Shown piece by piece: positions 1-64,000 of a stretch of DNA of 64,000 bases. Where the stretch lies: assembly GCA_001798605.1 (NCBI GenBank), contig MGST01000041.1, positions 15,582 through 79,581 on the forward strand, written 5' to 3'. Positions within the stretch are counted from its first letter, which is position 1; every line of letters starts with the position of its first letter. The position numbers and the translations under genes are program-made. This stretch comes from Deltaproteobacteria bacterium RIFOXYA12_FULL_58_15. GTDB taxonomy: Bacteria; Myxococcota; XYA12-FULL-58-9. The notes under the pieces were generated by a model, which saw only the letters and a program-made list of their open reading frames with translations, searched no databases and was not told the origin of the DNA.

Positions 1-2
1 TC

Positions 3-1562
3 AAGACCGTCGCCGCCATTGACATCGGTTCCAATGGCATACGAATGGTCATCGGCGAGGCCTCTCACCAGGGCGCGGTGGAGATCCTCGAGCAGCTCAA
101 CCGCACGGTTCGCTTGGGGCAAGACTCCTTTCGACGCGGCAAGATTAGCAGCCGCACCATGCGTGCCACGGTCAATATCCTGCGCGACTATCGCCGTCTG
201 CTGGATTTTTACCGAGTCGACACTGTGCGCGCGGTGGCCACGTCAGCGGTGCGAGAGGCGAGCAATGCTGACAACTTTGTAGACCGCGTTTTGGTCGCCA
301 CAGGAATAGAGGTGGAGGTCATCGACACGTCGGAGGAGAGCCGTCTCAATCTTACGGCCCTGCGCCAAATTGTTGGGAATACCCTCGACATAAACAAGAG
401 CTACACATTGATCGCTGATGTGGGTGGGGGCAACACGCTCTTGACCGTTCTCAAGAACGGCGAGATCGCCGATTCCAAGAGCCTGCAACTTGGCTCCATT
501 CGCCTCCTGGAGACGATTGCCGACAATGAGTCTGGTAATCGAGCCGTCGACCTCATCGCACAGCAAGTCACCAACATCATCGCCTCGGTCACTACCTCCT
601 TGCACCTCGAGAAGGTCCGAGCCCTGGTCATTGCCGGCGGTGACGCCCGTTTTGCAGCACGACACCTCGGAAAACAGACCGATTCGCCCAATCTCCGTTC
701 CATCAGTCGCGCTGACCTCAACATGCTGGTGAGAAAACTTCGGGCCATGGGGCCCGGCGATATTGCCAAAGAATATGGCGTCCCGTTTGTCGATGCAGAA
801 ACTCTCGTCCCCGCGTTGTTGGTCTACCACGCTCTTCTGCTCACGACGCAGGCGCCACGGGCTCTGGTCTCGCAAATCACCATGCGCGATGGGTTGATCA
901 TTGACCTCGCGCGCTCGGCCGCGGGTTACGAAGATCAGGTTCTTGCAGAGGGGGTCATCCACTCAGCACAGGCGCTGTCGGAGAAGTACCTCGCGGCTCC
1001 AGACCACGCCGCTCACGTTGCCAGCCTCTCCGTACGCCTCTTCGATGAACTCAAGACTGAGCATGGACTCGGCCCCCGTCATCGGTTGCTCTTGCGAGTC
1101 GCAGCGCTCTTACATGAGGTTGGCGGGTTCGTCGGTAGCCGCGCGCACCACAAGCACAGTTATTATCTCGTCGCCAACTCCGAGATTTTTGGCCTCACCC
1201 GTGCGGAAACCTTGGTTGTTGCCCACATCGCCCGCTACCACCGCCGCGGCTCTCCAAAGAACACCCACATCGAGTACATGGGCCTACCCCGAGAGTCCCG
1301 CATGGTCGTCAGCAAATTGGCCGCGCTGCTCAGAGTGGCCGACGCCCTCGACCGCGCACATACCCAGCAGTTCCGCGAGTTTGACTGCGAACGCAGCGAC
1401 GATGAATTTGTCATTCGCCCCAGGGGCGTCGCCGACCTCACCCTGGAACGCCAGGCTGTCAATTCCAAGGGTGATTTGTTCGATGAGGTGTATGGGATGC
1501 GAGTGCGATTGGAAGAAGGCGTTCCCACTGGCAAAGAGCGCCGATCCAAAACCAGGCACTAA
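3..1562 (+). CDS. ppx: Ppx/GppA-type exopolyphosphatase with C-terminal HD-like domain, 5' end outside window
   Basis: The reading frame is already open at the left edge, so the true start lies upstream; 519 residues are visible. The first residues give the ASKHA-fold phosphate-binding motif (AIDIGSNGIRM) typical of exopolyphosphatase and guanosine pentaphosphate phosphatase. A second nucleotide-binding motif follows near residue 140 (IADVGGGNTLL). The C-terminal third (about residues 310-470) is an HD-like helical domain with LLHEVG, RAHHKHSYYL and RVADALDRAH, as in long Ppx/GppA proteins. The predicted role is hydrolysis of terminal phosphate from polyphosphate, or pppGpp to ppGpp, in the cytoplasm. 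Only 17 bp separate it from ppk1, so the two genes probably form one unit for polyphosphate turnover. Ppx and GppA activities cannot be told apart from the sequence. Confidence 0.9.
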   Translation, partial: KTVAAIDIGSNGIRMVIGEASHQGAVEILEQLNRTVRLGQDSFRRGKISSRTMRATVNILRDYRRLLDFYRVDTVRAVATSAVREASNADNFVDRVLVATGIEVEVIDTSEESRLNLTALRQIVGNTLDINKSYTLIADVGGGNTLLTVLKNGEIADSKSLQLGSIRLLETIADNESGNRAVDLIAQQVTNIIASVTTSLHLEKVRALVIAGGDARFAARHLGKQTDSPNLRSISRADLNMLVRKLRAMGPGDIAKEYGVPFVDAETLVPALLVYHALLLTTQAPRALVSQITMRDGLIIDLARSAAGYEDQVLAEGVIHSAQALSEKYLAAPDHAAHVASLSVRLFDELKTEHGLGPRHRLLLRVAALLHEVGGFVGSRAHHKHSYYLVANSEIFGLTRAETLVVAHIARYHRRGSPKNTHIEYMGLPRESRMVVSKLAALLRVADALDRAHTQQFREFDCERSDDEFVIRPRGVADLTLERQAVNSKGDLFDEVYGMRVRLEEGVPTGKERRSKTRH

Positions 1563-1579
1563 CACTCTCGAGGATTTTC

Positions 1580-3700
1580 ATGGCAAAGAAGGATCTCCGG
1601 GCCCAAGAGCACTACATCAATCGCGAGCTCAGCTGGCTTGAATTCAATGCGCGAGTCCTTCAGGAGGCGCAATCGCCAACAGTCCCCCTCATCGAACGGC
1701 TGAAGTTCCTTGCTATCGTCAGCACCAACCTCGACGAGTTCTTTATGGTCAGAGTAGCGGGTCTCATGCAGCAACGCGCGGCGAACATTCGCAAGCGCGA
1801 CATGAGCGGCATCACCCCACTGCAGCAGCTCAAGGCCATCTCAGAGCGGGCCCATCGCATGGTTCGGGAACAATCCGACGCCCTGCGGGCGGTCCGTGAC
1901 GAGCTGGCGTTCCACAACTTCAGACTCCTCGATCGGCACGATTGGACCCCCGAGCAAGGTCAATTCCTCCGTGGCTATTTTGCCGAGGATGTCTTGCCCG
2001 TGTTGACTCCACTGGCAGTCGAGGAGCTGGACCCGATGCCGTTGCTACCGGGCGCGCGCCTGCACATTGCAGCGCTGTTGCACTACGACAACGGAGAAAA
2101 GAAGCGAACTGAGCCGAGAATTGTTGTCGTGCCGGTCCCCACCCAGCTCAATCGCTTCGTCACCATACCAGCGGAAGAAGGCGTGCGGCTCGCTCCTATC
2201 GAAGACGTGGTCGCCACCAACCTCGGTCTTCTTTTCGACGGCGGTGAGGTGCTGGCGACCACCGTCTTTCGCTTGACCCGAGACGCCGATTCCGCCGTTC
2301 AAGACGATGACGCTGGCGATCTCTTGCAGGTTATGGAGGAGGCCGTCTTGTCCCGGCGTCGCCGCGCCACCGTGCGCCTGGAGATATCAGCTGAACCAGC
2401 CCCCGCACTGCGCGCGTGGTTGGTGAGTTGGTTGCAGCTCAGCAATGACGAGGTCTACGAGATTGATGGCCTGCTCGATATCGCCGCCCTTATGGAGGTC
2501 GTTGGCCGTCGTGGCTTCGACAACCTGAGGGATCCACAGTGGCAGCCGCAACCGCCACGGGACCTTCTCGGCGCTGAAGACCTGTGGACTGCCATACGTG
2601 ATCGCGACGTTCTCTTGTTCCACCCCTACGAATCCTTTGAGCCCGTGGTGCGCATGCTCGAGGTGGCAGCAACCGACCCCGATGTCCTGGCCATTAAGCA
2701 AGTTCTCTACCGCACCAGCGGCGATTCCCCGATCATCAGGGCGCTGGAGCTGGCGGCGCAAAATGGCAAACAGGTCTCTGTGCTCGTCGAGCTCAAGGCG
2801 CGCTTCGACGAGGAACGTAACATCAACTGGGCCCGTCACCTCGAAGACGCTGGCGTCAACGTCATCTACGGCATTGCGGGCTTCAAGACGCACGCCAAGG
2901 CTCTGCTCATTGTTCGACGGGAGGGCACCCGAGTCTGCCGATATATTCATCTAGCAACCGGCAATTACAACGACCGCACAGCCCGGGTCTATTCGGACAT
3001 GGGCATCATGACCAGCAACAGGGACATCGGCCGTGACGTCGCAGCGTTTTTCAATCTGCTCACGGGCTATTCGGAGGCGGTCGCATTGTCACAACTGACG
3101 ATTGCCCCAACCGAGCTGCGCCAGCGGTTTCTGCAACTCATCGATCGCGAGATCCAGACATCGACTCGGGATGATCCAGGCCTCATCATCGCAAAGATGA
3201 ACTCACTTCAGGATCCACACATCATTGAGGCGCTGTACAAGGCAAGCAGCGCTGGCGTGAGGATTCGTCTCAATGTTCGCGGCATTTGTTGTCTTCGTCC
3301 AGGCGTGAAAGGCGTGTCCAAAAACATCGAAGTCCGCTCCATTGTCGACCGTTTTCTTGAGCATCCCCGCATCTACTACTTCCGCAACGGCGGCCATGAA
3401 GAGGTGTACCTGGCGAGTGCCGACTGGATGACCCGCAACCTCGACAAACGCCTGGAGCTCCTCTTCCCAATACGCGATTCGCGCATCGCTCGCCGGATCA
3501 TCGACGTCCTCAACGGATTTTTCGCCGACAACACCAAGTCACACGAGCTCAGATCCGACGGTACATGGACTCGCGTGCCAGAGTCGGAACCCAAAATCCG
3601 TATCCAGGAAGAGCTCTACCGCGGGGCCGTCGCCGCCACTCGAGCAGCAAAACAAGCGCCGATCTCCTTCAAACCGCTGACCGCCCCCAAGTCGCGGTGA
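1580..3700 (+). CDS. ppk: Polyphosphate kinase 1
   Basis: The 706-residue protein matches the usual Ppk1 length. It starts with the conserved helical region (HYINRELSWLEFNARVL, then STNLDEFFMVRVAG). The catalytic phospholipase-D-like half contains HPYESFEPVVRML, then FKTHAKALL near residue 437, whose histidine matches the phospho-acceptor position of the family, then IHLATGNYND. The second PLD-like segment is near the C-terminus (NGGHEEVYLASADWMTRNLD). Ppk1 reversibly makes polyphosphate from ATP. The gene follows the ppx-like gene closely and ends only about 10 bp from the convergent znuB-like gene, with no obvious hairpin terminator between them. Confidence 0.96.
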   Translation: MAKKDLRAQEHYINRELSWLEFNARVLQEAQSPTVPLIERLKFLAIVSTNLDEFFMVRVAGLMQQRAANIRKRDMSGITPLQQLKAISERAHRMVREQSDALRAVRDELAFHNFRLLDRHDWTPEQGQFLRGYFAEDVLPVLTPLAVEELDPMPLLPGARLHIAALLHYDNGEKKRTEPRIVVVPVPTQLNRFVTIPAEEGVRLAPIEDVVATNLGLLFDGGEVLATTVFRLTRDADSAVQDDDAGDLLQVMEEAVLSRRRRATVRLEISAEPAPALRAWLVSWLQLSNDEVYEIDGLLDIAALMEVVGRRGFDNLRDPQWQPQPPRDLLGAEDLWTAIRDRDVLLFHPYESFEPVVRMLEVAATDPDVLAIKQVLYRTSGDSPIIRALELAAQNGKQVSVLVELKARFDEERNINWARHLEDAGVNVIYGIAGFKTHAKALLIVRREGTRVCRYIHLATGNYNDRTARVYSDMGIMTSNRDIGRDVAAFFNLLTGYSEAVALSQLTIAPTELRQRFLQLIDREIQTSTRDDPGLIIAKMNSLQDPHIIEALYKASSAGVRIRLNVRGICCLRPGVKGVSKNIEVRSIVDRFLEHPRIYYFRNGGHEEVYLASADWMTRNLDKRLELLFPIRDSRIARRIIDVLNGFFADNTKSHELRSDGTWTRVPESEPKIRIQEELYRGAVAATRAAKQAPISFKPLTAPKSR

Positions 3701-3710
3701 GATTCCACCG

Positions 3711-4556
3711 TTACCGCAAGCTCCCACGCCGCAGATGTCGGACTGTCGAAGCGAGATAGGTGGCTCCGGCCAATCCCACCATGGCAGCGCCCGTCGGCAA
3801 CTCCAGGACAAAAGAGAGGTAGTAGCCCAACGCGGCGCAAACCACACCGATTAACGTCGCGACAACGAAGGCCGCGGACATCGATCGGGCCAAGCGCAAA
3901 GCAGCCATCGCCGGCAACACCGCGAAGCCAAACGCAGGCAAAGCACCGATCGCTCGCGTCGCCGCCGAAATCGCCACGGCAACCGTGACGTAGATGAGCA
4001 CCTCGTATCGATACACCGGAATGCCCGAGGCCCCTGCGGTGTCCGGATCGTAACTTGCAAAGAGAAAGCGCCGATAGAAGACAATGTGCACAACTGCCAC
4101 CAGTGCGGCGGCCGCGCCGACATTGACGATCTGCACGGTTTCCACCAACACAGCGCTGCCGAAGAGAATACTCTGCACGTCATGCAAGTCCTGACGAATG
4201 AATCCAGCAAGCAACAGAGCCGCGACCGATGAAATCAAGTATGCGACAACCGTGGCGTTGTTGCTCTCCTGACCTTGTCGGGCAAAGTAGCCGGCGGCCA
4301 GAAGCGCCAAAAAGAGCGCCATCCATGTCGGGTCCGGCAGACTCGCTGTTTCGTGCATATCGAACAATCCGCAAAGGAAGAACGAGAGCACCACGCCGGC
4401 AGAGGAGACCTGGGAGAGTGCAAGCGGCACGTAGACCACCCGCTTGAGCACGATCCAGACGCCCAGATAGGACAGCGTCGCCGCCGCAATGACGGCAACG
4501 ATGATCGCGTCCCTCCAGACGAACCAGCTATCCAGAAACGACACAGACTCATTCAT
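3711..4556 (-). CDS. znuB: Metal ABC transporter permease (ZnuB/MntB family)
   Basis: This is a hydrophobic protein of about 281 residues with multiple predicted membrane helices, of the ABC-3 family that imports Zn2+ or Mn2+. Recognisable stretches are the N-terminal helix (AIIVAVIAAATLSYLGVW), SSAGVVLSFFLCG and the late ALPAFGFAVLPAMAALRL. The chosen start (MNESVSF) overlaps the end of the ATPase gene by 8 bp and has GAGG 8 bases upstream; in-frame ATGs also lie at 4562 and 4574. It should form the membrane channel of the importer with the ZnuC- and ZnuA-like proteins encoded directly upstream. Metal preference (Zn versus Mn or Fe) is inferred from operon content only. Confidence 0.88.
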   Translation of the reverse strand: MNESVSFLDSWFVWRDAIIVAVIAAATLSYLGVWIVLKRVVYVPLALSQVSSAGVVLSFFLCGLFDMHETASLPDPTWMALFLALLAAGYFARQGQESNNATVVAYLISSVAALLLAGFIRQDLHDVQSILFGSAVLVETVQIVNVGAAAALVAVVHIVFYRRFLFASYDPDTAGASGIPVYRYEVLIYVTVAVAISAATRAIGALPAFGFAVLPAMAALRLARSMSAAFVVATLIGVVCAALGYYLSFVLELPTGAAMVGLAGATYLASTVRHLRRGSLR

Positions 4557-5304
4557 GTTCATTGCCTCGAGCACATACGTGGTAACTGCCGTCTTGACGT
4601 TGGACCTGGATGGTGCGGCGGTAGAGATGACTGAGACGTTCCTCGGTCAACAGCTCTGCCATGGGGCCGGCGTCGAAGAGTTGGGCATCTTTGTTGATAA
4701 GACAGAGATGATCCGCCACCCGCACCACCTTGCTGATGTGATGGCCGATCATCAAAACCGTGATCTTACGATCGGCATGCAGTTGCCGCAGAAACTCCAG
4801 GATATCCTCCTCCCCCGGAAGATCCAGACCGCTCGTGGGCTCGTCCAACACCAAAACGTCGGGATCCGAAACGAGCGCCCGTGCCATCAACACCCGTTGC
4901 CTTTGCCCGCCAGACAGAGCATCAAAGGGATGTCCGGCGATAGCATCCAAGCCGATGCGATCAAGCTCATCACGGGTGCGCTTGACATCATGCCGGGTTG
5001 GGCGTTGCCCGATTCTGAGTTGGCCGTAGCGCCCCATCAATGCGACGTCGAAGGCCGTCAGTGGGTACTGGGAGCTCAACGCGTAACGCTGGGGCACATA
5101 ACCGAACCGCGGTGTGCGGCCGTCAAAGCGAACCTTGCCGATCACTGGAGGAATAAGGCCCACGATCGTCTTGACGAGCGTGGTCTTGCCGGCGCCGTTG
5201 GGGCCTACGATTCCCCAGAAGTCCCCAGGTTGGACCGTCAGTGACAGATGATTCATCAAAGGCACCTTGCAATAACCGATGGAGACATCCTCGAGCTCGA
5301 TCAC
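4549..5304 (-). CDS. znuC: Metal ABC transporter ATP-binding protein (ZnuC/MntB-type)
   Basis: This is a 251-residue ABC ATPase with Walker A GPNGAGKT at residues 34-41, Q-loop (YVPQR) near 70-74, signature LSGGQ at about 130-134 and Walker B VLVLDEP near 150-156, followed by a His-containing switch (MIGHHIS). It energises metal uptake together with the permease, whose start codon lies inside the end of this gene, indicating translational coupling. It lies 39 bp downstream of the substrate-binding protein gene. The family also includes Mn and Fe importers, so zinc is a contextual assignment. Confidence 0.9.
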   Translation of the reverse strand: MIELEDVSIGYCKVPLMNHLSLTVQPGDFWGIVGPNGAGKTTLVKTIVGLIPPVIGKVRFDGRTPRFGYVPQRYALSSQYPLTAFDVALMGRYGQLRIGQRPTRHDVKRTRDELDRIGLDAIAGHPFDALSGGQRQRVLMARALVSDPDVLVLDEPTSGLDLPGEEDILEFLRQLHADRKITVLMIGHHISKVVRVADHLCLINKDAQLFDAGPMAELLTEERLSHLYRRTIQVQRQDGSYHVCARGNEHE

Positions 5305-5343
5305 TTCTCACTCCTCTCTTTGAATCAGCACACATCTCCTCGT

Positions 5344-6246
5344 TCATTTTCGACCCACAATCTCGTCGACTATGCGATCAAACTTGTCCCAGATGGTCAT
5401 GACATCCGGAGCACCGCCGACCATGGACGGCAAGACGAGCAGCTTGGCACCCGCCTTGTTGGCGAATACGCGCGAAAGGCTGGTAGGGAAATAGACCTCC
5501 TGGAACACAAACTTCACTCCCTGAGACTTCACCTGGCCGAGGAGCTGACTCACGTGCCTCGGTGAGGGCGAAACACCCGGCTTGGGTTCGAGGGCTCCGA
5601 CACGGACGAAACCCATCCAATCGAGCATGTAGACCCAGCTCTGGTGGTACACGACCACTCGGGTGCCCGCATAAGGGGCGAGTCGCGTTTTCCACTCGGC
5701 GCTCTTCGTCGAGTACTTGTCAGAGAATTCATGCCAACGCTTTTCAAAGTAGTTGCGGCCGTCCGGATCGAGCTCGATGAGCTTCTGTTCAATGGCTTGC
5801 GCGACGCGAAACAACTCCTCCGGCGCGGTATAGAAGTGCGGGTTGCCGCCACTGTGCACGTCCCCCATGGCCCGATCCGCCCTCGCCGGCACCTCCTTGG
5901 GCGTGATGAATTGCGACGCGTCCAGGTATCCCTGAGCGCCGATTTGGATGTTTGGGTTACGCGACTGTGTCATCAGGACGGGCAGCCACCCGGCTTCCAG
6001 ACTCAGGCCAATGAGAATCAGGAGATCGGCCCGGTTGACCGCGAGAATCATCGAAGGCCGTGCGTCCGCAAAATGTGGGTCCTGGGTACCTTTGAGCAGA
6101 GCTTCGACATCGACCCGTTCGCCACCTAGATCTTGGGCGATGGCGGCGAAATCCGGCAGCGTTGCCACCACCCGAAGCTTGGCCACGGCGTCCTTGGGCG
6201 CGACCACCATCGTGAAAGATAGAACAACTATAGAGACAAACCTCAT
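5344..6246 (-). CDS. znuA: Periplasmic metal-binding protein (ZnuA/TroA family, cluster A-I)
   Basis: The start at 6246 has a strong AGGAG 7 bases upstream; an open frame extends further but lacks support. The 300-residue product has a signal peptide (MRFVSIVVLSF...AVA) and the TroA-type fold. Likely metal ligands are the His of GTQDPHFADARPS, the His residues of GDVHSGGNPHFYT, and VYHQSWVYML with a downstream acidic residue. The long His-rich loop seen in many ZnuA proteins is absent. It would capture Zn2+ (or Mn2+) in the periplasm and deliver it to ZnuBC. The outer-membrane protein gene ends 17 bp upstream, so they are co-transcribed. Confidence 0.88.
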   Translation of the reverse strand: MRFVSIVVLSFTMVVAPKDAVAKLRVVATLPDFAAIAQDLGGERVDVEALLKGTQDPHFADARPSMILAVNRADLLILIGLSLEAGWLPVLMTQSRNPNIQIGAQGYLDASQFITPKEVPARADRAMGDVHSGGNPHFYTAPEELFRVAQAIEQKLIELDPDGRNYFEKRWHEFSDKYSTKSAEWKTRLAPYAGTRVVVYHQSWVYMLDWMGFVRVGALEPKPGVSPSPRHVSQLLGQVKSQGVKFVFQEVYFPTSLSRVFANKAGAKLLVLPSMVGGAPDVMTIWDKFDRIVDEIVGRK

Positions 6247-6263
6247 GGTTAACTCCTGCACTA

Positions 6264-7493
6264 TTAGAAGGTGTGAGCACCGTGTTCGCCGGCGCTCACC
6301 TCGACTTGGAAGAAGCCAGCAAAGTACGTTGGCATGCGCTTGTCCTTGCCCACGTCGAGCTGTATGCGCACCTTCGCGAAGTGGCTCGGCAGAACGGTCA
6401 CTGCACCAGAGCCGCGCCATTGCTTCCCGGCCAGGTTGGTGCCCACAAGAGGCGTGCCACTGAGCTTGCCTGTGTAGTCCGCTCTCACGTTTGCAATCCA
6501 AGAACGGTCGATCTGGAAATCCAACTGCGCGTAGCCACCCCAGTCCCTGACAAAATCGCCGGGGATTTGCGTATCTCGCATGACACCCTCGACGGTCAGC
6601 GCAACCGCCATGTCGTCATCGCCAGTCGAGATGGGTCGCCATTTCAAATAGAGATCCGCACCGAACAGGTCGGCACGATTGTCAGGCACGTACGGGCTCT
6701 GGCCCCATGCGCCATCGACGCCGAAGTTCAAAGACCAATCATCGGACAACGCAAAGAAGTTGACGATGCGGCTGACATAGACAAAGTCTTCCAAACCGTC
6801 GATGCGACCGCTCTTGGTTAAAGGTGGCGCACCGAATGTGCTCGAACGCAACGCCAGCTCGCCAATCGAGCCGAAGGCCTCGCCGAAAACCATCACGTAC
6901 CATGGCAATGGCAAAAGAAGGGAGACCTCAGCGCCCGGTCCGGAAAAGTGCTCCTCGCTCATGAAGCGGGTCTGTGACAAGGGTGGATTGGTGAAATGCC
7001 AGGTGTGCAGATGTTGTGGATTCTGCCGACCGAACTGTGCATTGAAATAGCCCAGTCGCGCCTGAAGATTGCAGGGAAGCGCCAAGGTTGTCAGATAGAC
7101 CTCCTCCAGGTGCATGTGAGAGAGCTCGAAGTTCATATCGAAGCGAAAAAATGGATCCACCGATGCAGAGGCCGCAAACTCCAAACCCTGTATGGCGAAT
7201 CCGTTGTCATCCATCGCATGACCGCCTTGACGCAGATGCTCGGAAACGTCAAACCAGGCCAGCCCAGCATCTAGAATCAAGCTGATGTCAGGATTCATCT
7301 GACGAACCACCGTGGCCACCGTTGCCGGGACGATGGTTGCTGGTGGATTTTCAGATGCTGTTGCCTGATCTGCGGCAATCGCCGCAGCGAAATCAGCGTC
7401 GGATGGTGTATCGGCCTCCTCGGCACGACTCGTTGTCACGCCCAGCAGAGAAGCAGCGAGCGCTCCGCCGCACGCAAACCAATTAACCCGCAT
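6264..7493 (-). CDS. Outer-membrane beta-barrel protein linked to metal uptake
   Basis: The start at 7493 is supported by GGAGG 7 bases upstream, and the first 25 residues are a signal peptide (MRVNWFACGGALAASLLG...SRA). The 409-residue mature protein has alternating hydrophobic/aromatic strands and ends in ...EHGAHTF, with the terminal Phe expected of an outer-membrane barrel. No TonB box or plug domain is evident, and it is much shorter than a TonB-dependent receptor. It resembles the porin-like barrels sometimes annotated as zinc-regulated outer-membrane proteins. It is first in the tight run barrel-znuA-znuC-znuB, implying a role in moving metal across the outer membrane. Substrate and mechanism are inferred from context. 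Confidence 0.72.
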   Translation of the reverse strand: MRVNWFACGGALAASLLGVTTSRAEEADTPSDADFAAAIAADQATASENPPATIVPATVATVVRQMNPDISLILDAGLAWFDVSEHLRQGGHAMDDNGFAIQGLEFAASASVDPFFRFDMNFELSHMHLEEVYLTTLALPCNLQARLGYFNAQFGRQNPQHLHTWHFTNPPLSQTRFMSEEHFSGPGAEVSLLLPLPWYVMVFGEAFGSIGELALRSSTFGAPPLTKSGRIDGLEDFVYVSRIVNFFALSDDWSLNFGVDGAWGQSPYVPDNRADLFGADLYLKWRPISTGDDDMAVALTVEGVMRDTQIPGDFVRDWGGYAQLDFQIDRSWIANVRADYTGKLSGTPLVGTNLAGKQWRGSGAVTVLPSHFAKVRIQLDVGKDKRMPTYFAGFFQVEVSAGEHGAHTF

Positions 7494-7646
7494 GGATATC
7501 CTCCAATATGAGAAGAGATGACGGTTTCCATTGCGACCGCACAGCCCAACGTGGGTGCCACACATCGCCTCTTGGTTGCGGTGTGCTCACTCCGTGAGGT
7601 TATCATCGCCGTGTCGGGCGGCCGAAACGGATCTACTTACTCAACG

Positions 7647-8135
7647 TCATGCAATGAATGGAGGGGACTGCTTGGGTGCGACGCGGAAAACTGCAATTCG
7701 AGAAGGCGGACCAAGCCAACGAACAGGTGCCGACAAGGGTTCTGCGACGGATAGCGCAACCTCGCTGGAGTGGGAATCGTCGAATTCCTGGCGGAGACTG
7801 ACAGACAATCCACAATGGGCGTGGTTGGCAGGAACAAAAGCACCCACGGCCGCGTATGTACCGTCGTCTCGCTGTAGTGCCGACCCGACGGCCGGCCAAT
7901 CAGGTGGCAAGTGGATGAAGTCGCCGTGTTCCACACACACCGCGTGCGGGACTGCAGCAAAATGAATCAAAGCCGTGAGGCCAGAGCCGGGCAGCACCAA
8001 GAACAAGGAGAGCACTAGCGAGCGCACAAACTCACCGTTTGGGTGCCGATGACAGAAATCACCACGCAAGCCAGTCACTCTCCAACGTTCGAACGTCAGC
8101 CTCCGTGTCAATACCGCACTTGGACGCAATTGCAT
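7647..8135 (-). CDS. Small secreted Cys/His-rich protein next to the metal importer
   Basis: The 162-residue frame lies on the same strand as the metal operon and ends 153 bp before it. A better start may be an internal GTG near residue 37, which would put a hydrophobic signal (VRSLVLSLFLVLPGSG) at the N-terminus. It is followed by a dense cluster of potential metal ligands: ALIHFAAVPHAVCVEHGDF and then IHLPP, with a later NHAHCGLS. The two cysteines and seven histidines could bind zinc or form a disulphide. The family is not recognised with certainty. Location suggests a periplasmic metal-binding accessory, but it could be an unrelated envelope protein. No RBS clearly decides the start. Confidence 0.6.
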   Translation of the reverse strand: MQLRPSAVLTRRLTFERWRVTGLRGDFCHRHPNGEFVRSLVLSLFLVLPGSGLTALIHFAAVPHAVCVEHGDFIHLPPDWPAVGSALQRDDGTYAAVGAFVPANHAHCGLSVSLRQEFDDSHSSEVALSVAEPLSAPVRWLGPPSRIAVFRVAPKQSPPFIA

Positions 8136-8160
8136 AGTTCAGATCGCAGGAAGACTCGCC

Positions 8161-9639
8161 CTATTCTTTTTCGAGACACGCCTCGATGCGCAAGAGGACC
8201 TCTTCCGGGCTAAGACTCTTGTGTAGGACATCGCTTGCGCCGTACTCCAACAACTTCCGGTGTTCGACGTCACTCACACTGGTTGCCGTGAGGAATACGA
8301 TCTTGAGGTCCGTCTCACCGCCGACGCGTCGAATCTTGTCGACGAGATCCGGTCCGGAAATTCCTGGCATCACGAGGTCGAGAAGCAGAACGTCCAGGTC
8401 GAGAAGCTCCTCCAAGAGCAGATTGAATGCCGCGTCGCCGTCCGCGGCCTCGAGAATTTGGAAACCTCCAAGCCGGAGGATATTGCCGATCACCGTGCGA
8501 AAAAACCTGTCATCGTCCGCAAGAAGCGCCCGCCGCGTGAACGGAATGTCAACCGAGCTCAATATGTGCGACAGCCGACTCAGCACGTCGATTGGCGACT
8601 CCATAAACCGAATTCCCGCTCCACAGTGCCCACCTTCCCGAGTGGCCGTGTTGACGTCCACCGAACGGACGACCGTGCCTGCTAAATTGGCCTTTTCTTT
8701 GCTCCCAGTGGCAAATACATCGAAATTGATAATGGAGCCTACGGGTGGGGGGTCAAACGAATCGATGAACATGCCGCCACGGCTCAAATTGACCGTGTGT
8801 TCCCGTCTCGCTTCACCATTGATTTCGTACTCCACTCGCAACGGAATGGGAAACCTTTCGTAGCGGCGTCCCGAGCGTTCGGGCCATGGTGCCCCACGTC
8901 GCACCGCATTTTGAAACGACTCAAACATGTTCTGCTCAGTCGGCGGCAACAGAAATCCGACACCAAAGCCCATCTTGGATTTTTGCGATCTCGCGACAGT
9001 CTGATCGCGAACATAGACAACGCGACCACTCAAGCAGATGGGTCCCTGTCCACTGGCTGTCTCGATGGTCAGCTTGATGGCCTGACCCACCTCAGGAAGT
9101 GCCTCACTTGGGATGAAGATGCCGCGACCGAGGGGCGTCGTTGCATACGCATCGAGGAATTCCTCAGGGGACGCAAACTGAACGCGAAGATGCAGAATGG
9201 CGTTGGGATCAACCGCACCCAACTCCACCTTGGGCTCACCCATGATGGTTCTTCTCAATTCGGAAAGGGCTGCACCGGGAGAAGTTACACATCGATGTCG
9301 GCAAGCCAACCTGGCATTCAACCGCTCAACAAAACTGCGGCGTTCCACGGCTGACAACTGCATGGGTTCCAATAACCGGAAATGGCCTTTCTGTGCCGTC
9401 CTTTCCATCTCCACAGGGAGATCGGGGCCAAACATCGCCCAGTCGAAGCGTGCCAAGCACGCCAGAGGACTTCCAGGGGCATAGAAGAAATCGAAATTCA
9501 GAAGCTCGTGCGGCTCGTAACGTTCCCTGATCTCACGAATGGCAGCCGCCGCGACGTCAAACCCGCGCCGCGGATCGTCGAGGACCAACACAAAATTGTA
9601 GGTCTCAGGAAGTTCGTTTGTGTCGGGTTGGTCACCCAT
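8161..9639 (-). CDS. Response regulator with two PilZ domains and a C-terminal receiver
   Basis: This 492-residue cytoplasmic protein has an N-terminal region of unknown fold (1-145), an atypical PilZ-like domain (about 150-240, lacking the DxSxxG motif), a canonical PilZ domain (about 260-350: RYERF as RxxxR, NLSRGGMF as [DN]xSxxG), and a CheY-like receiver (about 370-492: ADDD, phospho-Asp in LLLDLVMPG, Thr in FLTATS, Lys in LHKS). It should bind c-di-GMP through the second PilZ domain and accept phosphate on the receiver, joining two signals. A TTG precedes the chosen ATG. No kinase gene is adjacent. The output is unknown because no effector domain follows. Confidence 0.85.
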   Translation of the reverse strand: MGDQPDTNELPETYNFVLVLDDPRRGFDVAAAAIREIRERYEPHELLNFDFFYAPGSPLACLARFDWAMFGPDLPVEMERTAQKGHFRLLEPMQLSAVERRSFVERLNARLACRHRCVTSPGAALSELRRTIMGEPKVELGAVDPNAILHLRVQFASPEEFLDAYATTPLGRGIFIPSEALPEVGQAIKLTIETASGQGPICLSGRVVYVRDQTVARSQKSKMGFGVGFLLPPTEQNMFESFQNAVRRGAPWPERSGRRYERFPIPLRVEYEINGEARREHTVNLSRGGMFIDSFDPPPVGSIINFDVFATGSKEKANLAGTVVRSVDVNTATREGGHCGAGIRFMESPIDVLSRLSHILSSVDIPFTRRALLADDDRFFRTVIGNILRLGGFQILEAADGDAAFNLLLEELLDLDVLLLDLVMPGISGPDLVDKIRRVGGETDLKIVFLTATSVSDVEHRKLLEYGASDVLHKSLSPEEVLLRIEACLEKE

Positions 9640-9729
9640 CAATCATCTACCATTGCCACCACGGAACCGTTGAAACACCTACCACCGTCGAGAATGCTAC
9701 AACCGTTCATGGCAGCCAACAACATGGAT

Positions 9730-10599
9730 TTAGAAGCAAGAGGAGTTGGGCAACCCGGCAATCGCCGAATAGTCGTTGCCCACCGCAGGTGCCACGTAGG
9801 CTTGGAAGTCAGAGCCGTTGTCATTGCTGTCAGAGTCAGTGAAGTGGGTGGCGAAACAGCGGCCCACGGTTTGGCCCTCAGCCGGAACAATCGCCGCCAT
9901 GCCTTCCCCAATAAAGACGTCAGTCGCCCCAAAGCTTCCATAGCCAACCGCATCGACCACTCGGTCTAGGCAGTCCACCAGCCGCAGGTTATCGGGACCG
10001 TTTTGCAGATCCATTTCAATCATAGGCTGATCGAGATTGGGTACACCGGATTCACCCATGACGTAGTAGCCATCGCTGGGGATAACGCCCGAAAGTGGCA
10101 GCTCGAACAGCCGAACCCCGCCATTGCCATTGAAGTGCTCCATCCTCAATCCTTTGAGGTCCGTGCCCGGAACCCCGCGCAGCTCGACAAAAGAATGAGA
10201 TGTCTCCGCGTCGCTGCCAGGCTCATTCGGCAACAGTTCATTGATGACAACGAGCCCGAAAAATGACGGGCACACGAAGCTGTCACCGACCGTGGTGTCA
10301 CCGACCCTGGTATCACCGGTCATCGAATCACCGACCCTGGTGTCACCGGTCATCGAGTCACCGATCCTCGTGTCACCGGTCATCGAGTCACCACCGCCAT
10401 CGCTGCGACTGTCGTAGTCTCCCGAAGCCATGCAGCGTCGGTCGATGCAATCAAGGCCTGGGTTGCAGGTGCCGTCTCTGTTGCAATTGCAGCCACCAGT
10501 CCCCCAGGTACACATTGTTTGATAGGGATTGGGAGGATCCTCTTGGGTGCACGCAAACAGGTTGGCTGCGCAAACAACAATGAGTGTACTTTTGTGCAT
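9730..10599 (-). CDS. Secreted lipoprotein with GD-rich repeat and lamin-tail-like domain
   Basis: ATG at 10599 is preceded by GGAGG; an upstream GTG in frame is less likely. The 289-residue product begins with a lipoprotein-like signal (LIVVCAANLFAC). A Cys-rich segment follows (CNCNRDGTCNPGLDCIDRRC), as in many Myxococcota cell-surface proteins. Next come tandem GDSMT/GDTRV units (about residues 70-108) and then a domain beginning VVINELLPNEPGSDAETS, with FVELRG, that resembles the lamin-tail (LTD) beta-sandwich of secreted bacterial proteins. It is probably surface-exposed; partner and role are unknown. Confidence 0.75.
   Translation of the reverse strand: MHKSTLIVVCAANLFACTQEDPPNPYQTMCTWGTGGCNCNRDGTCNPGLDCIDRRCMASGDYDSRSDGGGDSMTGDTRIGDSMTGDTRVGDSMTGDTRVGDTTVGDSFVCPSFFGLVVINELLPNEPGSDAETSHSFVELRGVPGTDLKGLRMEHFNGNGGVRLFELPLSGVIPSDGYYVMGESGVPNLDQPMIEMDLQNGPDNLRLVDCLDRVVDAVGYGSFGATDVFIGEGMAAIVPAEGQTVGRCFATHFTDSDSNDNGSDFQAYVAPAVGNDYSAIAGLPNSSCF
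10282..10392. repeat. 15-bp tandem repeat inside the lamin-tail lipoprotein gene
   Basis: Seven 15-bp units run from 10282 to 10386 plus a partial unit. Units alternate between two versions (gtcaccgaccctggt-like and gtcaccggtcatcga-like), making a 30-bp higher-order repeat. On the coding (minus) strand each unit encodes GDxxx. The unit length is a multiple of three, so copy-number change would keep the frame. Confidence 0.9.
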
Positions 10600-10713
10600 A
10601 GGGACCTCCACGCGGGTTCTATCACTTCTGCGGCGGGTTGCCAGCTGCGTTTACTCCGACTCTAGACTCACTTATGGTGTGACCGCCAAACAGTCATCCA
10701 AAGGGGATGGTTC

Positions 10714-11892
10714 ATGTCCGAACACAGCTTTTCCGAAGTCACCGAGCACGGTTGGCTCGGCCGCATCACAGAGTCGCTCAAGAGTGTCGTGGTAGGCATC
10801 ATCCTCTTCATTGTGGCCTTCCCCGTGTTGTGGTGGAACGAAGGCAACTCCGTCGAGACCTACAAGAGTCTCAAGGAAGGTGCCACCTCCGTTGTTTCGA
10901 TAGCGGCAGACAAGGTCGACGAGGCCAACGACGGCAAGCTCGTTCACATGTCGGGGGACGCAGAGACCACTGACCGGTTGCAAGATCCGACTTTCCTTGT
11001 CGAAGAAAATGCAATCCGACTGTCCCGAAACGTCGAGATGTACCAATGGACTGAGCGCCAAGAAAGCAAGAAGAACAAGAAGGTCGGCGGCAAAGAAGAG
11101 ACCGTCACAACCTACACTTACGCCAAAGAGTGGAAGAATTCCGCGGTTAGCTCGAGCTCCTTCAAAAAGCCCGAAGGTCACGAAAACCCGGGAAGCATGC
11201 CCTATGCAGACGACTCCTGGATTGCCGGCAAAGTCACATTGGGCGCATTCGAGCTTTCCGATGATCTCAAGGGTGCCATCTCCAAGTCGGAAACCGTCAG
11301 GTACACCGCACAGCTACACGACAGGTTGCCGCCGCCCCTCAAATCCAAGAGTCAAGTCTACGGCGAAGCCCTCTACATCGGCAGCAACCCGGGCTCGCCT
11401 GAGGTGGGCGACGTTCGCATCACCTTCACAAAAGTTCCGCAGGGCAAGGTCAGTCTCTTTTCTCAACAATCGGGAAACACTTTCCAGCCCTACCAAACAA
11501 AGGCGGGGAAAGCTCTCGAGCGTCTGCAAATGGGCACCGTGTCGGCAGCACAGATGTTCGAGCAGGCGCAGCAGGAAAACGTCGTCTTCACTTGGATCCT
11601 GCGCATCATCGGCTTCATCTTGATGTTCGCAGGCGTGAGCATGGTCTTTAGGCCCATCGCGGTGGTCGCGGATGTTGTACCAATCGTTGGTGATATTCTC
11701 CGGATGGGTTTCGGCATTGTCGCATTTGCAGTGGCAGCGCCGCTGACCTTGGTCACCATCGCCATTGCTTGGTTGGTCTACCGACCCGTCCTTGGCGTCG
11801 CACTGTTGTTGATCGCTTCCGGCATCATCGTCGGTATCAAGATGTTGGCGACCAAGAGGAAGAAGGCGGCGGCACCAGCATCCGCATATTAA
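10714..11892 (+). CDS. TMEM43-family integral membrane protein
   Basis: This 392-residue protein has the TMEM43/LUMA layout: a helix near the N-terminus (VVVGIILFIVAFPVLWWNEG, about 27-46), a large hydrophilic domain of about 230 residues, then several closely spaced helices at the C-terminus (WILRIIGFILMFAGVSMVF and two more) and a basic tail. The segment WWNEGNSVETYKSLKEGA is characteristic of the family. AAGGGG lies upstream of the ATG. Human TMEM43 sits in the inner nuclear membrane and ER; the function of bacterial homologues is not established. The stop codon overlaps the next ATG (TAATG), so the two are probably co-translated. Confidence 0.85.
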   Translation: MSEHSFSEVTEHGWLGRITESLKSVVVGIILFIVAFPVLWWNEGNSVETYKSLKEGATSVVSIAADKVDEANDGKLVHMSGDAETTDRLQDPTFLVEENAIRLSRNVEMYQWTERQESKKNKKVGGKEETVTTYTYAKEWKNSAVSSSSFKKPEGHENPGSMPYADDSWIAGKVTLGAFELSDDLKGAISKSETVRYTAQLHDRLPPPLKSKSQVYGEALYIGSNPGSPEVGDVRITFTKVPQGKVSLFSQQSGNTFQPYQTKAGKALERLQMGTVSAAQMFEQAQQENVVFTWILRIIGFILMFAGVSMVFRPIAVVADVVPIVGDILRMGFGIVAFAVAAPLTLVTIAIAWLVYRPVLGVALLLIASGIIVGIKMLATKRKKAAAPASAY

Positions 11893-13394
11893 TGGGGACA
11901 AAACCGGTGCAGGGGAATCGAACGTCCGGCAGTCACCCTACCCGGCTTTGGCAACAGTTCATGACGGCGTTGACGGTCATGCAGTGCCTTTGCTGTGGCA
12001 TAGGATACCGCGCCGCTCGCACCGACCTGCCCAAGGAGGAACGGGGTGTCGCCGAGCTCACCCGCATGGTTCTCGACTACAAGACAGCCCTCAAGAAGAG
12101 AGATTTTGACCTTGCAGAGAAGATCCTTGAGGCGCTCGACAACGAGATAGCCAACGTTGATGGAGTCACGCGCTCCCATCCCGACTTTGAAGAGGTCAAT
12201 CGCGCAGCGGAAAAAGCGAGGCCAGCATTGGTGGCAGCAAGACGTCGCGACCGCGTGGAGCACCTCCTCGGGAAGTTGCGCGGTGATATTGACCGTGGTG
12301 AGTCACTTTGCATAAAGCTCACCAAGGACGGACCCTCGGCCAAACTCCTCGAGGAGCTCAACAGCCTAACTGAATCCTTCAACGCGAGTCTCACAGGGGG
12401 CGAAACACTCAAGGAGGACAGGCTCTACTCTGATTCTGTTCCCCCAATCGTTGAAGCGCTTGGCCGATTTAAGACTCGTGCGGCCGAGTTTGATTGGCTC
12501 CTCCAGTTGTCGAGAGAACTCGTGCCTCCCATTAACCGAGCGCTCGCGGCGGAAACGGCCGCCAAGAGCGACACGGGACTCAAGGATCGCATGGGTGCCT
12601 CCACGGCCGCGGCGGCAGGATTCGCAGAGTGCACCGAGATCATCACTCGATACCGCGAAGCTGACGGCTACAACGATCAGCTGAAGATTCAAAGCGGTCT
12701 CGGCGACGTCTCCCTCGACGAAGCAGGCCTCACCTGCGAGATGCGACGAGCCGGAGCAGACCAACTACGGGCCACCTTGGAATGGCAACAGGGTGTGGAT
12801 ACGGCCGCCCAAGCCGCAAGCCGAGCGGTCGAAGCTCTGAAAGCGAGCGCAGGCGCCGATGCGGCACTCGCGCTCATTGGACCCGCGCTGGAAGCTCTCA
12901 CCGAATGCGAGCGGAGCATCAGCACCACCCGGGATCAACCTGGATTCGATGGTTCCATCATGTTCAAGACAATTTTCGGCGAGCTCAAGGTGCGCAAGCT
13001 CTACGAAGCTTGTAACGGGGAAAAAGAGCGCCTCGCCAAAGCGAACCCCGCCCTCCATTGGAAAAGCGCGATCGATCGTCTTCGGAAGCGGGTCGGCGAA
13101 GCCAAGAACGCCCTCAACGCAGCCAAGAGCGCAACCACTCCTGAGGAAAAGATCAAGACCCTATGGACCGCGGTAGGCGGCTACGCCGAGTGCCTCGAGC
13201 AGACACAGCATCTCAACGTCACCGACAACCCGAAATGGAAACGGGCCAATCCCTCCGCCAGAGACTTCGCCTGGCTGCATTCCTTGGCAAAGACCTGCAA
13301 TACGCAACAAGCAAGAGCCAAGAGCCTCCTGGACCGAGCCGAAAGTGCGTCTCGCTCAAAGAAGAAGAAGAGCAGACGAAAACGCCAGCGCTGA
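11892..13394 (+). CDS. Helical protein of unknown function, coupled to TMEM43-like gene
   Basis: I do not recognise the family. The start at 11892 overlaps the stop of the TMEM43-like gene (TAATG); ATG 11961 is an alternative that would begin right at a hydrophobic segment (MTALTVMQCLCCGIGY). That segment could be a signal or lipoprotein sequence. The remaining 430 residues are highly charged and predicted helical, with many heptad-like stretches (KYR-free, Ala/Glu/Lys/Arg rich) and a very basic C-terminus (SRSKKKKSRRKRQR). An envelope-associated coiled-coil protein acting with the membrane protein is a reasonable inference. Confidence 0.7.
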   Translation: MGTKPVQGNRTSGSHPTRLWQQFMTALTVMQCLCCGIGYRAARTDLPKEERGVAELTRMVLDYKTALKKRDFDLAEKILEALDNEIANVDGVTRSHPDFEEVNRAAEKARPALVAARRRDRVEHLLGKLRGDIDRGESLCIKLTKDGPSAKLLEELNSLTESFNASLTGGETLKEDRLYSDSVPPIVEALGRFKTRAAEFDWLLQLSRELVPPINRALAAETAAKSDTGLKDRMGASTAAAAGFAECTEIITRYREADGYNDQLKIQSGLGDVSLDEAGLTCEMRRAGADQLRATLEWQQGVDTAAQAASRAVEALKASAGADAALALIGPALEALTECERSISTTRDQPGFDGSIMFKTIFGELKVRKLYEACNGEKERLAKANPALHWKSAIDRLRKRVGEAKNALNAAKSATTPEEKIKTLWTAVGGYAECLEQTQHLNVTDNPKWKRANPSARDFAWLHSLAKTCNTQQARAKSLLDRAESASRSKKKKSRRKRQR

Positions 13395-13411
13395 ATGGGT
13401 GTGACGAGTGC

Positions 13412-14332
13412 TCAGGCTCGGATGTTGTTGATGATGCCCTTGCGAGTGTCGTCTTGATTCTTGAGGATGTTGCTCAGAGTGCTGGTCAGCTGCTGATACC
13501 GCTCGACCATATACTGCAGTTTGTAGATGTCTTGATTGACGACGGAGGCAATCGCCTCCGCTTGCGGTTCGAGACGATCCAACAACTTCTGCGCCTCCTC
13601 CTTGGTGAGTTGCTCATCTTTGTGATCGACGATGGTGGCCTTGCCATCCTCACCTATCGTTATTTCTCGGTAGCTGAAGGTCTCGGTGCTGCCGTCGTCT
13701 GGCCAGTCGGCGAGCATCGCCTCGAGCTCGTTGACATACGCCCGGGTCTCGTTGCCGAACTGCTCCCGCTCCGCGACCTCGAAGAAGAAATTGTGAAGAT
13801 TCTTTTCGACGCCCCAGACCCCCTCGAAGATGAGGGTCTCACTCGCCCCATCACGCTGGTCGTTCCCCTCTGACATCATCCACTGCTCATAGGTCATGTT
13901 GGTGGCATCTTGCAGATCCGTGGAAACACTGTTGACTTCGATTCCGTTGGGTTTGGCCTCATCCTCGTCCCACGCCGCTTTGCCTAGATCCATCAGTATC
14001 TTCTGGAGCTTCTCACGACTGCTGGGCGCGAGTCGCGCAAACGCCTCATCGACAACAACCTGTTGCCGCTCTGTGAGGCGTGGAATGTCGATTCTCTGGC
14101 CGTTGGTGAAGGTGTGATTGATGAATCTCGGTTTGTCACTCAATGATTGGGTCGTACCGTTCCCGAGCGCCGACAGATCGGTCTTGCCTATCCCCATCAC
14201 CGTCGCGGGGCCATTGCGATCAAATTGACTGGACTGATGTAGTTCCTGGCGGCGACGCACCTGCAGCTGCTCTTGCTCTTGCTCCCTGGCGACCGATCTG
14301 CCGCGAACTTCATCTACCGTCAGCTTTGACAT
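13412..14332 (-). CDS. Helical protein of unknown function
   Basis: This 306-residue protein has a good AGGAG before the ATG. There is no signal peptide or membrane helix. The N-terminus is rich in Gln/Glu/Arg (REQEQEQLQVRRRQELHQ), the middle is acidic, and the last 70 residues look like a long amphipathic helix ending in LSNILKNQDDTRKG and IINNIRA. That ending resembles the C-terminal helices of type III secretion filament or tip proteins, but no secretion genes are nearby, so the name is not used. It converges with the preceding helical-protein gene across a 17-bp gap. Confidence 0.7.
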   Translation of the reverse strand: MSKLTVDEVRGRSVAREQEQEQLQVRRRQELHQSSQFDRNGPATVMGIGKTDLSALGNGTTQSLSDKPRFINHTFTNGQRIDIPRLTERQQVVVDEAFARLAPSSREKLQKILMDLGKAAWDEDEAKPNGIEVNSVSTDLQDATNMTYEQWMMSEGNDQRDGASETLIFEGVWGVEKNLHNFFFEVAEREQFGNETRAYVNELEAMLADWPDDGSTETFSYREITIGEDGKATIVDHKDEQLTKEEAQKLLDRLEPQAEAIASVVNQDIYKLQYMVERYQQLTSTLSNILKNQDDTRKGIINNIRA

Positions 14333-14518
14333 GATTGCTCCTCGCTAACACAACACCGAGCGAATTTTCGAGAATCAGGTTTCTCGATCTCATTATCGCA
14401 GTCGATCCCAATTGGTTGCGTAAATAGTCGTGGAGGAAATGGCCTGACGCGACACGGCAAACTCGGCCGAGGTCTCGCCCGTGGCTCGCGGCCGGTGGCA
14501 GTGATATGGAGGATACCC

Positions 14519-14569
14519 ACATGATGTCGGGATCAACATGATGTAGGGATCAACATGAGGTGGGGACCA
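14519..14569. repeat. Three 17-bp tandem repeats ending at the gpsA start
   Basis: Three consecutive 17-bp units (14519-14535, 14536-14552, 14553-14569) share the pattern ACATGATGTNGGGATCA. The third has diverged so that it supplies the ribosome-binding site (GAGGTGGGG), and its last base is the A of the gpsA ATG. The 14333-14518 part of this intergenic region shows nothing else recognisable. Confidence 0.85.
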
Positions 14570-15588
14570 TGTCCGATGAATCGCTGAACGTTGGTGTCCT
14601 GGGGGCAGGGAGCTGGGGCACAGCACTGGCCTACTTGCTCTCGACTCGCTCCCACAACGTGACACACTGGGCGCTCGAACCAGAGGTAGTCGCCGGCATC
14701 AATCGCGAACGACGCAATCCGCTATACATGAGCCAACTGGAGATCCCACAGAACATCCACGCGACCGGCGATCTCGAAGAAGTTGTGCACGAGTCCCAGA
14801 TGCTGCTGTTTGTCATCCCAGCACAATACGTGCGCAAATATCTGGTGCAGCTGCGCGACATCCTACCCTCGGGAATCCCGCTGGTCATCTGCTCCAAAGG
14901 CATCGAACGCAACTCCCTCGCAACCATGGAGCAGGTCTTCATTGAGGAGCTCCCAGGAAAAACTCACCGCGATATCTGCGTTCTCTCTGGCCCGTCCTTT
15001 GCCCTCGAAGTCACACAGAACATGCCAACCAATGTTACCGTCGCCTCCAGGACCCTGGGAACCGCGCGGCGCGTGCAGGACGTCTTGGCGACCAAGGTGT
15101 TCCGGATATACACCACCGACGATGTCACCGGAGTCGAGCTCGGCGGTTCACTGAAGAACGTTATGGCAATTGCCGTCGGTGCCAGTGACGGCCTCGGGTT
15201 TGGCACCAACACGCGAGCCGGCTTGATTACCCGCGGCCTCTCAGAGATGTCACGCTTGGCGGTCAACATGGGCGGCCGACCGGAGACCATGCTCGGCCTC
15301 GCAGGCGTTGGTGACCTCATACTTACCTGTACATCGGATCTCAGCCGCAACCGTCAGGTCGGCAAAATGCTTGGCGAGGGTCGCGCCATCGCCGATATCC
15401 AAAAAGAAATGCGCCAGGTAGCAGAGGGCGTGCCTACCGCTGAGTCAGCACATCAGCTGGCATTGCGACGGGAGGTCGACATGCCGATCACAGAGCAAGT
15501 CTACAACGTGATCTACGAGGGAAAGACCGTCCCCGAGGCAATGGCCGCCCTGCAGGCCCGCACCCTAAAAGAGGAGTGGAGTCCCTGA
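14569..15588 (+). CDS. gpsA: NAD(P)-dependent glycerol-3-phosphate dehydrogenase
   Basis: This 339-residue protein has the GxGxxG dinucleotide-binding motif GAGSWG at residues 12-17, the conserved CSKGIE, LSGPSFA and the catalytic-lysine region ELGGSLKNVMAIAVGA. The substrate-loop motif TNTRAGLITRGL follows, then GLAGVGDLILTCTS. It makes sn-glycerol-3-phosphate from dihydroxyacetone phosphate for phospholipid synthesis. ATG 14569 is chosen because of the GAGGTGGGG just upstream; a GTG three codons earlier is in frame. It ends four bases from the convergent esterase gene, over a perfect palindrome at 15594-15605. Confidence 0.96.
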   Translation: MSDESLNVGVLGAGSWGTALAYLLSTRSHNVTHWALEPEVVAGINRERRNPLYMSQLEIPQNIHATGDLEEVVHESQMLLFVIPAQYVRKYLVQLRDILPSGIPLVICSKGIERNSLATMEQVFIEELPGKTHRDICVLSGPSFALEVTQNMPTNVTVASRTLGTARRVQDVLATKVFRIYTTDDVTGVELGGSLKNVMAIAVGASDGLGFGTNTRAGLITRGLSEMSRLAVNMGGRPETMLGLAGVGDLILTCTSDLSRNRQVGKMLGEGRAIADIQKEMRQVAEGVPTAESAHQLALRREVDMPITEQVYNVIYEGKTVPEAMAALQARTLKEEWSP

Positions 15589-15592
15589 GCTC

Positions 15593-16315
15593 TCACCGGC
15601 CGGTGTGGATCCGCTCGGTCGCTCGGCTATCGGGGCACGCACGTTGTACTGCGCGCGCGATCGCTCGCCGAAAATCCCGTCGCATCTCGGGGGACAGGGC
15701 ATGTCCAGCGGCATATTCGCGCCAGGTCGCGTCAAAACCCACGTCACGCAAATGTGCGATTCCAGCGCGCGCTTCAGCAGCCGGCAGCAACCGATCGTCA
15801 CGGCCGTGCAGAGCGACCACGGGAGGCGGAACACCTGTGAATGTTGCTGGCCAGAGGGAAGGGGGCAGCCAGCCTGCTGCAAAAATGACCTCGCCGACCG
15901 CATCGGCATGAAGGACCGCAAGGGTCAACGACAGCACCGCACCCTGGGAATAGCCGACGATCACGGGATTACCGCAGGTTTCCCTGGATCTTTTGTGCCT
16001 TGCGATCAACCTGCTCAAACGACCGGCCGAACCGCGTATGCCAGCCAACATCTCCGTCGTGTCTGAATCCATAGGTTCACCTGAAAACCACGATCCACCC
16101 CGCCCGTATGCCACCGGGGCCCTGGGGACAATCACCCGGGCGGACACGGGCAACTCATCGAACAAACGCACGAAATGCTCGGGCGAATCCCCTCTTCCAT
16201 GTATCGCCACGACCAGCGGCAACTTTTTGCCCTCCTGCGCGTCCCCTGTGGTCGTCTCCACAAATTCCAACTCTGACTCATTCGGTTGGACCGCTGATCT
16301 ATCCCTGCAGATCAA
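15593..16315 (-). CDS. Alpha/beta-hydrolase, phospholipase/carboxylesterase type
   Basis: The 240-residue protein shows the serine-hydrolase pattern: oxyanion motif HGRGD near residue 40, nucleophile GYSQG near 120, acidic residue in LHGRDDRLLP and His in AGHALS. This is the layout of the YpfH/carboxylesterase-2 group of small cytoplasmic esterases. The only in-frame start is a TTG inside the 3' end of the metallo-hydrolase gene (17-bp overlap), so translation is probably coupled. It is the last gene of the run pepF-hydrolase-esterase. The substrate is unknown. Confidence 0.82.
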   Translation of the reverse strand: MICRDRSAVQPNESELEFVETTTGDAQEGKKLPLVVAIHGRGDSPEHFVRLFDELPVSARVIVPRAPVAYGRGGSWFSGEPMDSDTTEMLAGIRGSAGRLSRLIARHKRSRETCGNPVIVGYSQGAVLSLTLAVLHADAVGEVIFAAGWLPPSLWPATFTGVPPPVVALHGRDDRLLPAAEARAGIAHLRDVGFDATWREYAAGHALSPEMRRDFRRAIARAVQRACPDSRATERIHTGR

Positions 16316-17141
16316 CTGCCCTGGTGCGCTCGATACACCGCACGGCAGATTTCACCATTTGTCGAGCGCTCGCGTTGCCAAAGGTGAATGCCCTGACCCC
16401 TAAAGATTCCAGAACGGCGGCCCGGCGCATGAGCTCCTCGACACCATCGCATCCGGCATCGACCGCCTGCCCGATCCGGCCATAGAATTCCTCGAGGAAC
16501 TGCAGCTTGGCAAGCAATCGCTCGCGCCCCCCTGCTCGCTGTGGATGATGGGCACAAAACAGTACATCAACATCAAAGAGCACCGCCTTCTTCAACGACA
16601 CTATTTGTTCGGCGATATCCTCATCGCAGCGAAAGTATTTGATCCGATCAGCCAAGTAGAGGTCGCCGGAAAACATACAGCCATGCTCAGGCATCCAGTA
16701 GACCGTATGATCGCGAGAATGTCCGGGCGTGTGAACGGGCTCGAAACGATGACCACCGGCCTCAAATGGTGCGTCAACCGCCGTAACCCCAACGGGATCT
16801 GCCGGTCCCCACACCCAGTGCTGGTATGGCAAGATACGAAAAGGTGTGGCGAGCTTCTCTTGTGTGGCGAGGTGTCCGAGAACAGGAAGGCCGTAAGCTG
16901 CCTTGAGTGCGCCTGCGTTGCCGCTGTGGTCCTCATGGTGATGCGTGAGCAGCACCGCCTCAATCTCATGGGCACGAGCCAACTCGAGCACCTGACGACG
17001 CAGATGCGAAAGACCGGAGTCAATCAATACATGCCCGACGACCCACACGAAGACGCTCATCCATGGCTGCCCAACGACCGACCAACCGAGCTCGTAACCT
17101 TGGGCAATGCCAAAGTTATGCCGCCTCACCAACTCAGGCAT
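16299..17141 (-). CDS. Metallo-beta-lactamase-fold hydrolase
   Basis: This 280-residue protein has the five MBL motifs: THHHEDHSGN near residue 66 (HxHxDH), the His of VHTPGHSRDH, the Asp of MFSGDLYLAD and the His of FCAHHPQR. The C-terminal 80 residues are helical, as in the MBL proteins that carry an extra winged-helix-like tail. It has no signal peptide. It lies 56 bp downstream of the oligoendopeptidase gene and overlaps the esterase gene. The substrate cannot be assigned; thioester or glyoxalase-II-like activity is one possibility. Confidence 0.85.
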   Translation of the reverse strand: MPELVRRHNFGIAQGYELGWSVVGQPWMSVFVWVVGHVLIDSGLSHLRRQVLELARAHEIEAVLLTHHHEDHSGNAGALKAAYGLPVLGHLATQEKLATPFRILPYQHWVWGPADPVGVTAVDAPFEAGGHRFEPVHTPGHSRDHTVYWMPEHGCMFSGDLYLADRIKYFRCDEDIAEQIVSLKKAVLFDVDVLFCAHHPQRAGGRERLLAKLQFLEEFYGRIGQAVDAGCDGVEELMRRAAVLESLGVRAFTFGNASARQMVKSAVRCIERTRAVDLQG

Positions 17142-17197
17142 GGGAAAACCCTTGTCGAGTGCGGTGCTCGACCCAACGCTTGTCGACCACTTGCGGC

Positions 17198-19060
17198 CTA
17201 GCGACCACGACGATCGAGAAGACCCTCAATTCGATCCATGATCGCGTTCATGCGAGCAACGAGCGCCTCGTAGGGTTGCATCAATGAGAGATCTACGCCA
17301 GCGTCTTTCAGAAGCTCATAGGGATATTGTGAGCCGCCGGCCTTCAAGACGTCGACGAATTGATCTCTTGCTCCCTCCTTGCCCTCGACAACGGCCTGCG
17401 CAAACAGAGCTGACGCCGCGAGCGACGTCGCATATTTGTAGACATAGAAGCCATAGTAGAAATGCGGGATGTAGGCCCACTCGATGGCGTAGGCGTCATC
17501 GATGATGGTCACTTTCTCGTCATGACCGTGATAGCGCTTGAGCAAGTCGCCATAAATTTTGGTCAACGTCTCGCCCGAGAGCGACTCTCCCTTTTCGACT
17601 CGCTCGTGGATGTCGAGCTCAAACTCGGCAAACATCGCCTGTCGGAAAAACGTCTGCCGCAGATTCTCGAGGGCAGAACCCAGGAAATAGAGTTTTTCAT
17701 CATCACTCTTCGCCTCCGTGAGCATGTGATCCAGCAACAAGGCCTCATTGAATGTCGACGCCACCTCCGCAACAAAGATTGCATAGTCGGCCGTCGCGTA
17801 GGGCTGGGTGGAGCTCGCGAGATAGGAATGCATCGCGTGTCCCCACTCATGAGCCATGGTAGACACGGATTCGTAGTCATCATTGTAGTTCATCAACACA
17901 TATGGGTGAACATCGTACGCTGCATCGTTGGAGTAAGCTCCCGAGCGTTTGCCCTGCCCTGGGTAAACATCCATCCATCTGTCGGCAAAACCTTTGCGCA
18001 TCGCCGCCGCATAGTCCTCGCCTAGTGGTGCAAGAGCCACCGTGAGCAGCTCCTTTGCCCTGCCTATGGGATATGTCTCTTTACTCGAGACCAGTGGAGT
18101 GTAGAGATCATGGTATCGAAGCTCTTCGAGACCGAGCATCCGCTGCCGCAATTTCAAATACCGGTGCAGAGTACCGAGATTGCCATTGGCGGCCTTGAGC
18201 AACGCACGGTAGACTTGCTCAGGAACATTGTCGACGCTTAGAGCGTGCGACAGGCAACTAGGGTAGTCGCGAATCTGTTTGTAGACGATGTCCTTTTTCA
18301 CCTGGGAAGACAAAGCAACACCGAATGTGCGCTCGTACTCTTTCCATTTGCCCCAGAACGCATCAAACACGCGTTTGCGGTCGTGCCGATTTGCCGCACC
18401 GCGATATCGCGTGTACGCCGCTTGATCCAGGCGCACTCGTGTTCCATCTGACAGCTCAACCTCCGGCCAGGGAATATCGGCATAGCTCAAGATCTCGTAC
18501 AAATCGGAGGCCGTATCCGCCATCCGGTACGTCGTCGCCACGAGCTTTTCGCCTTTGGCATCGAGTGTATGCGGTGCCAATCGCAGAATGTTGTCAATGT
18601 AATGCCCAAAGGGTTCGAGTCGCGGTTCCTCGCCCAGAAAGGTGTCTGCTCGCTCCCGCCCCAAACCGAGTATCTGCGGTTCGAAGAATGCTGCCTTCTG
18701 TGCCAATGCCGTGTGCACAGCAAAAGCCTGGTCCTTCATCTCCAGGGTCGATGCAACGCGGGTATCCTCGTCTGACTTCATGCTTGCATAGGAGTAGACT
18801 CGACCAAGCTCTCGATTGATGTCGAAAAGATTCTCCATTGCCGCCGCCAAGGTACCGGGATCATCACCCAGATGCCCCGAAAACATGTCAAGAGCGTCAA
18901 CACGGCGAAGCAATCGTTGCTGCGCTGACTTCCAATGAGCATCAGATGAATAGATCTGCCGCAGGTCCCAACGATGCTCTTGGGCGGCCTTGTCATTGGC
19001 CAAACCGATGCTGACGCGGGTGAAAACAACGAGGGCAGCCACCACACTCGACAACTTCAT
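17198..19060 (-). CDS. pepF: M3-family oligoendopeptidase F with signal peptide
   Basis: The start at 19060 has AGGAGG five bases upstream. The 620-residue product has the zinc-protease motif MAHEWGHAMH (HExxH) near residue 370, with the downstream Glu in FVAEVASTFNEALL. PepF landmarks such as FWGKWKEYERTF, KRSGAYSNDAAYDVHPYV and YYGFYVYKYATS are present. Unlike the usual cytoplasmic PepF, it begins with a signal peptide (MKLSSVVAALVVFTRVSIGLA), so it should act in the periplasm or outside the cell on short peptides. It heads an operon with the metallo-hydrolase and esterase. Confidence 0.93.
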   Translation of the reverse strand: MKLSSVVAALVVFTRVSIGLANDKAAQEHRWDLRQIYSSDAHWKSAQQRLLRRVDALDMFSGHLGDDPGTLAAAMENLFDINRELGRVYSYASMKSDEDTRVASTLEMKDQAFAVHTALAQKAAFFEPQILGLGRERADTFLGEEPRLEPFGHYIDNILRLAPHTLDAKGEKLVATTYRMADTASDLYEILSYADIPWPEVELSDGTRVRLDQAAYTRYRGAANRHDRKRVFDAFWGKWKEYERTFGVALSSQVKKDIVYKQIRDYPSCLSHALSVDNVPEQVYRALLKAANGNLGTLHRYLKLRQRMLGLEELRYHDLYTPLVSSKETYPIGRAKELLTVALAPLGEDYAAAMRKGFADRWMDVYPGQGKRSGAYSNDAAYDVHPYVLMNYNDDYESVSTMAHEWGHAMHSYLASSTQPYATADYAIFVAEVASTFNEALLLDHMLTEAKSDDEKLYFLGSALENLRQTFFRQAMFAEFELDIHERVEKGESLSGETLTKIYGDLLKRYHGHDEKVTIIDDAYAIEWAYIPHFYYGFYVYKYATSLAASALFAQAVVEGKEGARDQFVDVLKAGGSQYPYELLKDAGVDLSLMQPYEALVARMNAIMDRIEGLLDRRGR

Positions 19061-19126
19061 GCGTTCCTCCTCAGCTGGCGCGCATTTTACGCCTGCCACC
19101 GAGAGGTGCAAGCGTTGCTATTGTTA

Positions 19127-19155
19127 TTGACGCGATGCCCCAGCCTTGCTACAGA
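19127..19155 (+). promoter_or_regulatory. Candidate sigma-70 promoter of tRNA-Ala
   Basis: TTGACG (19127-19132, five of six matches to the -35 consensus) and TACAGA (19150-19155, weaker -10) are separated by 17 bp. Transcription would begin near 19162, about 8 bases before the mature tRNA-Ala. The prediction rests on spacing and position only. Confidence 0.35.
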
Positions 19156-19169
19156 GCGGCCTCCAAAGT

Positions 19170-19245
19170 GGGGCTGTAGCTCAGCTGGGAGAGCGCGGCG
19201 TTCGCAATGCCGAGGCCAGGGGTTCGATCCCCCTCAGCTCCACCA
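19170..19245 (+). tRNA. tRNA-Ala (anticodon CGC)
   Basis: The 76-nt gene folds as a standard cloverleaf: acceptor GGGGCTG/CAGCTCC, D arm GCTC...GAGC, anticodon stem CGGCG/TGCCG with loop TTCGCAA (anticodon CGC, reading GCG), and T arm with GTTCGAT. The 3' CCA is encoded. Downstream repeats copy its anticodon arm (see the repeat entry). Confidence 0.96.
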
Positions 19246-19252
19246 TTCCACC

Positions 19253-19380
19253 ACGCATCAAATAGACAGCAACGGCGTTCGCAATGCCGAGGCCAGTGGG
19301 TTTGCGGAAGTTGGGACACACCACACGCATCAGATAGACAGCAACGGCGTTCGCAATGCCGAGGCCAGTGGGTTTGCGCA
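19253..19380. repeat. 72-bp tandem repeat containing the tRNA-Ala anticodon arm
   Basis: Two copies of a unit with a 72-bp period begin at 19253 and 19325 (the second incomplete). Each contains a 24-nt exact copy of tRNA-Ala positions 19196-19219, at 19273-19296 and 19345-19368. This covers the whole anticodon stem-loop, the CGC anticodon and the variable region, but no acceptor or complete T arm. The flanking parts of the unit are shared between copies but not with the tRNA. Frames reading through this region are not credible genes. Confidence 0.85.
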
Positions 19381-19420
19381 ATGCACATCGTTTGGGGGCC
19401 AAGAAGCCAGCCAGTTCGAC

Positions 19421-19481
19421 GGAGAACCGGAGAACCGGAGAACCGGAGAACCGGAGAACCGGAGAACCGGAGAACCGGAGA
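19421..19481. repeat. 8-bp microsatellite (ggagaacc)x7
   Basis: Seven perfect head-to-tail copies of GGAGAACC plus a partial copy lie between the two tRNA genes. Eight is not a multiple of three, and no credible gene covers the array. It has no spacers and so is not a CRISPR. Confidence 0.95.
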
Positions 19482-19498
19482 TTGGTGTCTCAATAAGA

Positions 19499-19572
19499 TG
19501 GTTGGGGCACGTGGATTCGAACCACGACTAACGAATTCAGAGTCCGTCGTCCTACCGTTAGACGATGCCCCA
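19499..19572 (-). tRNA. tRNA-Gln (anticodon CTG)
   Basis: On the minus strand the 74-nt gene starts TGGGGCATCGTC and ends TGCCCCAACCA, with encoded CCA. The anticodon loop ACTCTGAAT gives anticodon CTG (codon CAG), and the T arm contains GGTTCGAATCC. The T1-A72 pairing is typical of tRNA-Gln. It is transcribed toward the tRNA-Ala gene. Confidence 0.95.
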
Positions 19573-19764
19573 ACGCGGCCGCCAAACTAGCGGAGATTGC
19601 CCGCCGATGGCAATGGGATTTTGAGTTTTCGGCGATTTTTGCCACCGATTGTCCCCGGCACATTCGCGTATGCTCCATGTCGACGGCACCGCGACCCGTG
19701 ACCACCAAAACCACGGTGACGATGGCTTGTGATGAACGGACGCTGCGATTATATGCTCCCTGTT

Positions 19765-20205
19765 ATGCCATCAAATCGGCGCAAAGACGAAAGACGCAGC
19801 GATCAGAGCACGATCTCTGCAGAGAGACGGGAAACCGCGAGACGCCAAGCCGAACGCCGCTTCGACACCAGGTGCACCGTGGATCTCTGGCTCCAAGAGG
19901 AACTGGGCAACGAGATGACTTTTAGGCGGGCCGGCAATTTGTCTCCGGGCGGCGTGTATCTCGACCTTGGGTTTTCCCGACCGCCAGGTACCCGCCTCAA
20001 ACTTCGTTTCACCCTACCCCAAGGATGGCAGATAGAAGTCAGAGGCGAGATCGTGCCAGCCGAGCAGGACGACGACCTCGGCACCCACATCCGTTTTATT
20101 GATTTGCGTCCGGAAGATCACATCCGCATCTCCGGGTATATGGAAGAAGAGATGACCGAGCCGGACACGCTCTACGGTGTGCGGCACCATGACGATGAGT
20201 CGTGA
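19765..20205 (+). CDS. Single-domain PilZ protein
   Basis: This 146-residue protein has a basic N-terminus (MPSNRRKDERR) and a PilZ domain with RFDTR (RxxxR) and NLSPGGVYL ([DN]xSxxG), the two c-di-GMP-binding motifs. The start is set by comparison with the paralogue at 56091, which also opens with a short Arg/Glu-rich tail before PilZ; ATGs at 19732 and 19753 are alternatives. It should be a cytoplasmic c-di-GMP receptor; the target is unknown. The following lipoprotein gene begins within or just after its 3' end. Confidence 0.85.
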   Translation: MPSNRRKDERRSDQSTISAERRETARRQAERRFDTRCTVDLWLQEELGNEMTFRRAGNLSPGGVYLDLGFSRPPGTRLKLRFTLPQGWQIEVRGEIVPAEQDDDLGTHIRFIDLRPEDHIRISGYMEEEMTEPDTLYGVRHHDDES

Positions 20206-20230
20206 ACCAACGAAGCGAACAAGCGACGCA

Positions 20231-21769
20231 ATGCTCTTCACACAGCAACACCCCTGCGTCCTTACGGGCTGCCTGATTGCGTTGTTCGTAACGGTGAGCG
20301 CTACCGGTTGCGCCCATCGTGTGGTCGTACCACCACCGCCAAAGAGCTATGATCGGGCTACCGAGTTGTCCGGCGTCGATTTGGTCATTGATGAGTTCTA
20401 TGTCGAAGATCTCAGCAGCGGCGACAAAGCCGCTGTCAAAGCCCTTCGCCGTTCGTTCACCGATTACCTTCGCGAGTCGGTTCGCTTTGGTTCCATCAAC
20501 CAGCTCGGGGACCACGGTGCCTACCTGGGCGAATACAATCTACACGTCGATGTCAGGATCGCTCCGTCGCACACCACGGGGCGTACCGTCGTTTTCGATG
20601 CCTTGGCCGCCCTACCCGTCATTGTGCCTCCCTTAGTTGGATTGTTTGTGCCTGTGTGGGGCCAAGCCCGTGCCGAGCTCGAAGTGCGAGTCACTGACGC
20701 CGACCACCGGCTGTTGGCCGAGTATCACCGCACGGCCTACGATCGATACTGGTGTCTGTTCTATTCGTGGTACCGGACACAGTACATCGAAGATGCATAT
20801 GCCGATGTCTACGAAGCCCTATTCACCAGCGTCTCCTTTGAGATGGCCCGAGATGCCCCACGACTGGCCAAAGCCATCGGTGCCGAACCTGACCACTCAT
20901 CAGTGGCCTCTGCGCCACTGTCGCCTGCCCACAGAAACGACTGGCGCACGACGCTGGCCACTGAGCCACGTGGGGAGGAGTTGCGACTCATCACCGAGAG
21001 TGCGTCACCCCCGTTCGATGGCTTCTACAGTTACCTCAAGCTTCTCGGTGGCCTCGAGGTCGCGGCATTCACCGGCTTCGCCGAGGTAGCCTCCAGCTAC
21101 GAAGACGAATACGGCAAGCCCGTCAAAGTCGCCGCAGGCAGCGCCACACAGCAGGGGTTCCGTATAGCTCTGTACTCCGCACCGAAGAAAACCGGGTTCT
21201 TCTGGTATCCCGTTGTTGGTTTTGTCTGGCAGGATGTTGCTATCGGCGAATTTCGCGACAGTTGGGACAACTATTACCAACCTGAGGATATCGAACCCAT
21301 CTGTTCCGATCCGGATACGGGAGAAAACCTCGATTGCGGCGCCCCCAACGTATACGAGTTGTCGATGCGCAGCGGCTATGCGGGCCTGCGAGGAGGCTGG
21401 GAGCTTGCGGTCGGGCATTCCTGGTTTGTCTTCTTCGCCTCCGTCTCCTTGGGCATCAATCTCCTGGAATTCAGATCACTTCGTGCTGTCGTTGGCACCG
21501 ATGACGCGACCGAGACCGGATTCGATTTTGTGCGATCGGGTGCCGTGGGCGGAACCGTGGGCGTGTCGTTTCCCAAGGCACACCTAGCCCTACGCTTGAT
21601 TTTTGAGGGCGAGTTGTACAGAGAGTTCGAGTACGCACACGAGATTCCGTTCAAGGGGCCCCCAGCGTACAACAGTGACAAACAAATCGTCGAGCGCCCA
21701 TTGCGTTTTGTACAGGCTGCGAGCCTGCATTCCTTCGTCATGCAGACGGCGCTGGCATTCGTTTTCTGA
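20231..21769 (+). CDS. Envelope lipoprotein of unknown function
   Basis: The product of about 512 residues starts with a lipoprotein signal (LIALFVTVSATGC as lipobox). ATG 20231 gives a signal of normal length; ATGs at 20189 and 20195 overlap the PilZ gene and would add residues. The mature N-terminus (VVVPPPPKSYDRATEL) is followed by a domain of about 170 residues containing a hydrophobic stretch (FDALAALPVIVPPLVGLFVPVW). The C-terminal half is rich in Gly/Tyr/Phe strands resembling a small barrel or beta-sandwich and ends in LAFVF. I do not recognise the family. Confidence 0.75.
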   Translation: MLFTQQHPCVLTGCLIALFVTVSATGCAHRVVVPPPPKSYDRATELSGVDLVIDEFYVEDLSSGDKAAVKALRRSFTDYLRESVRFGSINQLGDHGAYLGEYNLHVDVRIAPSHTTGRTVVFDALAALPVIVPPLVGLFVPVWGQARAELEVRVTDADHRLLAEYHRTAYDRYWCLFYSWYRTQYIEDAYADVYEALFTSVSFEMARDAPRLAKAIGAEPDHSSVASAPLSPAHRNDWRTTLATEPRGEELRLITESASPPFDGFYSYLKLLGGLEVAAFTGFAEVASSYEDEYGKPVKVAAGSATQQGFRIALYSAPKKTGFFWYPVVGFVWQDVAIGEFRDSWDNYYQPEDIEPICSDPDTGENLDCGAPNVYELSMRSGYAGLRGGWELAVGHSWFVFFASVSLGINLLEFRSLRAVVGTDDATETGFDFVRSGAVGGTVGVSFPKAHLALRLIFEGELYREFEYAHEIPFKGPPAYNSDKQIVERPLRFVQAASLHSFVMQTALAFVF

Positions 21770-21776
21770 GGCTGCC

Positions 21777-22253
21777 ATGCGACACTCGATCACAGAACGT
21801 GCAGCCTTTGTCCTCATCGCGATGGTGTCAACGACCTGCAGCGACGAACAGCTACCGACATTGCCCCTCAACCCACAACTGACCGTGTGGAATCGTTGCA
21901 GCAAGAGCCCTGACAACCCAAATTTCTATGAGCTACTACATCTCTATTGCCACGCCGGCGAAGCATACGCCAACCTCGCCGATCTTCTGTCACAACCGCT
22001 GGCCGTCGGAGACGAAACTGTCATCGAGTTCAATCAAGGCAACTTCATCACCGTGGTCAGGCGTCGCAACACCGGGCAGCAGATAGCCCTCACCACCCGC
22101 AGTGGTCTCGCAGTGCCCGACGATTGCTACACTTTGGAGGTTTTCGACGATGCCTTCCGCCTGGTGCGGCGAGACAACTGCATGCTGGATGACGGATCGC
22201 CAAATGGCGACGATGGCTCTGACGCCGATGACGGACCGCCGCCCGGAGATTGA
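21777..22253 (+). CDS. Small secreted protein, probable lipoprotein
   Basis: Start 21777 follows a GAGG that overlaps the previous stop codon, so it is co-transcribed with the preceding lipoprotein. The 158-residue product has a signal (FVLIAMVSTTC) with a possible lipidated Cys, four to five further cysteines (NRCSKS, LYCHAG, DDCYTL, RDNCML) and an acidic Asp/Gly/Pro tail (DDGSDADDGPPPGD). The function is unknown. It converges with the DsbA-like gene. Confidence 0.65.
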   Translation: MRHSITERAAFVLIAMVSTTCSDEQLPTLPLNPQLTVWNRCSKSPDNPNFYELLHLYCHAGEAYANLADLLSQPLAVGDETVIEFNQGNFITVVRRRNTGQQIALTTRSGLAVPDDCYTLEVFDDAFRLVRRDNCMLDDGSPNGDDGSDADDGPPPGD

Positions 22254-22284
22254 TTGCTCCCTCGCACCTCTGGCAGTTGAGGCT

Positions 22285-22935
22285 TCACTCGCATGGTCGA
22301 TCCACCAACGATCCGTAGTACGCCTCTGGGCCGAGCCCACTCTGCTGCGCCTTGGTCTTCGCAACGTCGATCAATGATTGAAAGCCGCTTTGCGGCTGCG
22401 CCCCTTCCAACGGCTCACCGTTAATGAAGAAGGTGGGGGTTCCGGACACGCCTGCAGCATACGCGAGTTCCAAGTCCGCGTTGATTCGCTTTCGTGGCGC
22501 AGCGTCATCGATACAGTTTTGCCACACAGCAAGGTCCACGCCCGCACCGGTCGCGTAGACTTGCAGCTGGGAATCGGAGAGACGGTCCTGGTGCGCAAAA
22601 ATCTCGTCATGCACGGCCCAAAACAAGCCTTGGGCGTGGGCACATTGCGCAGTGATCGCCGCGTCCATGGCACGGGAGTGGATGGATGTCAGCGGCAAAT
22701 GTCTGAACACCAGGCGCACGTCCGGTTGGTTCGCAACCAATAACTCGTCGAGGGTAACGCTCGCAGCGGCGCAGTAGGGACACTCAAAATCGGTAAATCC
22801 GACGATGGTCACCTGCGCATCCACAGCCCCACGCACTGGGGCATCATCGGCGGGCAGAGCGCAGAACTCAACCAACGTCTTCGTGTCTTCGGCACAACCC
22901 GTGGCAAACATGGAGATCAAAACGAATCGATACAT
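22285..22935 (-). CDS. DsbA/BdbD-like thioredoxin-fold lipoprotein
   Basis: This 216-residue protein has a lipoprotein-like N-terminus (FVLISMFATGC), then the thioredoxin-fold motif FTDFECPYCAAA with a CPYC active site near residue 54 and the cis-Pro loop GVSGTPTFFING. This is the layout of the DsbA-like thiol oxidoreductases with an inserted helical domain (DSBA/thioredoxin_4 group). It would act in the periplasm on disulphides. No partner DsbB is nearby. The first ATG is at 22935; a TTG lies two codons upstream. Confidence 0.87.
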   Translation of the reverse strand: MYRFVLISMFATGCAEDTKTLVEFCALPADDAPVRGAVDAQVTIVGFTDFECPYCAAASVTLDELLVANQPDVRLVFRHLPLTSIHSRAMDAAITAQCAHAQGLFWAVHDEIFAHQDRLSDSQLQVYATGAGVDLAVWQNCIDDAAPRKRINADLELAYAAGVSGTPTFFINGEPLEGAQPQSGFQSLIDVAKTKAQQSGLGPEAYYGSLVDRPCE

Positions 22936-23024
22936 CAGCAATCATTCCCTGGCGCAGCGAACCGCGACCGTAAACGCGTTGAATCACATTGGTAAATACA
23001 CGATCTTGGGAGTTGCCCCTAGCC

Positions 23025-26000
23025 CTAGAACAAAGACAACTGCCCTCTCTTGGCAGTGTTCTCATGCTTATCAAAGGTCAACGCTTCGGATGTCGTCGCG
23101 TCAGACACCGCATGCGCCTGCGGATAACATCGAAAAAGGAAACCGCAACCGAGTTTCTCGCATACCGTTTGATCCCGTCCGGGCCACGGTTCATCTTGAC
23201 CACGAAGGGTGGCAATGGCGCGCGTCACCGCCGCCACGTTGGCCTCGAGTTCCCGGCGCATCCCAGGGACGACCAGTCGGTCGAAAGCTTTGCCACCGCC
23301 GCGCAAAAACACCACGCTCGTCCGAATGTCGCCCGCAACGCCCAAGAGCCGTTCCACTGCCAGGGCGTACGCGTCGAGTTGCATGCCAAATGGCGTCACC
23401 CCCGCCGGGCCGCCACGTGCGTGTTTGTAATCGAGCACCATGGGACCGTGCTCATCCCAAAACAGCAGATCGATCTGACCGTGCAGCACGGCCACAAACG
23501 GGTCCGCAGCGATGGCCAGGCGGAAGGGCATCTCATGGCGCCGCGCCTCACCGCCTAGACCCAGCAATCTCTCACCAAGGCTTGAGCGAAGAAACATCAA
23601 CACATCCCGACGCACATCAGCCAACCGCGGATCCGACGGGTCATAGCCATGCAAGGCGATCTCGGCGTCGACAAAACCTTCGCGACTGCCGGCCACAGCC
23701 GCTCGATCAAGCGCTGACAGCACTTCGTGTGCCAATCGTCCACGGGACAAAGGATCCAATGGTGGATCCCGGTCGTCGTCTGCCGGCCAACGCAACCTGG
23801 CGTCACCGTACGCAGGCTCGGGCAAACCCAAGTCGTGCACCAGAAAGCCACGGCGCAGGCACTGCATGAATGTGTCCACCGTGGTCACAGGCAGAGCCAG
23901 CGATGTTCCAGGACTTATACCACGTGCGGAAGCATGCGCGACCAACGTCTCAGCCCATGCGCCGTCGGCATCCGTTGGCACGGCCGTTTGCGGCGCAGAG
24001 GGCCGAGGCGACCCAATGTTGGCTTCTTGGCGAACCAGCACCCCCTGCCGCTCCGCCTCTGGCCGCCACCGATCGAGCAACTTGGCGAAGCCCTGCTTGC
24101 GACTCTTTGCAGAGGCTGTGCCGACGATCACGACCTGAAGCTGGGCCCTGGTCACCGCGACATAGAGAAGCCGTTTGAGTTCATCATCGGCCTCGCGTCG
24201 AGCCAACTTGCGAGCGTGGCTGAACCTCGACGTCTCCAGACGAGAGCCGCGACGCGAGGGACGAAATGCCAAACCTTCCTCGCGACAGTACTGCAGCACT
24301 CCCGCGTCATTGCGTGGTTTGTGTCGAATGTCCGCGAGCACCACGACTGGGAACTCGAGTCCTTTGGCCTGATGTACCGTTGTGACACTCACGGCGCGTC
24401 GTGCGGCTGCAGGAACACTCACCACCGGTTCTTTGTGGCCGCGCTCGATATTCTCAAGCTGCAAACGTGCGAATACAGTTGCGCTCGACCCCTTGGCGTC
24501 AAGTGTACGTGCGAGCTCCCAGAGTCGATCGAGATTCGCCACCTTCTGCTCCCCACCCTCGAGTGCCAGAAGAACGGCCCGGACATCGAGCAATAGGTCA
24601 ATGTGCTCGAGCAACTCGGCGGGGCTCATGACCTCAGCTGCCGCGACCAATTGAGGCAGGACCTCCGTCAGTCGCGCAACAATCATCGCATCCCCGGGAA
24701 CGCCGCTATCCATGCCAGAGGCGTCTCCCGAGCGCAGGGCAGCCAAACGCGCGGACGAGTCTGCGGAGCCAAACAGAGCCATCAACCCCGATTCTGATAG
24801 GCCAATGAGCGGCGAGCGTAGCGCCACTGCGGCTGACAGGCGATCGGTGCCGTCGGTGAGCCAGGCAAGCAACGCAACATGATCGACGATTTCAGACTGT
24901 TCAAATAGACCGCCTCCGCCACCGAGCACCGCCGGAATGCCCCGCTCGGCAAGAGCGGCCGCGTAAAAGGGAGCCCGGCTCATGAACGCCAACAGCACCG
25001 TGAAATCACCCGCGTGTTGTCCCGTGTCGATCTGTTGCCGCACATACGCAGCCACTGCCCGTGCCTCCCGCATTGCGGCGGGCACTGCCGACAACCCCTC
25101 TTCAGGTACCTCGAGCCAAATCATGCCCGGCCCGCGATCCTCGTCGTCACTCTGCTCGAGAGGCTTGAGGGCTTCGTAAGAGGATTCAAACAACTGTTCA
25201 CCAAGGCTGTTGATACTCGCGACCACCTCAGGTCGCGATCGCCGACTGATATCGAGGATCTCCTCGCGACCTCCGAGACCACTCAAATCGCGGGTGAAGG
25301 ACGTGAAAGCCTCAGGATCGGCACCGCGAAAGGTGTAGATGGCCTGCTTCCGATCGCCCACAATGAACAAAGAGGCCGGCTCGGTGTCCTTCGCCGCAGG
25401 CCCGGCGAGCCCAGCCAACAGATGCACCAATCGTCGCTGCAGGTGGTTGGTATCCTGCGCTTCGTCGACCAACACGGCTTTGAACCTTTGGCGTACGCTA
25501 CGGTGGAGATCCACCCGATTTTCCAGGGTCGAAATCAACCCCTCAATGAGGTCGGCAAAATCGACGGCTCGCCGCGCCCTTTTTGCCACGCCGTATGCCC
25601 GCCACGCTTCATCCATCAGCGTCGTTAGGTGTGGGATGAGCTCGTTGCAAAGCGCCGCCGCTCGCGTTGCTGGCAGCGAATTGCTGAACAGGGCTTTGTC
25701 GTCCTTGGTAAAAATGTCTTTGATGGTGGTGTGGCGATCGAGAACCAATCCCGCGTCCCGCCAAGCCGCGCACCAATTCTCCACACCGCTATCGATTGCC
25801 GGTACTGGATGCTGCAAAAACGCGTCAATGCTCGCACGACCGAGTCTCGATTGCCTACCGCGCACTTCATGCAACCTCTCCCGTACACCAAGCAGCCGTT
25901 GATGCAACGTCTGTTGGAGCTTCTCAGTGTCGTATCGCCCGAGAAGAGCTGCACCGTCTATCTTTCTGCCATCCTCCCGAGCGCGAGACAGCGCCTGCCA

Positions 26001-26459
26001 CAATGCAGGTGGCAGACCCCGGTCAACCGGCAAATGCATCGCCAAGGCCTCCACCGCTTTAGCACAGCGGCTATCGCCCGAAAACCAGGCATCTTCACAT
26101 GCATCGAAGAACAGCTGCCGCGCATCACCCTCCTCTCCAAGTACCTCCATACCCTCGGCAAAGTCGGCCACAAATCCGAAACCGCGTAACAACTGCAACG
26201 CCAACCCATGAAAATTCGAGATGGGTGCTTGTGCCAACTCGGCAAGCAGGGTCCGATCGCCCATGCTCGCAAGTCCCTTGCGAACGCGGCTGCGCAGTTC
26301 CAAGGCAGATTTTCGCGTGAAGGTGATTGCGACAATTTCACCGGGTCGGCGACCGCGGCCATGGACCTCGGAAATGTATGCCTGCACCAATTGATAGGTC
26401 TTGCCGGTGCCAGCACTGGCTCGCAGCAGGCGGTGGTTTGTTCGCCTTGTTTCAGTCAT
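23025..26459 (-). CDS. addA: AddA-type helicase-nuclease
   Basis: This is a 1144-residue UvrD-family (SF1A) protein: Walker A ASAGTGKT at residues 14-21, ITFTRKSALELRSRV (motif Ia), VLVDEAQDTNHLQ (motif II), VGDRKQAIYTFRGADPEAF (motif III), VTTVHQAKGLEFPVVVLAD (motif V) and RLLYVAVTRAQLQVVIVG (motif VI). The C-terminal PD-(D/E)XK nuclease domain shows GQIDLLFWDE and MVLDYKHARGG, with QLDAYALAVE. With AddB it should process double-strand ends for RecA recombination. Its ATG overlaps the end of addB by 8 bp. It is close in length to AddA/RecB proteins. Confidence 0.92.
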   Translation of the reverse strand: MTETRRTNHRLLRASAGTGKTYQLVQAYISEVHGRGRRPGEIVAITFTRKSALELRSRVRKGLASMGDRTLLAELAQAPISNFHGLALQLLRGFGFVADFAEGMEVLGEEGDARQLFFDACEDAWFSGDSRCAKAVEALAMHLPVDRGLPPALWQALSRAREDGRKIDGAALLGRYDTEKLQQTLHQRLLGVRERLHEVRGRQSRLGRASIDAFLQHPVPAIDSGVENWCAAWRDAGLVLDRHTTIKDIFTKDDKALFSNSLPATRAAALCNELIPHLTTLMDEAWRAYGVAKRARRAVDFADLIEGLISTLENRVDLHRSVRQRFKAVLVDEAQDTNHLQRRLVHLLAGLAGPAAKDTEPASLFIVGDRKQAIYTFRGADPEAFTSFTRDLSGLGGREEILDISRRSRPEVVASINSLGEQLFESSYEALKPLEQSDDEDRGPGMIWLEVPEEGLSAVPAAMREARAVAAYVRQQIDTGQHAGDFTVLLAFMSRAPFYAAALAERGIPAVLGGGGGLFEQSEIVDHVALLAWLTDGTDRLSAAVALRSPLIGLSESGLMALFGSADSSARLAALRSGDASGMDSGVPGDAMIVARLTEVLPQLVAAAEVMSPAELLEHIDLLLDVRAVLLALEGGEQKVANLDRLWELARTLDAKGSSATVFARLQLENIERGHKEPVVSVPAAARRAVSVTTVHQAKGLEFPVVVLADIRHKPRNDAGVLQYCREEGLAFRPSRRGSRLETSRFSHARKLARREADDELKRLLYVAVTRAQLQVVIVGTASAKSRKQGFAKLLDRWRPEAERQGVLVRQEANIGSPRPSAPQTAVPTDADGAWAETLVAHASARGISPGTSLALPVTTVDTFMQCLRRGFLVHDLGLPEPAYGDARLRWPADDDRDPPLDPLSRGRLAHEVLSALDRAAVAGSREGFVDAEIALHGYDPSDPRLADVRRDVLMFLRSSLGERLLGLGGEARRHEMPFRLAIAADPFVAVLHGQIDLLFWDEHGPMVLDYKHARGGPAGVTPFGMQLDAYALAVERLLGVAGDIRTSVVFLRGGGKAFDRLVVPGMRRELEANVAAVTRAIATLRGQDEPWPGRDQTVCEKLGCGFLFRCYPQAHAVSDATTSEALTFDKHENTAKRGQLSLF

Positions 26460-29400
26460 CCGTGTCTCGGTCTACATTTCGGGCGGCATCATAACGGCAC
26501 AGTCCAGAGAAGTCGCAGGCACGGCACAACGCGGGAGAATCCGGATCAGGAGAAACATCACCGCCAACCAAAGTATCGATCCGACCCCAGAGTTGCTCTC
26601 GAAGCTGCGCGGCAAAGATGTCTGGTTCCTCCGACATTCCCTCTGCCATTTCCCGATGCCCACTGTGCAACGCGACCCACCCCGCCCGGATGCTGTTGGC
26701 ACCAGGACACAGATTACGACGAGCCACGAGTGCGTACACAGGCAGTTGGAAATGCCGACCAGGACTGCGTTTCCGTAGCGTTCGCTTGTAATCGAGTATC
26801 AACAATTCTTCTGTGCCGTCATCATGTTGAGCCAAATCAACACGGTCGATACTGCCGCGGACTCGCAACAATCGGCGACCATCCGGTGACTCAATCTCGA
26901 GGGGGGGCGTGCCGCAATGTTCATTAAATTCGAACTCAAGAATCAAAGGCGAAAGTTCACTGCTCTGACGCAAATCATATTCCAACTGTGCCTCTACCGC
27001 GCCCCACGCGTCCTCAAGCACTGCTCTTTCGAGCGAGGGATGAACGTGGACCTCCTCGAGAATGACTTCACGCTGAGCATCAAACACGCTTCGCGCTCTG
27101 GCGCGAGTCCCCTCAGGATCGATCCTTGCCATGGTAAGCCCACCGCAACCGATAATGTCGCGATAGACCGCCCACAACGCCGCGTGACCAGCGCTGCCCT
27201 CCTCCCGCGCGTCCGCTCCCAGTGCTGGCACTGGCTCCCGCTCGAGTTTCAGAATTTGGCCGGCAAGAAATCGAAATCGGCACATTCCCAACAGATCGAG
27301 ACGCGACGGGCTCTGCACCTTGCCAACAACCTCTTCTTCAACCCGTCGTCGCTGTGCGCCGCTCAAGGGCTGCGACTGTCGCTTGGGACCCCGGATGATC
27401 CTCTCTTGGTTGACCCGTAGCTCAATGCTGCTGGTGACGGAATCACGGCCCCGCAACAGAGCATCAAGCGCAACTGCCTTGCCCGGATTGTGGGTCGTGG
27501 CAATACGCGCTGCGTTCGAAAGACTTCCCAGACTCCAACGTTGTCGCAACAGTCTCTTGCCGGGAAATTCACAGGCATAAGACGGTTCGGTGAGTTCTAT
27601 CTCCGGTGTCCCTAGACTTCGCACCAGCTCATCCACCAGTTCGCTCCGACCACCTTGGGGGTCGTTGTCGGCAGTCGAAAATGTAACAACCAATTGCTTC
27701 TGACAACTTGCCAGTGCCTCCAGCCAGATCCACGTATCCCGGGCGCTGCCGTGGAGCGCACCACGACCCGTCATCGGCGCAGATTGTAAGAGCCGCGGTC
27801 CAAGGAGACGGTTGACCTCGACCCGCAACTCCTCAGTGAGCACCAGGTCAGGGGCTGACGCTCTCGGCAGCACATCGGCGTCAATTCCAGCAAGTATGAC
27901 ATTGTCGAAATGGGTCTCGACCAATTCATCAATGGACAACACCGCAACGCTGCCAGCCCGCATGCCTGCCGGAAACAGCCGCCGCTCACTCAGCACCGAC
28001 CCAATGAAGTCACAAAGTTCTGGCCTCTCCCAATCGCCTGCCCATGGCGCAGTTCGCGCCGTTTGGCGCAATTCAACAAACACATCAGCAAGGGCAGTCA
28101 ATGCCCCGTGATGTCTGGCTTGTGCACGCAAAAGCCCCCGTCGACCCCATTGAGCGCCATCGGGATCCCCAGAATGGGCGCTGATGGCAGGCAACGACAT
28201 ATCGAGACCACGCATCATCTCTTCGAGCGCATCGACTTGTTCCGCCAATGGAGCACACTGGGGCAAGGACCCCAACCTGTCCATCACGCCGTCTAGCGCA
28301 TCCGCAATAGCCACGGCCTCACGCATTTCACCGTCACGATCGAAAGAGCGTGTGCGATACGCACGGTTGACCAGCCCTTCGCGAAAACTCCACAATCTTG
28401 CCGAGCGCACCCCCGCGCGTCGAACTCGATCGGCGACTTGTGCCGAGTTGAGCGCGCCGTGCGGAACGTCGACACTCCGACCCAAGGTACGCCACAACTC
28501 AAGCAACGGCTCACGTGGAAATCCCCGATCGACAATGCGCAATGCATCTTCCACGAGTCGCCCGGCGGCAGTACGGTGCAGACGAACCCCGCGTCGCGAG
28601 TACGCAGGCACTCCGATGCCGCTCAATGCATCGGTTATCTCCGGGCCGAGCTGGTCAAATTCGGCAACAGCCACACAGATCGAGTCCGCCGGCACACCAC
28701 TTAGGAGCCACCCGCGCACGCGCTGGGCAATAGCGCGGCCATGCTCTGCACGACTCGCGATACGCAGAAATGATACCGGTGCCTGTGGTGCAGTCTTGTC
28801 GGTGAACTGCGCGGCCCGCAACTCCTCGAGGGGGCCCGTACCCTGCCGCGTGTCGAAAGTGACACCAATGTCGAGAGTATCACGCGCCTCCAGATTGTGG
28901 AGACTTGCCTCAGGCCACGCGAAGGCTTCCTTGCGATCACCGTCCCAAGGCAACCGCACGTCGACCCGCACCCCACGAGAAGCCATTGCAGCCAACAGGT
29001 CGAGCCGAGATCCGAAGAGGGTCGCCCCACCCTGCACGACCACTCTGCGCAAATGGGAAAACGTTGGTGCCACCGCGCCTTTGGAGGTGGCAAGCACGCC
29101 GGTGCGCTCCCAATCAGCATCATCGGCGAGCGAAACTCGTTGCAAGGCGTTCTCGTAACGCGAGAGGAGATCAGCAACTGTCTTGAGATTCGCCGAAATC
29201 CTTTCGCCGGGCAGATGTCGCGCCGTAATCCCGGCTTGGCGCAACTCCACGATCGCTCGGTGGACGGCCCGAACGGCAAATGGGTCACGGGCAGCGTCCC
29301 GGACCCAGCCACTGCCGCTCCCCATCAACGAGCGGCACAGAATTTGGCAAACCAAAGGAGGCGCGTAACGGTGGCCGCCAAGAGAACCCAGAGAGCGCAA

Positions 29401-29529
29401 CAACGCGCCAAAGGTCGTGAAATTTTGCGTGCCCACGCAATCCCCGGGCCGAAGCTCGATTGCACGATCCGCGGCGAGACGACTCGGATAGACATGCAGC
29501 TCATCTGGTTGAGGCAACAGGGACTCCAC
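26452..29529 (-). CDS. addB: AddB-type nuclease/helicase-like subunit
   Basis: The 1025-residue protein starts at a GTG with AAGGTG upstream. The N-terminal two thirds are a degenerate helicase-like region without a clear Walker A. The C-terminal nuclease domain has GSIDRVDLAQ and LLILDYKRTLRK with QLPVYALVAR. It also carries the Cys pattern expected for an AddB-type iron-sulphur cluster: one Cys in LGMCRFRFLAG upstream of the nuclease, three in LCRACDFSGLC near the end. Overlap with addA and strand order addB-addA match the known pair. The function is end resection in homologous recombination. Confidence 0.88.
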   Translation of the reverse strand: MESLLPQPDELHVYPSRLAADRAIELRPGDCVGTQNFTTFGALLRSLGSLGGHRYAPPLVCQILCRSLMGSGSGWVRDAARDPFAVRAVHRAIVELRQAGITARHLPGERISANLKTVADLLSRYENALQRVSLADDADWERTGVLATSKGAVAPTFSHLRRVVVQGGATLFGSRLDLLAAMASRGVRVDVRLPWDGDRKEAFAWPEASLHNLEARDTLDIGVTFDTRQGTGPLEELRAAQFTDKTAPQAPVSFLRIASRAEHGRAIAQRVRGWLLSGVPADSICVAVAEFDQLGPEITDALSGIGVPAYSRRGVRLHRTAAGRLVEDALRIVDRGFPREPLLELWRTLGRSVDVPHGALNSAQVADRVRRAGVRSARLWSFREGLVNRAYRTRSFDRDGEMREAVAIADALDGVMDRLGSLPQCAPLAEQVDALEEMMRGLDMSLPAISAHSGDPDGAQWGRRGLLRAQARHHGALTALADVFVELRQTARTAPWAGDWERPELCDFIGSVLSERRLFPAGMRAGSVAVLSIDELVETHFDNVILAGIDADVLPRASAPDLVLTEELRVEVNRLLGPRLLQSAPMTGRGALHGSARDTWIWLEALASCQKQLVVTFSTADNDPQGGRSELVDELVRSLGTPEIELTEPSYACEFPGKRLLRQRWSLGSLSNAARIATTHNPGKAVALDALLRGRDSVTSSIELRVNQERIIRGPKRQSQPLSGAQRRRVEEEVVGKVQSPSRLDLLGMCRFRFLAGQILKLEREPVPALGADAREEGSAGHAALWAVYRDIIGCGGLTMARIDPEGTRARARSVFDAQREVILEEVHVHPSLERAVLEDAWGAVEAQLEYDLRQSSELSPLILEFEFNEHCGTPPLEIESPDGRRLLRVRGSIDRVDLAQHDDGTEELLILDYKRTLRKRSPGRHFQLPVYALVARRNLCPGANSIRAGWVALHSGHREMAEGMSEEPDIFAAQLREQLWGRIDTLVGGDVSPDPDSPALCRACDFSGLCRYDAARNVDRDTDD

Positions 29530-29626
29530 GGCGGCACCTTACCATGTTGGTCGGACAACCTTCATACCGGTTTGGAAGATCCCACGCATGGGCTGCACCT
29601 CTAGGACAGGCCGATCGCCACATCAC

Positions 29627-32600
29627 CTACGCATACATCTCCAACAACGGTGCCGCCTCTCGTTCGAGCGCAGAGAATGCCTCTTGAAATAGCGGGGTCG
29701 TCATGTAGGTGCGATCAGCGTCTAGCAGCTTGAGGTATCGATCCACCACTGCCGCCGATCCACGCAACACACCAATCCGCAACAGGTGCAACCAACCAGC
29801 AATGACGACCTCCTGCAAACCTGCTTTCGTGGCGAATTCCACGCCCTCCTCACAGACCGATTGCCCGTGGGCCAAGTCCTCGGTGAGCGCCAGGGCGAGG
29901 CCCAGATGAACCTGCGCTTCTGCGGCGATTAGCTGTTCGTCGAGGACGCGAGCTCGCGCCAGGGCACGTTCGAGATAGAACCGTCCCGCATCGGGGCTGC
30001 TGGCCCACAGCAGTGTCTGTCCCAGATTGACCAAGTCTGTCGCCTCGTCGGCCCAGCTGCCGACAGCGCGATCGATGACAATAGCGCGCTCGAATCCCTT
30101 GCGCGCCGAGGAAAAACGACAGGTGATTAGATCCAGATATGCCGTGTTAGTGATCGCCGACGCCGCCAATTGCAAAAAATTGTGCTCCTCGGCGACCTCC
30201 TGACAACGGGTGAACACTGCACGAGCCGCTGCGTACTCGGCCTCATCGATCTTCAAACTGCCGCGAACCAAATCAAGTCGCACCCGCGCGTGCGTATCCT
30301 CCCCCACATGCACCTCTGCTCGGTCGAGCCAGGTGTGTCCTGCGGAGAGTTCGCGCGCGTGTTTGTAACTCGACGCCAACAATCGACCGGCATCACAGGC
30401 CATCTTGCTATTGCCGGTTTGTTCCGCCATTGCAAACACCGCCTGCAACCGCTGCCGTGCCTCATTCGCGTCGCCGACACGCAACAGGGCATCGCCTACC
30501 CAATAGTCAACAATGATGCTTCCTTTGTCGCCAAGAAGTGAGCCAAAGCGTTCGCGGATAATCTTTGCGAGCCGCAGAGTGTGCCGCGGTGCACCACGAT
30601 GCGCTGCCGCCGCCAACTTGAGTACAGCAACCCTCGCCCACCGTTTGGGCGATGGCCGCGTTTCCATGGGTAACCGCTTGGCGGCGCGACGCCACTCCTC
30701 GGCGAGCTCGTCGGCCTCACGATAGAGACCGGTCTCGAGAGCTGCCCGCGCAGCGCGTTCCAACCATCTAAGCGCTTCACCATAGTCCCCGGCACTGGCG
30801 CGGTGACGTCCAAGCGCCGCTTCTAGATCGGAGCGGTCCTTGAGAACCAAAGGTTCAAGGGCATCTGCAATCCGACGGTGGTAAGCCATCCTTTCCGCCT
30901 CGGGTAACGCCGCCAGCACCACAGCCCGCGTCGCCGGATCGCAGAACGAAAGAGTTCCTCTCTCCGTCGCAACCAACAACCTCTTCTCACCGAGAGTTGT
31001 CAAACTCACCTCGACAAGAGGTTCGGCCATCTTTGAGGCCAACGCTGCCTCAATAAGCTTACGGTCGGCGTCTTGACCGAGAATACTTGCGACAGCCAGC
31101 ACCCGGCGCTCTCCCGGCGATGCGCTGGCCAGCTTCGCTTGCATCATCGTCGCGACAACGTCCGGCACGATCGCTTCGGCCGCATCACGACCGGTTTGCA
31201 CCAAGCGCACGGCATTGTCGTCGCGTTCGAGCAGATTGCGCTCTTCGAGCACACGCGCGAGCTCGAGAACCAGGCCAGGCAACCCATTGGATCGCTCACT
31301 CACCAACTGCGCGAGCTCCCGCCCCACCAACCGTCCACCCCAAACCTGTTTGAGGAGTTGCGCCACCTGATTGACGGTTAACCGTCGCAGCTCGACCTCG
31401 TCGCCGAGAGCGCGTCGAAGATCGGAAAGCACAGGATCGGGCCGGTAGGTGCCGATCAATACCAAGGGCACCCTGCCACTGAGCGCCGTGAGTCGCATGG
31501 CAAGGCGAAGGGTGAGGCTGTCGGCGTAATGCAAATCTTCGACAACAAACATGATCGGCGTTGCCCGCGCCCGCAGCACAACCCACTGCGAGATGCTCGC
31601 AAGGATTCGTTCATGCACATGGGGGTCTGTGGGATCAAGAAGAGTTGCCGTAGTACCGTCTGGCCTGCGCGCGGGTTGAAGGATGCTAACAAGCTCCGGC
31701 ACCACTGACTCGAAACCGAGTCCACGCAATCCCTCCCGGATCTTCGCGCGTCGCTCCGCACTCGAAGTGTCAGTGTCGATAGCGAAAAAATTCTCAAACA
31801 TCCGCACAATTGGCGCGAGGGGCACCGACTTTGTCGCGTAGGAACAACGTCCGATGACGCATGAACCACCGTTCTTCGTCCAGTGATGCATCAACCGCGC
31901 TGCCAGATCGGACTTGCCAGAGCCGGCATCACCGCAAATGCCCACAATCTGTGGCTTGCCGCGAGCCGCAGCATCCACTGCGGCCACCAACACGTCCGTG
32001 TCGGCGGGACGAACGTCTTCCAGATCAGTCTTCTCTCCGGCCTGCACGAACCGAGCTTCGTTCTCCCTCGGTGCGTGCGCGTGATGAATGGTGATCGACT
32101 CCGCTGCCCCCTTGGGCATGAGCATGCCACGGTCGGAGCAAACGAAATGGCTCTCAATTCCCTGGAGAACCGTACTCGTACAGATGACCGAAAAGGCAGG
32201 TGCTGCTCGGGCACACTGCACCGACAGTGTTGTACCATCACCAACGACAATGAGCTGCTGATATCGGCTCGGGCTACCGATGGCCCCTACATAAACCAGG
32301 CCACGGTGTACACCCATGCGCACACCGAACTCCTCGATATCCCCACCCACGAGGGTTTTGGCGCGACTGACGGCCTCCAGCGCTGCGACGATGGCCCGCT
32401 CAGAGTCGTTGTCATTCGCTTCTTCGAGTCCAAATGCGATGGTACCGCGCTGTCCGACGGCCGTGGGTGATATCCCACAAACCACTCCTCCATGTTTGCG
32501 GATGGTGCGCAGCAAAGCACGAGTGACCTCTTGCGCAATGTGTCGATCTTGTATTGTCGCGCCACTGCCACGCACGTCGGCTGTGACGATCACTGCCCGG

Positions 32601-33409
32601 CGCAACTCGCCAGGCAAATCCACACCAGGCTTACAACCACGCAGCCACGCTGCCAGCGTCGGTGGAACAAAAGGCTCCAACAGAGCAATCTTGGCGTCAA
32701 CTCCATCGCGCAGATCCGCGCCGACCCGTCGGGACTTCCCCCTGGGCGGGTAAATGCGCAATCCCCGTACGACGACAAAGCCATGGCCATGCTCGGCAGC
32801 CTCGACAACATCGCCAAGCTCCTCGGCAATTTCGGCACCAATAACCACGGTATTGGCGTTCGCCCGTCGTTGCAGTTGCACAGCCGCATGCACCGCTTCA
32901 CCTGCGGGCACCAGCATGCGACGCGCCATTTCTCCGACGATGACGAGCTGTGCCTTCCCTCGGGCAACGCCCACACGAAACATCAATTCACGGAACTCAC
33001 CGCCAGCGATTCGACCAGTCTCACCACACATCAAGTGCTGCGCGGTCAACGCCGCGGCAGTGGCTCGCAGGCAATGATCATCGCCGCGAAACATGACGGT
33101 CATCGAATCACCGTTGAGCTGAAGGGCGTAGCCGCCAAACGGAACAATCGCTTCCTCCAGGAGCGGCCGATAAACACTGTTGAGGAGCTCACCGAGCTTT
33201 CCGAGTGCCTTGGCACCCTTGGCAGCAAGTCGTTCGCAAATGGAGCTAACACCAATGATTCTGGCATGGAGGATCGAACCGTCCACCTCCTGTCCCTGCA
33301 CCGACTCCTCCACAGGATGCTTCAGCACTGCCTGCACCAGATGGAACGGCACGGCTGCGCACAGGGCTTCCAGATAGGAGACCTTGTCATCGCCAGGTTT
33401 GGATGGCAT
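29627..33409 (-). CDS. Large regulator: two cyclase-like domains, AAA ATPase, TPR region
   Basis: This 1260-residue cytoplasmic protein has two class III nucleotide-cyclase-like domains (about residues 40-210 and 265-450), then an AAA/STAND-type ATPase (Walker A GDAGSGKS near 497; Walker B-like IMFVVEDLHYADSL near 625) and a helical TPR-like C-terminus. The first cyclase domain keeps GGYALQLNGDS but lacks the first metal Asp. The second keeps Asp in VTADVRGSG but has lost the GD hairpin (GGVVCGISPTAVG). Enzymatic activity is therefore doubtful. Similar proteins act as regulators in Myxococcota. It is 97 bp upstream of addB, with no evidence of functional linkage. Confidence 0.85.
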   Translation of the reverse strand: MPSKPGDDKVSYLEALCAAVPFHLVQAVLKHPVEESVQGQEVDGSILHARIIGVSSICERLAAKGAKALGKLGELLNSVYRPLLEEAIVPFGGYALQLNGDSMTVMFRGDDHCLRATAAALTAQHLMCGETGRIAGGEFRELMFRVGVARGKAQLVIVGEMARRMLVPAGEAVHAAVQLQRRANANTVVIGAEIAEELGDVVEAAEHGHGFVVVRGLRIYPPRGKSRRVGADLRDGVDAKIALLEPFVPPTLAAWLRGCKPGVDLPGELRRAVIVTADVRGSGATIQDRHIAQEVTRALLRTIRKHGGVVCGISPTAVGQRGTIAFGLEEANDNDSERAIVAALEAVSRAKTLVGGDIEEFGVRMGVHRGLVYVGAIGSPSRYQQLIVVGDGTTLSVQCARAAPAFSVICTSTVLQGIESHFVCSDRGMLMPKGAAESITIHHAHAPRENEARFVQAGEKTDLEDVRPADTDVLVAAVDAAARGKPQIVGICGDAGSGKSDLAARLMHHWTKNGGSCVIGRCSYATKSVPLAPIVRMFENFFAIDTDTSSAERRAKIREGLRGLGFESVVPELVSILQPARRPDGTTATLLDPTDPHVHERILASISQWVVLRARATPIMFVVEDLHYADSLTLRLAMRLTALSGRVPLVLIGTYRPDPVLSDLRRALGDEVELRRLTVNQVAQLLKQVWGGRLVGRELAQLVSERSNGLPGLVLELARVLEERNLLERDDNAVRLVQTGRDAAEAIVPDVVATMMQAKLASASPGERRVLAVASILGQDADRKLIEAALASKMAEPLVEVSLTTLGEKRLLVATERGTLSFCDPATRAVVLAALPEAERMAYHRRIADALEPLVLKDRSDLEAALGRHRASAGDYGEALRWLERAARAALETGLYREADELAEEWRRAAKRLPMETRPSPKRWARVAVLKLAAAAHRGAPRHTLRLAKIIRERFGSLLGDKGSIIVDYWVGDALLRVGDANEARQRLQAVFAMAEQTGNSKMACDAGRLLASSYKHARELSAGHTWLDRAEVHVGEDTHARVRLDLVRGSLKIDEAEYAAARAVFTRCQEVAEEHNFLQLAASAITNTAYLDLITCRFSSARKGFERAIVIDRAVGSWADEATDLVNLGQTLLWASSPDAGRFYLERALARARVLDEQLIAAEAQVHLGLALALTEDLAHGQSVCEEGVEFATKAGLQEVVIAGWLHLLRIGVLRGSAAVVDRYLKLLDADRTYMTTPLFQEAFSALEREAAPLLEMYA

Positions 33410-33490
33410 CGGTCCACTCTACGGCAGACTGCCTTCGGAGGCTATGCTTTGTCGCTCAGGGAGTCAGTCAAGACGATCGCGCCCGCGACG

Positions 33491-35140
33491 TCAGCGACCT
33501 GTCATCGCTTCGTCGATCTTTGCGCCGACCTTCTTCAGGACCTGCGTGGCCAGCGCACGCACGGCTCCGCGCTTGGCCTCATCGAGGTTGCGATGACCTC
33601 GGTGTTTGTGCTCTTCCACCGCACCGACAACTTTACCGGCGGCAACTGCTTTAACCTGCACGATCACTGTGGCGTCGGCAAAGTGTAGGTCCTTCGTAGA
33701 GCCGGTGCCCTTACCGCCATCCTCGACCTTGACGATGACATCAAGGAGAACATCTTGATCCCCCGGATCGGCGGAGGCCATGTCGGTGACCTTGAAACCT
33801 CGCTCGGTAAGCGCCTTGATGAACGCAACCTGAAACTCCTCTTCGAATGGGCCGCTGACCTCGACACCAACCTTGAGCTCATCCACAGCGCTCTCAAACG
33901 CCGCGGCGACATCGGAGTGAGAATACGGGCCAGAGACGCCAACGCCGTCGACATCGACGATGCGCAGCTCACTGTTTAGGGCCTCACGCTCGAGAATTGC
34001 ATCGAGAGCCTTGCCAAGAAAGGACACTTTGAACACCTTGTCGGCGCTGCGAGCCTTCTGGATGTAGCCGCCGGCCTTGTCATCGAGCTCGGCGATTTGC
34101 TCACGCAGAATCCGGCTGGCCTTTGCGCGCTCCATGCACGACAACGCATAGGTCGTACCGCCACCGGCCCACACTTCCATCAATTGCACGCCGCTAAACA
34201 CCTTGCCCGTGGCGACCTTGGTGAGAGTCTCTGAGGATTGTACCTCAACCGGTTGGGCACCGGTCTTGCTGTAAGCGCCCATGAAATCTTGGCTCATCGA
34301 GGCTACGTGGGCGATGAAGATCCGTGCGAGGGCAGCGTAGGAGCCATTCTCAGCGGCAGTGCGATCTCCGCCGAAACCGACGCCACACAGAAAGACCGCG
34401 TAGGAGAAGTTGGCGTCCTCGCCATCAATCCAGGCAGGTTTCTCGCCGGTGCGTTGGCGCACGTTGCTGTCCGGCTTACCCTTCGACTCCGTCTCAACAC
34501 CAGGGCGCACATCGTCGGCGGCAACCCTTGGTGGGGGGGGAGGAGGAGCTGGCTTTTTGCCGTGGCGATCGAAGATGTCGTCAACGTCGACCTTGGTCAC
34601 GTAGCTCTTCGCTGCACCCGCGGCCTCGGCCGCAAGAACATCCTTGAGAACCTTGAGGTCCAAAGCGGCAAGGGCGTAGAGGGTGCCGTCGCCATCAGCA
34701 TATCGGTCAACGATCTCGGAGCCCTTGAGGGAAGCCGAAGTCGCGGTCTTGATCGCATTCTCTACAACCTGCTCCTCACCACTGCCGCTTGAGGCGCTCA
34801 TGTAGTCTTTCATCAAGGACGCCGAGAACACCTCGAAGAGTTTGACGAGCTCGTTGCGGCCTCGATTGTCCGCGGTGGAACGCAACAAGGAGACATTCTT
34901 GATGCCCGAGGCAGCACCAACGGCGTAGAACACGCGCCGGCCATCAGCCATTACCATGGCGACGTTGCCGCGCATGATCCAACCGGGTTTGCCATCGCTG
35001 CTTTCGCCGAACGTCTGGTTGGCCTCGCCGGCCTTGCCCGAGCCCTCAGCGGCCTGTGCGCCCTTGGAGCCTTTGCGGCCACCGCCACAGGCAGCGATCA
35101 GTGATACACCTAGGGTTATCAGAAGAAGATTTCGTCGCAT
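33491..35140 (-). CDS. Lipoprotein with two LPP20-like domains
   Basis: The start has GGAGG five bases upstream. The 549-residue product has a lipobox (LLLITLGVSLIAAC) and a Gly/Lys/Ala linker. Two related domains (about 50-180 and 230-370) each begin GKPGWI or EKPAWI, contain an Ala/Gly-Val-Gly strand and end in a long helix (LVKLFEVFSASLMKDYM; LARIFIAHVASMSQDFM), as in LPP20-family lipoproteins. A proline run (PAPPPPPPR) separates them. The C-terminal 180 residues contain a separate alpha/beta domain (VLLDVIVKVEDGG, ADATVIVQVKAVAAG). It is envelope-located; the role is unknown. Confidence 0.78.
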   Translation of the reverse strand: MRRNLLLITLGVSLIAACGGGRKGSKGAQAAEGSGKAGEANQTFGESSDGKPGWIMRGNVAMVMADGRRVFYAVGAASGIKNVSLLRSTADNRGRNELVKLFEVFSASLMKDYMSASSGSGEEQVVENAIKTATSASLKGSEIVDRYADGDGTLYALAALDLKVLKDVLAAEAAGAAKSYVTKVDVDDIFDRHGKKPAPPPPPPRVAADDVRPGVETESKGKPDSNVRQRTGEKPAWIDGEDANFSYAVFLCGVGFGGDRTAAENGSYAALARIFIAHVASMSQDFMGAYSKTGAQPVEVQSSETLTKVATGKVFSGVQLMEVWAGGGTTYALSCMERAKASRILREQIAELDDKAGGYIQKARSADKVFKVSFLGKALDAILEREALNSELRIVDVDGVGVSGPYSHSDVAAAFESAVDELKVGVEVSGPFEEEFQVAFIKALTERGFKVTDMASADPGDQDVLLDVIVKVEDGGKGTGSTKDLHFADATVIVQVKAVAAGKVVGAVEEHKHRGHRNLDEAKRGAVRALATQVLKKVGAKIDEAMTGR

Positions 35141-35340
35141 GGATCCTCCGTCCGTCCTTGTTTCATCCAGACTTGGAAGTCGACAATGTCGAGTGGACGC
35201 CCCTTTGGGACGCCCGAACCCCCTTTGGAATTCTCCGCTGGTATGCTCGATTCAGGCAATAATTATGTGCCGATACCACACCCGGAGGATCGGAAGCAAT
35301 CGAGGCGATTAACGATTGCGTAACTCGCCACGCCGGCGCT

Positions 35341-36102
35341 CTATCGTTGTCTGGTGTTGTCTCTCGGCGCAGGCGGCTCAGCATCTTTTTTTGCACCGAG
35401 GGGCACTGCAGCACGGGCCGACTCATCGACCCTTTTCACCTCGAGAGGCACTGGGGCAGCGGCTGGCTCGTCGATCCTCTCCACCTCCAGGGGCAAGCCT
35501 GGCCCTCCCGGCTGCTGTCCGCCTGTGCGAAAACGGACGTTGCCCGACTGGAACCCGGGGGCAGTGGGGGGATGCTCCATGTCCTTGATGCGACTGCCGT
35601 CATGACCAAACACTCCCTGACAGGCCTCGCGCACCTCGGGCGCTGCTACCACACGAACCAACAAGCCAAACTCCTCTGGCGGATCTGGCACTGCCCCGAC
35701 GTAGACGCGAGCGGCTTGTTCACAGGTGAGCGATGGTTCGCGGGTGAACTGGCAAATGACCGTCAATTTGGTCCACTCCTCGGCTGGCTTCTCCGGCGTC
35801 TCGAAACGTTCGTCCTCTGTGCCGATCTTTTCAACCTTGTCCCAGAAGCCTCGCATGTCCATAACCATAGCCTGCTCGCATCCAGCATCCCGCAGCTCTT
35901 GGGTTCCAGGAGCCTTGGCGGCAGCCATGGTCATCTTCATCGATTCGCCCATTAGCGAGGTCATCTTGCGAACGTCGGGATTGCTCGCGACGCAATAGAC
36001 GCAAGAGCCAACAATGACGATGGCAAGGAGAAGCAGCACGAGAAACACGATGCCGAGCACTTTGAGAGCAGAACTCGATCCTTGTTGTGGCTGTTCAGTC
36101 AT
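35341..36102 (-). CDS. Single-pass membrane protein with repeated C-terminal tail
   Basis: The 253-residue protein has one strong membrane helix (LGIVFLVLLLLAIVIVGSCVY, about 15-35) after a short cytoplasmic N-terminus. A periplasmic domain with four or five cysteines follows (DAGCEQAM, VICQFT, LTCEQA, EACQGV). The tail contains a roughly 20-residue motif repeated three times (LPLEVERIDE, VPLEVKRVDE, VPLGAKKDAE). No family is recognised. It precedes the LPP20-like gene by 200 bp, a gap in which I see no RNA or repeat of note. Confidence 0.7.
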   Translation of the reverse strand: MTEQPQQGSSSALKVLGIVFLVLLLLAIVIVGSCVYCVASNPDVRKMTSLMGESMKMTMAAAKAPGTQELRDAGCEQAMVMDMRGFWDKVEKIGTEDERFETPEKPAEEWTKLTVICQFTREPSLTCEQAARVYVGAVPDPPEEFGLLVRVVAAPEVREACQGVFGHDGSRIKDMEHPPTAPGFQSGNVRFRTGGQQPGGPGLPLEVERIDEPAAAPVPLEVKRVDESARAAVPLGAKKDAEPPAPRDNTRQR

Positions 36103-36372
36103 GGACTCGAGTTATGCCACAAAGACGACAGCCGCCAAAGCCTTCCGCCACAACGAAGCGCGAATGTACGGGGGTTCTGCGGATTCTGCTCGTCCATTGA
36201 GCGCCATCATGCGTAGCGTTTAGTGTTGCAATATTCGCTTCAGCATCCCCGGCTTCTAACAACCACGCCCACGCCCGAGGCATGACCTATGGCGCGAGTA
36301 TGCGTTATTGCACGAATCGGAAATTGGAAGCACGGAGTTGGGATTCGAGAACCACCCGGCGGACTCTTCGGT

Positions 36373-36804
36373 TCATCCTTCCATTGGGTTGTTCCAATCG
36401 AGTTGGTCAAATCGGGAGAAATCTCGGTCGGAGCTACAAAGGGTTGCTCCATGCTCGATGGCGAGGGCCGCCAGATGTGCGTCGGTGACGAGATTGCCTG
36501 ATGCCTGTGATGTGTTGATCAGTTGCGACAGAATGGCCCAATGTCGAGTGCTGGGCTCGAGGGTGTCGACCATTGGACGCTCCAACCAACTTTCGACCTG
36601 AGCCACCGCCTCATCAATCTGCAACGGTTGCTCATAGACTCGGGGGTGAGTACCAATCCTGATGAAAGCGATGATCGTACTCCATGCCAGCCGCACCGGA
36701 TCGGGTTTGGACAGTTGGTCTTGCCACCAATTCCGCGCTCGCTCATGAAATGGCGATGAGCCGTCATAGGCGTACAACAGAAGATTCGCATCAACAAGAA
36801 TCAT
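36373..36804 (-). CDS. vapC: VapC-type PIN-domain toxin
   Basis: The 143-residue PIN domain has the acidic residues for metal binding: Asp in MILVDANLLLYAY, Glu residues in the middle helix region (QIDEAVAQVESWL), Asp in LVTDAHLAALA and Asp pair in CSSDRDFSRF. These proteins are ribonucleases that cut tRNA or other RNA. Its ATG overlaps the antitoxin stop by four bases (ATGA). It ends at 36373 after a 270-bp stretch (36103-36372) with no recognisable content. Confidence 0.9.
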   Translation of the reverse strand: MILVDANLLLYAYDGSSPFHERARNWWQDQLSKPDPVRLAWSTIIAFIRIGTHPRVYEQPLQIDEAVAQVESWLERPMVDTLEPSTRHWAILSQLINTSQASGNLVTDAHLAALAIEHGATLCSSDRDFSRFDQLDWNNPMEG

Positions 36805-37046
36805 CGGTGGGTGGGACCTTCGAGCTGTTCGAGAAGCTCGCCGATATTGTCAACGGCCACTCCTTGTTTCTGACGCAACGGTCTTGCCTGCACTCGGAAA
36901 AGCCCCGTTGGAGTTGAGGCCCTTTTCGCATTGAGGCCACTGCGCAGGGTCTGATTGACCACGGTTTTAAAAGCAAGTCCCGTCACACGACATTGCTCCT
37001 TGAGCTTCGCTGCGATATCGGGGTCAAGGGTGAGAGTCGTTCTCAT
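36801..37046 (-). CDS. vapB: VapB-type ribbon-helix-helix antitoxin
   Basis: ATG 37046 gives an 81-residue protein starting MRTTLTLDPDIAAKLKEQC, the strand plus helix of a ribbon-helix-helix DNA-binding domain, followed by a helix (AFKTVVNQTLRSGL) and a C-terminal tail that would wrap the toxin. It directly precedes and overlaps vapC. As usual for such pairs it probably represses its own promoter; palindromes lie just upstream (37065-37112). Confidence 0.85.
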   Translation of the reverse strand: MRTTLTLDPDIAAKLKEQCRVTGLAFKTVVNQTLRSGLNAKRASTPTGLFRVQARPLRQKQGVAVDNIGELLEQLEGPTHR

Positions 37047-37064
37047 AGGACATGCTTGCACTGA

Positions 37065-37112
37065 GACATCAAGATGTCAATACGCAATCATCATGATGCT
37101 CAATCAGATGTC
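37065..37112. promoter_or_regulatory. Candidate VapB operator palindromes
   Basis: A perfect inverted repeat GACATC-AA-GATGTC (37065-37078) lies 19 bp before the vapB start. It is followed by the 10-bp palindrome CATCATGATG (37089-37098), and a further GATGTC half-site lies at 37107-37112. This spacing suits operators bound by a ribbon-helix-helix antitoxin. No experimental support is visible; the region 37113-37207 has nothing else of note. Confidence 0.4.
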
Positions 37113-37207
37113 TCTGCTTGGGCTACCATAACCGCGGTTCACCGCTCGAGAGACGCACTCGCATTGGAGGAGTCGACGAGTCCGATTCGCACAACAACGC
37201 AAAAACC

Positions 37208-39337
37208 TCAGCGCACCGTAAAATGGGCCTCAGCAGCACCGTGGTTGTCAGCCTCGTCGACCACATGAAGGGTGAGAATGTGCTCGCCGGTCTCTAGGAG
37301 GCCGAGCCGCAACGTGAAGCTCTCACCAGGGCCATCGAGCACGCCATCGTCAGGAACAAGGGGGCGCAAGGTTCGGCCATCGAGAGAATACTCCGCTGTA
37401 ATGAGCGGCCCCACCAGGTCGGCAACCACCGTACGCGCAGTCACACGTTTACCTACGACCGTAACATTCAACGCGTCGATTGACGGAGCGGTGTTGTCGA
37501 CCAGCACCGCCGGGCTGTTGCGCGTGTCGTCGAGTTCTCTTCCGTCGGCGTTGGATGGCGCATCCGTTGCGCGGACACGGAACTGATAGTGACCGTCGGG
37601 TAGGCGAGACGAGTTGATGGTGTAGAATGGATCGTCAAGCTCGGCCTTCATCGATGTCCACTCAGACCGCCCCAAGGGTCGGAACGATAGGTCGTAGCGC
37701 AGCTCATCGCCGTTCGGGTCCTCCGCCAACCACCGCACCGTCAAGGCACCGGTCTCCTCCGTTTGTCGCGCGCGCGCGTTCTTGCCGTTCTTCTTATCGT
37801 CGTCATCGTCCTCGGCATCTTTGCTCGACTTATCGCCCAGGGAAATCGTCTTGGACTTCGGTGCCTCGTAGGGGACGGCAAACAGAGCGAGCCCCTTGCT
37901 TAGAGCTACCACTTCCCGCACAAACGGCGGAAGGTTCTGCCGCTGGTAGGCGAGACGCACGCGATGCACAATGGGAGTCTGATCTCCTGCGCTCTCTAGG
38001 CTCACGCGCAGCTGAAAATATCGGCCATTGGTTGCCCGCAGAGGCCCATTCTCCGTTGCCTTGACCTCCTGCGACCAATCGGACCAGCTTTCGTCGGGCT
38101 CGGGGGTCTGCCCAGTCCGCAGAGCGGTTGTTACCGCCGTGCCCTTGGGCCAAGATCCGAACACACGCACATTGCCAAACTGCGCGTTGATTCCAGCATC
38201 AAATGGCAAAGTAAAGAACTCCCCTTTGGGCGCGTAGCCACCCGAAAGATGAGAAATCCTCCCACCCCCAGCCGCAACCGCAGCCATGGCACCACGTGGC
38301 AATGGCACGAGATGGGTAATACGGCGGGAGGGGGACTGATAGAGCATGGATATGCGCCGCTCCTTGGGTTCGACGGCGTACAATCTGCCGCGGGGGTCAT
38401 CACGGCCTGTGGCACCCGTTGCCACCACCACTTGGTCCTTGTCGTCGACCACCATTGCAAAGATCCCTTCGTCGCTAGAGCCGGCGATGATTTCAGCGCT
38501 GCCGTCCATGCCTACCGCGATCATCTGCGAGCTGACCTCTGGCCCCTTGCCCTTGCCTTTCTCCTCCGGTTCGGTCGCCAGCGCATCGGCCCCAGTGACC
38601 GCCGCAATGTAGACAGAGTTTTTACTCACGACGATCGCGGTGATCTCAGTATGAGTGCTGCCATAGAGTGCCCGGAAAGCCTTACCGTCCGCAGAGCGAT
38701 ACAGAGTGCCGCGCTCACCGCCGCCCACAAAAATCCCCAACGTTTTGTCGTAGACGATGCTGCGCAAATGCTTCTGCTCCGGCTCAAAGATGACGGTGCC
38801 GTTGCCCTTCGCATCGATGCGCACGACGGTACCCGGCTCCCCAGTCGCAGCAAAAAGGGTGTCCCCCGGCCCATCGGCCAACGCCCAGATATGCCCAGCA
38901 TCAGCGGTATGGAATGTGGTGACCTTGCCCTTGGAATCGACGCAATAGATCTTCGCCGGTGCACCCGTGGCGACGAACAACCCGCGGTCTGTATCAAGCA
39001 AGGCGGTGACCAATGTCTCCTCAGCGCGAAACAGCGTCCGCGTCTTGCCTGCCCGATCGATCGCAAAGACTTCGCCATCGTCGACACGAGCCACCACGAT
39101 ATCGTTGCCACGGGCGGTCGCTGCACTGAAGGCGGCGGCGGCGTCGCTATACCGCTCGCGCACCGTGGGCGGCAAGACGATAGTACCGTCCTCGGTGATC
39201 GCCGTGCTCTCAGGGTTGCCATCGAGAAACTGGCCAAAACCCTCGAGATTGTAAAAGCGGGCACCCTCCGCGTGCGCTCGCGGTGCCAAAAGGCCCGATC
39301 CCAAGGCCCCACATACCAACCATGTCCGTAGGTTCAT
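37208..39337 (-). CDS. Secreted beta-propeller protein with C-terminal Ig-like domains
   Basis: Start 39337 is preceded by GGAAG. The 709-residue product has a signal peptide (MNLRTWLVCGALGSGLLAPRAHA). About residues 30-400 consist of repeated four-stranded units (DGEVFAIDRAGKTRTLF, GLFVATGAPAKIYCVDSKG, GTVVRIDAKGNGTVIF), a seven-bladed-type propeller. A discoidin-like or Ig-like part follows, then an acidic linker (DAEDDDDDKKNGKNARAR) and fibronectin/Ig-like beta domains (TGALTVRWLAEDPNGDELRY, GHYQFRVRATDAP). It is probably a surface or periplasmic sensor/binding protein. Its start lies inside a short overlap region with the S55 protease gene, so the two are co-expressed. Confidence 0.8.
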   Translation of the reverse strand: MNLRTWLVCGALGSGLLAPRAHAEGARFYNLEGFGQFLDGNPESTAITEDGTIVLPPTVRERYSDAAAAFSAATARGNDIVVARVDDGEVFAIDRAGKTRTLFRAEETLVTALLDTDRGLFVATGAPAKIYCVDSKGKVTTFHTADAGHIWALADGPGDTLFAATGEPGTVVRIDAKGNGTVIFEPEQKHLRSIVYDKTLGIFVGGGERGTLYRSADGKAFRALYGSTHTEITAIVVSKNSVYIAAVTGADALATEPEEKGKGKGPEVSSQMIAVGMDGSAEIIAGSSDEGIFAMVVDDKDQVVVATGATGRDDPRGRLYAVEPKERRISMLYQSPSRRITHLVPLPRGAMAAVAAGGGRISHLSGGYAPKGEFFTLPFDAGINAQFGNVRVFGSWPKGTAVTTALRTGQTPEPDESWSDWSQEVKATENGPLRATNGRYFQLRVSLESAGDQTPIVHRVRLAYQRQNLPPFVREVVALSKGLALFAVPYEAPKSKTISLGDKSSKDAEDDDDDKKNGKNARARQTEETGALTVRWLAEDPNGDELRYDLSFRPLGRSEWTSMKAELDDPFYTINSSRLPDGHYQFRVRATDAPSNADGRELDDTRNSPAVLVDNTAPSIDALNVTVVGKRVTARTVVADLVGPLITAEYSLDGRTLRPLVPDDGVLDGPGESFTLRLGLLETGEHILTLHVVDEADNHGAAEAHFTVR

Positions 39338-39348
39338 CTTTGCTTCCT

Positions 39349-41073
39349 TCATCTCGACGAAACCGACACCGTAATCTTCGCTTGTCCGGATACAACACCT
39401 GGCCGCTCACGCGACTCCTCCCACGTAAGTCCACGACTTGTGCGTTCCTTTGTGGGATCGCTCGAGTGAATGGCCACGGCTGAGGGCGGCAAAAACGGCA
39501 GCGCTACGACGCCCGAGCGCATGCCACTGCCCGATCGCACCGCCATCAGATACAAGCGCCCATCCACTCGACGACCGTTGAGCCAGTCACCAATTTGACC
39601 GAGCTCTGTCGGCAGCGGCTCCCCCGCAACTGTTTCAGCGAGGCTCTCAGCGCCCCCCACACCCGTCGCATAGAGTTCAACGCTCTGATCGGCCCACGAT
39701 CCTGGGACCTCGAGAAGGAAACGCTCCACGTGATTGTCTCCATGGTGTCGGCGCAAACGAACCGCCACCTCCAAGAATTCCCCAGGTTTGGGATTGGTAC
39801 GGTCAACGTAGATCGCCTCGACCCACTCGTGAATGGGATCTTGGCGAAAGGATATCTCGAGATCCACCGCCATCCTGGGTGGAGGACCAAATGGAGTATC
39901 CCACAACACAGAAAACGCCTGGGCGACATCGATTGCAGCATAGACGAATAAGTTGGGATCCCGCTCGGCCGCGTAGACCTCGCGAATCAACACCGGCTCG
40001 ATGCCGTCAACTGTGATCTTGGCGTTGAGGTGGACGATACCGCGCACGCCCGTGTCGACACGGCCAGCGATGGCGCTCGCCATGCCAATCGCCAGAAAAC
40101 GTGGTGTCAATTCTTGATCGCGAGCGATCTCCAGTTTGAAGGTTTCCTTGCCCTTCGCGGTCACCACGGTTCCCCGCACTGGCACCGTTGCGGGGACGCG
40201 TCCCAGCACGCCACCAATTGCCACAAGCCTGTCCTGAGTCACCTCGCCAACGATGGGGCCGATGTTGGCCATCTTGAAAGAGCGCATCGACGAGACCATC
40301 GTGTTGAGAATTGTCGCGCTGGCCATGGGTATCGATATCGCACCGGCACCAAAAAACGGGTGGCCGAAGGCGAGGACCTCATTGCCCTCGACAACGGTGA
40401 CCGTACCGGTGGCCGCAATGTCAATGTCGCCCGATACCAATACCGCAGAGACAGCTCCACCTGGCACCAATACGGTGGCTTCGCCACCACCGGCGGTACC
40501 GCCGGCGACAGGCTCAAAACCGAGGGTCTGGAGGTAAGGCGAGAAATAGTCGCGCACCGATGGCGGCACCCCACCGAGCGAAAGAGGCGCGGCAATGGGA
40601 CGCGCACCCTCTGCCTGTTTGTGTGGCGGTGCGACACCGGCGCGCATCGCCTTCCAGTCTGCGTCCGCATCAGCATCGACACTCAGTCGCCACGGACGTT
40701 TCTCCATCGGAAGCTCACGCACCTCTTGCATCGTGCCAATCGGTGTGATCCCAGCGATAGGCTCCTTGGCAAACATGGCAAACGCATAGGCCAGCGCTCC
40801 CACCAGCTTGCCGTCGATGGAACATGGACTGCCACTCATACCCGCGACCACGCCAGTGAATTCGGCCTTCTCGCCCTCTAACCGCACCAGCACCACGTCA
40901 CGGCCAGGTCCATGAAAATTCTTCATCAGACCTTTGACCACGAAGGGAAACGGCTCAACCGTATCACCCTCGAACACTGTGAGGCACTCGCCCCTCTGCC
41001 CCCGCTCGATCTGCTCGAGTGGAAACGGCGGCGGCATCGACAACAACAACACTGACATAAGAAGAAAGCTCAT
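39349..41073 (-). CDS. S55 (SpoIVB-like) serine peptidase domain protein
   Basis: The 574-residue protein has a hydrophobic N-terminus (MSFLLMSVLLLSMPPP) and, near residue 78, GVVAGMSGSPCSIDGK, the catalytic-serine motif of S55 peptidases, followed by PIAGITPIG. A His-containing motif (VLAFGHPFFG) comes later, near residue 235. The C-terminal 250 residues are beta-rich and could be a substrate or partner-binding module. It should act in the periplasm. The propeller gene starts 11 bp downstream on the same strand. Sporulation is not implied; S55-like proteins occur in non-spore-forming bacteria. Confidence 0.83.
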   Translation of the reverse strand: MSFLLMSVLLLSMPPPFPLEQIERGQRGECLTVFEGDTVEPFPFVVKGLMKNFHGPGRDVVLVRLEGEKAEFTGVVAGMSGSPCSIDGKLVGALAYAFAMFAKEPIAGITPIGTMQEVRELPMEKRPWRLSVDADADADWKAMRAGVAPPHKQAEGARPIAAPLSLGGVPPSVRDYFSPYLQTLGFEPVAGGTAGGGEATVLVPGGAVSAVLVSGDIDIAATGTVTVVEGNEVLAFGHPFFGAGAISIPMASATILNTMVSSMRSFKMANIGPIVGEVTQDRLVAIGGVLGRVPATVPVRGTVVTAKGKETFKLEIARDQELTPRFLAIGMASAIAGRVDTGVRGIVHLNAKITVDGIEPVLIREVYAAERDPNLFVYAAIDVAQAFSVLWDTPFGPPPRMAVDLEISFRQDPIHEWVEAIYVDRTNPKPGEFLEVAVRLRRHHGDNHVERFLLEVPGSWADQSVELYATGVGGAESLAETVAGEPLPTELGQIGDWLNGRRVDGRLYLMAVRSGSGMRSGVVALPFLPPSAVAIHSSDPTKERTSRGLTWEESRERPGVVSGQAKITVSVSSR

Positions 41074-41209
41074 TGTCGCAACTCTACTCGAACAGTCTGC
41101 ATCTCACCAGAATTCCCCACTTTTGCGGATCAGACGCGGCAAGGGGCAAATTTGGGATTTTTCCAGGTGATGCTGGCCAACGACCGTCATTCCTTGTTAT
41201 GCACCTCGC

Positions 41210-42052
41210 ATGCTCGTTGTAACACTTCTCGTGAGTCTAACCGCCTCCCCAACCCTCGTCACCACCAGAGTGAAGGGCTCCATCGAAGCGAGCCTGATGC
41301 GTGAGGTCGGCGGTAACGGTGCCGCGTTGGCGGCACAAGTGGCACGGCTGTTGCGCTGGCGCGGTGACGTCATCCGCAACGTGCAGCCCAACGACAGTAT
41401 CCGCCTCCTTTATGAAGAGATCGACCGCGGCCAGGGCGTGATCCCCGAGCTCGTGGCCATCGCGTATCGCGGCTCCGAAATTCAGCTCTTCGGCTATCGC
41501 TTCGCCGACGTCGATGGCATCCCACGGTACTTCGATCACAGCGGCGCCCTGGTGGAGCCATGGCTGCGTAATTCACCGACCCCGTATGTTCAGATCACCG
41601 AGGTCGTGCAGCGCGGCCGTGGCAAACGCCGACACAAGGGCATCGATCTCAAGGCGGACGAAGGAACCGTGGTGTATGTCCCCTTCGCCGGGCGCATCTC
41701 GCGCGTCAACTGGTCGACGCGCATCAATGGCAACTGCGTCGAGGTCATCTACGACAGCGGTACCTATGCCCGTTTCCTGCACCTGAGCGACGTCGCCGCC
41801 ACCGCAATTCCCGGGCAGAGGGTCTTGGCAAACACGCAAATTGGCACCGTTGGCTCGACGGGCCGCTCCAGTGCAGCACACTTGCACTATGATTTGCGCG
41901 ATCACGCGGACACAATTCTCGATCCATTCGCGGTGCACGGCACCGAGGTCAAGCGGGTGTCAGATGGCCGCCGCACTCAATTTGACAAACAACGAACAGA
42001 GTTCAACCGAATGCTGCAAATCTCCGCGGAATCGGTATCTGCCATGAATTGA
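41210..42052 (+). CDS. M23-family metallopeptidase (LytM-like)
   Basis: The 280-residue protein starts with a short signal-like segment (MLVVTLLVSLTASPTLV). The M23 domain (about 130-245) has the zinc ligands in RRHKGIDLKA (HxxxD) and AHLHYDLRD (HxH), with GTVGSTGRSSAAHLHYDL as the usual second half. Such enzymes cut peptidoglycan cross-links in the periplasm, or act as activators of amidases if the site is dead; here all ligands are intact. The N-terminal domain looks like the OapA/LysM-type extension. Confidence 0.9.
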   Translation: MLVVTLLVSLTASPTLVTTRVKGSIEASLMREVGGNGAALAAQVARLLRWRGDVIRNVQPNDSIRLLYEEIDRGQGVIPELVAIAYRGSEIQLFGYRFADVDGIPRYFDHSGALVEPWLRNSPTPYVQITEVVQRGRGKRRHKGIDLKADEGTVVYVPFAGRISRVNWSTRINGNCVEVIYDSGTYARFLHLSDVAATAIPGQRVLANTQIGTVGSTGRSSAAHLHYDLRDHADTILDPFAVHGTEVKRVSDGRRTQFDKQRTEFNRMLQISAESVSAMN

Positions 42053-42119
42053 CAAGGCACCAACAACCGCTGCCAAGAGTCCGCGACAACAACCTGCCCC
42101 GACCTCTGCCTGCCTGCCC

Positions 42120-42896
42120 TCACAGAACTATGTCCAGAAGGCGTTGCGCCGCCAATCGCAATGTCGGCGGCAGACTCTCGTCATCGCGCACTCCCACCAG
42201 GTCGCGACGTTTTAAGTAGGGCAATAGGTTAATGGCATACTTCTGCGCCAGATACGGATTCTTCACCAATGCCAACTTGACCGTGTAACGCCGCAACCAC
42301 TGCGCCGAATGAATCACCGCCTCGAGCGGTGCAGAATGGGTCGGACGGCGGGAACAGATGCCAAGGACAATCCGCTCGGTGATCCGCGGATTGTTGAGCA
42401 AGTTGCTGATGGTTCCGGGATCGGGATCCGTCGCCAGCCGGTTGATGGCATCTCCTTTGGCCGTACGCGCCTTTGCGCGGCGGTAACCGAGGGGCAACTC
42501 ACGCAGCCGATGATCAAGTAGGCGATCGGCTTCTGGGCCTGGTTGGCCTCCCTCTGCTGCTTCCGCGAGTAGACATTGAATCGCGGCGACGCAGCCCTCG
42601 GCGCGACCCGCCTCGAGCATGAGGTTGAGGTGGGAGCCCTCGAGATCCCGTGACAGGCACTGGGGCTCGACAAACGAGCGATAAACCAGCACACAGGCCG
42701 CATCCTTGGCGAGCACGCCACGAATAAGAACGTCTAGAGCCCACACCGCCTGCAGAGGCCCCATGACATCGAGCTCGCGACACAACGCCGCGCCACGCAT
42801 CGGTGACTCTGAGAGTTTCGCCAAGCGTTGGATCAAACCTCGAGCGGTTTCTTGGTATTGCGCCTGCAACGGGCAGCTTGGGAGATTCGTTGCCAC
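42120..42896 (-). CDS. Conserved hypothetical helical (HEAT-like) protein
   Basis: The 258-residue protein starts at GTG and has no signal or membrane segment. The sequence is a series of amphipathic helices, with NNPRITERIVLGICSRRPT and a late YLKRRDLVGVRDDESLPP stretch. It resembles HEAT-like proteins of Myxococcota without a defined role. It could be a scaffold protein. I do not name a function. Confidence 0.65.
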   Translation of the reverse strand: MATNLPSCPLQAQYQETARGLIQRLAKLSESPMRGAALCRELDVMGPLQAVWALDVLIRGVLAKDAACVLVYRSFVEPQCLSRDLEGSHLNLMLEAGRAEGCVAAIQCLLAEAAEGGQPGPEADRLLDHRLRELPLGYRRAKARTAKGDAINRLATDPDPGTISNLLNNPRITERIVLGICSRRPTHSAPLEAVIHSAQWLRRYTVKLALVKNPYLAQKYAINLLPYLKRRDLVGVRDDESLPPTLRLAAQRLLDIVL

Positions 42897-42965
42897 GGTA
42901 CCAGCCTACAAGGACGCAGGCCCGTGTTCCACCACGTCGCTGTATCGACTCCACCGGGTGGTTGA

Positions 42966-43748
42966 TCAACCGTTGTCGGAATCGGGTGTTTGCTTGCGCA
43001 ACTCGGTGAGTCTGTCGCTCGCCGCGAGCGTCGCCGCCGCCATCGGTACCATGCGAATGATCGGTGGCAGACTCAGGAGGAACAGTCGCGCGTGCTTCTC
43101 TGCCGTTTCGTCCAGCGCATCTCTGTACGAGTCTCGACCAAGCGCTTGGTTGACACGCGCCGCCACCCAGCTCGCCAAGGACGTCAGCGCCGGCAGAAAC
43201 AGCGACACCGTTGTTGGCAGTGTCGCAATGGCAGAAGAGATGACATTCAACCTGGTGATCAACATCGTCGCTCGCCGATGCGGCACGACGACGGGCATAT
43301 TCACAACTTGACGGCCGTCCTTCATCCACACGTCGGCGGTAGCACAAATCTTGGCCTCGGGCATCATCGCGATGCCCCCCTTCGCCCTCTCATAGAGCCT
43401 GACGAAAGGTCGAGTCGCATTATGCAACCATGGGCGGTGTCTTCTCCCGTGGACTTCTTTGGCTTTCCCCGCCGCGGTGCGTTTGGCCGCCCTTTGTTCC
43501 TTTTTTGTTGCAGCCTTTTCCCCGGCCTTGCGAGCGACGCTCACCAGCCAATCTGCTGAGACGTCAAGCTTCTTGGTAAAGGCATCGGGTTTTCTGGTTA
43601 GGTCCCGTTGATATCGCGCAACCGCCAGTCCCAAATCGTTGATCGGCTGGCCGTCAATGGTCATCCTTTCGATTCGCTCGGCACCGCCGAGATCAGTGAT
43701 CACCTTGCCGGCGGGAAGCAGCAACATGTAGGCACACTTCGCAGGCAC
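42966..43748 (-). CDS. Hypothetical protein with one hydrophobic segment
   Basis: A GTG start with GGAGG four bases upstream begins a 260-residue protein. The middle is very basic (KKEQRAAKRTAAGKAKEVHGRR), and one hydrophobic segment lies near residues 165-195 (LNVISSAIATLPTTVSLFLP). No motif is recognisable. It is transcribed in the same direction as the HEAT-like gene (70-bp gap), so they may be one unit. Confidence 0.62.
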   Translation of the reverse strand: MPAKCAYMLLLPAGKVITDLGGAERIERMTIDGQPINDLGLAVARYQRDLTRKPDAFTKKLDVSADWLVSVARKAGEKAATKKEQRAAKRTAAGKAKEVHGRRHRPWLHNATRPFVRLYERAKGGIAMMPEAKICATADVWMKDGRQVVNMPVVVPHRRATMLITRLNVISSAIATLPTTVSLFLPALTSLASWVAARVNQALGRDSYRDALDETAEKHARLFLLSLPPIIRMVPMAAATLAASDRLTELRKQTPDSDNG

Positions 43749-43824
43749 AGAACCTCCAAGGTGGAACTCTTGCCATGAGTATCGTCACAAGATCGCGGAG
43801 GTTGCCCAATTCCCGACTCGGTGG

Positions 43825-44220
43825 CTAAGGCGACACGTGAATGATGACCCGACGGTTGCGTGGGCCATCAAACTCGCACAGGTTGATCCCCTGCCAGGTT
43901 CCCAGCATCAATCGGCCTTTCTCGAACGGAATTTGTACTGACGGCCCAGTGAGCACCGCCTTCATGTGGGCAGCGGCGTTGTCCTCACCATGGCCATAGT
44001 TCCCCTCCCAGGGGCATAGCGCGTCCAGCGCTCGGGTGATGTCAACTTTGAGTGGCGGATCTGCGTTTTCTTGAATGGCAATGCCGCACGTGGTGTGCGG
44101 GACGTATACCGTCACAACACCTTCGTCCAGACCGCTCTCGCTCACCGCCGCCTGCACTTCTCGGGAGATGTCGACCCAATCATCGCGACCACGAGAGCTG
44201 ACTTGAATTGTCTTGTTCAT
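43825..44220 (-). CDS. yjbQ: YjbQ/UPF0047 family protein
   Basis: This 131-residue protein has the complete UPF0047 core: VYVPHTTCGIAIQEN, the YGHGEDNAAAHMKA segment and GTWQGINLCEFDGPR. Members are small trimeric proteins; E. coli YjbQ has weak thiamine-phosphate synthase activity, but the physiological role is unsettled. It lies downstream of topA on the same strand with a gap of 51 bp. Confidence 0.92.
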   Translation of the reverse strand: MNKTIQVSSRGRDDWVDISREVQAAVSESGLDEGVVTVYVPHTTCGIAIQENADPPLKVDITRALDALCPWEGNYGHGEDNAAAHMKAVLTGPSVQIPFEKGRLMLGTWQGINLCEFDGPRNRRVIIHVSP

Positions 44221-44271
44221 CGGTTGGGCTCCTGCTGATCGGGGGCGTACACATCCGATCGTGAGATAGGC

Positions 44272-46863
44272 TCAGTCCGTGACGGCCTTCTGATCCTCGT
44301 CGTCGAGCTCGGGATCGCGCTTGTAGTCACAATCCTTTTGCGGACAAGATATGGTCACGCCGTCGCGCTTGGTCCACTTGCGAATAAGATAGGAATGGTT
44401 GCAGGTCGGACACGGCCCTTCCACGGGGCGGTTCCACGCAGCGAAAGTGCAGTTGGGATAGCTCGAACAGCCGAAGAATATGCGGCCGCGATTTGAGCGC
44501 CGCTCCACCACATAGCCACCACACTTCTGGGGACAGACAACACCTATCGGCATAGGACGAGTGCCCTTGCAGTCAGGATAGGCCCTGCAGGCGAGGAACT
44601 TCCCATAGCGTCCACGCTTGACCACCATCGAGCCCGCGCACGTAGGACAAACCTCGTCGGTGGTCTGCTCCGGCAAAATTTCGATGGTGCTGTCGACGCG
44701 GCGCTTGTACTCGCGCGTCGTGCGACACTTGGGATAGCCGAGGCAGGCGAGGAACGAACCATTGCGCCCCCACTTGATCACCATGTTTTCGCCGCACTTC
44801 TCGCAGTGGTGCTCAGTCGGGATTTCTTCGCGCTTGACGTTGCGCATCTCGACCTTGGCTTTTTCGACGCTGTCTTTGAAACCTCCGTGATAGAAATCCT
44901 TGAGCAACTCGATCCAATCAACGCTGCCCTCTTCGACCTTGTCGAGTTGCTCCTCCATTCTCGCTGTGAACTCCACATCAAGAATGCGCGGGAACGACAC
45001 CATCAACAGATCGGTAATCAAAAATCCGAGCTCACTCGGATAAAAACGGCCGTCCTCCTTGGTGACGTAGTTACGAGAGACGATTGTGGACATGATGGCA
45101 GCGTAGGTCGATGGTCGACCAATTCCCTGGACCTCAAGCTCTTTGACCAACGAGCTCTCAGAGAAACGCGGCGGTGGCTGCGTAAACTTCTGTTGCGGAT
45201 CGATCTTGTTGCATTGGAGCTGCTCGTTCTCCTCGAGCATCGGCAGAATGCCCTCTTGGGCTTCGGCACCCTTCTCCTCGACTTCCGCGATCTCATCCTC
45301 CACCTCTTCGCCGACACCATAGGCAGCGAGAAAACCGGCAAACTTGAGGACCGAGCCCGTGGAACGCAGAGTGAACCGATCAGCAGCAATGTCGACGGTG
45401 GTTTGGTCGTAGACCGCAGGGACCATTTGACAGGCAACAAACCAACGCCAAATGAGCTGGTAGAGCTTGTTCTGGTCCTTGCTCAGATAGGGTGCGACCT
45501 TTTCCGGCGGGTATTCCATCGAAGTTGGGCGGACCGCTTCGTGGGCATCTTGGGCGCTCTTCTTGCTCTTGTAAATATTCGGCTGCTCAGGAAGGAAGTC
45601 TTTGCCAAAGGCCTGGTCGATGTGCTCTCGGACCGCGACGACCGCCTCTGCGGAAATGCGGGTCGAGTCCGTACGCATGTAGGTAATCAAGCCAACCGAG
45701 CCTTCGGTACCGATTTCCACACCTTCGTAGAGTTGTTGCGCCACCATCATGGTGCGCTTGGCAGTGAACCGCAGGCGATTCGCCGCCTCCTGCTGCAGCT
45801 TGGAAGTGATCAATGGCGGATTGGGTCTGCGACGCCGCTCCTTGCGGATGACCGAATCAACACGAAACTGCGCCTGACTGAGGGTTTTCAACGCCAGGGC
45901 GGCGTGGTCACCGTTGTTCGGCCTAAACTTCTCGCCATTCTCCTTGATGACCTTGGCGAAAAACGGCGGCGGGTTGTCACCGGCGAGCTGACACTCAATG
46001 GCCCAGTATTCCTCTGGCACAAACGCGGCGATTTCGCGTTCCCGCTCGACAACCAGGCGTACCGCCACCGACTGCACCCGGCCGGCGGAGAGCCCGCGCC
46101 GAACCTTGTCCCAAAGGATTGGACTTATCTGGTAACCAACGATGCGATCGAGAATGCGACGGGCCTGTTGCGCTTCGTACTTGGCTTTGTCTAGGGGCGT
46201 TGGATTCTGCAACGCCTCCTGCACCGCCCGCTTGGTGATCTCATTAAAGGTGATGCGATAGATGTGACCTTCGTGCCGCTTGCCGAGTTCATCGGCAATA
46301 TGCCAGGCGATGGCCTCTCCTTCACGGTCGGGGTCAGGGGCTAGATATATGTTCTCAGCGGTCCGCGCAGCGTCTTTGATCTCCTTGATGACCTTGCTCT
46401 TGCCGCGGATCACCTCGTAATTGGGCGTGAACTCGTTGTCGATATCGACACTGAGCTGACTCTTGGGCAGGTCCTTGATGTGGCCCACCGACGCTTTGAC
46501 GGTGTAACCTCGACCTAGATACTTCTTGATGGTCTTGGCCTTGGCAGGGGACTCCACAATCACCAAAGCGCCCTTGCGGACGCTTGCGGTTTTGGCGTTC
46601 TTCTCTGACCCATCATTGGCAACTCGAGACGCAACCGCCGCCTTCGCCACAACTTTCTTCGCTACCGTCTTGTTGGCCTTCTTCTTGGTCGTCTTCTTCT
46701 TGCCCGTTCTGGGCTTTTTCGTCGCTACCTTGCTGGTCTTGACTTTTTTGCCCGGCAACGTGCCACTCTGCGGGAGCTTCCCCGTGGTATCAGCCTCGGT
46801 TGCCGTTTTCGTCAGCGGTTGATCTGTGTTCAGCGCATCCGGCGAATTGGTACTATCAGCCAT
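44272..46863 (-). CDS. topA: DNA topoisomerase I
   Basis: Start 46863 has GAGGTGAG just upstream; a longer open frame exists but has no RBS. The 863-residue protein has a Lys-rich N-terminal extension (about 35-80: KTSKVATKKPRTGKK), then the Toprim domain (ALVIVESPAKAKTIKKYLG, DPDREGEAIAWH), and the catalytic Tyr in YMRTDSTRIS near residue 395. Four C-terminal Cys4-type zinc ribbons end the protein (for example CEKCGENMVIKWGRNGS and CPTCAGSMVVKRGRYGK). It relaxes negative supercoils. The basic extension is unusual in length and probably adds DNA contact. Confidence 0.97.
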   Translation of the reverse strand: MADSTNSPDALNTDQPLTKTATEADTTGKLPQSGTLPGKKVKTSKVATKKPRTGKKKTTKKKANKTVAKKVVAKAAVASRVANDGSEKNAKTASVRKGALVIVESPAKAKTIKKYLGRGYTVKASVGHIKDLPKSQLSVDIDNEFTPNYEVIRGKSKVIKEIKDAARTAENIYLAPDPDREGEAIAWHIADELGKRHEGHIYRITFNEITKRAVQEALQNPTPLDKAKYEAQQARRILDRIVGYQISPILWDKVRRGLSAGRVQSVAVRLVVEREREIAAFVPEEYWAIECQLAGDNPPPFFAKVIKENGEKFRPNNGDHAALALKTLSQAQFRVDSVIRKERRRRPNPPLITSKLQQEAANRLRFTAKRTMMVAQQLYEGVEIGTEGSVGLITYMRTDSTRISAEAVVAVREHIDQAFGKDFLPEQPNIYKSKKSAQDAHEAVRPTSMEYPPEKVAPYLSKDQNKLYQLIWRWFVACQMVPAVYDQTTVDIAADRFTLRSTGSVLKFAGFLAAYGVGEEVEDEIAEVEEKGAEAQEGILPMLEENEQLQCNKIDPQQKFTQPPPRFSESSLVKELEVQGIGRPSTYAAIMSTIVSRNYVTKEDGRFYPSELGFLITDLLMVSFPRILDVEFTARMEEQLDKVEEGSVDWIELLKDFYHGGFKDSVEKAKVEMRNVKREEIPTEHHCEKCGENMVIKWGRNGSFLACLGYPKCRTTREYKRRVDSTIEILPEQTTDEVCPTCAGSMVVKRGRYGKFLACRAYPDCKGTRPMPIGVVCPQKCGGYVVERRSNRGRIFFGCSSYPNCTFAAWNRPVEGPCPTCNHSYLIRKWTKRDGVTISCPQKDCDYKRDPELDDEDQKAVTD

Positions 46864-47129
46864 TCTCACCTCGACAGCGGGCCTTACCCTACGCAGCCCC
46901 CCCGGCGCAAGTGTCTGTGTACAAAGGCAATTTGCCTCAAGTCCAGGGCCGCACAATAAACACAATGTTTTCCGAGTGTTGAGTTCCTTTGTCACTTCTT
47001 CTCGAGGCCCATCTGACAACGGCACAAACGGGCGAGAGAAGAAAAAATGGCAAAAAGGCAGCGCTCGACTGGCAGCGCCGCAGCAACTATCTTGCCGTCG
47101 AGAAAGGGACTCGATACAGGCAGTCGCGA

Positions 47130-47891
47130 ATGCAACACCACCTTTATAGTGCCATGGCGGTCGCCCTCACACTGTGCACGACATGGCCCACCACGGCCCT
47201 CGCCGAAACCTTTGCCGAGCAGGCCGAGCCCGACTTCGCCCTGGCGCTGGTACGGTATCAGGGTTCCTACAATCCTCGCCCCAATGGTTTGGCGAGGCTT
47301 GCGTGGGAGATTCGACGACGGACGAGCATTGCCGTCGATCTCGAAGTGGCCGCTGCAGATCCCGCAACCGACGTCATTTTCGAGTACCCACTCTTGGTAT
47401 GGCAGGGAGACACGGATTTCCCACCCCTCGGTGAAGCCGCTGTGATCCGCCTGCGCCGCCATCTCTCAATGGGCGGAACCCTATTGGTAGACGCCGCCGA
47501 TGGACTCGCCGACGGTGCGTTTCTGCGAGCCGTCAAACGGGATCTCGCCCGCACCTTCCCCGACAAGTCCATAGAGAGAATCCCGAGCAACCACGTCCTC
47601 TACAAATCCTACTATTTGCTCGATCGCCATGGCGGCCGAGTGGCGGCACAGCCATTCCTCGAAGGCCTGTTTGTCGAAAACCGACTCGCCGTTGTCATTA
47701 GCGCCAATGACCTCGCTGGGGCGATGGCGCGCGACGAGTTTGGTCAGTGGGAGTACGACGTCGGGGCTGGTGGAATGGCAACCCGTGAGACAACCTTCCG
47801 ACTTGGCGTCAATCTGGTGATGTACGCCCTTTGCCTCGACTACAAAGAGGACCAGGTTCACATCCCCTTCATCCTGCAAAGGCGGCGGTGA
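47130..47891 (+). CDS. DUF4159 protein
   Basis: The frame extends further upstream, but ATG 47130 leads directly into a signal-like helix (SAMAVALTLCTTWPTTALA); ATG 47154 is another option. The 253-residue product has the DUF4159 core: FALALVRYQGSYNPRPNGL, the strand PLLVWQG, and RLRRHLSMGGTLLVDAADG. Members are periplasmic and usually occur in clusters with MoxR-type ATPases, DUF58 and VWA/GATase membrane proteins. Here the membrane protein gene starts 4 bp downstream. The function is unknown. Confidence 0.8.
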   Translation: MQHHLYSAMAVALTLCTTWPTTALAETFAEQAEPDFALALVRYQGSYNPRPNGLARLAWEIRRRTSIAVDLEVAAADPATDVIFEYPLLVWQGDTDFPPLGEAAVIRLRRHLSMGGTLLVDAADGLADGAFLRAVKRDLARTFPDKSIERIPSNHVLYKSYYLLDRHGGRVAAQPFLEGLFVENRLAVVISANDLAGAMARDEFGQWEYDVGAGGMATRETTFRLGVNLVMYALCLDYKEDQVHIPFILQRRR

Positions 47892-47895
47892 GCTG

Positions 47896-50157
47896 GTGCT
47901 CGAAGCGACCTACAACGATTGGACATTGGTGTCCTTGTCGCCGCTCACGCGGAATTTCCAGATCATTGCCATCATCGCGGTCATCGCCGCGTGCTCCACG
48001 GTGCTTTGGAGCTACCGCCAGAGCCGACGCCGATGGCCACTGACGTTCTTGCGCCTCTGTGCGGCTGTGCTCATCATCGGCTTTTTCATCGAACCGGCCC
48101 TACAGCTGCGAGTGGTACGCAAGGTGAGAAATCGACTCGCCATTGTCGTCGACCGCTCTGTGAGCATGGCACTCAAGACCGCGACTGGGCGCTCACGCCA
48201 TGAGCATGTCCTCGCGCGACTGCAAGCAGATGCCGATGATCTCACTTCCCTGGGCGAATCCCATGTCGTCGAGCTTTTCGACCTCGAGGGTCCCTTGACC
48301 AACGACGCGCTCGTGACGCCGCCCAACGGCGACCGCACTGACTTGCTCACCGCTCTCGAATCTGCGCGCGACACCGGCACTGGACGCCCGTTGGCCGGCA
48401 TTGTCCTCTTCTCCGATGGTGCCGATAACGCAGATCTAGAGCACTTCAAAAAGAATGGTCTCTCCAGTGCCGCACGCGAGCGACTCGAGCACCTCGGAGC
48501 ACCAGTCAACGTCGTCGAGGTCACCGCAAGTGATGCCTTCAAAGATGTCGCGGTGGTCGATGTTCGCACCGACGAGTTTGCGTTTGTACACAACACCTTG
48601 GAGATCGACGTCTACATCGAAACTACCGGGTTCAACACTCCCACCTTGCCTGTCACCCTGCGCCGTGAAGGCGTGGTGGTGGCAACGCAGGAAGCGGTTG
48701 CAATCCCTGGAGAAACCCTGGTGGTACACTTCGCGACCAAGCCCGACAAGATTGGCAGTTTCGTCTACTCGGTGAGTGTGCCATCCTTCGCGGGCGAAGC
48801 GATCGCCACCAACAACGAGCGTTCCTTCGTCCTGCAGGTGATCCGCGACAAGATTCGCGTCTTACAAGTCGCTGGCCGGCCGAGTTGGGACGAGCGGTTT
48901 CTGCGGCAACACCTCAAAGAAAATCCCAACGTTGATCTCATCTCCTTCTTCATCCTGCGCTCGCCCACCGACGACCCCGCCGCACCGGAAGAGGAGCTGG
49001 CGCTCATCCCCTTCCCCGTCAACGAGTTGTTCACCACTGAGCTCGAGTCCTTCGACGTCATCATTTTTCAGAATTTCGATTACCGCTTGTACAATATGGA
49101 TCAATATCTTCAAAATATCCGAGACAAGGTTTTTGGCGGCCTCGGTTTCGTCATGATCGGCGGCAACGAGAGCTTCTCCGGCGGTGGGTATGCCGGAACG
49201 CCCATTGATGAGATTGTGCCCTTGCGCATGGATGCCGGCGAGCTTAGTCGCGACAAGGTCTCCCCGGTGATCACCACGGCCGGCAGACGCCATCCGACCA
49301 CCGACCTGGCCCGGGGATCCGGGAGCAACGAACGACTGTGGCAGCAGCTGCCCGGTTGGACGTCTCTCAACCGTACCGGCGGTTTGGTCCATGGTGCCAC
49401 AGCGTTGGTTGCCGACGCGTCCCTGCGCAGTCTCGACGGCGAGCCGGCCCCCTTGGTGGCGGTCATGGACGCAGGCCAAGGCAGATCCATGGCCATCGCC
49501 ACCGACTCGATGTGGCGTTGGCGTTTTGCCATGCACAAAGATGGCGGCGCTGCCGAGCGCGCCTACCATCGTTTCTGGTCCAACGCCCTGCATTGGTTGG
49601 TGCGCGACCCCGAGCACTCGCGCATCAGAGTCGTACCTTCAAAACGTCGTTTCGACCGCGGCGAGAAGGTAGATGTGAGCTTCATCGTCCGCGGCAGCGA
49701 TTACCAGCCGGTCCCCTTCGCGCAGTTGCGAGTCGCATTGGATCAGGAGTTCTCGGGATCGCACCTCGACGATGTGCTCACCGGCGAAGCCGGCACCGCC
49801 CAAAAGAATTATGAAGATCTCCCTGCCGGCGCTTATCGGATCTCCGCCGAGGCCACCGCCGCTGGTGAATCACTGGGCAAGGGAGCGGCCGTATTTCTCA
49901 TAGAGGACAGGTCCCTGGAGCTCGACCGCGGTGCCCCCCGGCCTGAGGTGCTCGAGGCCATCGCCAGAACCACCAAGGGCAGATCCCTGCCCTTGGATGG
50001 CAACCTGTGGGAAGCCCTCCAGGTCGTCGACCCCGACGTCGTCGAGGTGGATCAGCGTCGCAACATCGAGCTGTGGGACAACGCCTGGGCCCTCCTCATT
50101 GCCGTCGCCCTGTTGGCTCTGGAGTGGGCCATGCGCCGGCGATTCGGCTACCTCTGA
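47896..50157 (+). CDS. Membrane protein with VWA-like and glutamine-amidotransferase-like domains
   Basis: This 753-residue protein starts at GTG. Two membrane helices lie near the N-terminus (IIAIIAVIAACSTVLW; LCAAVLIIGFFIEPALQL). A VWA-like domain with MIDAS motif DRSVS (residues about 87-91) and FSDGAD follows, then an inserted beta domain. A GATase1-like domain contains FGGLGFVMIGGNESFSGG and no obvious catalytic Cys. One membrane helix ends the protein (WALLIAVALLALEW). This is the architecture of the membrane partner in MoxR/DUF58/DUF4159 clusters. Translational coupling with DUF4159 is likely from the 4-bp gap. Confidence 0.85.
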   Translation: MLEATYNDWTLVSLSPLTRNFQIIAIIAVIAACSTVLWSYRQSRRRWPLTFLRLCAAVLIIGFFIEPALQLRVVRKVRNRLAIVVDRSVSMALKTATGRSRHEHVLARLQADADDLTSLGESHVVELFDLEGPLTNDALVTPPNGDRTDLLTALESARDTGTGRPLAGIVLFSDGADNADLEHFKKNGLSSAARERLEHLGAPVNVVEVTASDAFKDVAVVDVRTDEFAFVHNTLEIDVYIETTGFNTPTLPVTLRREGVVVATQEAVAIPGETLVVHFATKPDKIGSFVYSVSVPSFAGEAIATNNERSFVLQVIRDKIRVLQVAGRPSWDERFLRQHLKENPNVDLISFFILRSPTDDPAAPEEELALIPFPVNELFTTELESFDVIIFQNFDYRLYNMDQYLQNIRDKVFGGLGFVMIGGNESFSGGGYAGTPIDEIVPLRMDAGELSRDKVSPVITTAGRRHPTTDLARGSGSNERLWQQLPGWTSLNRTGGLVHGATALVADASLRSLDGEPAPLVAVMDAGQGRSMAIATDSMWRWRFAMHKDGGAAERAYHRFWSNALHWLVRDPEHSRIRVVPSKRRFDRGEKVDVSFIVRGSDYQPVPFAQLRVALDQEFSGSHLDDVLTGEAGTAQKNYEDLPAGAYRISAEATAAGESLGKGAAVFLIEDRSLELDRGAPRPEVLEAIARTTKGRSLPLDGNLWEALQVVDPDVVEVDQRRNIELWDNAWALLIAVALLALEWAMRRRFGYL

Positions 50158-50217
50158 CCTTTCCTCACCACCAAACCCGCCGACTTGCGTTGCGATTCTA
50201 GCCAAACCAAGAGCAGG

Positions 50218-51351
50218 CTACCTCAACACGATGACCCCCCCATGCAACAGGCGGCGCAGAGTCTTGAGGGTCTCGCGCTCGCTCATCGAGCTCACCATGA
50301 TGAGGCTGCCAACGTCCATGTGAGCGCTCAATCGGTCGACAAGGAAACGCTCCTCTGGACGAAGGCGCAGCCGGCCGAGTCCGGCCTCATTGGCAGCCAG
50401 TGTTGGTACCTTGACAGGGGGCAAGACAGAGTACAGGTCTTTGAGCTGCTCCTGCAGGGTCTCACGCAGAACCGCGCGCGGCTGTTCTTCATCGGGCCGC
50501 AGGCGTACCGCAACCTCCATGAGCGCCACCGCCTCATCGAATTGCCCCGCTTGGCGCATCACGTCCGCTTGCACCAACAGTCTCTCTATGCGACTCGGCT
50601 CGCTGCGCTGATCGCCGCTGTCTGCGACCGCACTGATCGACACCGCGTCAATTCTCTCCAACGCAGCCAACGCCCGCAGAACCGCAGGTATCGGTGCCCG
50701 CAGCTCGAGGCAAATATCGGTGACAGATTGTCCGGCGCTGAGACTCGCAAGAATTCGCCGCTCCCGCACACCCAGTGTCTCAATGGGCGGGAGACAGTCG
50801 TGGTGAATCTCCACACGAACTTCATCAGAGGGAAACCGCTCGCGGATCTGTTGCCACTCGTCTTGGCGACGCGCCCCCTCCATCAACAGATGGTTGACAT
50901 CGAGATTGAGTGACAACTTCTCACCAACCTCGTCTAGCTCAAGATCGAGACCACGGGCAGCCACATCGCTGAAGACGAACTCTCCAGGCAAATCGAGAAA
51001 GAGGTCATAGATTGATTCGCAGGCGAGCTCCGCGAGACACTCTTGCAACTGTTCTTCGGTGAGCAGATTGCAGGCCAACAGGGAGCGGTGCAAAGTTACG
51101 TCGTGGTGGCGCTTGTACTGCATCGCGCCGCGTAGGTCTTCCTCAGTGAGCAATCCGCTTGTAACGACAATGTGCCCAAGATTATCGCGAAGCTCGGGCC
51201 CCGTGTAACCGGTGACCTGACCCTGTTCCAACAACAGCTCCCATTCATTGCCGTCTCGAGTCACAACGAGACTGCCTGAGCGCGCCGTCGTCTTCACCCA
51301 CCCGAGCAAGTCGGAGAGTGGCATGGTTTGCAGTGAGCCTAGGATAGCCAT
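50218..51351 (-). CDS. DUF4388 (PATAN-type) signalling protein
   Basis: The 377-residue cytoplasmic protein opens with MAILGSLQTMPLSDLLGWV, the start of a DUF4388 domain (about 1-110: GSLVVTRDGNEWELLLEQG, LLTEEDLRGAMQ, LLTEEQLQECLAEL, SIYDLFLDLPGEFVF). A winged-helix-like stretch (LGVRERRILASLSAGQSV) and a TPR-like helical part follow. DUF4388 proteins are common in Myxococcota and are linked to signal transduction; the biochemical role is not established. The 51352-51497 gap to trmFO holds nothing I can support. Confidence 0.83.
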   Translation of the reverse strand: MAILGSLQTMPLSDLLGWVKTTARSGSLVVTRDGNEWELLLEQGQVTGYTGPELRDNLGHIVVTSGLLTEEDLRGAMQYKRHHDVTLHRSLLACNLLTEEQLQECLAELACESIYDLFLDLPGEFVFSDVAARGLDLELDEVGEKLSLNLDVNHLLMEGARRQDEWQQIRERFPSDEVRVEIHHDCLPPIETLGVRERRILASLSAGQSVTDICLELRAPIPAVLRALAALERIDAVSISAVADSGDQRSEPSRIERLLVQADVMRQAGQFDEAVALMEVAVRLRPDEEQPRAVLRETLQEQLKDLYSVLPPVKVPTLAANEAGLGRLRLRPEERFLVDRLSAHMDVGSLIMVSSMSERETLKTLRRLLHGGVIVLR

Positions 51352-51497
51352 ATCTAGAACAACTTATTCCTGTTTGAAGTGTTATTGTAGTCCTGATTTA
51401 CGGAGTGTAGCTCAGCCGTGTTAGTCTCGACCAACGAAATCTTATTATTCGCATCGGCGCTGTTCCCACTCGCACCCGTGGTGTTCTCAGTAATTCC

Positions 51498-52838
51498 ATG
51501 CGAGAGGTAGGCGAAATTTCAGTTGTGGGCGGCGGACTCGCCGGCGTCGAGGTGGCGTGGCAACTCGCCGAAGGCGGGTCCATCGTCCGTCTCGTGGAGA
51601 TGAAGCCCCTCGAACGAAGTCCCGCGCACAAGAGTGACTTGCTGGCTGAGCTCGTCTGCTCCAATTCACTGCGCTCCAACAATCCGAATAATGCGGTCGG
51701 ACTGCTCAAGCGAGAAATGGCCCGACTTGGCTCCATCGTCATTCGTTGCGCCGAACAGACCCAGGTGCCAGCGGGAGACGCCCTCGCGGTCAACCGGGCC
51801 GATTTCAGCGCCGCGGTGACACGCGCCATCTCCGAACATCCACGCATCCGTCGGCAAACCCGCTGCATCGTCGATCTGCCGGCGTGCGAGCCGCACGTGG
51901 TTGCCACGGGACCCTTGACCGCAGCCGCTCTCGCCCGTGACATTGCAGAGAAGACCGGGAGCGACCGGATGTTCTTCTATGATGCCATTGCCCCCATCGT
52001 CAGCGGCGACAGCATCGACAGGGACATCGTCTTCGCTGCTTCCCGCTACGGCAAAGGGGATGGGGACGATTACCTCAACTGTCCCCTGGGCAAAGACGAG
52101 TACGAATCCTTCATCGATTCCTTGCTCGCCGCGGAATGCATGCCACTGCACGACTTCGAAGAGCCAAAATACTTTGCCGGTTGCATGCCGGTCGAAGTGG
52201 TGGCTGCCGACGGCCGTGAGTCGCTCCGATTTGGCACGATGAAGCCCGTGGGCCTCACCGACCCTCGCACTGGCCGGCGCCCCTACGCCGTCGTGCAGCT
52301 GCGTCAGGAGGACAAAGCCGGACAGTCCTTCAACCTGGTCGGCTTCCAAACCAAGCTCAAGCACCCGGATCAACGCCACGTCTTTCGCATGATCCCGGGC
52401 CTGCACAACGCCGAGTTTCTGCGGCTCGGTGGCGTACACCGCAACACATTCATTGACGCTCCAGCCCTGCTCGACGAGCGCATGCGTCTGCGTGGTCACG
52501 AACACGTCCGTCTCGCCGGTCAGCTCACTGGCGTCGAGGGCTATGTGGAGAGCGCCGCCCACGGTTTGCTGGTGGGCTATTTGTACGCGCGAGAGCTTGC
52601 CGGCAAAGAAGTCGTGCCCCCACCCCCTGAGACGGCCCTGGGTGCCCTCTACGAGCACGTCCGCGGTAACCTGCGCTTGCCCAATCGCCCCTACGAGCCG
52701 CAAAACATCAATTGGGGAATGTTCCCGCCGCCGCCACCAGAGGTGCGCAAACGCGAGGTCAAACAGGCTCGAGCCGACCGTGCCATCAAAGTTTTCGCCG
52801 CCTGGGCGGCGGAGCAGGGTCTTGACAGCAGTACCTGA
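51498..52838 (+). CDS. trmFO: tRNA (uracil-54-C5)-methyltransferase, folate/FAD-dependent
   Basis: The 446-residue flavoprotein has the FAD-binding GGGLAG near residue 11, VEMKPLERSPAHKSDLLAELVCSN, then YDAIAPIVSGDSID, YLNCPL, and the catalytic-Cys region YFAGCMPVEV. It ends with GLLVGYLYARELAG and NINWGMFPP. TrmFO methylates U54 of tRNAs using methylene-THF and FADH2. The downstream gene is xerC-like, an order also found in many bacteria including Firmicutes. Confidence 0.96.
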   Translation: MREVGEISVVGGGLAGVEVAWQLAEGGSIVRLVEMKPLERSPAHKSDLLAELVCSNSLRSNNPNNAVGLLKREMARLGSIVIRCAEQTQVPAGDALAVNRADFSAAVTRAISEHPRIRRQTRCIVDLPACEPHVVATGPLTAAALARDIAEKTGSDRMFFYDAIAPIVSGDSIDRDIVFAASRYGKGDGDDYLNCPLGKDEYESFIDSLLAAECMPLHDFEEPKYFAGCMPVEVVAADGRESLRFGTMKPVGLTDPRTGRRPYAVVQLRQEDKAGQSFNLVGFQTKLKHPDQRHVFRMIPGLHNAEFLRLGGVHRNTFIDAPALLDERMRLRGHEHVRLAGQLTGVEGYVESAAHGLLVGYLYARELAGKEVVPPPPETALGALYEHVRGNLRLPNRPYEPQNINWGMFPPPPPEVRKREVKQARADRAIKVFAAWAAEQGLDSST

Positions 52839-52935
52839 CTCTCATTCCGATCCGATCCGATCCGACCTGACCGAGCCGCTGCCGTAATCATGCCAGAAGC
52901 TTGGGAATGATCGCCTGAGTCGTTATCATGAAAAC

Positions 52936-53814
52936 GTGGAAACACTGTTAGACAACTTCGGCGCGTTTCTGCGTCAAGAGCGCCGCTATTCCGAGCACAC
53001 GGCGCGTAGCTACACAACTGACGTCAGAGCCGCCATGGCGTACGCAACCGAGCATGGACGCGAATCGCCCGAACGTTGGACCACGGACCTGTTGCGCGGT
53101 CACCTCGCTCGATGTCGCCGCCCCGATGGCTCTCGTCTCAGCGCAGCTTCCTTGGCACGCAAGCAGAGTGCTCTACGAACTTTTTTTGGTTGGCTCAAGC
53201 GCCAACATCCAGATGTCGGCGATCCCACCGCCGCCTTGCGCGCCCCGAAGATCGCCAAGCCCTTACCAAGGGCTCTCGACGCTGACGCGGTCATGGCCAT
53301 GCTTCAACCCCCGCAGGGCAACGACATCAAAGCACTGCGCGACCACGCGGCCCTGCTCCTGCTCTACGGCCTGGGACTACGTGTCAGCGAAGTAGCCTCG
53401 CTGTTGGATGTCGATCTCGATCTTGCCCGCCACGTTGCGCGAGTGCAGGGCAAAGGCAGCAAGCAGCGCGATGTGCCCATACCGGCCGGATGTATCCCGG
53501 CGCTCGCCGCCTACCGGGCGTTGCGACCTGCCACGGCCGGAACACGATTTCTCGTGGGTCAAAATGACGGCGGTCTCGCGACCCGTACCATCGCTCGAAT
53601 GGTCGATGGTGCCGCCCTGAGGGCGCTCGGCCGACATGCATCCCCACACCAGCTCCGCCATTCCTTTGCCACACATCTGTTGGCGGGCGGCGCGAATCTC
53701 CGAGAGATCCAAACCCTGCTCGGCCATGAAAACCTGTCAACCACCCAACGCTACACCAAAGTAGGGATCGACCGACTCTTCGCCATCTATGACAAGGCCC
53801 ACCCACGGGCCTGA
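52936..53814 (+). CDS. xerC: Tyrosine recombinase XerC/XerD
   Basis: The 292-residue protein has an N-terminal SAM-like DNA-binding domain (FGAFLRQERRYSEHTARSY) and a catalytic domain with Arg in LRVSEVASLL (near residue 148), Lys in VQGKGSKQRDVP, HxxR in HQLRHSFATHLL (near 238), His in LLGHENLS (near 264) and nucleophile Tyr in RYTKV (near 273). XerC/XerD resolve chromosome dimers at dif sites. It is a general housekeeping recombinase rather than an integrase, judging from its position after trmFO and the absence of mobile genes. Confidence 0.95.
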   Translation: METLLDNFGAFLRQERRYSEHTARSYTTDVRAAMAYATEHGRESPERWTTDLLRGHLARCRRPDGSRLSAASLARKQSALRTFFGWLKRQHPDVGDPTAALRAPKIAKPLPRALDADAVMAMLQPPQGNDIKALRDHAALLLLYGLGLRVSEVASLLDVDLDLARHVARVQGKGSKQRDVPIPAGCIPALAAYRALRPATAGTRFLVGQNDGGLATRTIARMVDGAALRALGRHASPHQLRHSFATHLLAGGANLREIQTLLGHENLSTTQRYTKVGIDRLFAIYDKAHPRA

Positions 53815-54000
53815 GGCCATCCATTATTCCCCAGGGGCCCAACACCAGTCGTTCGCATGACATTCCTTGAAATATTCCCGAGGGGTGAGGCGTCCCATCA
53901 GCAATCGGTCGTACGTCTTGATTTGACCGTTGGTATCGCGTCTATATTGGCGGCGTGGAGCGGTCGCCGAAAACCGCGTCAATCAACATTGGAGGATTTT

Positions 54001-54624
54001 ATGAGAACAGCATCCATCGCCCTCGCCTCTGGCATCATCGCCATGGCAGCATCGGCGAGCGCTGCGAACCCCGTCGCACAAACAGAGGCCCTGGTGCAGG
54101 CGTTCAAGGCGGTGAAACCGGCCCCAAAGGATGGCTCTGAGCTTTCTGCCACTGACAAGAAGGCAAACACCGCCGCCTTTGCCAATCTCGATTCATTCTT
54201 CAATTGGGACCGTTTGACAGCCGACCCCATCGCTCCGCACAAGGCCAAGCTCAACGCCGAGCAGTTGGCCGAGTTTAAGGATTCCTTCAGAAAGCTCATT
54301 CGCCTGGTGGCCTATCCAAACTCCGGCTCTTTCCTTGGCCGCGCCACCTACAAGCTCAAAGCCGAAAAGAAGGGCAAGACAGACGACGCCATCATGGAAG
54401 CGTATCTTGCTGAAGAGGACTTCGAGACAACAGTAACGTTTCATTGGCTTGCTTCCGGATCGAGCCTGCAGATTGTCGATGTCAGCTTTGACGGCGCATC
54501 GTTGATCCACGACTACAGCAATCAGTTCGGCCGCATCATCACCAAGTCAGGCGCTGACGGTCTCATGAAGAAATTGCGTACGCGCCTCGAAAAAGAGGAA
54601 AAAGCGAGCATCGCCGAGCTATGA
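54001..54624 (+). CDS. MlaC-like periplasmic protein (ABC toluene tolerance auxiliary family)
   Basis: Start 54001 has GGAGG five bases upstream. The 207-residue protein has a signal peptide (MRTASIALASGIIAMAASASA) and the NTF2-like layout of MlaC/Ttg2D proteins: helical N-terminus (ALVQAFKAV), DSFFNWDRLT, AEFKDSFRKLIRLVAY, and the C-terminal strands FHWLASGSSLQIVDVSFDGASL. MlaC carries phospholipids between the outer-membrane MlaA complex and the inner-membrane MlaFEDB. No MlaDEF genes are in this window. The next gene overlaps by 4 bp (ATGA). MlaC family membership is by overall pattern and is less certain than the location. Confidence 0.72.
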   Translation: MRTASIALASGIIAMAASASAANPVAQTEALVQAFKAVKPAPKDGSELSATDKKANTAAFANLDSFFNWDRLTADPIAPHKAKLNAEQLAEFKDSFRKLIRLVAYPNSGSFLGRATYKLKAEKKGKTDDAIMEAYLAEEDFETTVTFHWLASGSSLQIVDVSFDGASLIHDYSNQFGRIITKSGADGLMKKLRTRLEKEEKASIAEL

Positions 54625-55946
54625 ATTGTCGAGCTCTCTGGATCCTTCTGCCCTGTAGTTTGCTCGCAAATGGCGCAGCTGCAGAGCCGCTGACGGTCGA
54701 CCAGTGTGTCGAGATTGCCTTGTCACGAAGCGCTTCAATTGACGAAGCCGAAGCGAAGGTCAAACAACACGAGGCGGTGCTGGCTGAGGTCGAGTCGAGC
54801 TACTACCCCAAGCTTGCGGGCATTGCCTTCGTTGCTCCCATGTACACCGTGCGCGGCGACATCAACAGCTACGAGCGCAAATGGAAATCCCTGAATCACT
54901 GGGGCCCTTACACCTACCTCGAGGCTCTGTTGGCGCAACCCTTGTACACTTTCGGCCGGGTGGAGGCGGGTGAAAAGGCAGCCAGCGCTCGCGCTGCGGT
55001 CGAACGCGCCCGAGTTCGCGAGGCGGAGCTCGTCGTCGCCCTCGAGGTGCGCCGACTCTACTTCCTGCGCCTGTTCGCACTCAGCATGTTGCCCGCTCTG
55101 GACAACGCCGCCAGCATCCTCGACGAAGCGCAGGAAAAGGGCGAGGAGGAGTACGCAAAGAGCAGCGGCGAGATCACTCAGGTCGACCTGATGAAGCTGT
55201 CCTATGGTGCCTCAGAGATCTCCAAGTTCCAGATCGCTGCCCGTGCAGGCGCAGCCCTCGCCCTGTCGGCACTCAAACACACGATGGGTCTAGCCGAAAG
55301 CGAGCCACTCGAGCTCGCGGACCAGCGCTTGCCGCGCCTGGATGACTATGATCCGCCCGGCCTGACCGCCATGCTCACCGAGGCCAAGGCCAATCGCCCC
55401 GAGTGGATCCAGATCACGAGTGGCAAAGAGGCCGCAGCAGCTCTTGAGCGTGCGGAGCTGTTGGCCATGGCACCGGTGTTGCTCCTTGCGGGTCAGATCC
55501 ACTGGACCTGGACACCCATGCGCGATGACTTGGAGAACCCCTACCAATATGATCCGCATAACGATCTTTACGGCGGCGTAGCCTTGGCACTCAACTTCAA
55601 TCTTGACCCGGCCCTCGCGTACGCCAAAGCCGACAAAGCGCGGGCACTGCATCAGGAGGTCGAGGCTCTCGAACAGTTCGCCTCCACGGGTATTCCGCTG
55701 CGCGTGCGCAAAGCCTACGACGAGGTGATTCGCTTCCGCGAAGTGGTCACGCTCTCACAGGATGGCGTGAAATCCACGACCAAATGGATGGAGTTTGCGG
55801 GTGCCGCGTACATGCTCGGCACCGGCGAAGCCAAAGACCTGCTGGAAGGTCTCGTGGCATTCTTGCAGGCCAAACAGTCCTACTATGAGAATCTGCAAAA
55901 CTACTACATCGCCCGCGCAGAGCTCGATTTCGCCGTGGGCCGCTAG
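54621..55946 (+). CDS. TolC-like outer-membrane efflux protein
   Basis: This 441-residue protein has a signal peptide (WILLPCSLLANGAAA) and the OEP fold: PLTVDQCVEIALSRSASIDEAE near residue 22, a long helical region, beta strands around YTFGRVEAGEKAASARAAV, and the repeated second half (GTGEAKDLLEGLVAFLQAK, YYIARAELDFAVG). It should form a trimeric channel across the outer membrane and periplasm. The ATG overlaps the stop of the MlaC-like gene by four bases, so translational coupling is likely. No inner-membrane pump or adaptor gene is adjacent. Confidence 0.85.
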   Translation: MNCRALWILLPCSLLANGAAAEPLTVDQCVEIALSRSASIDEAEAKVKQHEAVLAEVESSYYPKLAGIAFVAPMYTVRGDINSYERKWKSLNHWGPYTYLEALLAQPLYTFGRVEAGEKAASARAAVERARVREAELVVALEVRRLYFLRLFALSMLPALDNAASILDEAQEKGEEEYAKSSGEITQVDLMKLSYGASEISKFQIAARAGAALALSALKHTMGLAESEPLELADQRLPRLDDYDPPGLTAMLTEAKANRPEWIQITSGKEAAAALERAELLAMAPVLLLAGQIHWTWTPMRDDLENPYQYDPHNDLYGGVALALNFNLDPALAYAKADKARALHQEVEALEQFASTGIPLRVRKAYDEVIRFREVVTLSQDGVKSTTKWMEFAGAAYMLGTGEAKDLLEGLVAFLQAKQSYYENLQNYYIARAELDFAVGR

Positions 55947-56090
55947 CCACACCACTCCAGATCCATCATCCAATGCTACCCGAATCGCCAGATGGAGATT
56001 TGGGGCCACAATCCCACCTTGCCCGGATCAATCGGATCTGTTAGGTCGGAGCCAATCGTGCTTGAGGCCGCCTGTGGCGGGAGGGAGTTC

Positions 56091-56489
56091 ATGAGTAGTC
56101 GCGATCGTCGGGCAAACGAACGACGGCAGGCAGGGAAAAATGTCTCGGTCGATCGGCGTCAACAGGAACGCCGTCTTGGTGATCGTCGCACCACGGATCG
56201 TGTGCCGCTAGAGCTCTGGATGGAAGAGGTGTCGGGTGACGATGTCTACTTCCGTCGCACAGGCAACGTCTCGCCGGGCGGTGTGTTCTTCGATCGTGCG
56301 ATTCCCCACCCATTGCGTACTGCCGTAACTCTGAAGTTCGCGTTGCCCGGAGACAAAGAGATGGTCGTCGCCCGCGGGCTGGTTGTGAGCGCGGCAGGGG
56401 CAAAGGATGGCCTTGGCATGGGAGTCAAGTTCATCTCCATCGAAGGCGACGGTGCCAAACGAATTAGGTCCTACATTCGCAAGGGCTGA
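56091..56489 (+). CDS. Single-domain PilZ protein
   Basis: The 132-residue protein starts MSSRDRRANERR with GGAG upstream and carries a PilZ domain: RTTDR as RxxxR and NVSPGGVFF as [DN]xSxxG. It is a paralogue of the protein at 19765, with the same Arg/Glu-rich N-terminus. It is a probable c-di-GMP receptor of unknown target. The convergent lipoprotein gene ends 25 bp away. Confidence 0.85.
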   Translation: MSSRDRRANERRQAGKNVSVDRRQQERRLGDRRTTDRVPLELWMEEVSGDDVYFRRTGNVSPGGVFFDRAIPHPLRTAVTLKFALPGDKEMVVARGLVVSAAGAKDGLGMGVKFISIEGDGAKRIRSYIRKG

Positions 56490-56513
56490 TATTCCCGACC
56501 AGCCGACTGCTCG

Positions 56514-56921
56514 TTAGATGGGATGGACGAGGATGTCGACAGAGACCTTCTCGCCGCCCTCGACAACTACTCCGTCCGCACACCCCACACCGATGACGCC
56601 ATCCGAGCTATTGCGCGCCTCAACGAAGACTATGCGTTTTTCCCCGGCGGCGACATCTTTGAGGACAAGGTCGTCGCCAATGGTACCCTCGGTGACGGCC
56701 AAGACCTCGATGCGGGCATCGTCGGGTTTGATGTCACCGAGCATCAACGATGAGCAAGTGACAAACACCCCATCGGTGCGCTTCCAGTCCAGTGCATGCA
56801 AAGTGAGACTCGCCGTGTCATCCGCGAGCAGCGCATCAATGCGCACGTTGGCGCTCAACATGGTCACCTGCTCGGCACCACATCCACAGAGAACCAACGC
56901 CATCAGGGTCATGCACTTCAT
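56514..56921 (-). CDS. Small lipoprotein
   Basis: The 135-residue product has a lipobox (LMALVLCGC) followed by a beta-rich domain (VTMLSANVRIDALLADD; KRIVFVEARNSSDGVIG). It is coupled to the preceding gene by a one-base overlap (TAATG). I do not recognise the family. Its partner is a repeat-containing protein with a membrane helix near its C-terminus. Confidence 0.7.
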   Translation of the reverse strand: MKCMTLMALVLCGCGAEQVTMLSANVRIDALLADDTASLTLHALDWKRTDGVFVTCSSLMLGDIKPDDARIEVLAVTEGTIGDDLVLKDVAAGEKRIVFVEARNSSDGVIGVGCADGVVVEGGEKVSVDILVHPI

Positions 56922-57856
56922 TATTGGTCTCCAAAGGCTACGTTCACTTGAATGTCACCGCTGGAGCCGCTCGACAACGCAACCGCGATGACAGTGATGA
57001 GCACCGCCGCACCGCCGCCGACCATCGACCAGATGGCCCATTGGGGAAGGCCATCGCTGTCATCCTTGCCGTCGCCGGGGGGGGCGTCAAACCCATCGCC
57101 ACCGTCCTCACTGGCACCGTCGTCATCGTCGTCGGTGTATCCACCGCTGTCACCGCTGTCACCGCTGTCACCGCTGTCACCGCTGTCACCGCTGTCACCA
57201 CTGTCTTTGCGGCCCCCCAGGCCGCCGGATCCCACGGTCACGGACACTTTGTTCGGATCCGCTTCCCCTCCGGACGAAACCTTCACACCGGACGGCAACG
57301 TCGACACGAGATAATAGGAGGCAATACCCTTCGCGGGCACCTCAAGGTCGAGACTTCCAACGTACCGGTTGCCCTCCAGCACCAAATCAACCTGCTCGAA
57401 GCCAGTGTCGCGGTCCACTGCGACAAACGCAGAAATCAGGGAGGGCTGGCTGTGCGACGGTGGGGCCACTCGCAACACCCACATCGCCCCCCGCGACTCG
57501 AGATCCACTGGCTCGAGTTCAAGATTGCTGAGCTCGTCAATTTGCTGTCTCACCCCGGAAAAGAGCTCGCGTAGCTTCGGTGAGGCATCGGGCCCCAGAG
57601 AGGACGCGGGATCCAGCGCGAGCATCCGTTCAAATGCAGCTCGGGCGTTGTCGTCCTGGCCAACAGCCATAAGAATGAAACCGCGCAGCCGCTCGCAGTC
57701 GACGGGGTGCTGAGCACCTTGGCAGGTTTGGCCAAGTGCCTTGAGCGCCTCTTCATAACGAGCCTTTTCGTACAGCCGCATGGCCCGAGAAACATCGTTG
57801 CCCGGGGCAGCAACCAACAACACCAGAAGAGTCGAGAGTATTCCAGTCATCATCAT
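56921..57856 (-). CDS. Secreted/membrane protein with TPR-like N-terminus and SGD repeat
   Basis: The 311-residue product has a signal (MTGILSTLLVLLVAA), a TPR-like helical domain (AMRLYEKARYEEALKALG), a beta domain (residues about 120-215) and seven SGD units (DSGDSGDSGDSG) followed by an acidic linker. It ends with a membrane helix (WAIWSMVGGGAAVLITVIAVAL), similar to the stress-related C-terminal tails of Myxococcota surface proteins. It is co-translated with the downstream lipoprotein. The role is unknown; the layout suggests an envelope-anchored protein. Confidence 0.75.
   Translation of the reverse strand: MMMTGILSTLLVLLVAAPGNDVSRAMRLYEKARYEEALKALGQTCQGAQHPVDCERLRGFILMAVGQDDNARAAFERMLALDPASSLGPDASPKLRELFSGVRQQIDELSNLELEPVDLESRGAMWVLRVAPPSHSQPSLISAFVAVDRDTGFEQVDLVLEGNRYVGSLDLEVPAKGIASYYLVSTLPSGVKVSSGGEADPNKVSVTVGSGGLGGRKDSGDSGDSGDSGDSGDSGDSGGYTDDDDDGASEDGGDGFDAPPGDGKDDSDGLPQWAIWSMVGGGAAVLITVIAVALSSGSSGDIQVNVAFGDQ
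57143..57205. repeat. 9-bp tandem repeat (accgctgtc)x7
   Basis: Seven 9-bp units run from 57143 to 57205, the last with one substitution (accactgtc). They encode the (Ser-Gly-Asp) repeat of the protein on the minus strand. The unit length keeps the frame if copy number varies. Confidence 0.95.
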
Positions 57857-57918
57857 CCGCCAATAGCTTCCCCGTAGCGCGCAAACATGTCAAGGACCAC
57901 ACTTCCGACAATGCGCTC

Positions 57919-58770
57919 TTGACGGCAACAGGCGAGCGCCATTTACTCTCCAACGTGGCAGGCAAAAACGATCCGAAAGCTCTGGTGGCCTCTGTCCTCG
58001 GCAACCTCGGTGCCAAACCCAACAGACACCCCGACGCGGGAAGTTTCCCGCAGCCCCCACCATCGCCTGCGGCCGACAATGCCCATGCACCACCAGCTGA
58101 CGCCGAGGAAACCGCGCGGGCTGCGCCGGCGGCACCTGCTGACGTTGAAGCGGAGCTTCACGCTCTCATCAATCTCTATTTCGAGTTGGAAGAGCCCGCC
58201 GAGCGGGATGCTCTGTTCGATCAGTTGGTGAGCTACCGCTCCCCTATGGTGACCGAGTTTCTGCAGGTGATGATGCAGGAGGATGAGGACGAGTTTGTCC
58301 GTGCGGCGGCTGCGGCTGAGCTCGCCCGTCGTGGTGTCAAAGAGGGTCTCGACGCACTCCAGAACGATCTCGAGGATCCCGAAGAGGCTTTCTTTTTCGT
58401 ACACGCGGTGCAAGTCCTCTCGGAGGTCCTGGGTGCACCGTTTTACGATGCCCTGAAGATCCTTTGGCAAGATCCCAACGGTGATGCCGATCAACGGCGC
58501 GAGGCAATGCTGGGTTTAGAGAATCTCGACAACGAGCGTGCTCTGGCAGACTTCATCGATTTCATAAATAGCACTGAAAATATCGACGACATGCCCGATG
58601 ACCAGGTAGAGGTCGCAATGATGGCGTTTGTGCGCCACGAGCACACCGCAGCCCACGGCCCTCTCGAGGCCCTACGCGATCGGATCCGCAAGGCCGTCGT
58701 GGATGCCGACGAACGCCAAGAGTTGGTGTCCTTTGTTCAAGAGGGCATCGACCTTCTTGTTGGCGAGTAA
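57919..58770 (+). CDS. HEAT-like repeat protein
   Basis: The frame opens at a TTG, and a GTG at 57955 is an alternative; no clear RBS decides. The 283-residue product has a Pro/Ala-rich N-terminal linker, then about four helical repeats (DEFVRAAAAAELARRGVKEGL, EAFFFVHAVQVLSEVLG) with an acidic surface. There is no signal or membrane segment. HEAT-like proteins usually act as binding scaffolds. It is divergent from the preceding gene and convergent with nadK. Confidence 0.72.
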   Translation: MTATGERHLLSNVAGKNDPKALVASVLGNLGAKPNRHPDAGSFPQPPPSPAADNAHAPPADAEETARAAPAAPADVEAELHALINLYFELEEPAERDALFDQLVSYRSPMVTEFLQVMMQEDEDEFVRAAAAAELARRGVKEGLDALQNDLEDPEEAFFFVHAVQVLSEVLGAPFYDALKILWQDPNGDADQRREAMLGLENLDNERALADFIDFINSTENIDDMPDDQVEVAMMAFVRHEHTAAHGPLEALRDRIRKAVVDADERQELVSFVQEGIDLLVGE

Positions 58771-58808
58771 CAGTCGACGCCTCCGCCAGATCCGCCGAAC
58801 CCAATCCC

Positions 58809-59675
58809 TTAGTCCTCACCCCACCGCAACTTGGCCCGCAGGGTCTGAAAATAGTAGCGCTTGGGCGATGAGTACAGACGGGTTGGGATAGGGGCAGCAC
58901 GCACCGTCATGACGTCACCCTGGCGTACCTCATGACCACTTTGTCCGTCAAAGGATGCCATCACGTCGCTGTCGGATTCCAACGCCACGGTGATCGGTTT
59001 GTCCGGTGAGACCACCAACGGTCGCTGGGTCAATGCGTGTGCACAGATTGGCGTGATCGCCACGCCGTTCAATCCAGGCGTCAGGATCGAGCCACCCGCC
59101 GCCATGGAATAGGCTGTGGACCCTGTTGGGGTCGCGATAATCACACCATCAGCTCGCAAGGTGGTAACCAGTTCTTCACCAAAGGAAATGCGGTATTGAG
59201 CGATGCGGGCCAATCCAAGTTGATTGACCACGGCGTCGTTGAGCACCCTTCCAGCAATGAGGATTTCGCTCCCTCGACACACGGCAACGTCAAGGCGCAG
59301 GCGGTCGACATAGGGGAGCTCGCCATTCAATGCCCGCGGCAGCATCTCCTCAAGCTCATCACGCGTCACATCGGTGAGGAAACCGATGTGCCCGAGGTTG
59401 ACGCCGAGGATTGGCACAATCTTGTTCTGCAAAATAGACGCAGCATGAATCAGCGTGCCATCGCCACCAAGCACAAGAATGAGCTCGGCCTCACGCTCGA
59501 TGGTCGCAGGGTCGACCGCCTCCACACCTTTTGGCAATGGCGAGAGGGAATGGTGGCCCTGGGCTTCAACGAGAAACACCGCGTTGGGCACGGCCCGCTG
59601 CGCGACAGCCAGGGAAATGAGCGCTTCGGGCGCATTGCCCTTGAGCACCAAACCAATTGTTGGACCCATGGCCAT
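58809..59675 (-). CDS. nadK: NAD kinase
   Basis: The 288-residue protein has the NAD-kinase motif GGDGT at residues 70-74, VNLGHIGFLTDVTRDEL, the LND residues (VLNDAVVNQLG) and TPTGSTAYSMAAGGSIL, plus ICAHALTQRPLVVS. It phosphorylates NAD to NADP. ATG at 59669 is a possible second start. It is divergent from the DUF4388 gene at 59753. Confidence 0.95.
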   Translation of the reverse strand: MAMGPTIGLVLKGNAPEALISLAVAQRAVPNAVFLVEAQGHHSLSPLPKGVEAVDPATIEREAELILVLGGDGTLIHAASILQNKIVPILGVNLGHIGFLTDVTRDELEEMLPRALNGELPYVDRLRLDVAVCRGSEILIAGRVLNDAVVNQLGLARIAQYRISFGEELVTTLRADGVIIATPTGSTAYSMAAGGSILTPGLNGVAITPICAHALTQRPLVVSPDKPITVALESDSDVMASFDGQSGHEVRQGDVMTVRAAPIPTRLYSSPKRYYFQTLRAKLRWGED

Positions 59676-59752
59676 TGCCTATCACTAAGCACCAGAGCAG
59701 TACATCCAACGCCGGCGGCGTTGCACCCGCGACCAGCTTTGGATAGGAGAGC

Positions 59753-60496
59753 ATGGTGAGCAATGAACTAAAATTATCCGCCGATTTGCGTGACCTTCCC
59801 TTCGCCATTGCGTTTGGCCAGACCGTGCGAGCCAAAGCAACCGGAGTGCTGGAACTCCACGATTCCATTGGGCTGAACCGGGCATTCTTCCTCGAAGGCA
59901 GACCCCAGGGCGCCACACTCTCGCGGCTTAAAAACCCGATGGGCCGCATTCTCATTGAGCAGGACTTGATCACCGAGCACCAGCTGGATGAGGCGTTGGT
60001 CATTCACAACCAGACCGCCAAGCTGCTCGGCCAGGTGTTGCTCGAGAAAGGTTGGGTCAGCGACTCAGGCCTCAAGCAGGTCATGGAGATCCAATCGCGC
60101 CTCAATTGCCTCAGCCTCTTCGGCATCAAAGAGGGTCGCCTCGAGTTCAACAATGGACTCGTGCATTTGACGGATTTCACCCCGTCGCCCATGTCTTCAC
60201 TGATGACTCTATACGAAGGCGTCCGCGACCATGGCGCGTATGCGGTCACCTATCCACTGCTGGCGCAGCTCGCCTTCAACGCCATTTCACTGTCCGAGAA
60301 CGCCGCGGGATTTTTGGAGCAGCTTCCCCCCGCCGAGCAAATGGCGGCGCGCCTTCTGGAGACATTCCGCTTTACCGGCGATCTGGCACGCAGCGTGCCT
60401 TTGGCCCCAGCCTCGTTGGGGTCGTTGTTGTTTGCACTGAACGAGCTTGGTGGCCTAAACATCGCCCCAGCCATCCAAGTGCCCCGCGGCACATAA
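59753..60496 (+). CDS. DUF4388-type signalling protein
   Basis: The 247-residue protein starts after GGAGA. It opens with LRDLPFAIAFGQTVRAKATGVLELHD, as in DUF4388 domains, and contains LIEQDLITEHQLDEALVIHNQT, a helical motif resembling the GspE N-terminal (MshEN) type seen with this domain. It then has a helical C-terminus. Signalling in association with c-di-GMP is possible but not shown. It converges with the receiver-GGDEF operon. Confidence 0.78.
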   Translation: MVSNELKLSADLRDLPFAIAFGQTVRAKATGVLELHDSIGLNRAFFLEGRPQGATLSRLKNPMGRILIEQDLITEHQLDEALVIHNQTAKLLGQVLLEKGWVSDSGLKQVMEIQSRLNCLSLFGIKEGRLEFNNGLVHLTDFTPSPMSSLMTLYEGVRDHGAYAVTYPLLAQLAFNAISLSENAAGFLEQLPPAEQMAARLLETFRFTGDLARSVPLAPASLGSLLFALNELGGLNIAPAIQVPRGT

Positions 60497-60534
60497 CGGA
60501 TCTGCCATGCACGATGCGCCGCATGTTGGTGCGG

Positions 60535-61458
60535 TCAATCGGTTTCACTGCCCCACGCTTCGGTTCGTCCGGGTCCCCGCGCCTTGGCGCGATCGAGCGC
60601 GGTCTGGGCCGCATTGAGCAACTCGTCGACGGTTTCGAGATTGCCACCAGGATAGGTCGCCCATCCCGCTGACACGGTCACGCCCCTCGCATGTCCGTGA
60701 AACCCGTGATTGGCCACCGTATCGCAGAGCCGTGCACATACAGCGCGGGCTTGTTCACCGTCGGTGTGTGGTAACAACACCGCGAAGGTGCCGCCACTGA
60801 GCCGCGCCAAGATGTCGTTGGCGCGCAGCAAGCGCCCAGCAAGCTCCGAGACCACGGTAATCAACGCGTCCACCGCGCGATGCCCTACTTCGAGATTGAT
60901 ATTGCGCAACCCATCAATGTCCCAGATGCAAATCACCATGGCCAGTCGATGGCGGCGCGACCTGGCAATCTCCCGTTGGCAGGATTCAATGAACGCGCGG
61001 CGGTTGGGCAACTTCGTCAGCTCATCAATGGAAGCTTGCTCTCGGTGCCTCTCAACCGCGCGTTGTAACTCCCTCTGCAACGACTTCAGGCGCAGCTGCA
61101 CCTGGATGCGAGCCACCAGCTCATCGGGTGAAAAAGGCCGCGTCAAGTAGTCACTGGCACCGACCTCAAATCCCGTGTCGCGGGCACTGTCGTCGGTTTG
61201 TGAGGTCACCAGGATCACTGGCAACACCGCGGCGTCGTGCTTCTGACGAATCGCTCGCAGAAGGCCAATGCCGTCGAGATTTGGCATCACGATGTCAGAG
61301 AGGACAATATCGACCTCTCCAGACATGGCAACTGGAAGAGCCTTGGTGCCATCCTCGGCTTCGATCACCTCTACATCGAGATCAGCTTCTTCGATGATCT
61401 TTCGCATCGCAGTCCGCAGACTGGCGCTGTCATCAACAACGAGAACAGTAGCAGTCAC
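60535..61458 (-). CDS. Response regulator with degenerate GGDEF domain
   Basis: The GTG start overlaps the stop of the upstream gene by 4 bp (GTGA). The 307-residue protein has a receiver domain (VVDDSASLRTAMRKI; phospho-Asp in IVLSDIVMPNLDG; Lys in YLTRPFSPDEL is Arg at the usual Lys neighbour). A GGDEF domain (residues about 140-300) has the active-site motif changed to SGGTF. The inhibitory I-site RxxD (RAND) is kept five residues upstream. It should therefore not make c-di-GMP but may bind it, as known for other degenerate GGDEF receptors. The coupled upstream gene encodes an intact diguanylate cyclase. Confidence 0.85.
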   Translation of the reverse strand: MTATVLVVDDSASLRTAMRKIIEEADLDVEVIEAEDGTKALPVAMSGEVDIVLSDIVMPNLDGIGLLRAIRQKHDAAVLPVILVTSQTDDSARDTGFEVGASDYLTRPFSPDELVARIQVQLRLKSLQRELQRAVERHREQASIDELTKLPNRRAFIESCQREIARSRRHRLAMVICIWDIDGLRNINLEVGHRAVDALITVVSELAGRLLRANDILARLSGGTFAVLLPHTDGEQARAVCARLCDTVANHGFHGHARGVTVSAGWATYPGGNLETVDELLNAAQTALDRAKARGPGRTEAWGSETD

Positions 61459-62432
61459 CGGTGATCTCCCGCCGCATCGGGGTTGTAGAGATAATTGACA
61501 TGTTGGTACAGACAGATGCGGTTTCGGCCCTCTCGCTTGGCCTGAGCGACCGCTTGATCGGCGTTGGCGAGCAGCTGCTCGACACTTGTTACGTTCTTCG
61601 AGGGAAAAAATGCGACCCCTACAGAAACCGTCAGCTTTGATGCGTTCTTGCCCTCCCTGAAGTCTCTCTGCGCAACAGAGCGCCACACACGTTCTGCCAC
61701 CGGCAGGCAACCAGAGAAATGTGTCTGAGGCAGGATCACCAGAAACTCTTCGCCACCATAACGTGCGACAGAGTCCGTTTCGCGAACCGCTCCGGAGATC
61801 AACTTGGCCAACTCAGTGAGAACAAGATCCCCAAAGAGCTGACCGTGGTTGTCATTGATGACTTTGAAGTGATCGATATCCACCAAGAGGATAGACAGTG
61901 GGTCATTGTAGCGCTGCGCCCGCAGAAATTCGTCCTTGAGCCGCTGATGCATGGCCCGGTGATTGCAGAGCCCCGTGAGATCGTCGGTAACACTGAGCGC
62001 CTCGAGTTGCTTGCGCTTGCTGTTGACCTTGTCCTGCAACGACTTGATGCGCAGCATCGATGCGACCCGAGCTCGCAGCTCCAACGGATTGTATGGTTTT
62101 GCGAGATAGTCGTCGGCACCGAGTTTGAGCCCGGTGACCTTCGAGCCGATGTCATCTTTCACCGAAACTAGAATGATTGGAATGAAGTTATCGTCGGCGA
62201 AGGATTTGACGATGCGACACACCTCCAACCCATTCATCTTCGGCATCATCACATCGAGGATAAGAAGGTCGGGGGGAGCTGCTCGGATCTTTTCAACCGC
62301 CTCGACGCCGTCGTTGGCAGTCTCGATCACGAACCCGAGGCCCTCGAGGGTCTCCTTCACGAGATTCCGCATCGACCGATCGTCGTCGACCACCAGAATC
62401 TTGGGTTGGCCTTCCATCTCTCCGCCGTCCAT
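61455..62432 (-). CDS. Response regulator diguanylate cyclase
   Basis: The product of about 325 residues has a receiver domain (ILVVDDDRSMRNLVKETL; phospho-Asp in LLILDVMMPKMNG; Lys in YLAKPYNPLEL) and a GGDEF domain with intact GGEEF and I-site RETD five residues upstream. It should make c-di-GMP from GTP, with product inhibition, controlled by phosphorylation of the receiver. Start 62432 (MDGGEMEGQP) or 62417 (MEGQPKILVV) is possible. Upstream sequence contains an 11-bp repeat. No histidine kinase gene is adjacent. Confidence 0.88.
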   Translation of the reverse strand: MDGGEMEGQPKILVVDDDRSMRNLVKETLEGLGFVIETANDGVEAVEKIRAAPPDLLILDVMMPKMNGLEVCRIVKSFADDNFIPIILVSVKDDIGSKVTGLKLGADDYLAKPYNPLELRARVASMLRIKSLQDKVNSKRKQLEALSVTDDLTGLCNHRAMHQRLKDEFLRAQRYNDPLSILLVDIDHFKVINDNHGQLFGDLVLTELAKLISGAVRETDSVARYGGEEFLVILPQTHFSGCLPVAERVWRSVAQRDFREGKNASKLTVSVGVAFFPSKNVTSVEQLLANADQAVAQAKREGRNRICLYQHVNYLYNPDAAGDHR

Positions 62433-62535
62433 TTCCCCCAACGCCCGCCGCGCCCCAACCCCAAACATCCAACACCGAAAGGGAATCATAGCACAGCACA
62501 ACGTCCGCGAAAGGGTCGGCCGGTTCCCATTTCTT

Positions 62536-62601
62536 TCTGTTCCATTGCTGTCCCATTTCTGTCCCATTGCTGTCCCATTTCGGTCCCATTTCTGCCCCAT
62601 T
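62536..62601. repeat. 11-bp tandem repeat (tctgtcccatt type)
   Basis: Six units of 11 bp (tctgttccatt, gctgtcccatt, tctgtcccatt, gctgtcccatt, tcggtcccatt, tctgccccatt) run from 62536 to 62601. They lie between the diguanylate cyclase gene and the divergent HTH-TPR gene, upstream of both. They are not a CRISPR. Confidence 0.85.
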
Positions 62602-62697
62602 TCCAGTCCTGGAAAATCCCTTGCCCAGAATCGACAACGTGGTAGTCAACCTGCGATGCGATTTTGCCTCCGGTGAAAACCGTCAGAGGGTCTTGGC

Positions 62698-63834
62698 ATG
62701 GTTGGCTCGATGAAACAGCGCTACACCACTAGCCAGGTGGCACGTCTTCTGAAGCTTCCAGAGCACCGCATCCGTTCGTATGTCCGCTGCGGTATCATCT
62801 CGGGCGGCCCAGACATCGGCGACGAAAAACAGATTCACAAGGCCAGCCCGCAGAAACCGGCCCGTAGCGACGCCAATCAGAAGAACCGCCTGAGCTTCGA
62901 CTTCCGCGACATCCTCGTCCTCAAAACCGTCCGCAAGCTGATGTCAGCCGGTGTGCCCCCGAACCGCGTAAAACAAGTCCTTGCCGCCGTGCGCAAACAG
63001 CTTCCAGCCGAGCGGCCGCTCTCAGCGGTGCGCATCACCCTCAAGGACGGCGTTATCGTCGTCTCCGACGGAGACGTCCATTGGGAGCCAGAGAGCGGCC
63101 AATCACAACTCAGCTTCGCCGCATTCGACAGCCCGGTTCATTCGCAGCCATCCAACCCAGGTTCCAACCCCGGCACCAACCCACCCGTCAATCCAGCTGT
63201 CAACCCAAGCTCCATGGCCTTCGGGATGATGTTGGGCGCGAAAACGGGCTCCATGCCCAACTGGGTGCCCGGTGGCTCTGGCGACGCCCCACCGCACCCA
63301 GTATGGTTCAGGGCAGGAAACCAACCCACCCTCTCCGAGATCATCCATTCGAAAAAGTTGAGCCAGGGGGTCCCGGGCGCTCCAAATGGCACTGTCAAGG
63401 GCGGCACTCTGGCAATCAACAGCGCCGATCGTTGGTTCAACTTCGGCCTCGACCAAGAAGACAGCGACCCCGACGGTGCCTACGAATCATACCTGAGAGC
63501 CTTGGCCCACAACCCCGAACACGTTGAGGCCATGATCAACATCGGCCGGTTGTGCTCCGAGGGAGGCGACGACACCCGCGCCGCCGCCTACTTTCGTCAA
63601 GTCATCCGCGTCACACCCAGCCATCCGGTGGCCCATTTCAATCTCGCAGTCACCATGCACGATCAGAACAACCTCGATGCCGCCCTGGTTTCCTACAAAA
63701 ATGCCCTCATCCAGGACCCCGACTTCGCCGACGCCCATTTCAATCTGGCAAACCTCCTCGAAGAGATCGGCGACCACGAAGGGGCAACTGAGCACATGAA
63801 GGCCTACCACCACACCACCGAAACCCGGCGCTGA
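62698..63834 (+). CDS. MerR-type HTH protein fused to TPR repeats
   Basis: The 378-residue protein starts after GAGGG. It opens with a MerR-like helix-turn-helix (YTTSQVARLLKLPEHRIRSYVRCGII) and a MerR-type second part (FDFRDILVLKTVRKLMSAGV). A Pro/Asn-rich linker (NPGSNPGTNPPVNPAVNPS) leads to a C-terminal TPR region (about 270-375: AYESYLRALAHNPEHVEAM and AHFNLAVTMHDQNNLDAA). This would be a DNA-binding protein that also binds a protein partner. It is divergent from the receiver-GGDEF operon. The remaining 63835-64000 region holds a direct repeat and no gene. Confidence 0.82.
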   Translation: MVGSMKQRYTTSQVARLLKLPEHRIRSYVRCGIISGGPDIGDEKQIHKASPQKPARSDANQKNRLSFDFRDILVLKTVRKLMSAGVPPNRVKQVLAAVRKQLPAERPLSAVRITLKDGVIVVSDGDVHWEPESGQSQLSFAAFDSPVHSQPSNPGSNPGTNPPVNPAVNPSSMAFGMMLGAKTGSMPNWVPGGSGDAPPHPVWFRAGNQPTLSEIIHSKKLSQGVPGAPNGTVKGGTLAINSADRWFNFGLDQEDSDPDGAYESYLRALAHNPEHVEAMINIGRLCSEGGDDTRAAAYFRQVIRVTPSHPVAHFNLAVTMHDQNNLDAALVSYKNALIQDPDFADAHFNLANLLEEIGDHEGATEHMKAYHHTTETRR

Positions 63835-63871
63835 GACTCAACCAGACGTTGATCATGAGACTCAACCAGAC
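63832..63871. repeat. 16-bp direct repeat at the end of the HTH-TPR gene
   Basis: The 16-bp sequence TGAGACTCAACCAGAC occurs at 63832-63847, starting with the stop codon of the HTH-TPR gene, and again at 63856-63871. The copies are spaced 24 bp apart. No hairpin with a T-run is seen near it. Confidence 0.9.
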
Positions 63872-64000
63872 AAAAAAAGCATAGGCATCACGGTTCCAAT
63901 TGCAACACCCCAAATACTGTGTTATCGCTCCGCCTCCTGTTGTCGAGGTAACTCACCCAGGAACTGTTCTTTGCAGGGGTGGTAGTTAAGTTGGTTATAA

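Follow-up and report, generated by a model that had tools for sequence, protein, structure and literature searches.

In the window, the whole stretch of 64,000 nucleotides analysed here, two adjacent genes on the minus strand each encode a receiver and a GGDEF domain, the upstream one (P1) with an intact A-site and the downstream one (P2) with a degenerate one, and the question raised by this locus is what a degenerate GGDEF protein does beside an intact one. The reading favoured here, with moderate confidence, is that P1 and P2 form a small operon of a response-regulator cyclase and a response-regulator c-di-GMP receptor. The original prediction had described two receiver-GGDEF genes overlapping by GTGA, the upstream one with GGEEF and RETD intact and the downstream one with SGGTF in which RAND is retained, and its coordinates, frames and motifs were confirmed as follows.

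61455 to 62432, minus strand: P1, predicted receiver-GGDEF diguanylate cyclase with complete A-site and I-site, 325 aa
62064 to 62399, minus strand: P1 receiver domain (REC, residues 12-123), Pfam PF00072, E 3e-29
61518 to 61991, minus strand: P1 GGDEF domain (residues 148-305), Pfam PF00990, E 3e-44
61773 to 61784, minus strand: P1 I-site RETD
61743 to 61757, minus strand: P1 A-site GGEEF
61455 to 61458, minus strand: GTGA overlap of the P1 stop codon TGA and the P2 start codon GTG
60535 to 61458, minus strand: P2, predicted c-di-GMP receptor of receiver-GGDEF type whose A-site is degenerate and I-site intact, 307 aa
61102 to 61446, minus strand: P2 receiver domain (REC, residues 5-119), Pfam PF00072, E 7e-27
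60574 to 61035, minus strand: P2 GGDEF domain (residues 142-295), Pfam PF00990, E 8e-30
60814 to 60825, minus strand: P2 I-site RAND (R212 and D215, equivalents of PleD R359 and D362)
60784 to 60798, minus strand: P2 degenerate A-site SGGTF

The REC and GGDEF Pfam matches of P1 and P2 far exceed the cut-off. P1 starts with ATG at 62432 (an alternative ATG is possible at 62417) and P2 with GTG at 61458, the ribosome-binding-like GGGAG lying 7 nt ahead of the latter. Residues are numbered as in PleD from a phmmer alignment, in which RETD and GGEEF of P1 align with R359-D362 and G368-F372. P1 has the complete A-site set (equivalents of D327, K332, N335, D344, GGEEF, K442 and R446) and the feedback I-site set, that is, RETD together with the R313 and R390 equivalents, and the phospho-acceptor Asp of its receiver is conserved. 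RAND and SGGTF of P2 stand at the same PleD positions, with E370 changed to G and E371 to T; further losses in P2 are K332 to R and R446 to P, and the equivalents of D327, N335, D344 and K442 are retained. P2 has no output domain beyond GGDEF.

The comparison set consisted of eight genomes of the class, which fall into a single order and six families. Homologues were compared, as the original prediction had proposed, and they are indeed paired: P1 and P2 adjoin in the same gene order in five of the eight genomes (G000, which is the present one, G001, G002, G004 and G007; four of the six families), always with an intact P1 upstream and a degenerate P2 downstream. P2 orthologues, 52-58% identical, occur in four of the seven other class genomes, each immediately downstream of an orthologue of P1 (67-73% identical), so that five P2 orthologues are known in all, counting this one, and neither gene has an orthologue in G003, G005 and G006 at the thresholds used. 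The common gene order is an NAD kinase gene (minus), a DUF4388 gene (plus), P2 (minus), P1 (minus) and a MerR/TPR gene (plus), and G007 keeps that order without the DUF4388 gene. Because it is syntenic in five genomes, the P1-P2 pairing is more than chance. Searching GTDB contigs with P2 yielded distant receiver or GGDEF matches only and no orthologous pair. Since the pair and the residue split between its members are both conserved, the observation is genuine and has more behind it than could be known from the sequence alone.

Translational coupling, which had also been proposed, fared less well. The exact GTGA overlap is present here and in G004, that is, in only two of the five loci, whereas the other three have gaps of about 3, 14 and 102 nt between P1 and P2; therefore the pairing is conserved and strict translational coupling, its distance varying among loci, was rejected as a conserved feature. 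Upstream of P1 stands a candidate promoter.

62484 to 62495, minus strand: extended -10-like element TGTGCTATGATT upstream of P1, inferred promoter

In four of the five loci (three of the four orthologous ones) P1 is preceded by the pattern TGTG[CG]TAnnAT[GT]. The divergent gene at 62698-63834 (plus strand), which encodes a MerR-type HTH and C-terminal TPRs and adjoins P1 in all five loci, possibly regulates the operon. Between it and P1, at positions 62534-62603, an 11-bp repeat (TTTCTGTCCCA) is arrayed in about 6.4 copies, and five of the seven genome matches to the repeat pattern fall in this array. The array may have expanded recently or may serve as a set of operators; the repeat is absent from the same region of four relatives and was for that reason set aside as a component of the system.

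What P2 does can be approached through the residues that its clade has kept and lost. At ten catalytic positions (D327, K332, N335, D344, G368-E371, K442 and R446) the P2 clade keeps the residue in 24 of 50 cells, and the equivalents of R313, R359, D362 and R390 are kept in 20 of 20, RxxD being present in all five orthologues; these figures are counts and not p-values, because the sequences within a clade are related. The five A-sites read SGGTF, SGGRF, HGGKF, GPHKF and GGEKF, so the fourth position is never Glu, and the E371, K332 and R446 equivalents are gone from all five proteins. Among GGDEF positions, 40 of 160 are invariant in the P2 clade as against 86 in the P1 clade. From the loss of the A-site and the retention of the I-site, P2 would very probably, indeed almost certainly, be inactive as a cyclase and would probably bind c-di-GMP, the binding site probably being the I-site. 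The D327, N335 and D344 equivalents survive in four or five of the five P2 proteins, and GTP-binding degenerate GGDEF domains are known (PMC10333796), both of which would suit a sensor of substrate whose former A-site takes up GTP or some other nucleotide; such a sensor is very unlikely in view of the uniform loss of K332 and R446, to which G004 adds that of D327 and N335. Nor is it credible, except at the very margin, that P2 is a former cyclase decaying without function: its eroding A-site and its faster evolution than P1, seen in the identities given above, are what decay would produce, but the frames are open at full length and the receiver and I-site are conserved across four families.

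A second clade shows the same split. It is a P1-related clade of family f8, which decayed on its own (A-sites NENQF, KEIEF, AVEQF, EADRF, DERAF and ADDKF), with I-site residues kept in 24 of 24 cells and catalytic residues in 7 of 60, counts that separate more sharply than those of the P2 clade, and to judge from these sequences a likely enzyme has here turned independently into a likely receptor. Retention of the I-site where catalysis is lost may be read as selection for dinucleotide binding. The f8 genes (loci L091, L096, L099, L102, L171 and L173) encode P1-related receiver-GGDEF proteins whose A-sites are fully degenerate, whose I-sites read RxFD and whose C-terminal tail has the form CLYQ, CLFQ or CLLQ; in G030 and G039 an NAD kinase gene lies about 2 kb away.

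The I-site motif has to be weighed against its base rate. In the source assembly (6.37 Mb, 381 contigs, about 93% complete) the motif table gives 30 GGDEF domains, with the A-site intact in 24 and not in 6, and RxxD is present in 27 of the 30, including five of the six with a degenerate A-site. Because RxxD is so common in this genome, it is unremarkable alone beside a degenerate A-site, and it was rejected as stand-alone evidence for a c-di-GMP receptor. The same base rate would suit a P2 whose GGDEF domain is a ligand-free scaffold, only the receiver or the surface being of importance, and a myxobacterial example is TmoK of M. xanthus, a GGDEF protein which neither makes nor binds c-di-GMP (PMC4877007) and which counts against the receptor reading. 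A scaffold is nevertheless improbable, as all four I-site residues stand in every P2 orthologue and in the independent degenerate clade while catalytic residues erode. Elsewhere in this genome, locus L205 (G000:C167:5290-7305) has three tandem GGDEF domains, two in one 477-aa frame and the third in the next gene; both domains of the 477-aa frame have GGEEI, and the first is without RxxD.

The AlphaFold2 model of P2 (mean pLDDT 94.7, pTM 0.79) has as its best PDB matches by Foldseek WspR (3bre), DgcR (6zxb and 6zxm) and PleD (2wb4). Over the whole chain these reach a TM of about 0.5, presumably owing to a different arrangement of the domains; taken by itself, the GGDEF domain fits 3ign, a solved GGDEF-c-di-GMP structure, at 2.2 A with a TMt of 0.90. 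The P2 receiver retains Asp55 and Thr85, and the invariant receiver Lys is Arg in four of the five P2 orthologues (Arg107 in P2), so that switching of this receiver may be unusual.

A tree with several long branches was inferred by a quick search from an alignment stripped of the I-site and A-site motifs. P2 forms one clade on it (SH-aLRT 100), and the degenerate A-sites require at least four changes. P1 and P2, which are about 32% identical, are not sister groups, and a recent tandem duplication of P1 as the origin of P2 was rejected because the two lie in separate parts of the tree. P1 belongs to a phylum-wide family of its own with a C-terminal CLYQ..Y.Y.P-like tail. Outside the class, both members of a tandem pair in G011 are intact, and G192 (L133) has a tandem receiver-GGDEF pair with both A-sites degenerate (SADTF and SGTEL) and RxxD present in both; the first receiver of L133 looks degenerate too. 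P1 relatives outside the class are mostly without P2, as in the f17 and f8 genomes, where in the four inspected they lie 2-7 kb from an NAD kinase gene. In view of the intact-intact pair, the degenerate-degenerate pair and the P1 relatives without P2, a maker-receptor circuit is not an old universal property.

The same results bear on a serious rival, according to which P2 serves mainly to regulate P1, as a built-in brake or titrator rather than as a receptor with separate output, acting through inactive mixed dimers (via receiver or GGDEF) or through c-di-GMP that cross-links both I-sites and holds P1 off. In PleD, R313, R359, D362 and R390 cross-link GGDEF domains, and their equivalents are all retained in P2; operon pairing, the common architecture and the want of a separate output domain point the same way. 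The rival is serious because mixed contacts between GGDEF domains are known from E. coli two-hybrid work, including those made by CdgI, a c-di-GMP-binding protein whose A-site is degenerate and I-site intact, as in P2 (PMC5635695). Unlike P2, CdgI has no receiver and has an N-terminal domain in common with DgcT, and operon pairing is not reported in that paper. Against a brake, the low identity of P1 and P2 and the absence of a recent duplication mean that shared dimer interfaces are not assured, and in the phylum P1 homologues mostly function in the absence of P2; on the whole a brake is rather unlikely.

P1 and P2 are each of a known kind. P1 resembles PleD, WspR, Leptospira DgcR and M. xanthus DmxB, which are receiver and GGDEF cyclases with intact A-site and I-site, and differs from them in its own phylum-wide family, its C-terminal tail and its degenerate neighbour here. 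For P2, the original prediction had pointed to the I-site receptor pattern of PopA of Caulobacter. Catalytic decay with full I-site retention supports this, P2 and PopA both being response regulators whose GGDEF domain has lost the A-site and kept RxxD, and PopA is a c-di-GMP receptor acting by localisation (PMC10333796, PMC3509222). The likeness stops at architecture: PopA is REC-REC-GGDEF, whereas P2 has one receiver and shares its operon with an intact cyclase. The motif pattern of P2 has its closest experimental precedent in SgmT of M. xanthus (GGGVF, intact RHPD, K442 and R446 missing), which binds c-di-GMP via the I-site in vitro without competition by GTP and requires the I-site for clustering (PMC3509222), although it is a GAF-histidine kinase-REC-GGDEF hybrid, unlike P2. 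ActA of M. xanthus, likened here by architecture and motifs and not by orthology, is a stand-alone REC-GGDEF protein with degenerate A-site and intact I-site (PMC3509222); its gene is upstream of actB (PMC4877007) and, unlike that of P2, no adjoining cyclase is mentioned. An operon of intact and degenerate receiver-GGDEF genes was not recognised in the open-access literature as judged by titles and abstract openings, which does not prove its absence.

With P2 as a receptor, P1 would make c-di-GMP under feedback inhibition at its I-site, and P2, making none, would bind the dinucleotide at its own I-site, R212 and D215 acting with R166 and R243; the bound c-di-GMP would then alter the interactions of P2 or its location in the cell, as with PopA and SgmT. 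It is speculative to make P1 the supplier of the c-di-GMP that P2 reads, and P2 might instead answer the general pool in the cell. A closed local P1-P2 circuit is plausible, a reasonable hypothesis and not a result. A stricter form, in which one mRNA yields a dedicated two-gene module whose receptor gates or localises its own producer via I-site cross-linking and so keeps the signal private, can be put forward only tentatively and is doubtful.

The neighbourhood includes other possible readers of c-di-GMP. The convergent gene at 59753-60496 (plus strand), with a DUF4388 domain, matches the NCBIfam MshE-related c-di-GMP-binding motif at 52.5 bits (cut-off 38) and occupies the same place in G001, G002 and G004, while G007 lacks it. 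On visual inspection the MshEN motif seems to have other residues in place of its first Arg and one Gln, which makes c-di-GMP binding by this protein unsure. The PilZ-domain gene at 55992-56489 (plus strand), conserved in G002, G004 and G007, possibly encodes a further reader near the pair. No kinase gene was seen in the annotated part of the window (54.6-63.8 kb). In one f17 genome, genes for a receiver-PAS-histidine kinase and an NtrC-like regulator follow the P1 relative on the same strand, which hints at the type of kinase that might feed P1.

How a single diffusible messenger can keep many signals apart in a cell that has some 30 GGDEF domains is an open question. A conserved operon that joins one producer to one probable receptor of like architecture offers a compact case in which to test local signalling, and the pairs found in nature, which have both members intact, one intact or both degenerate, form a series along which the passage from enzyme to receptor can be traced.
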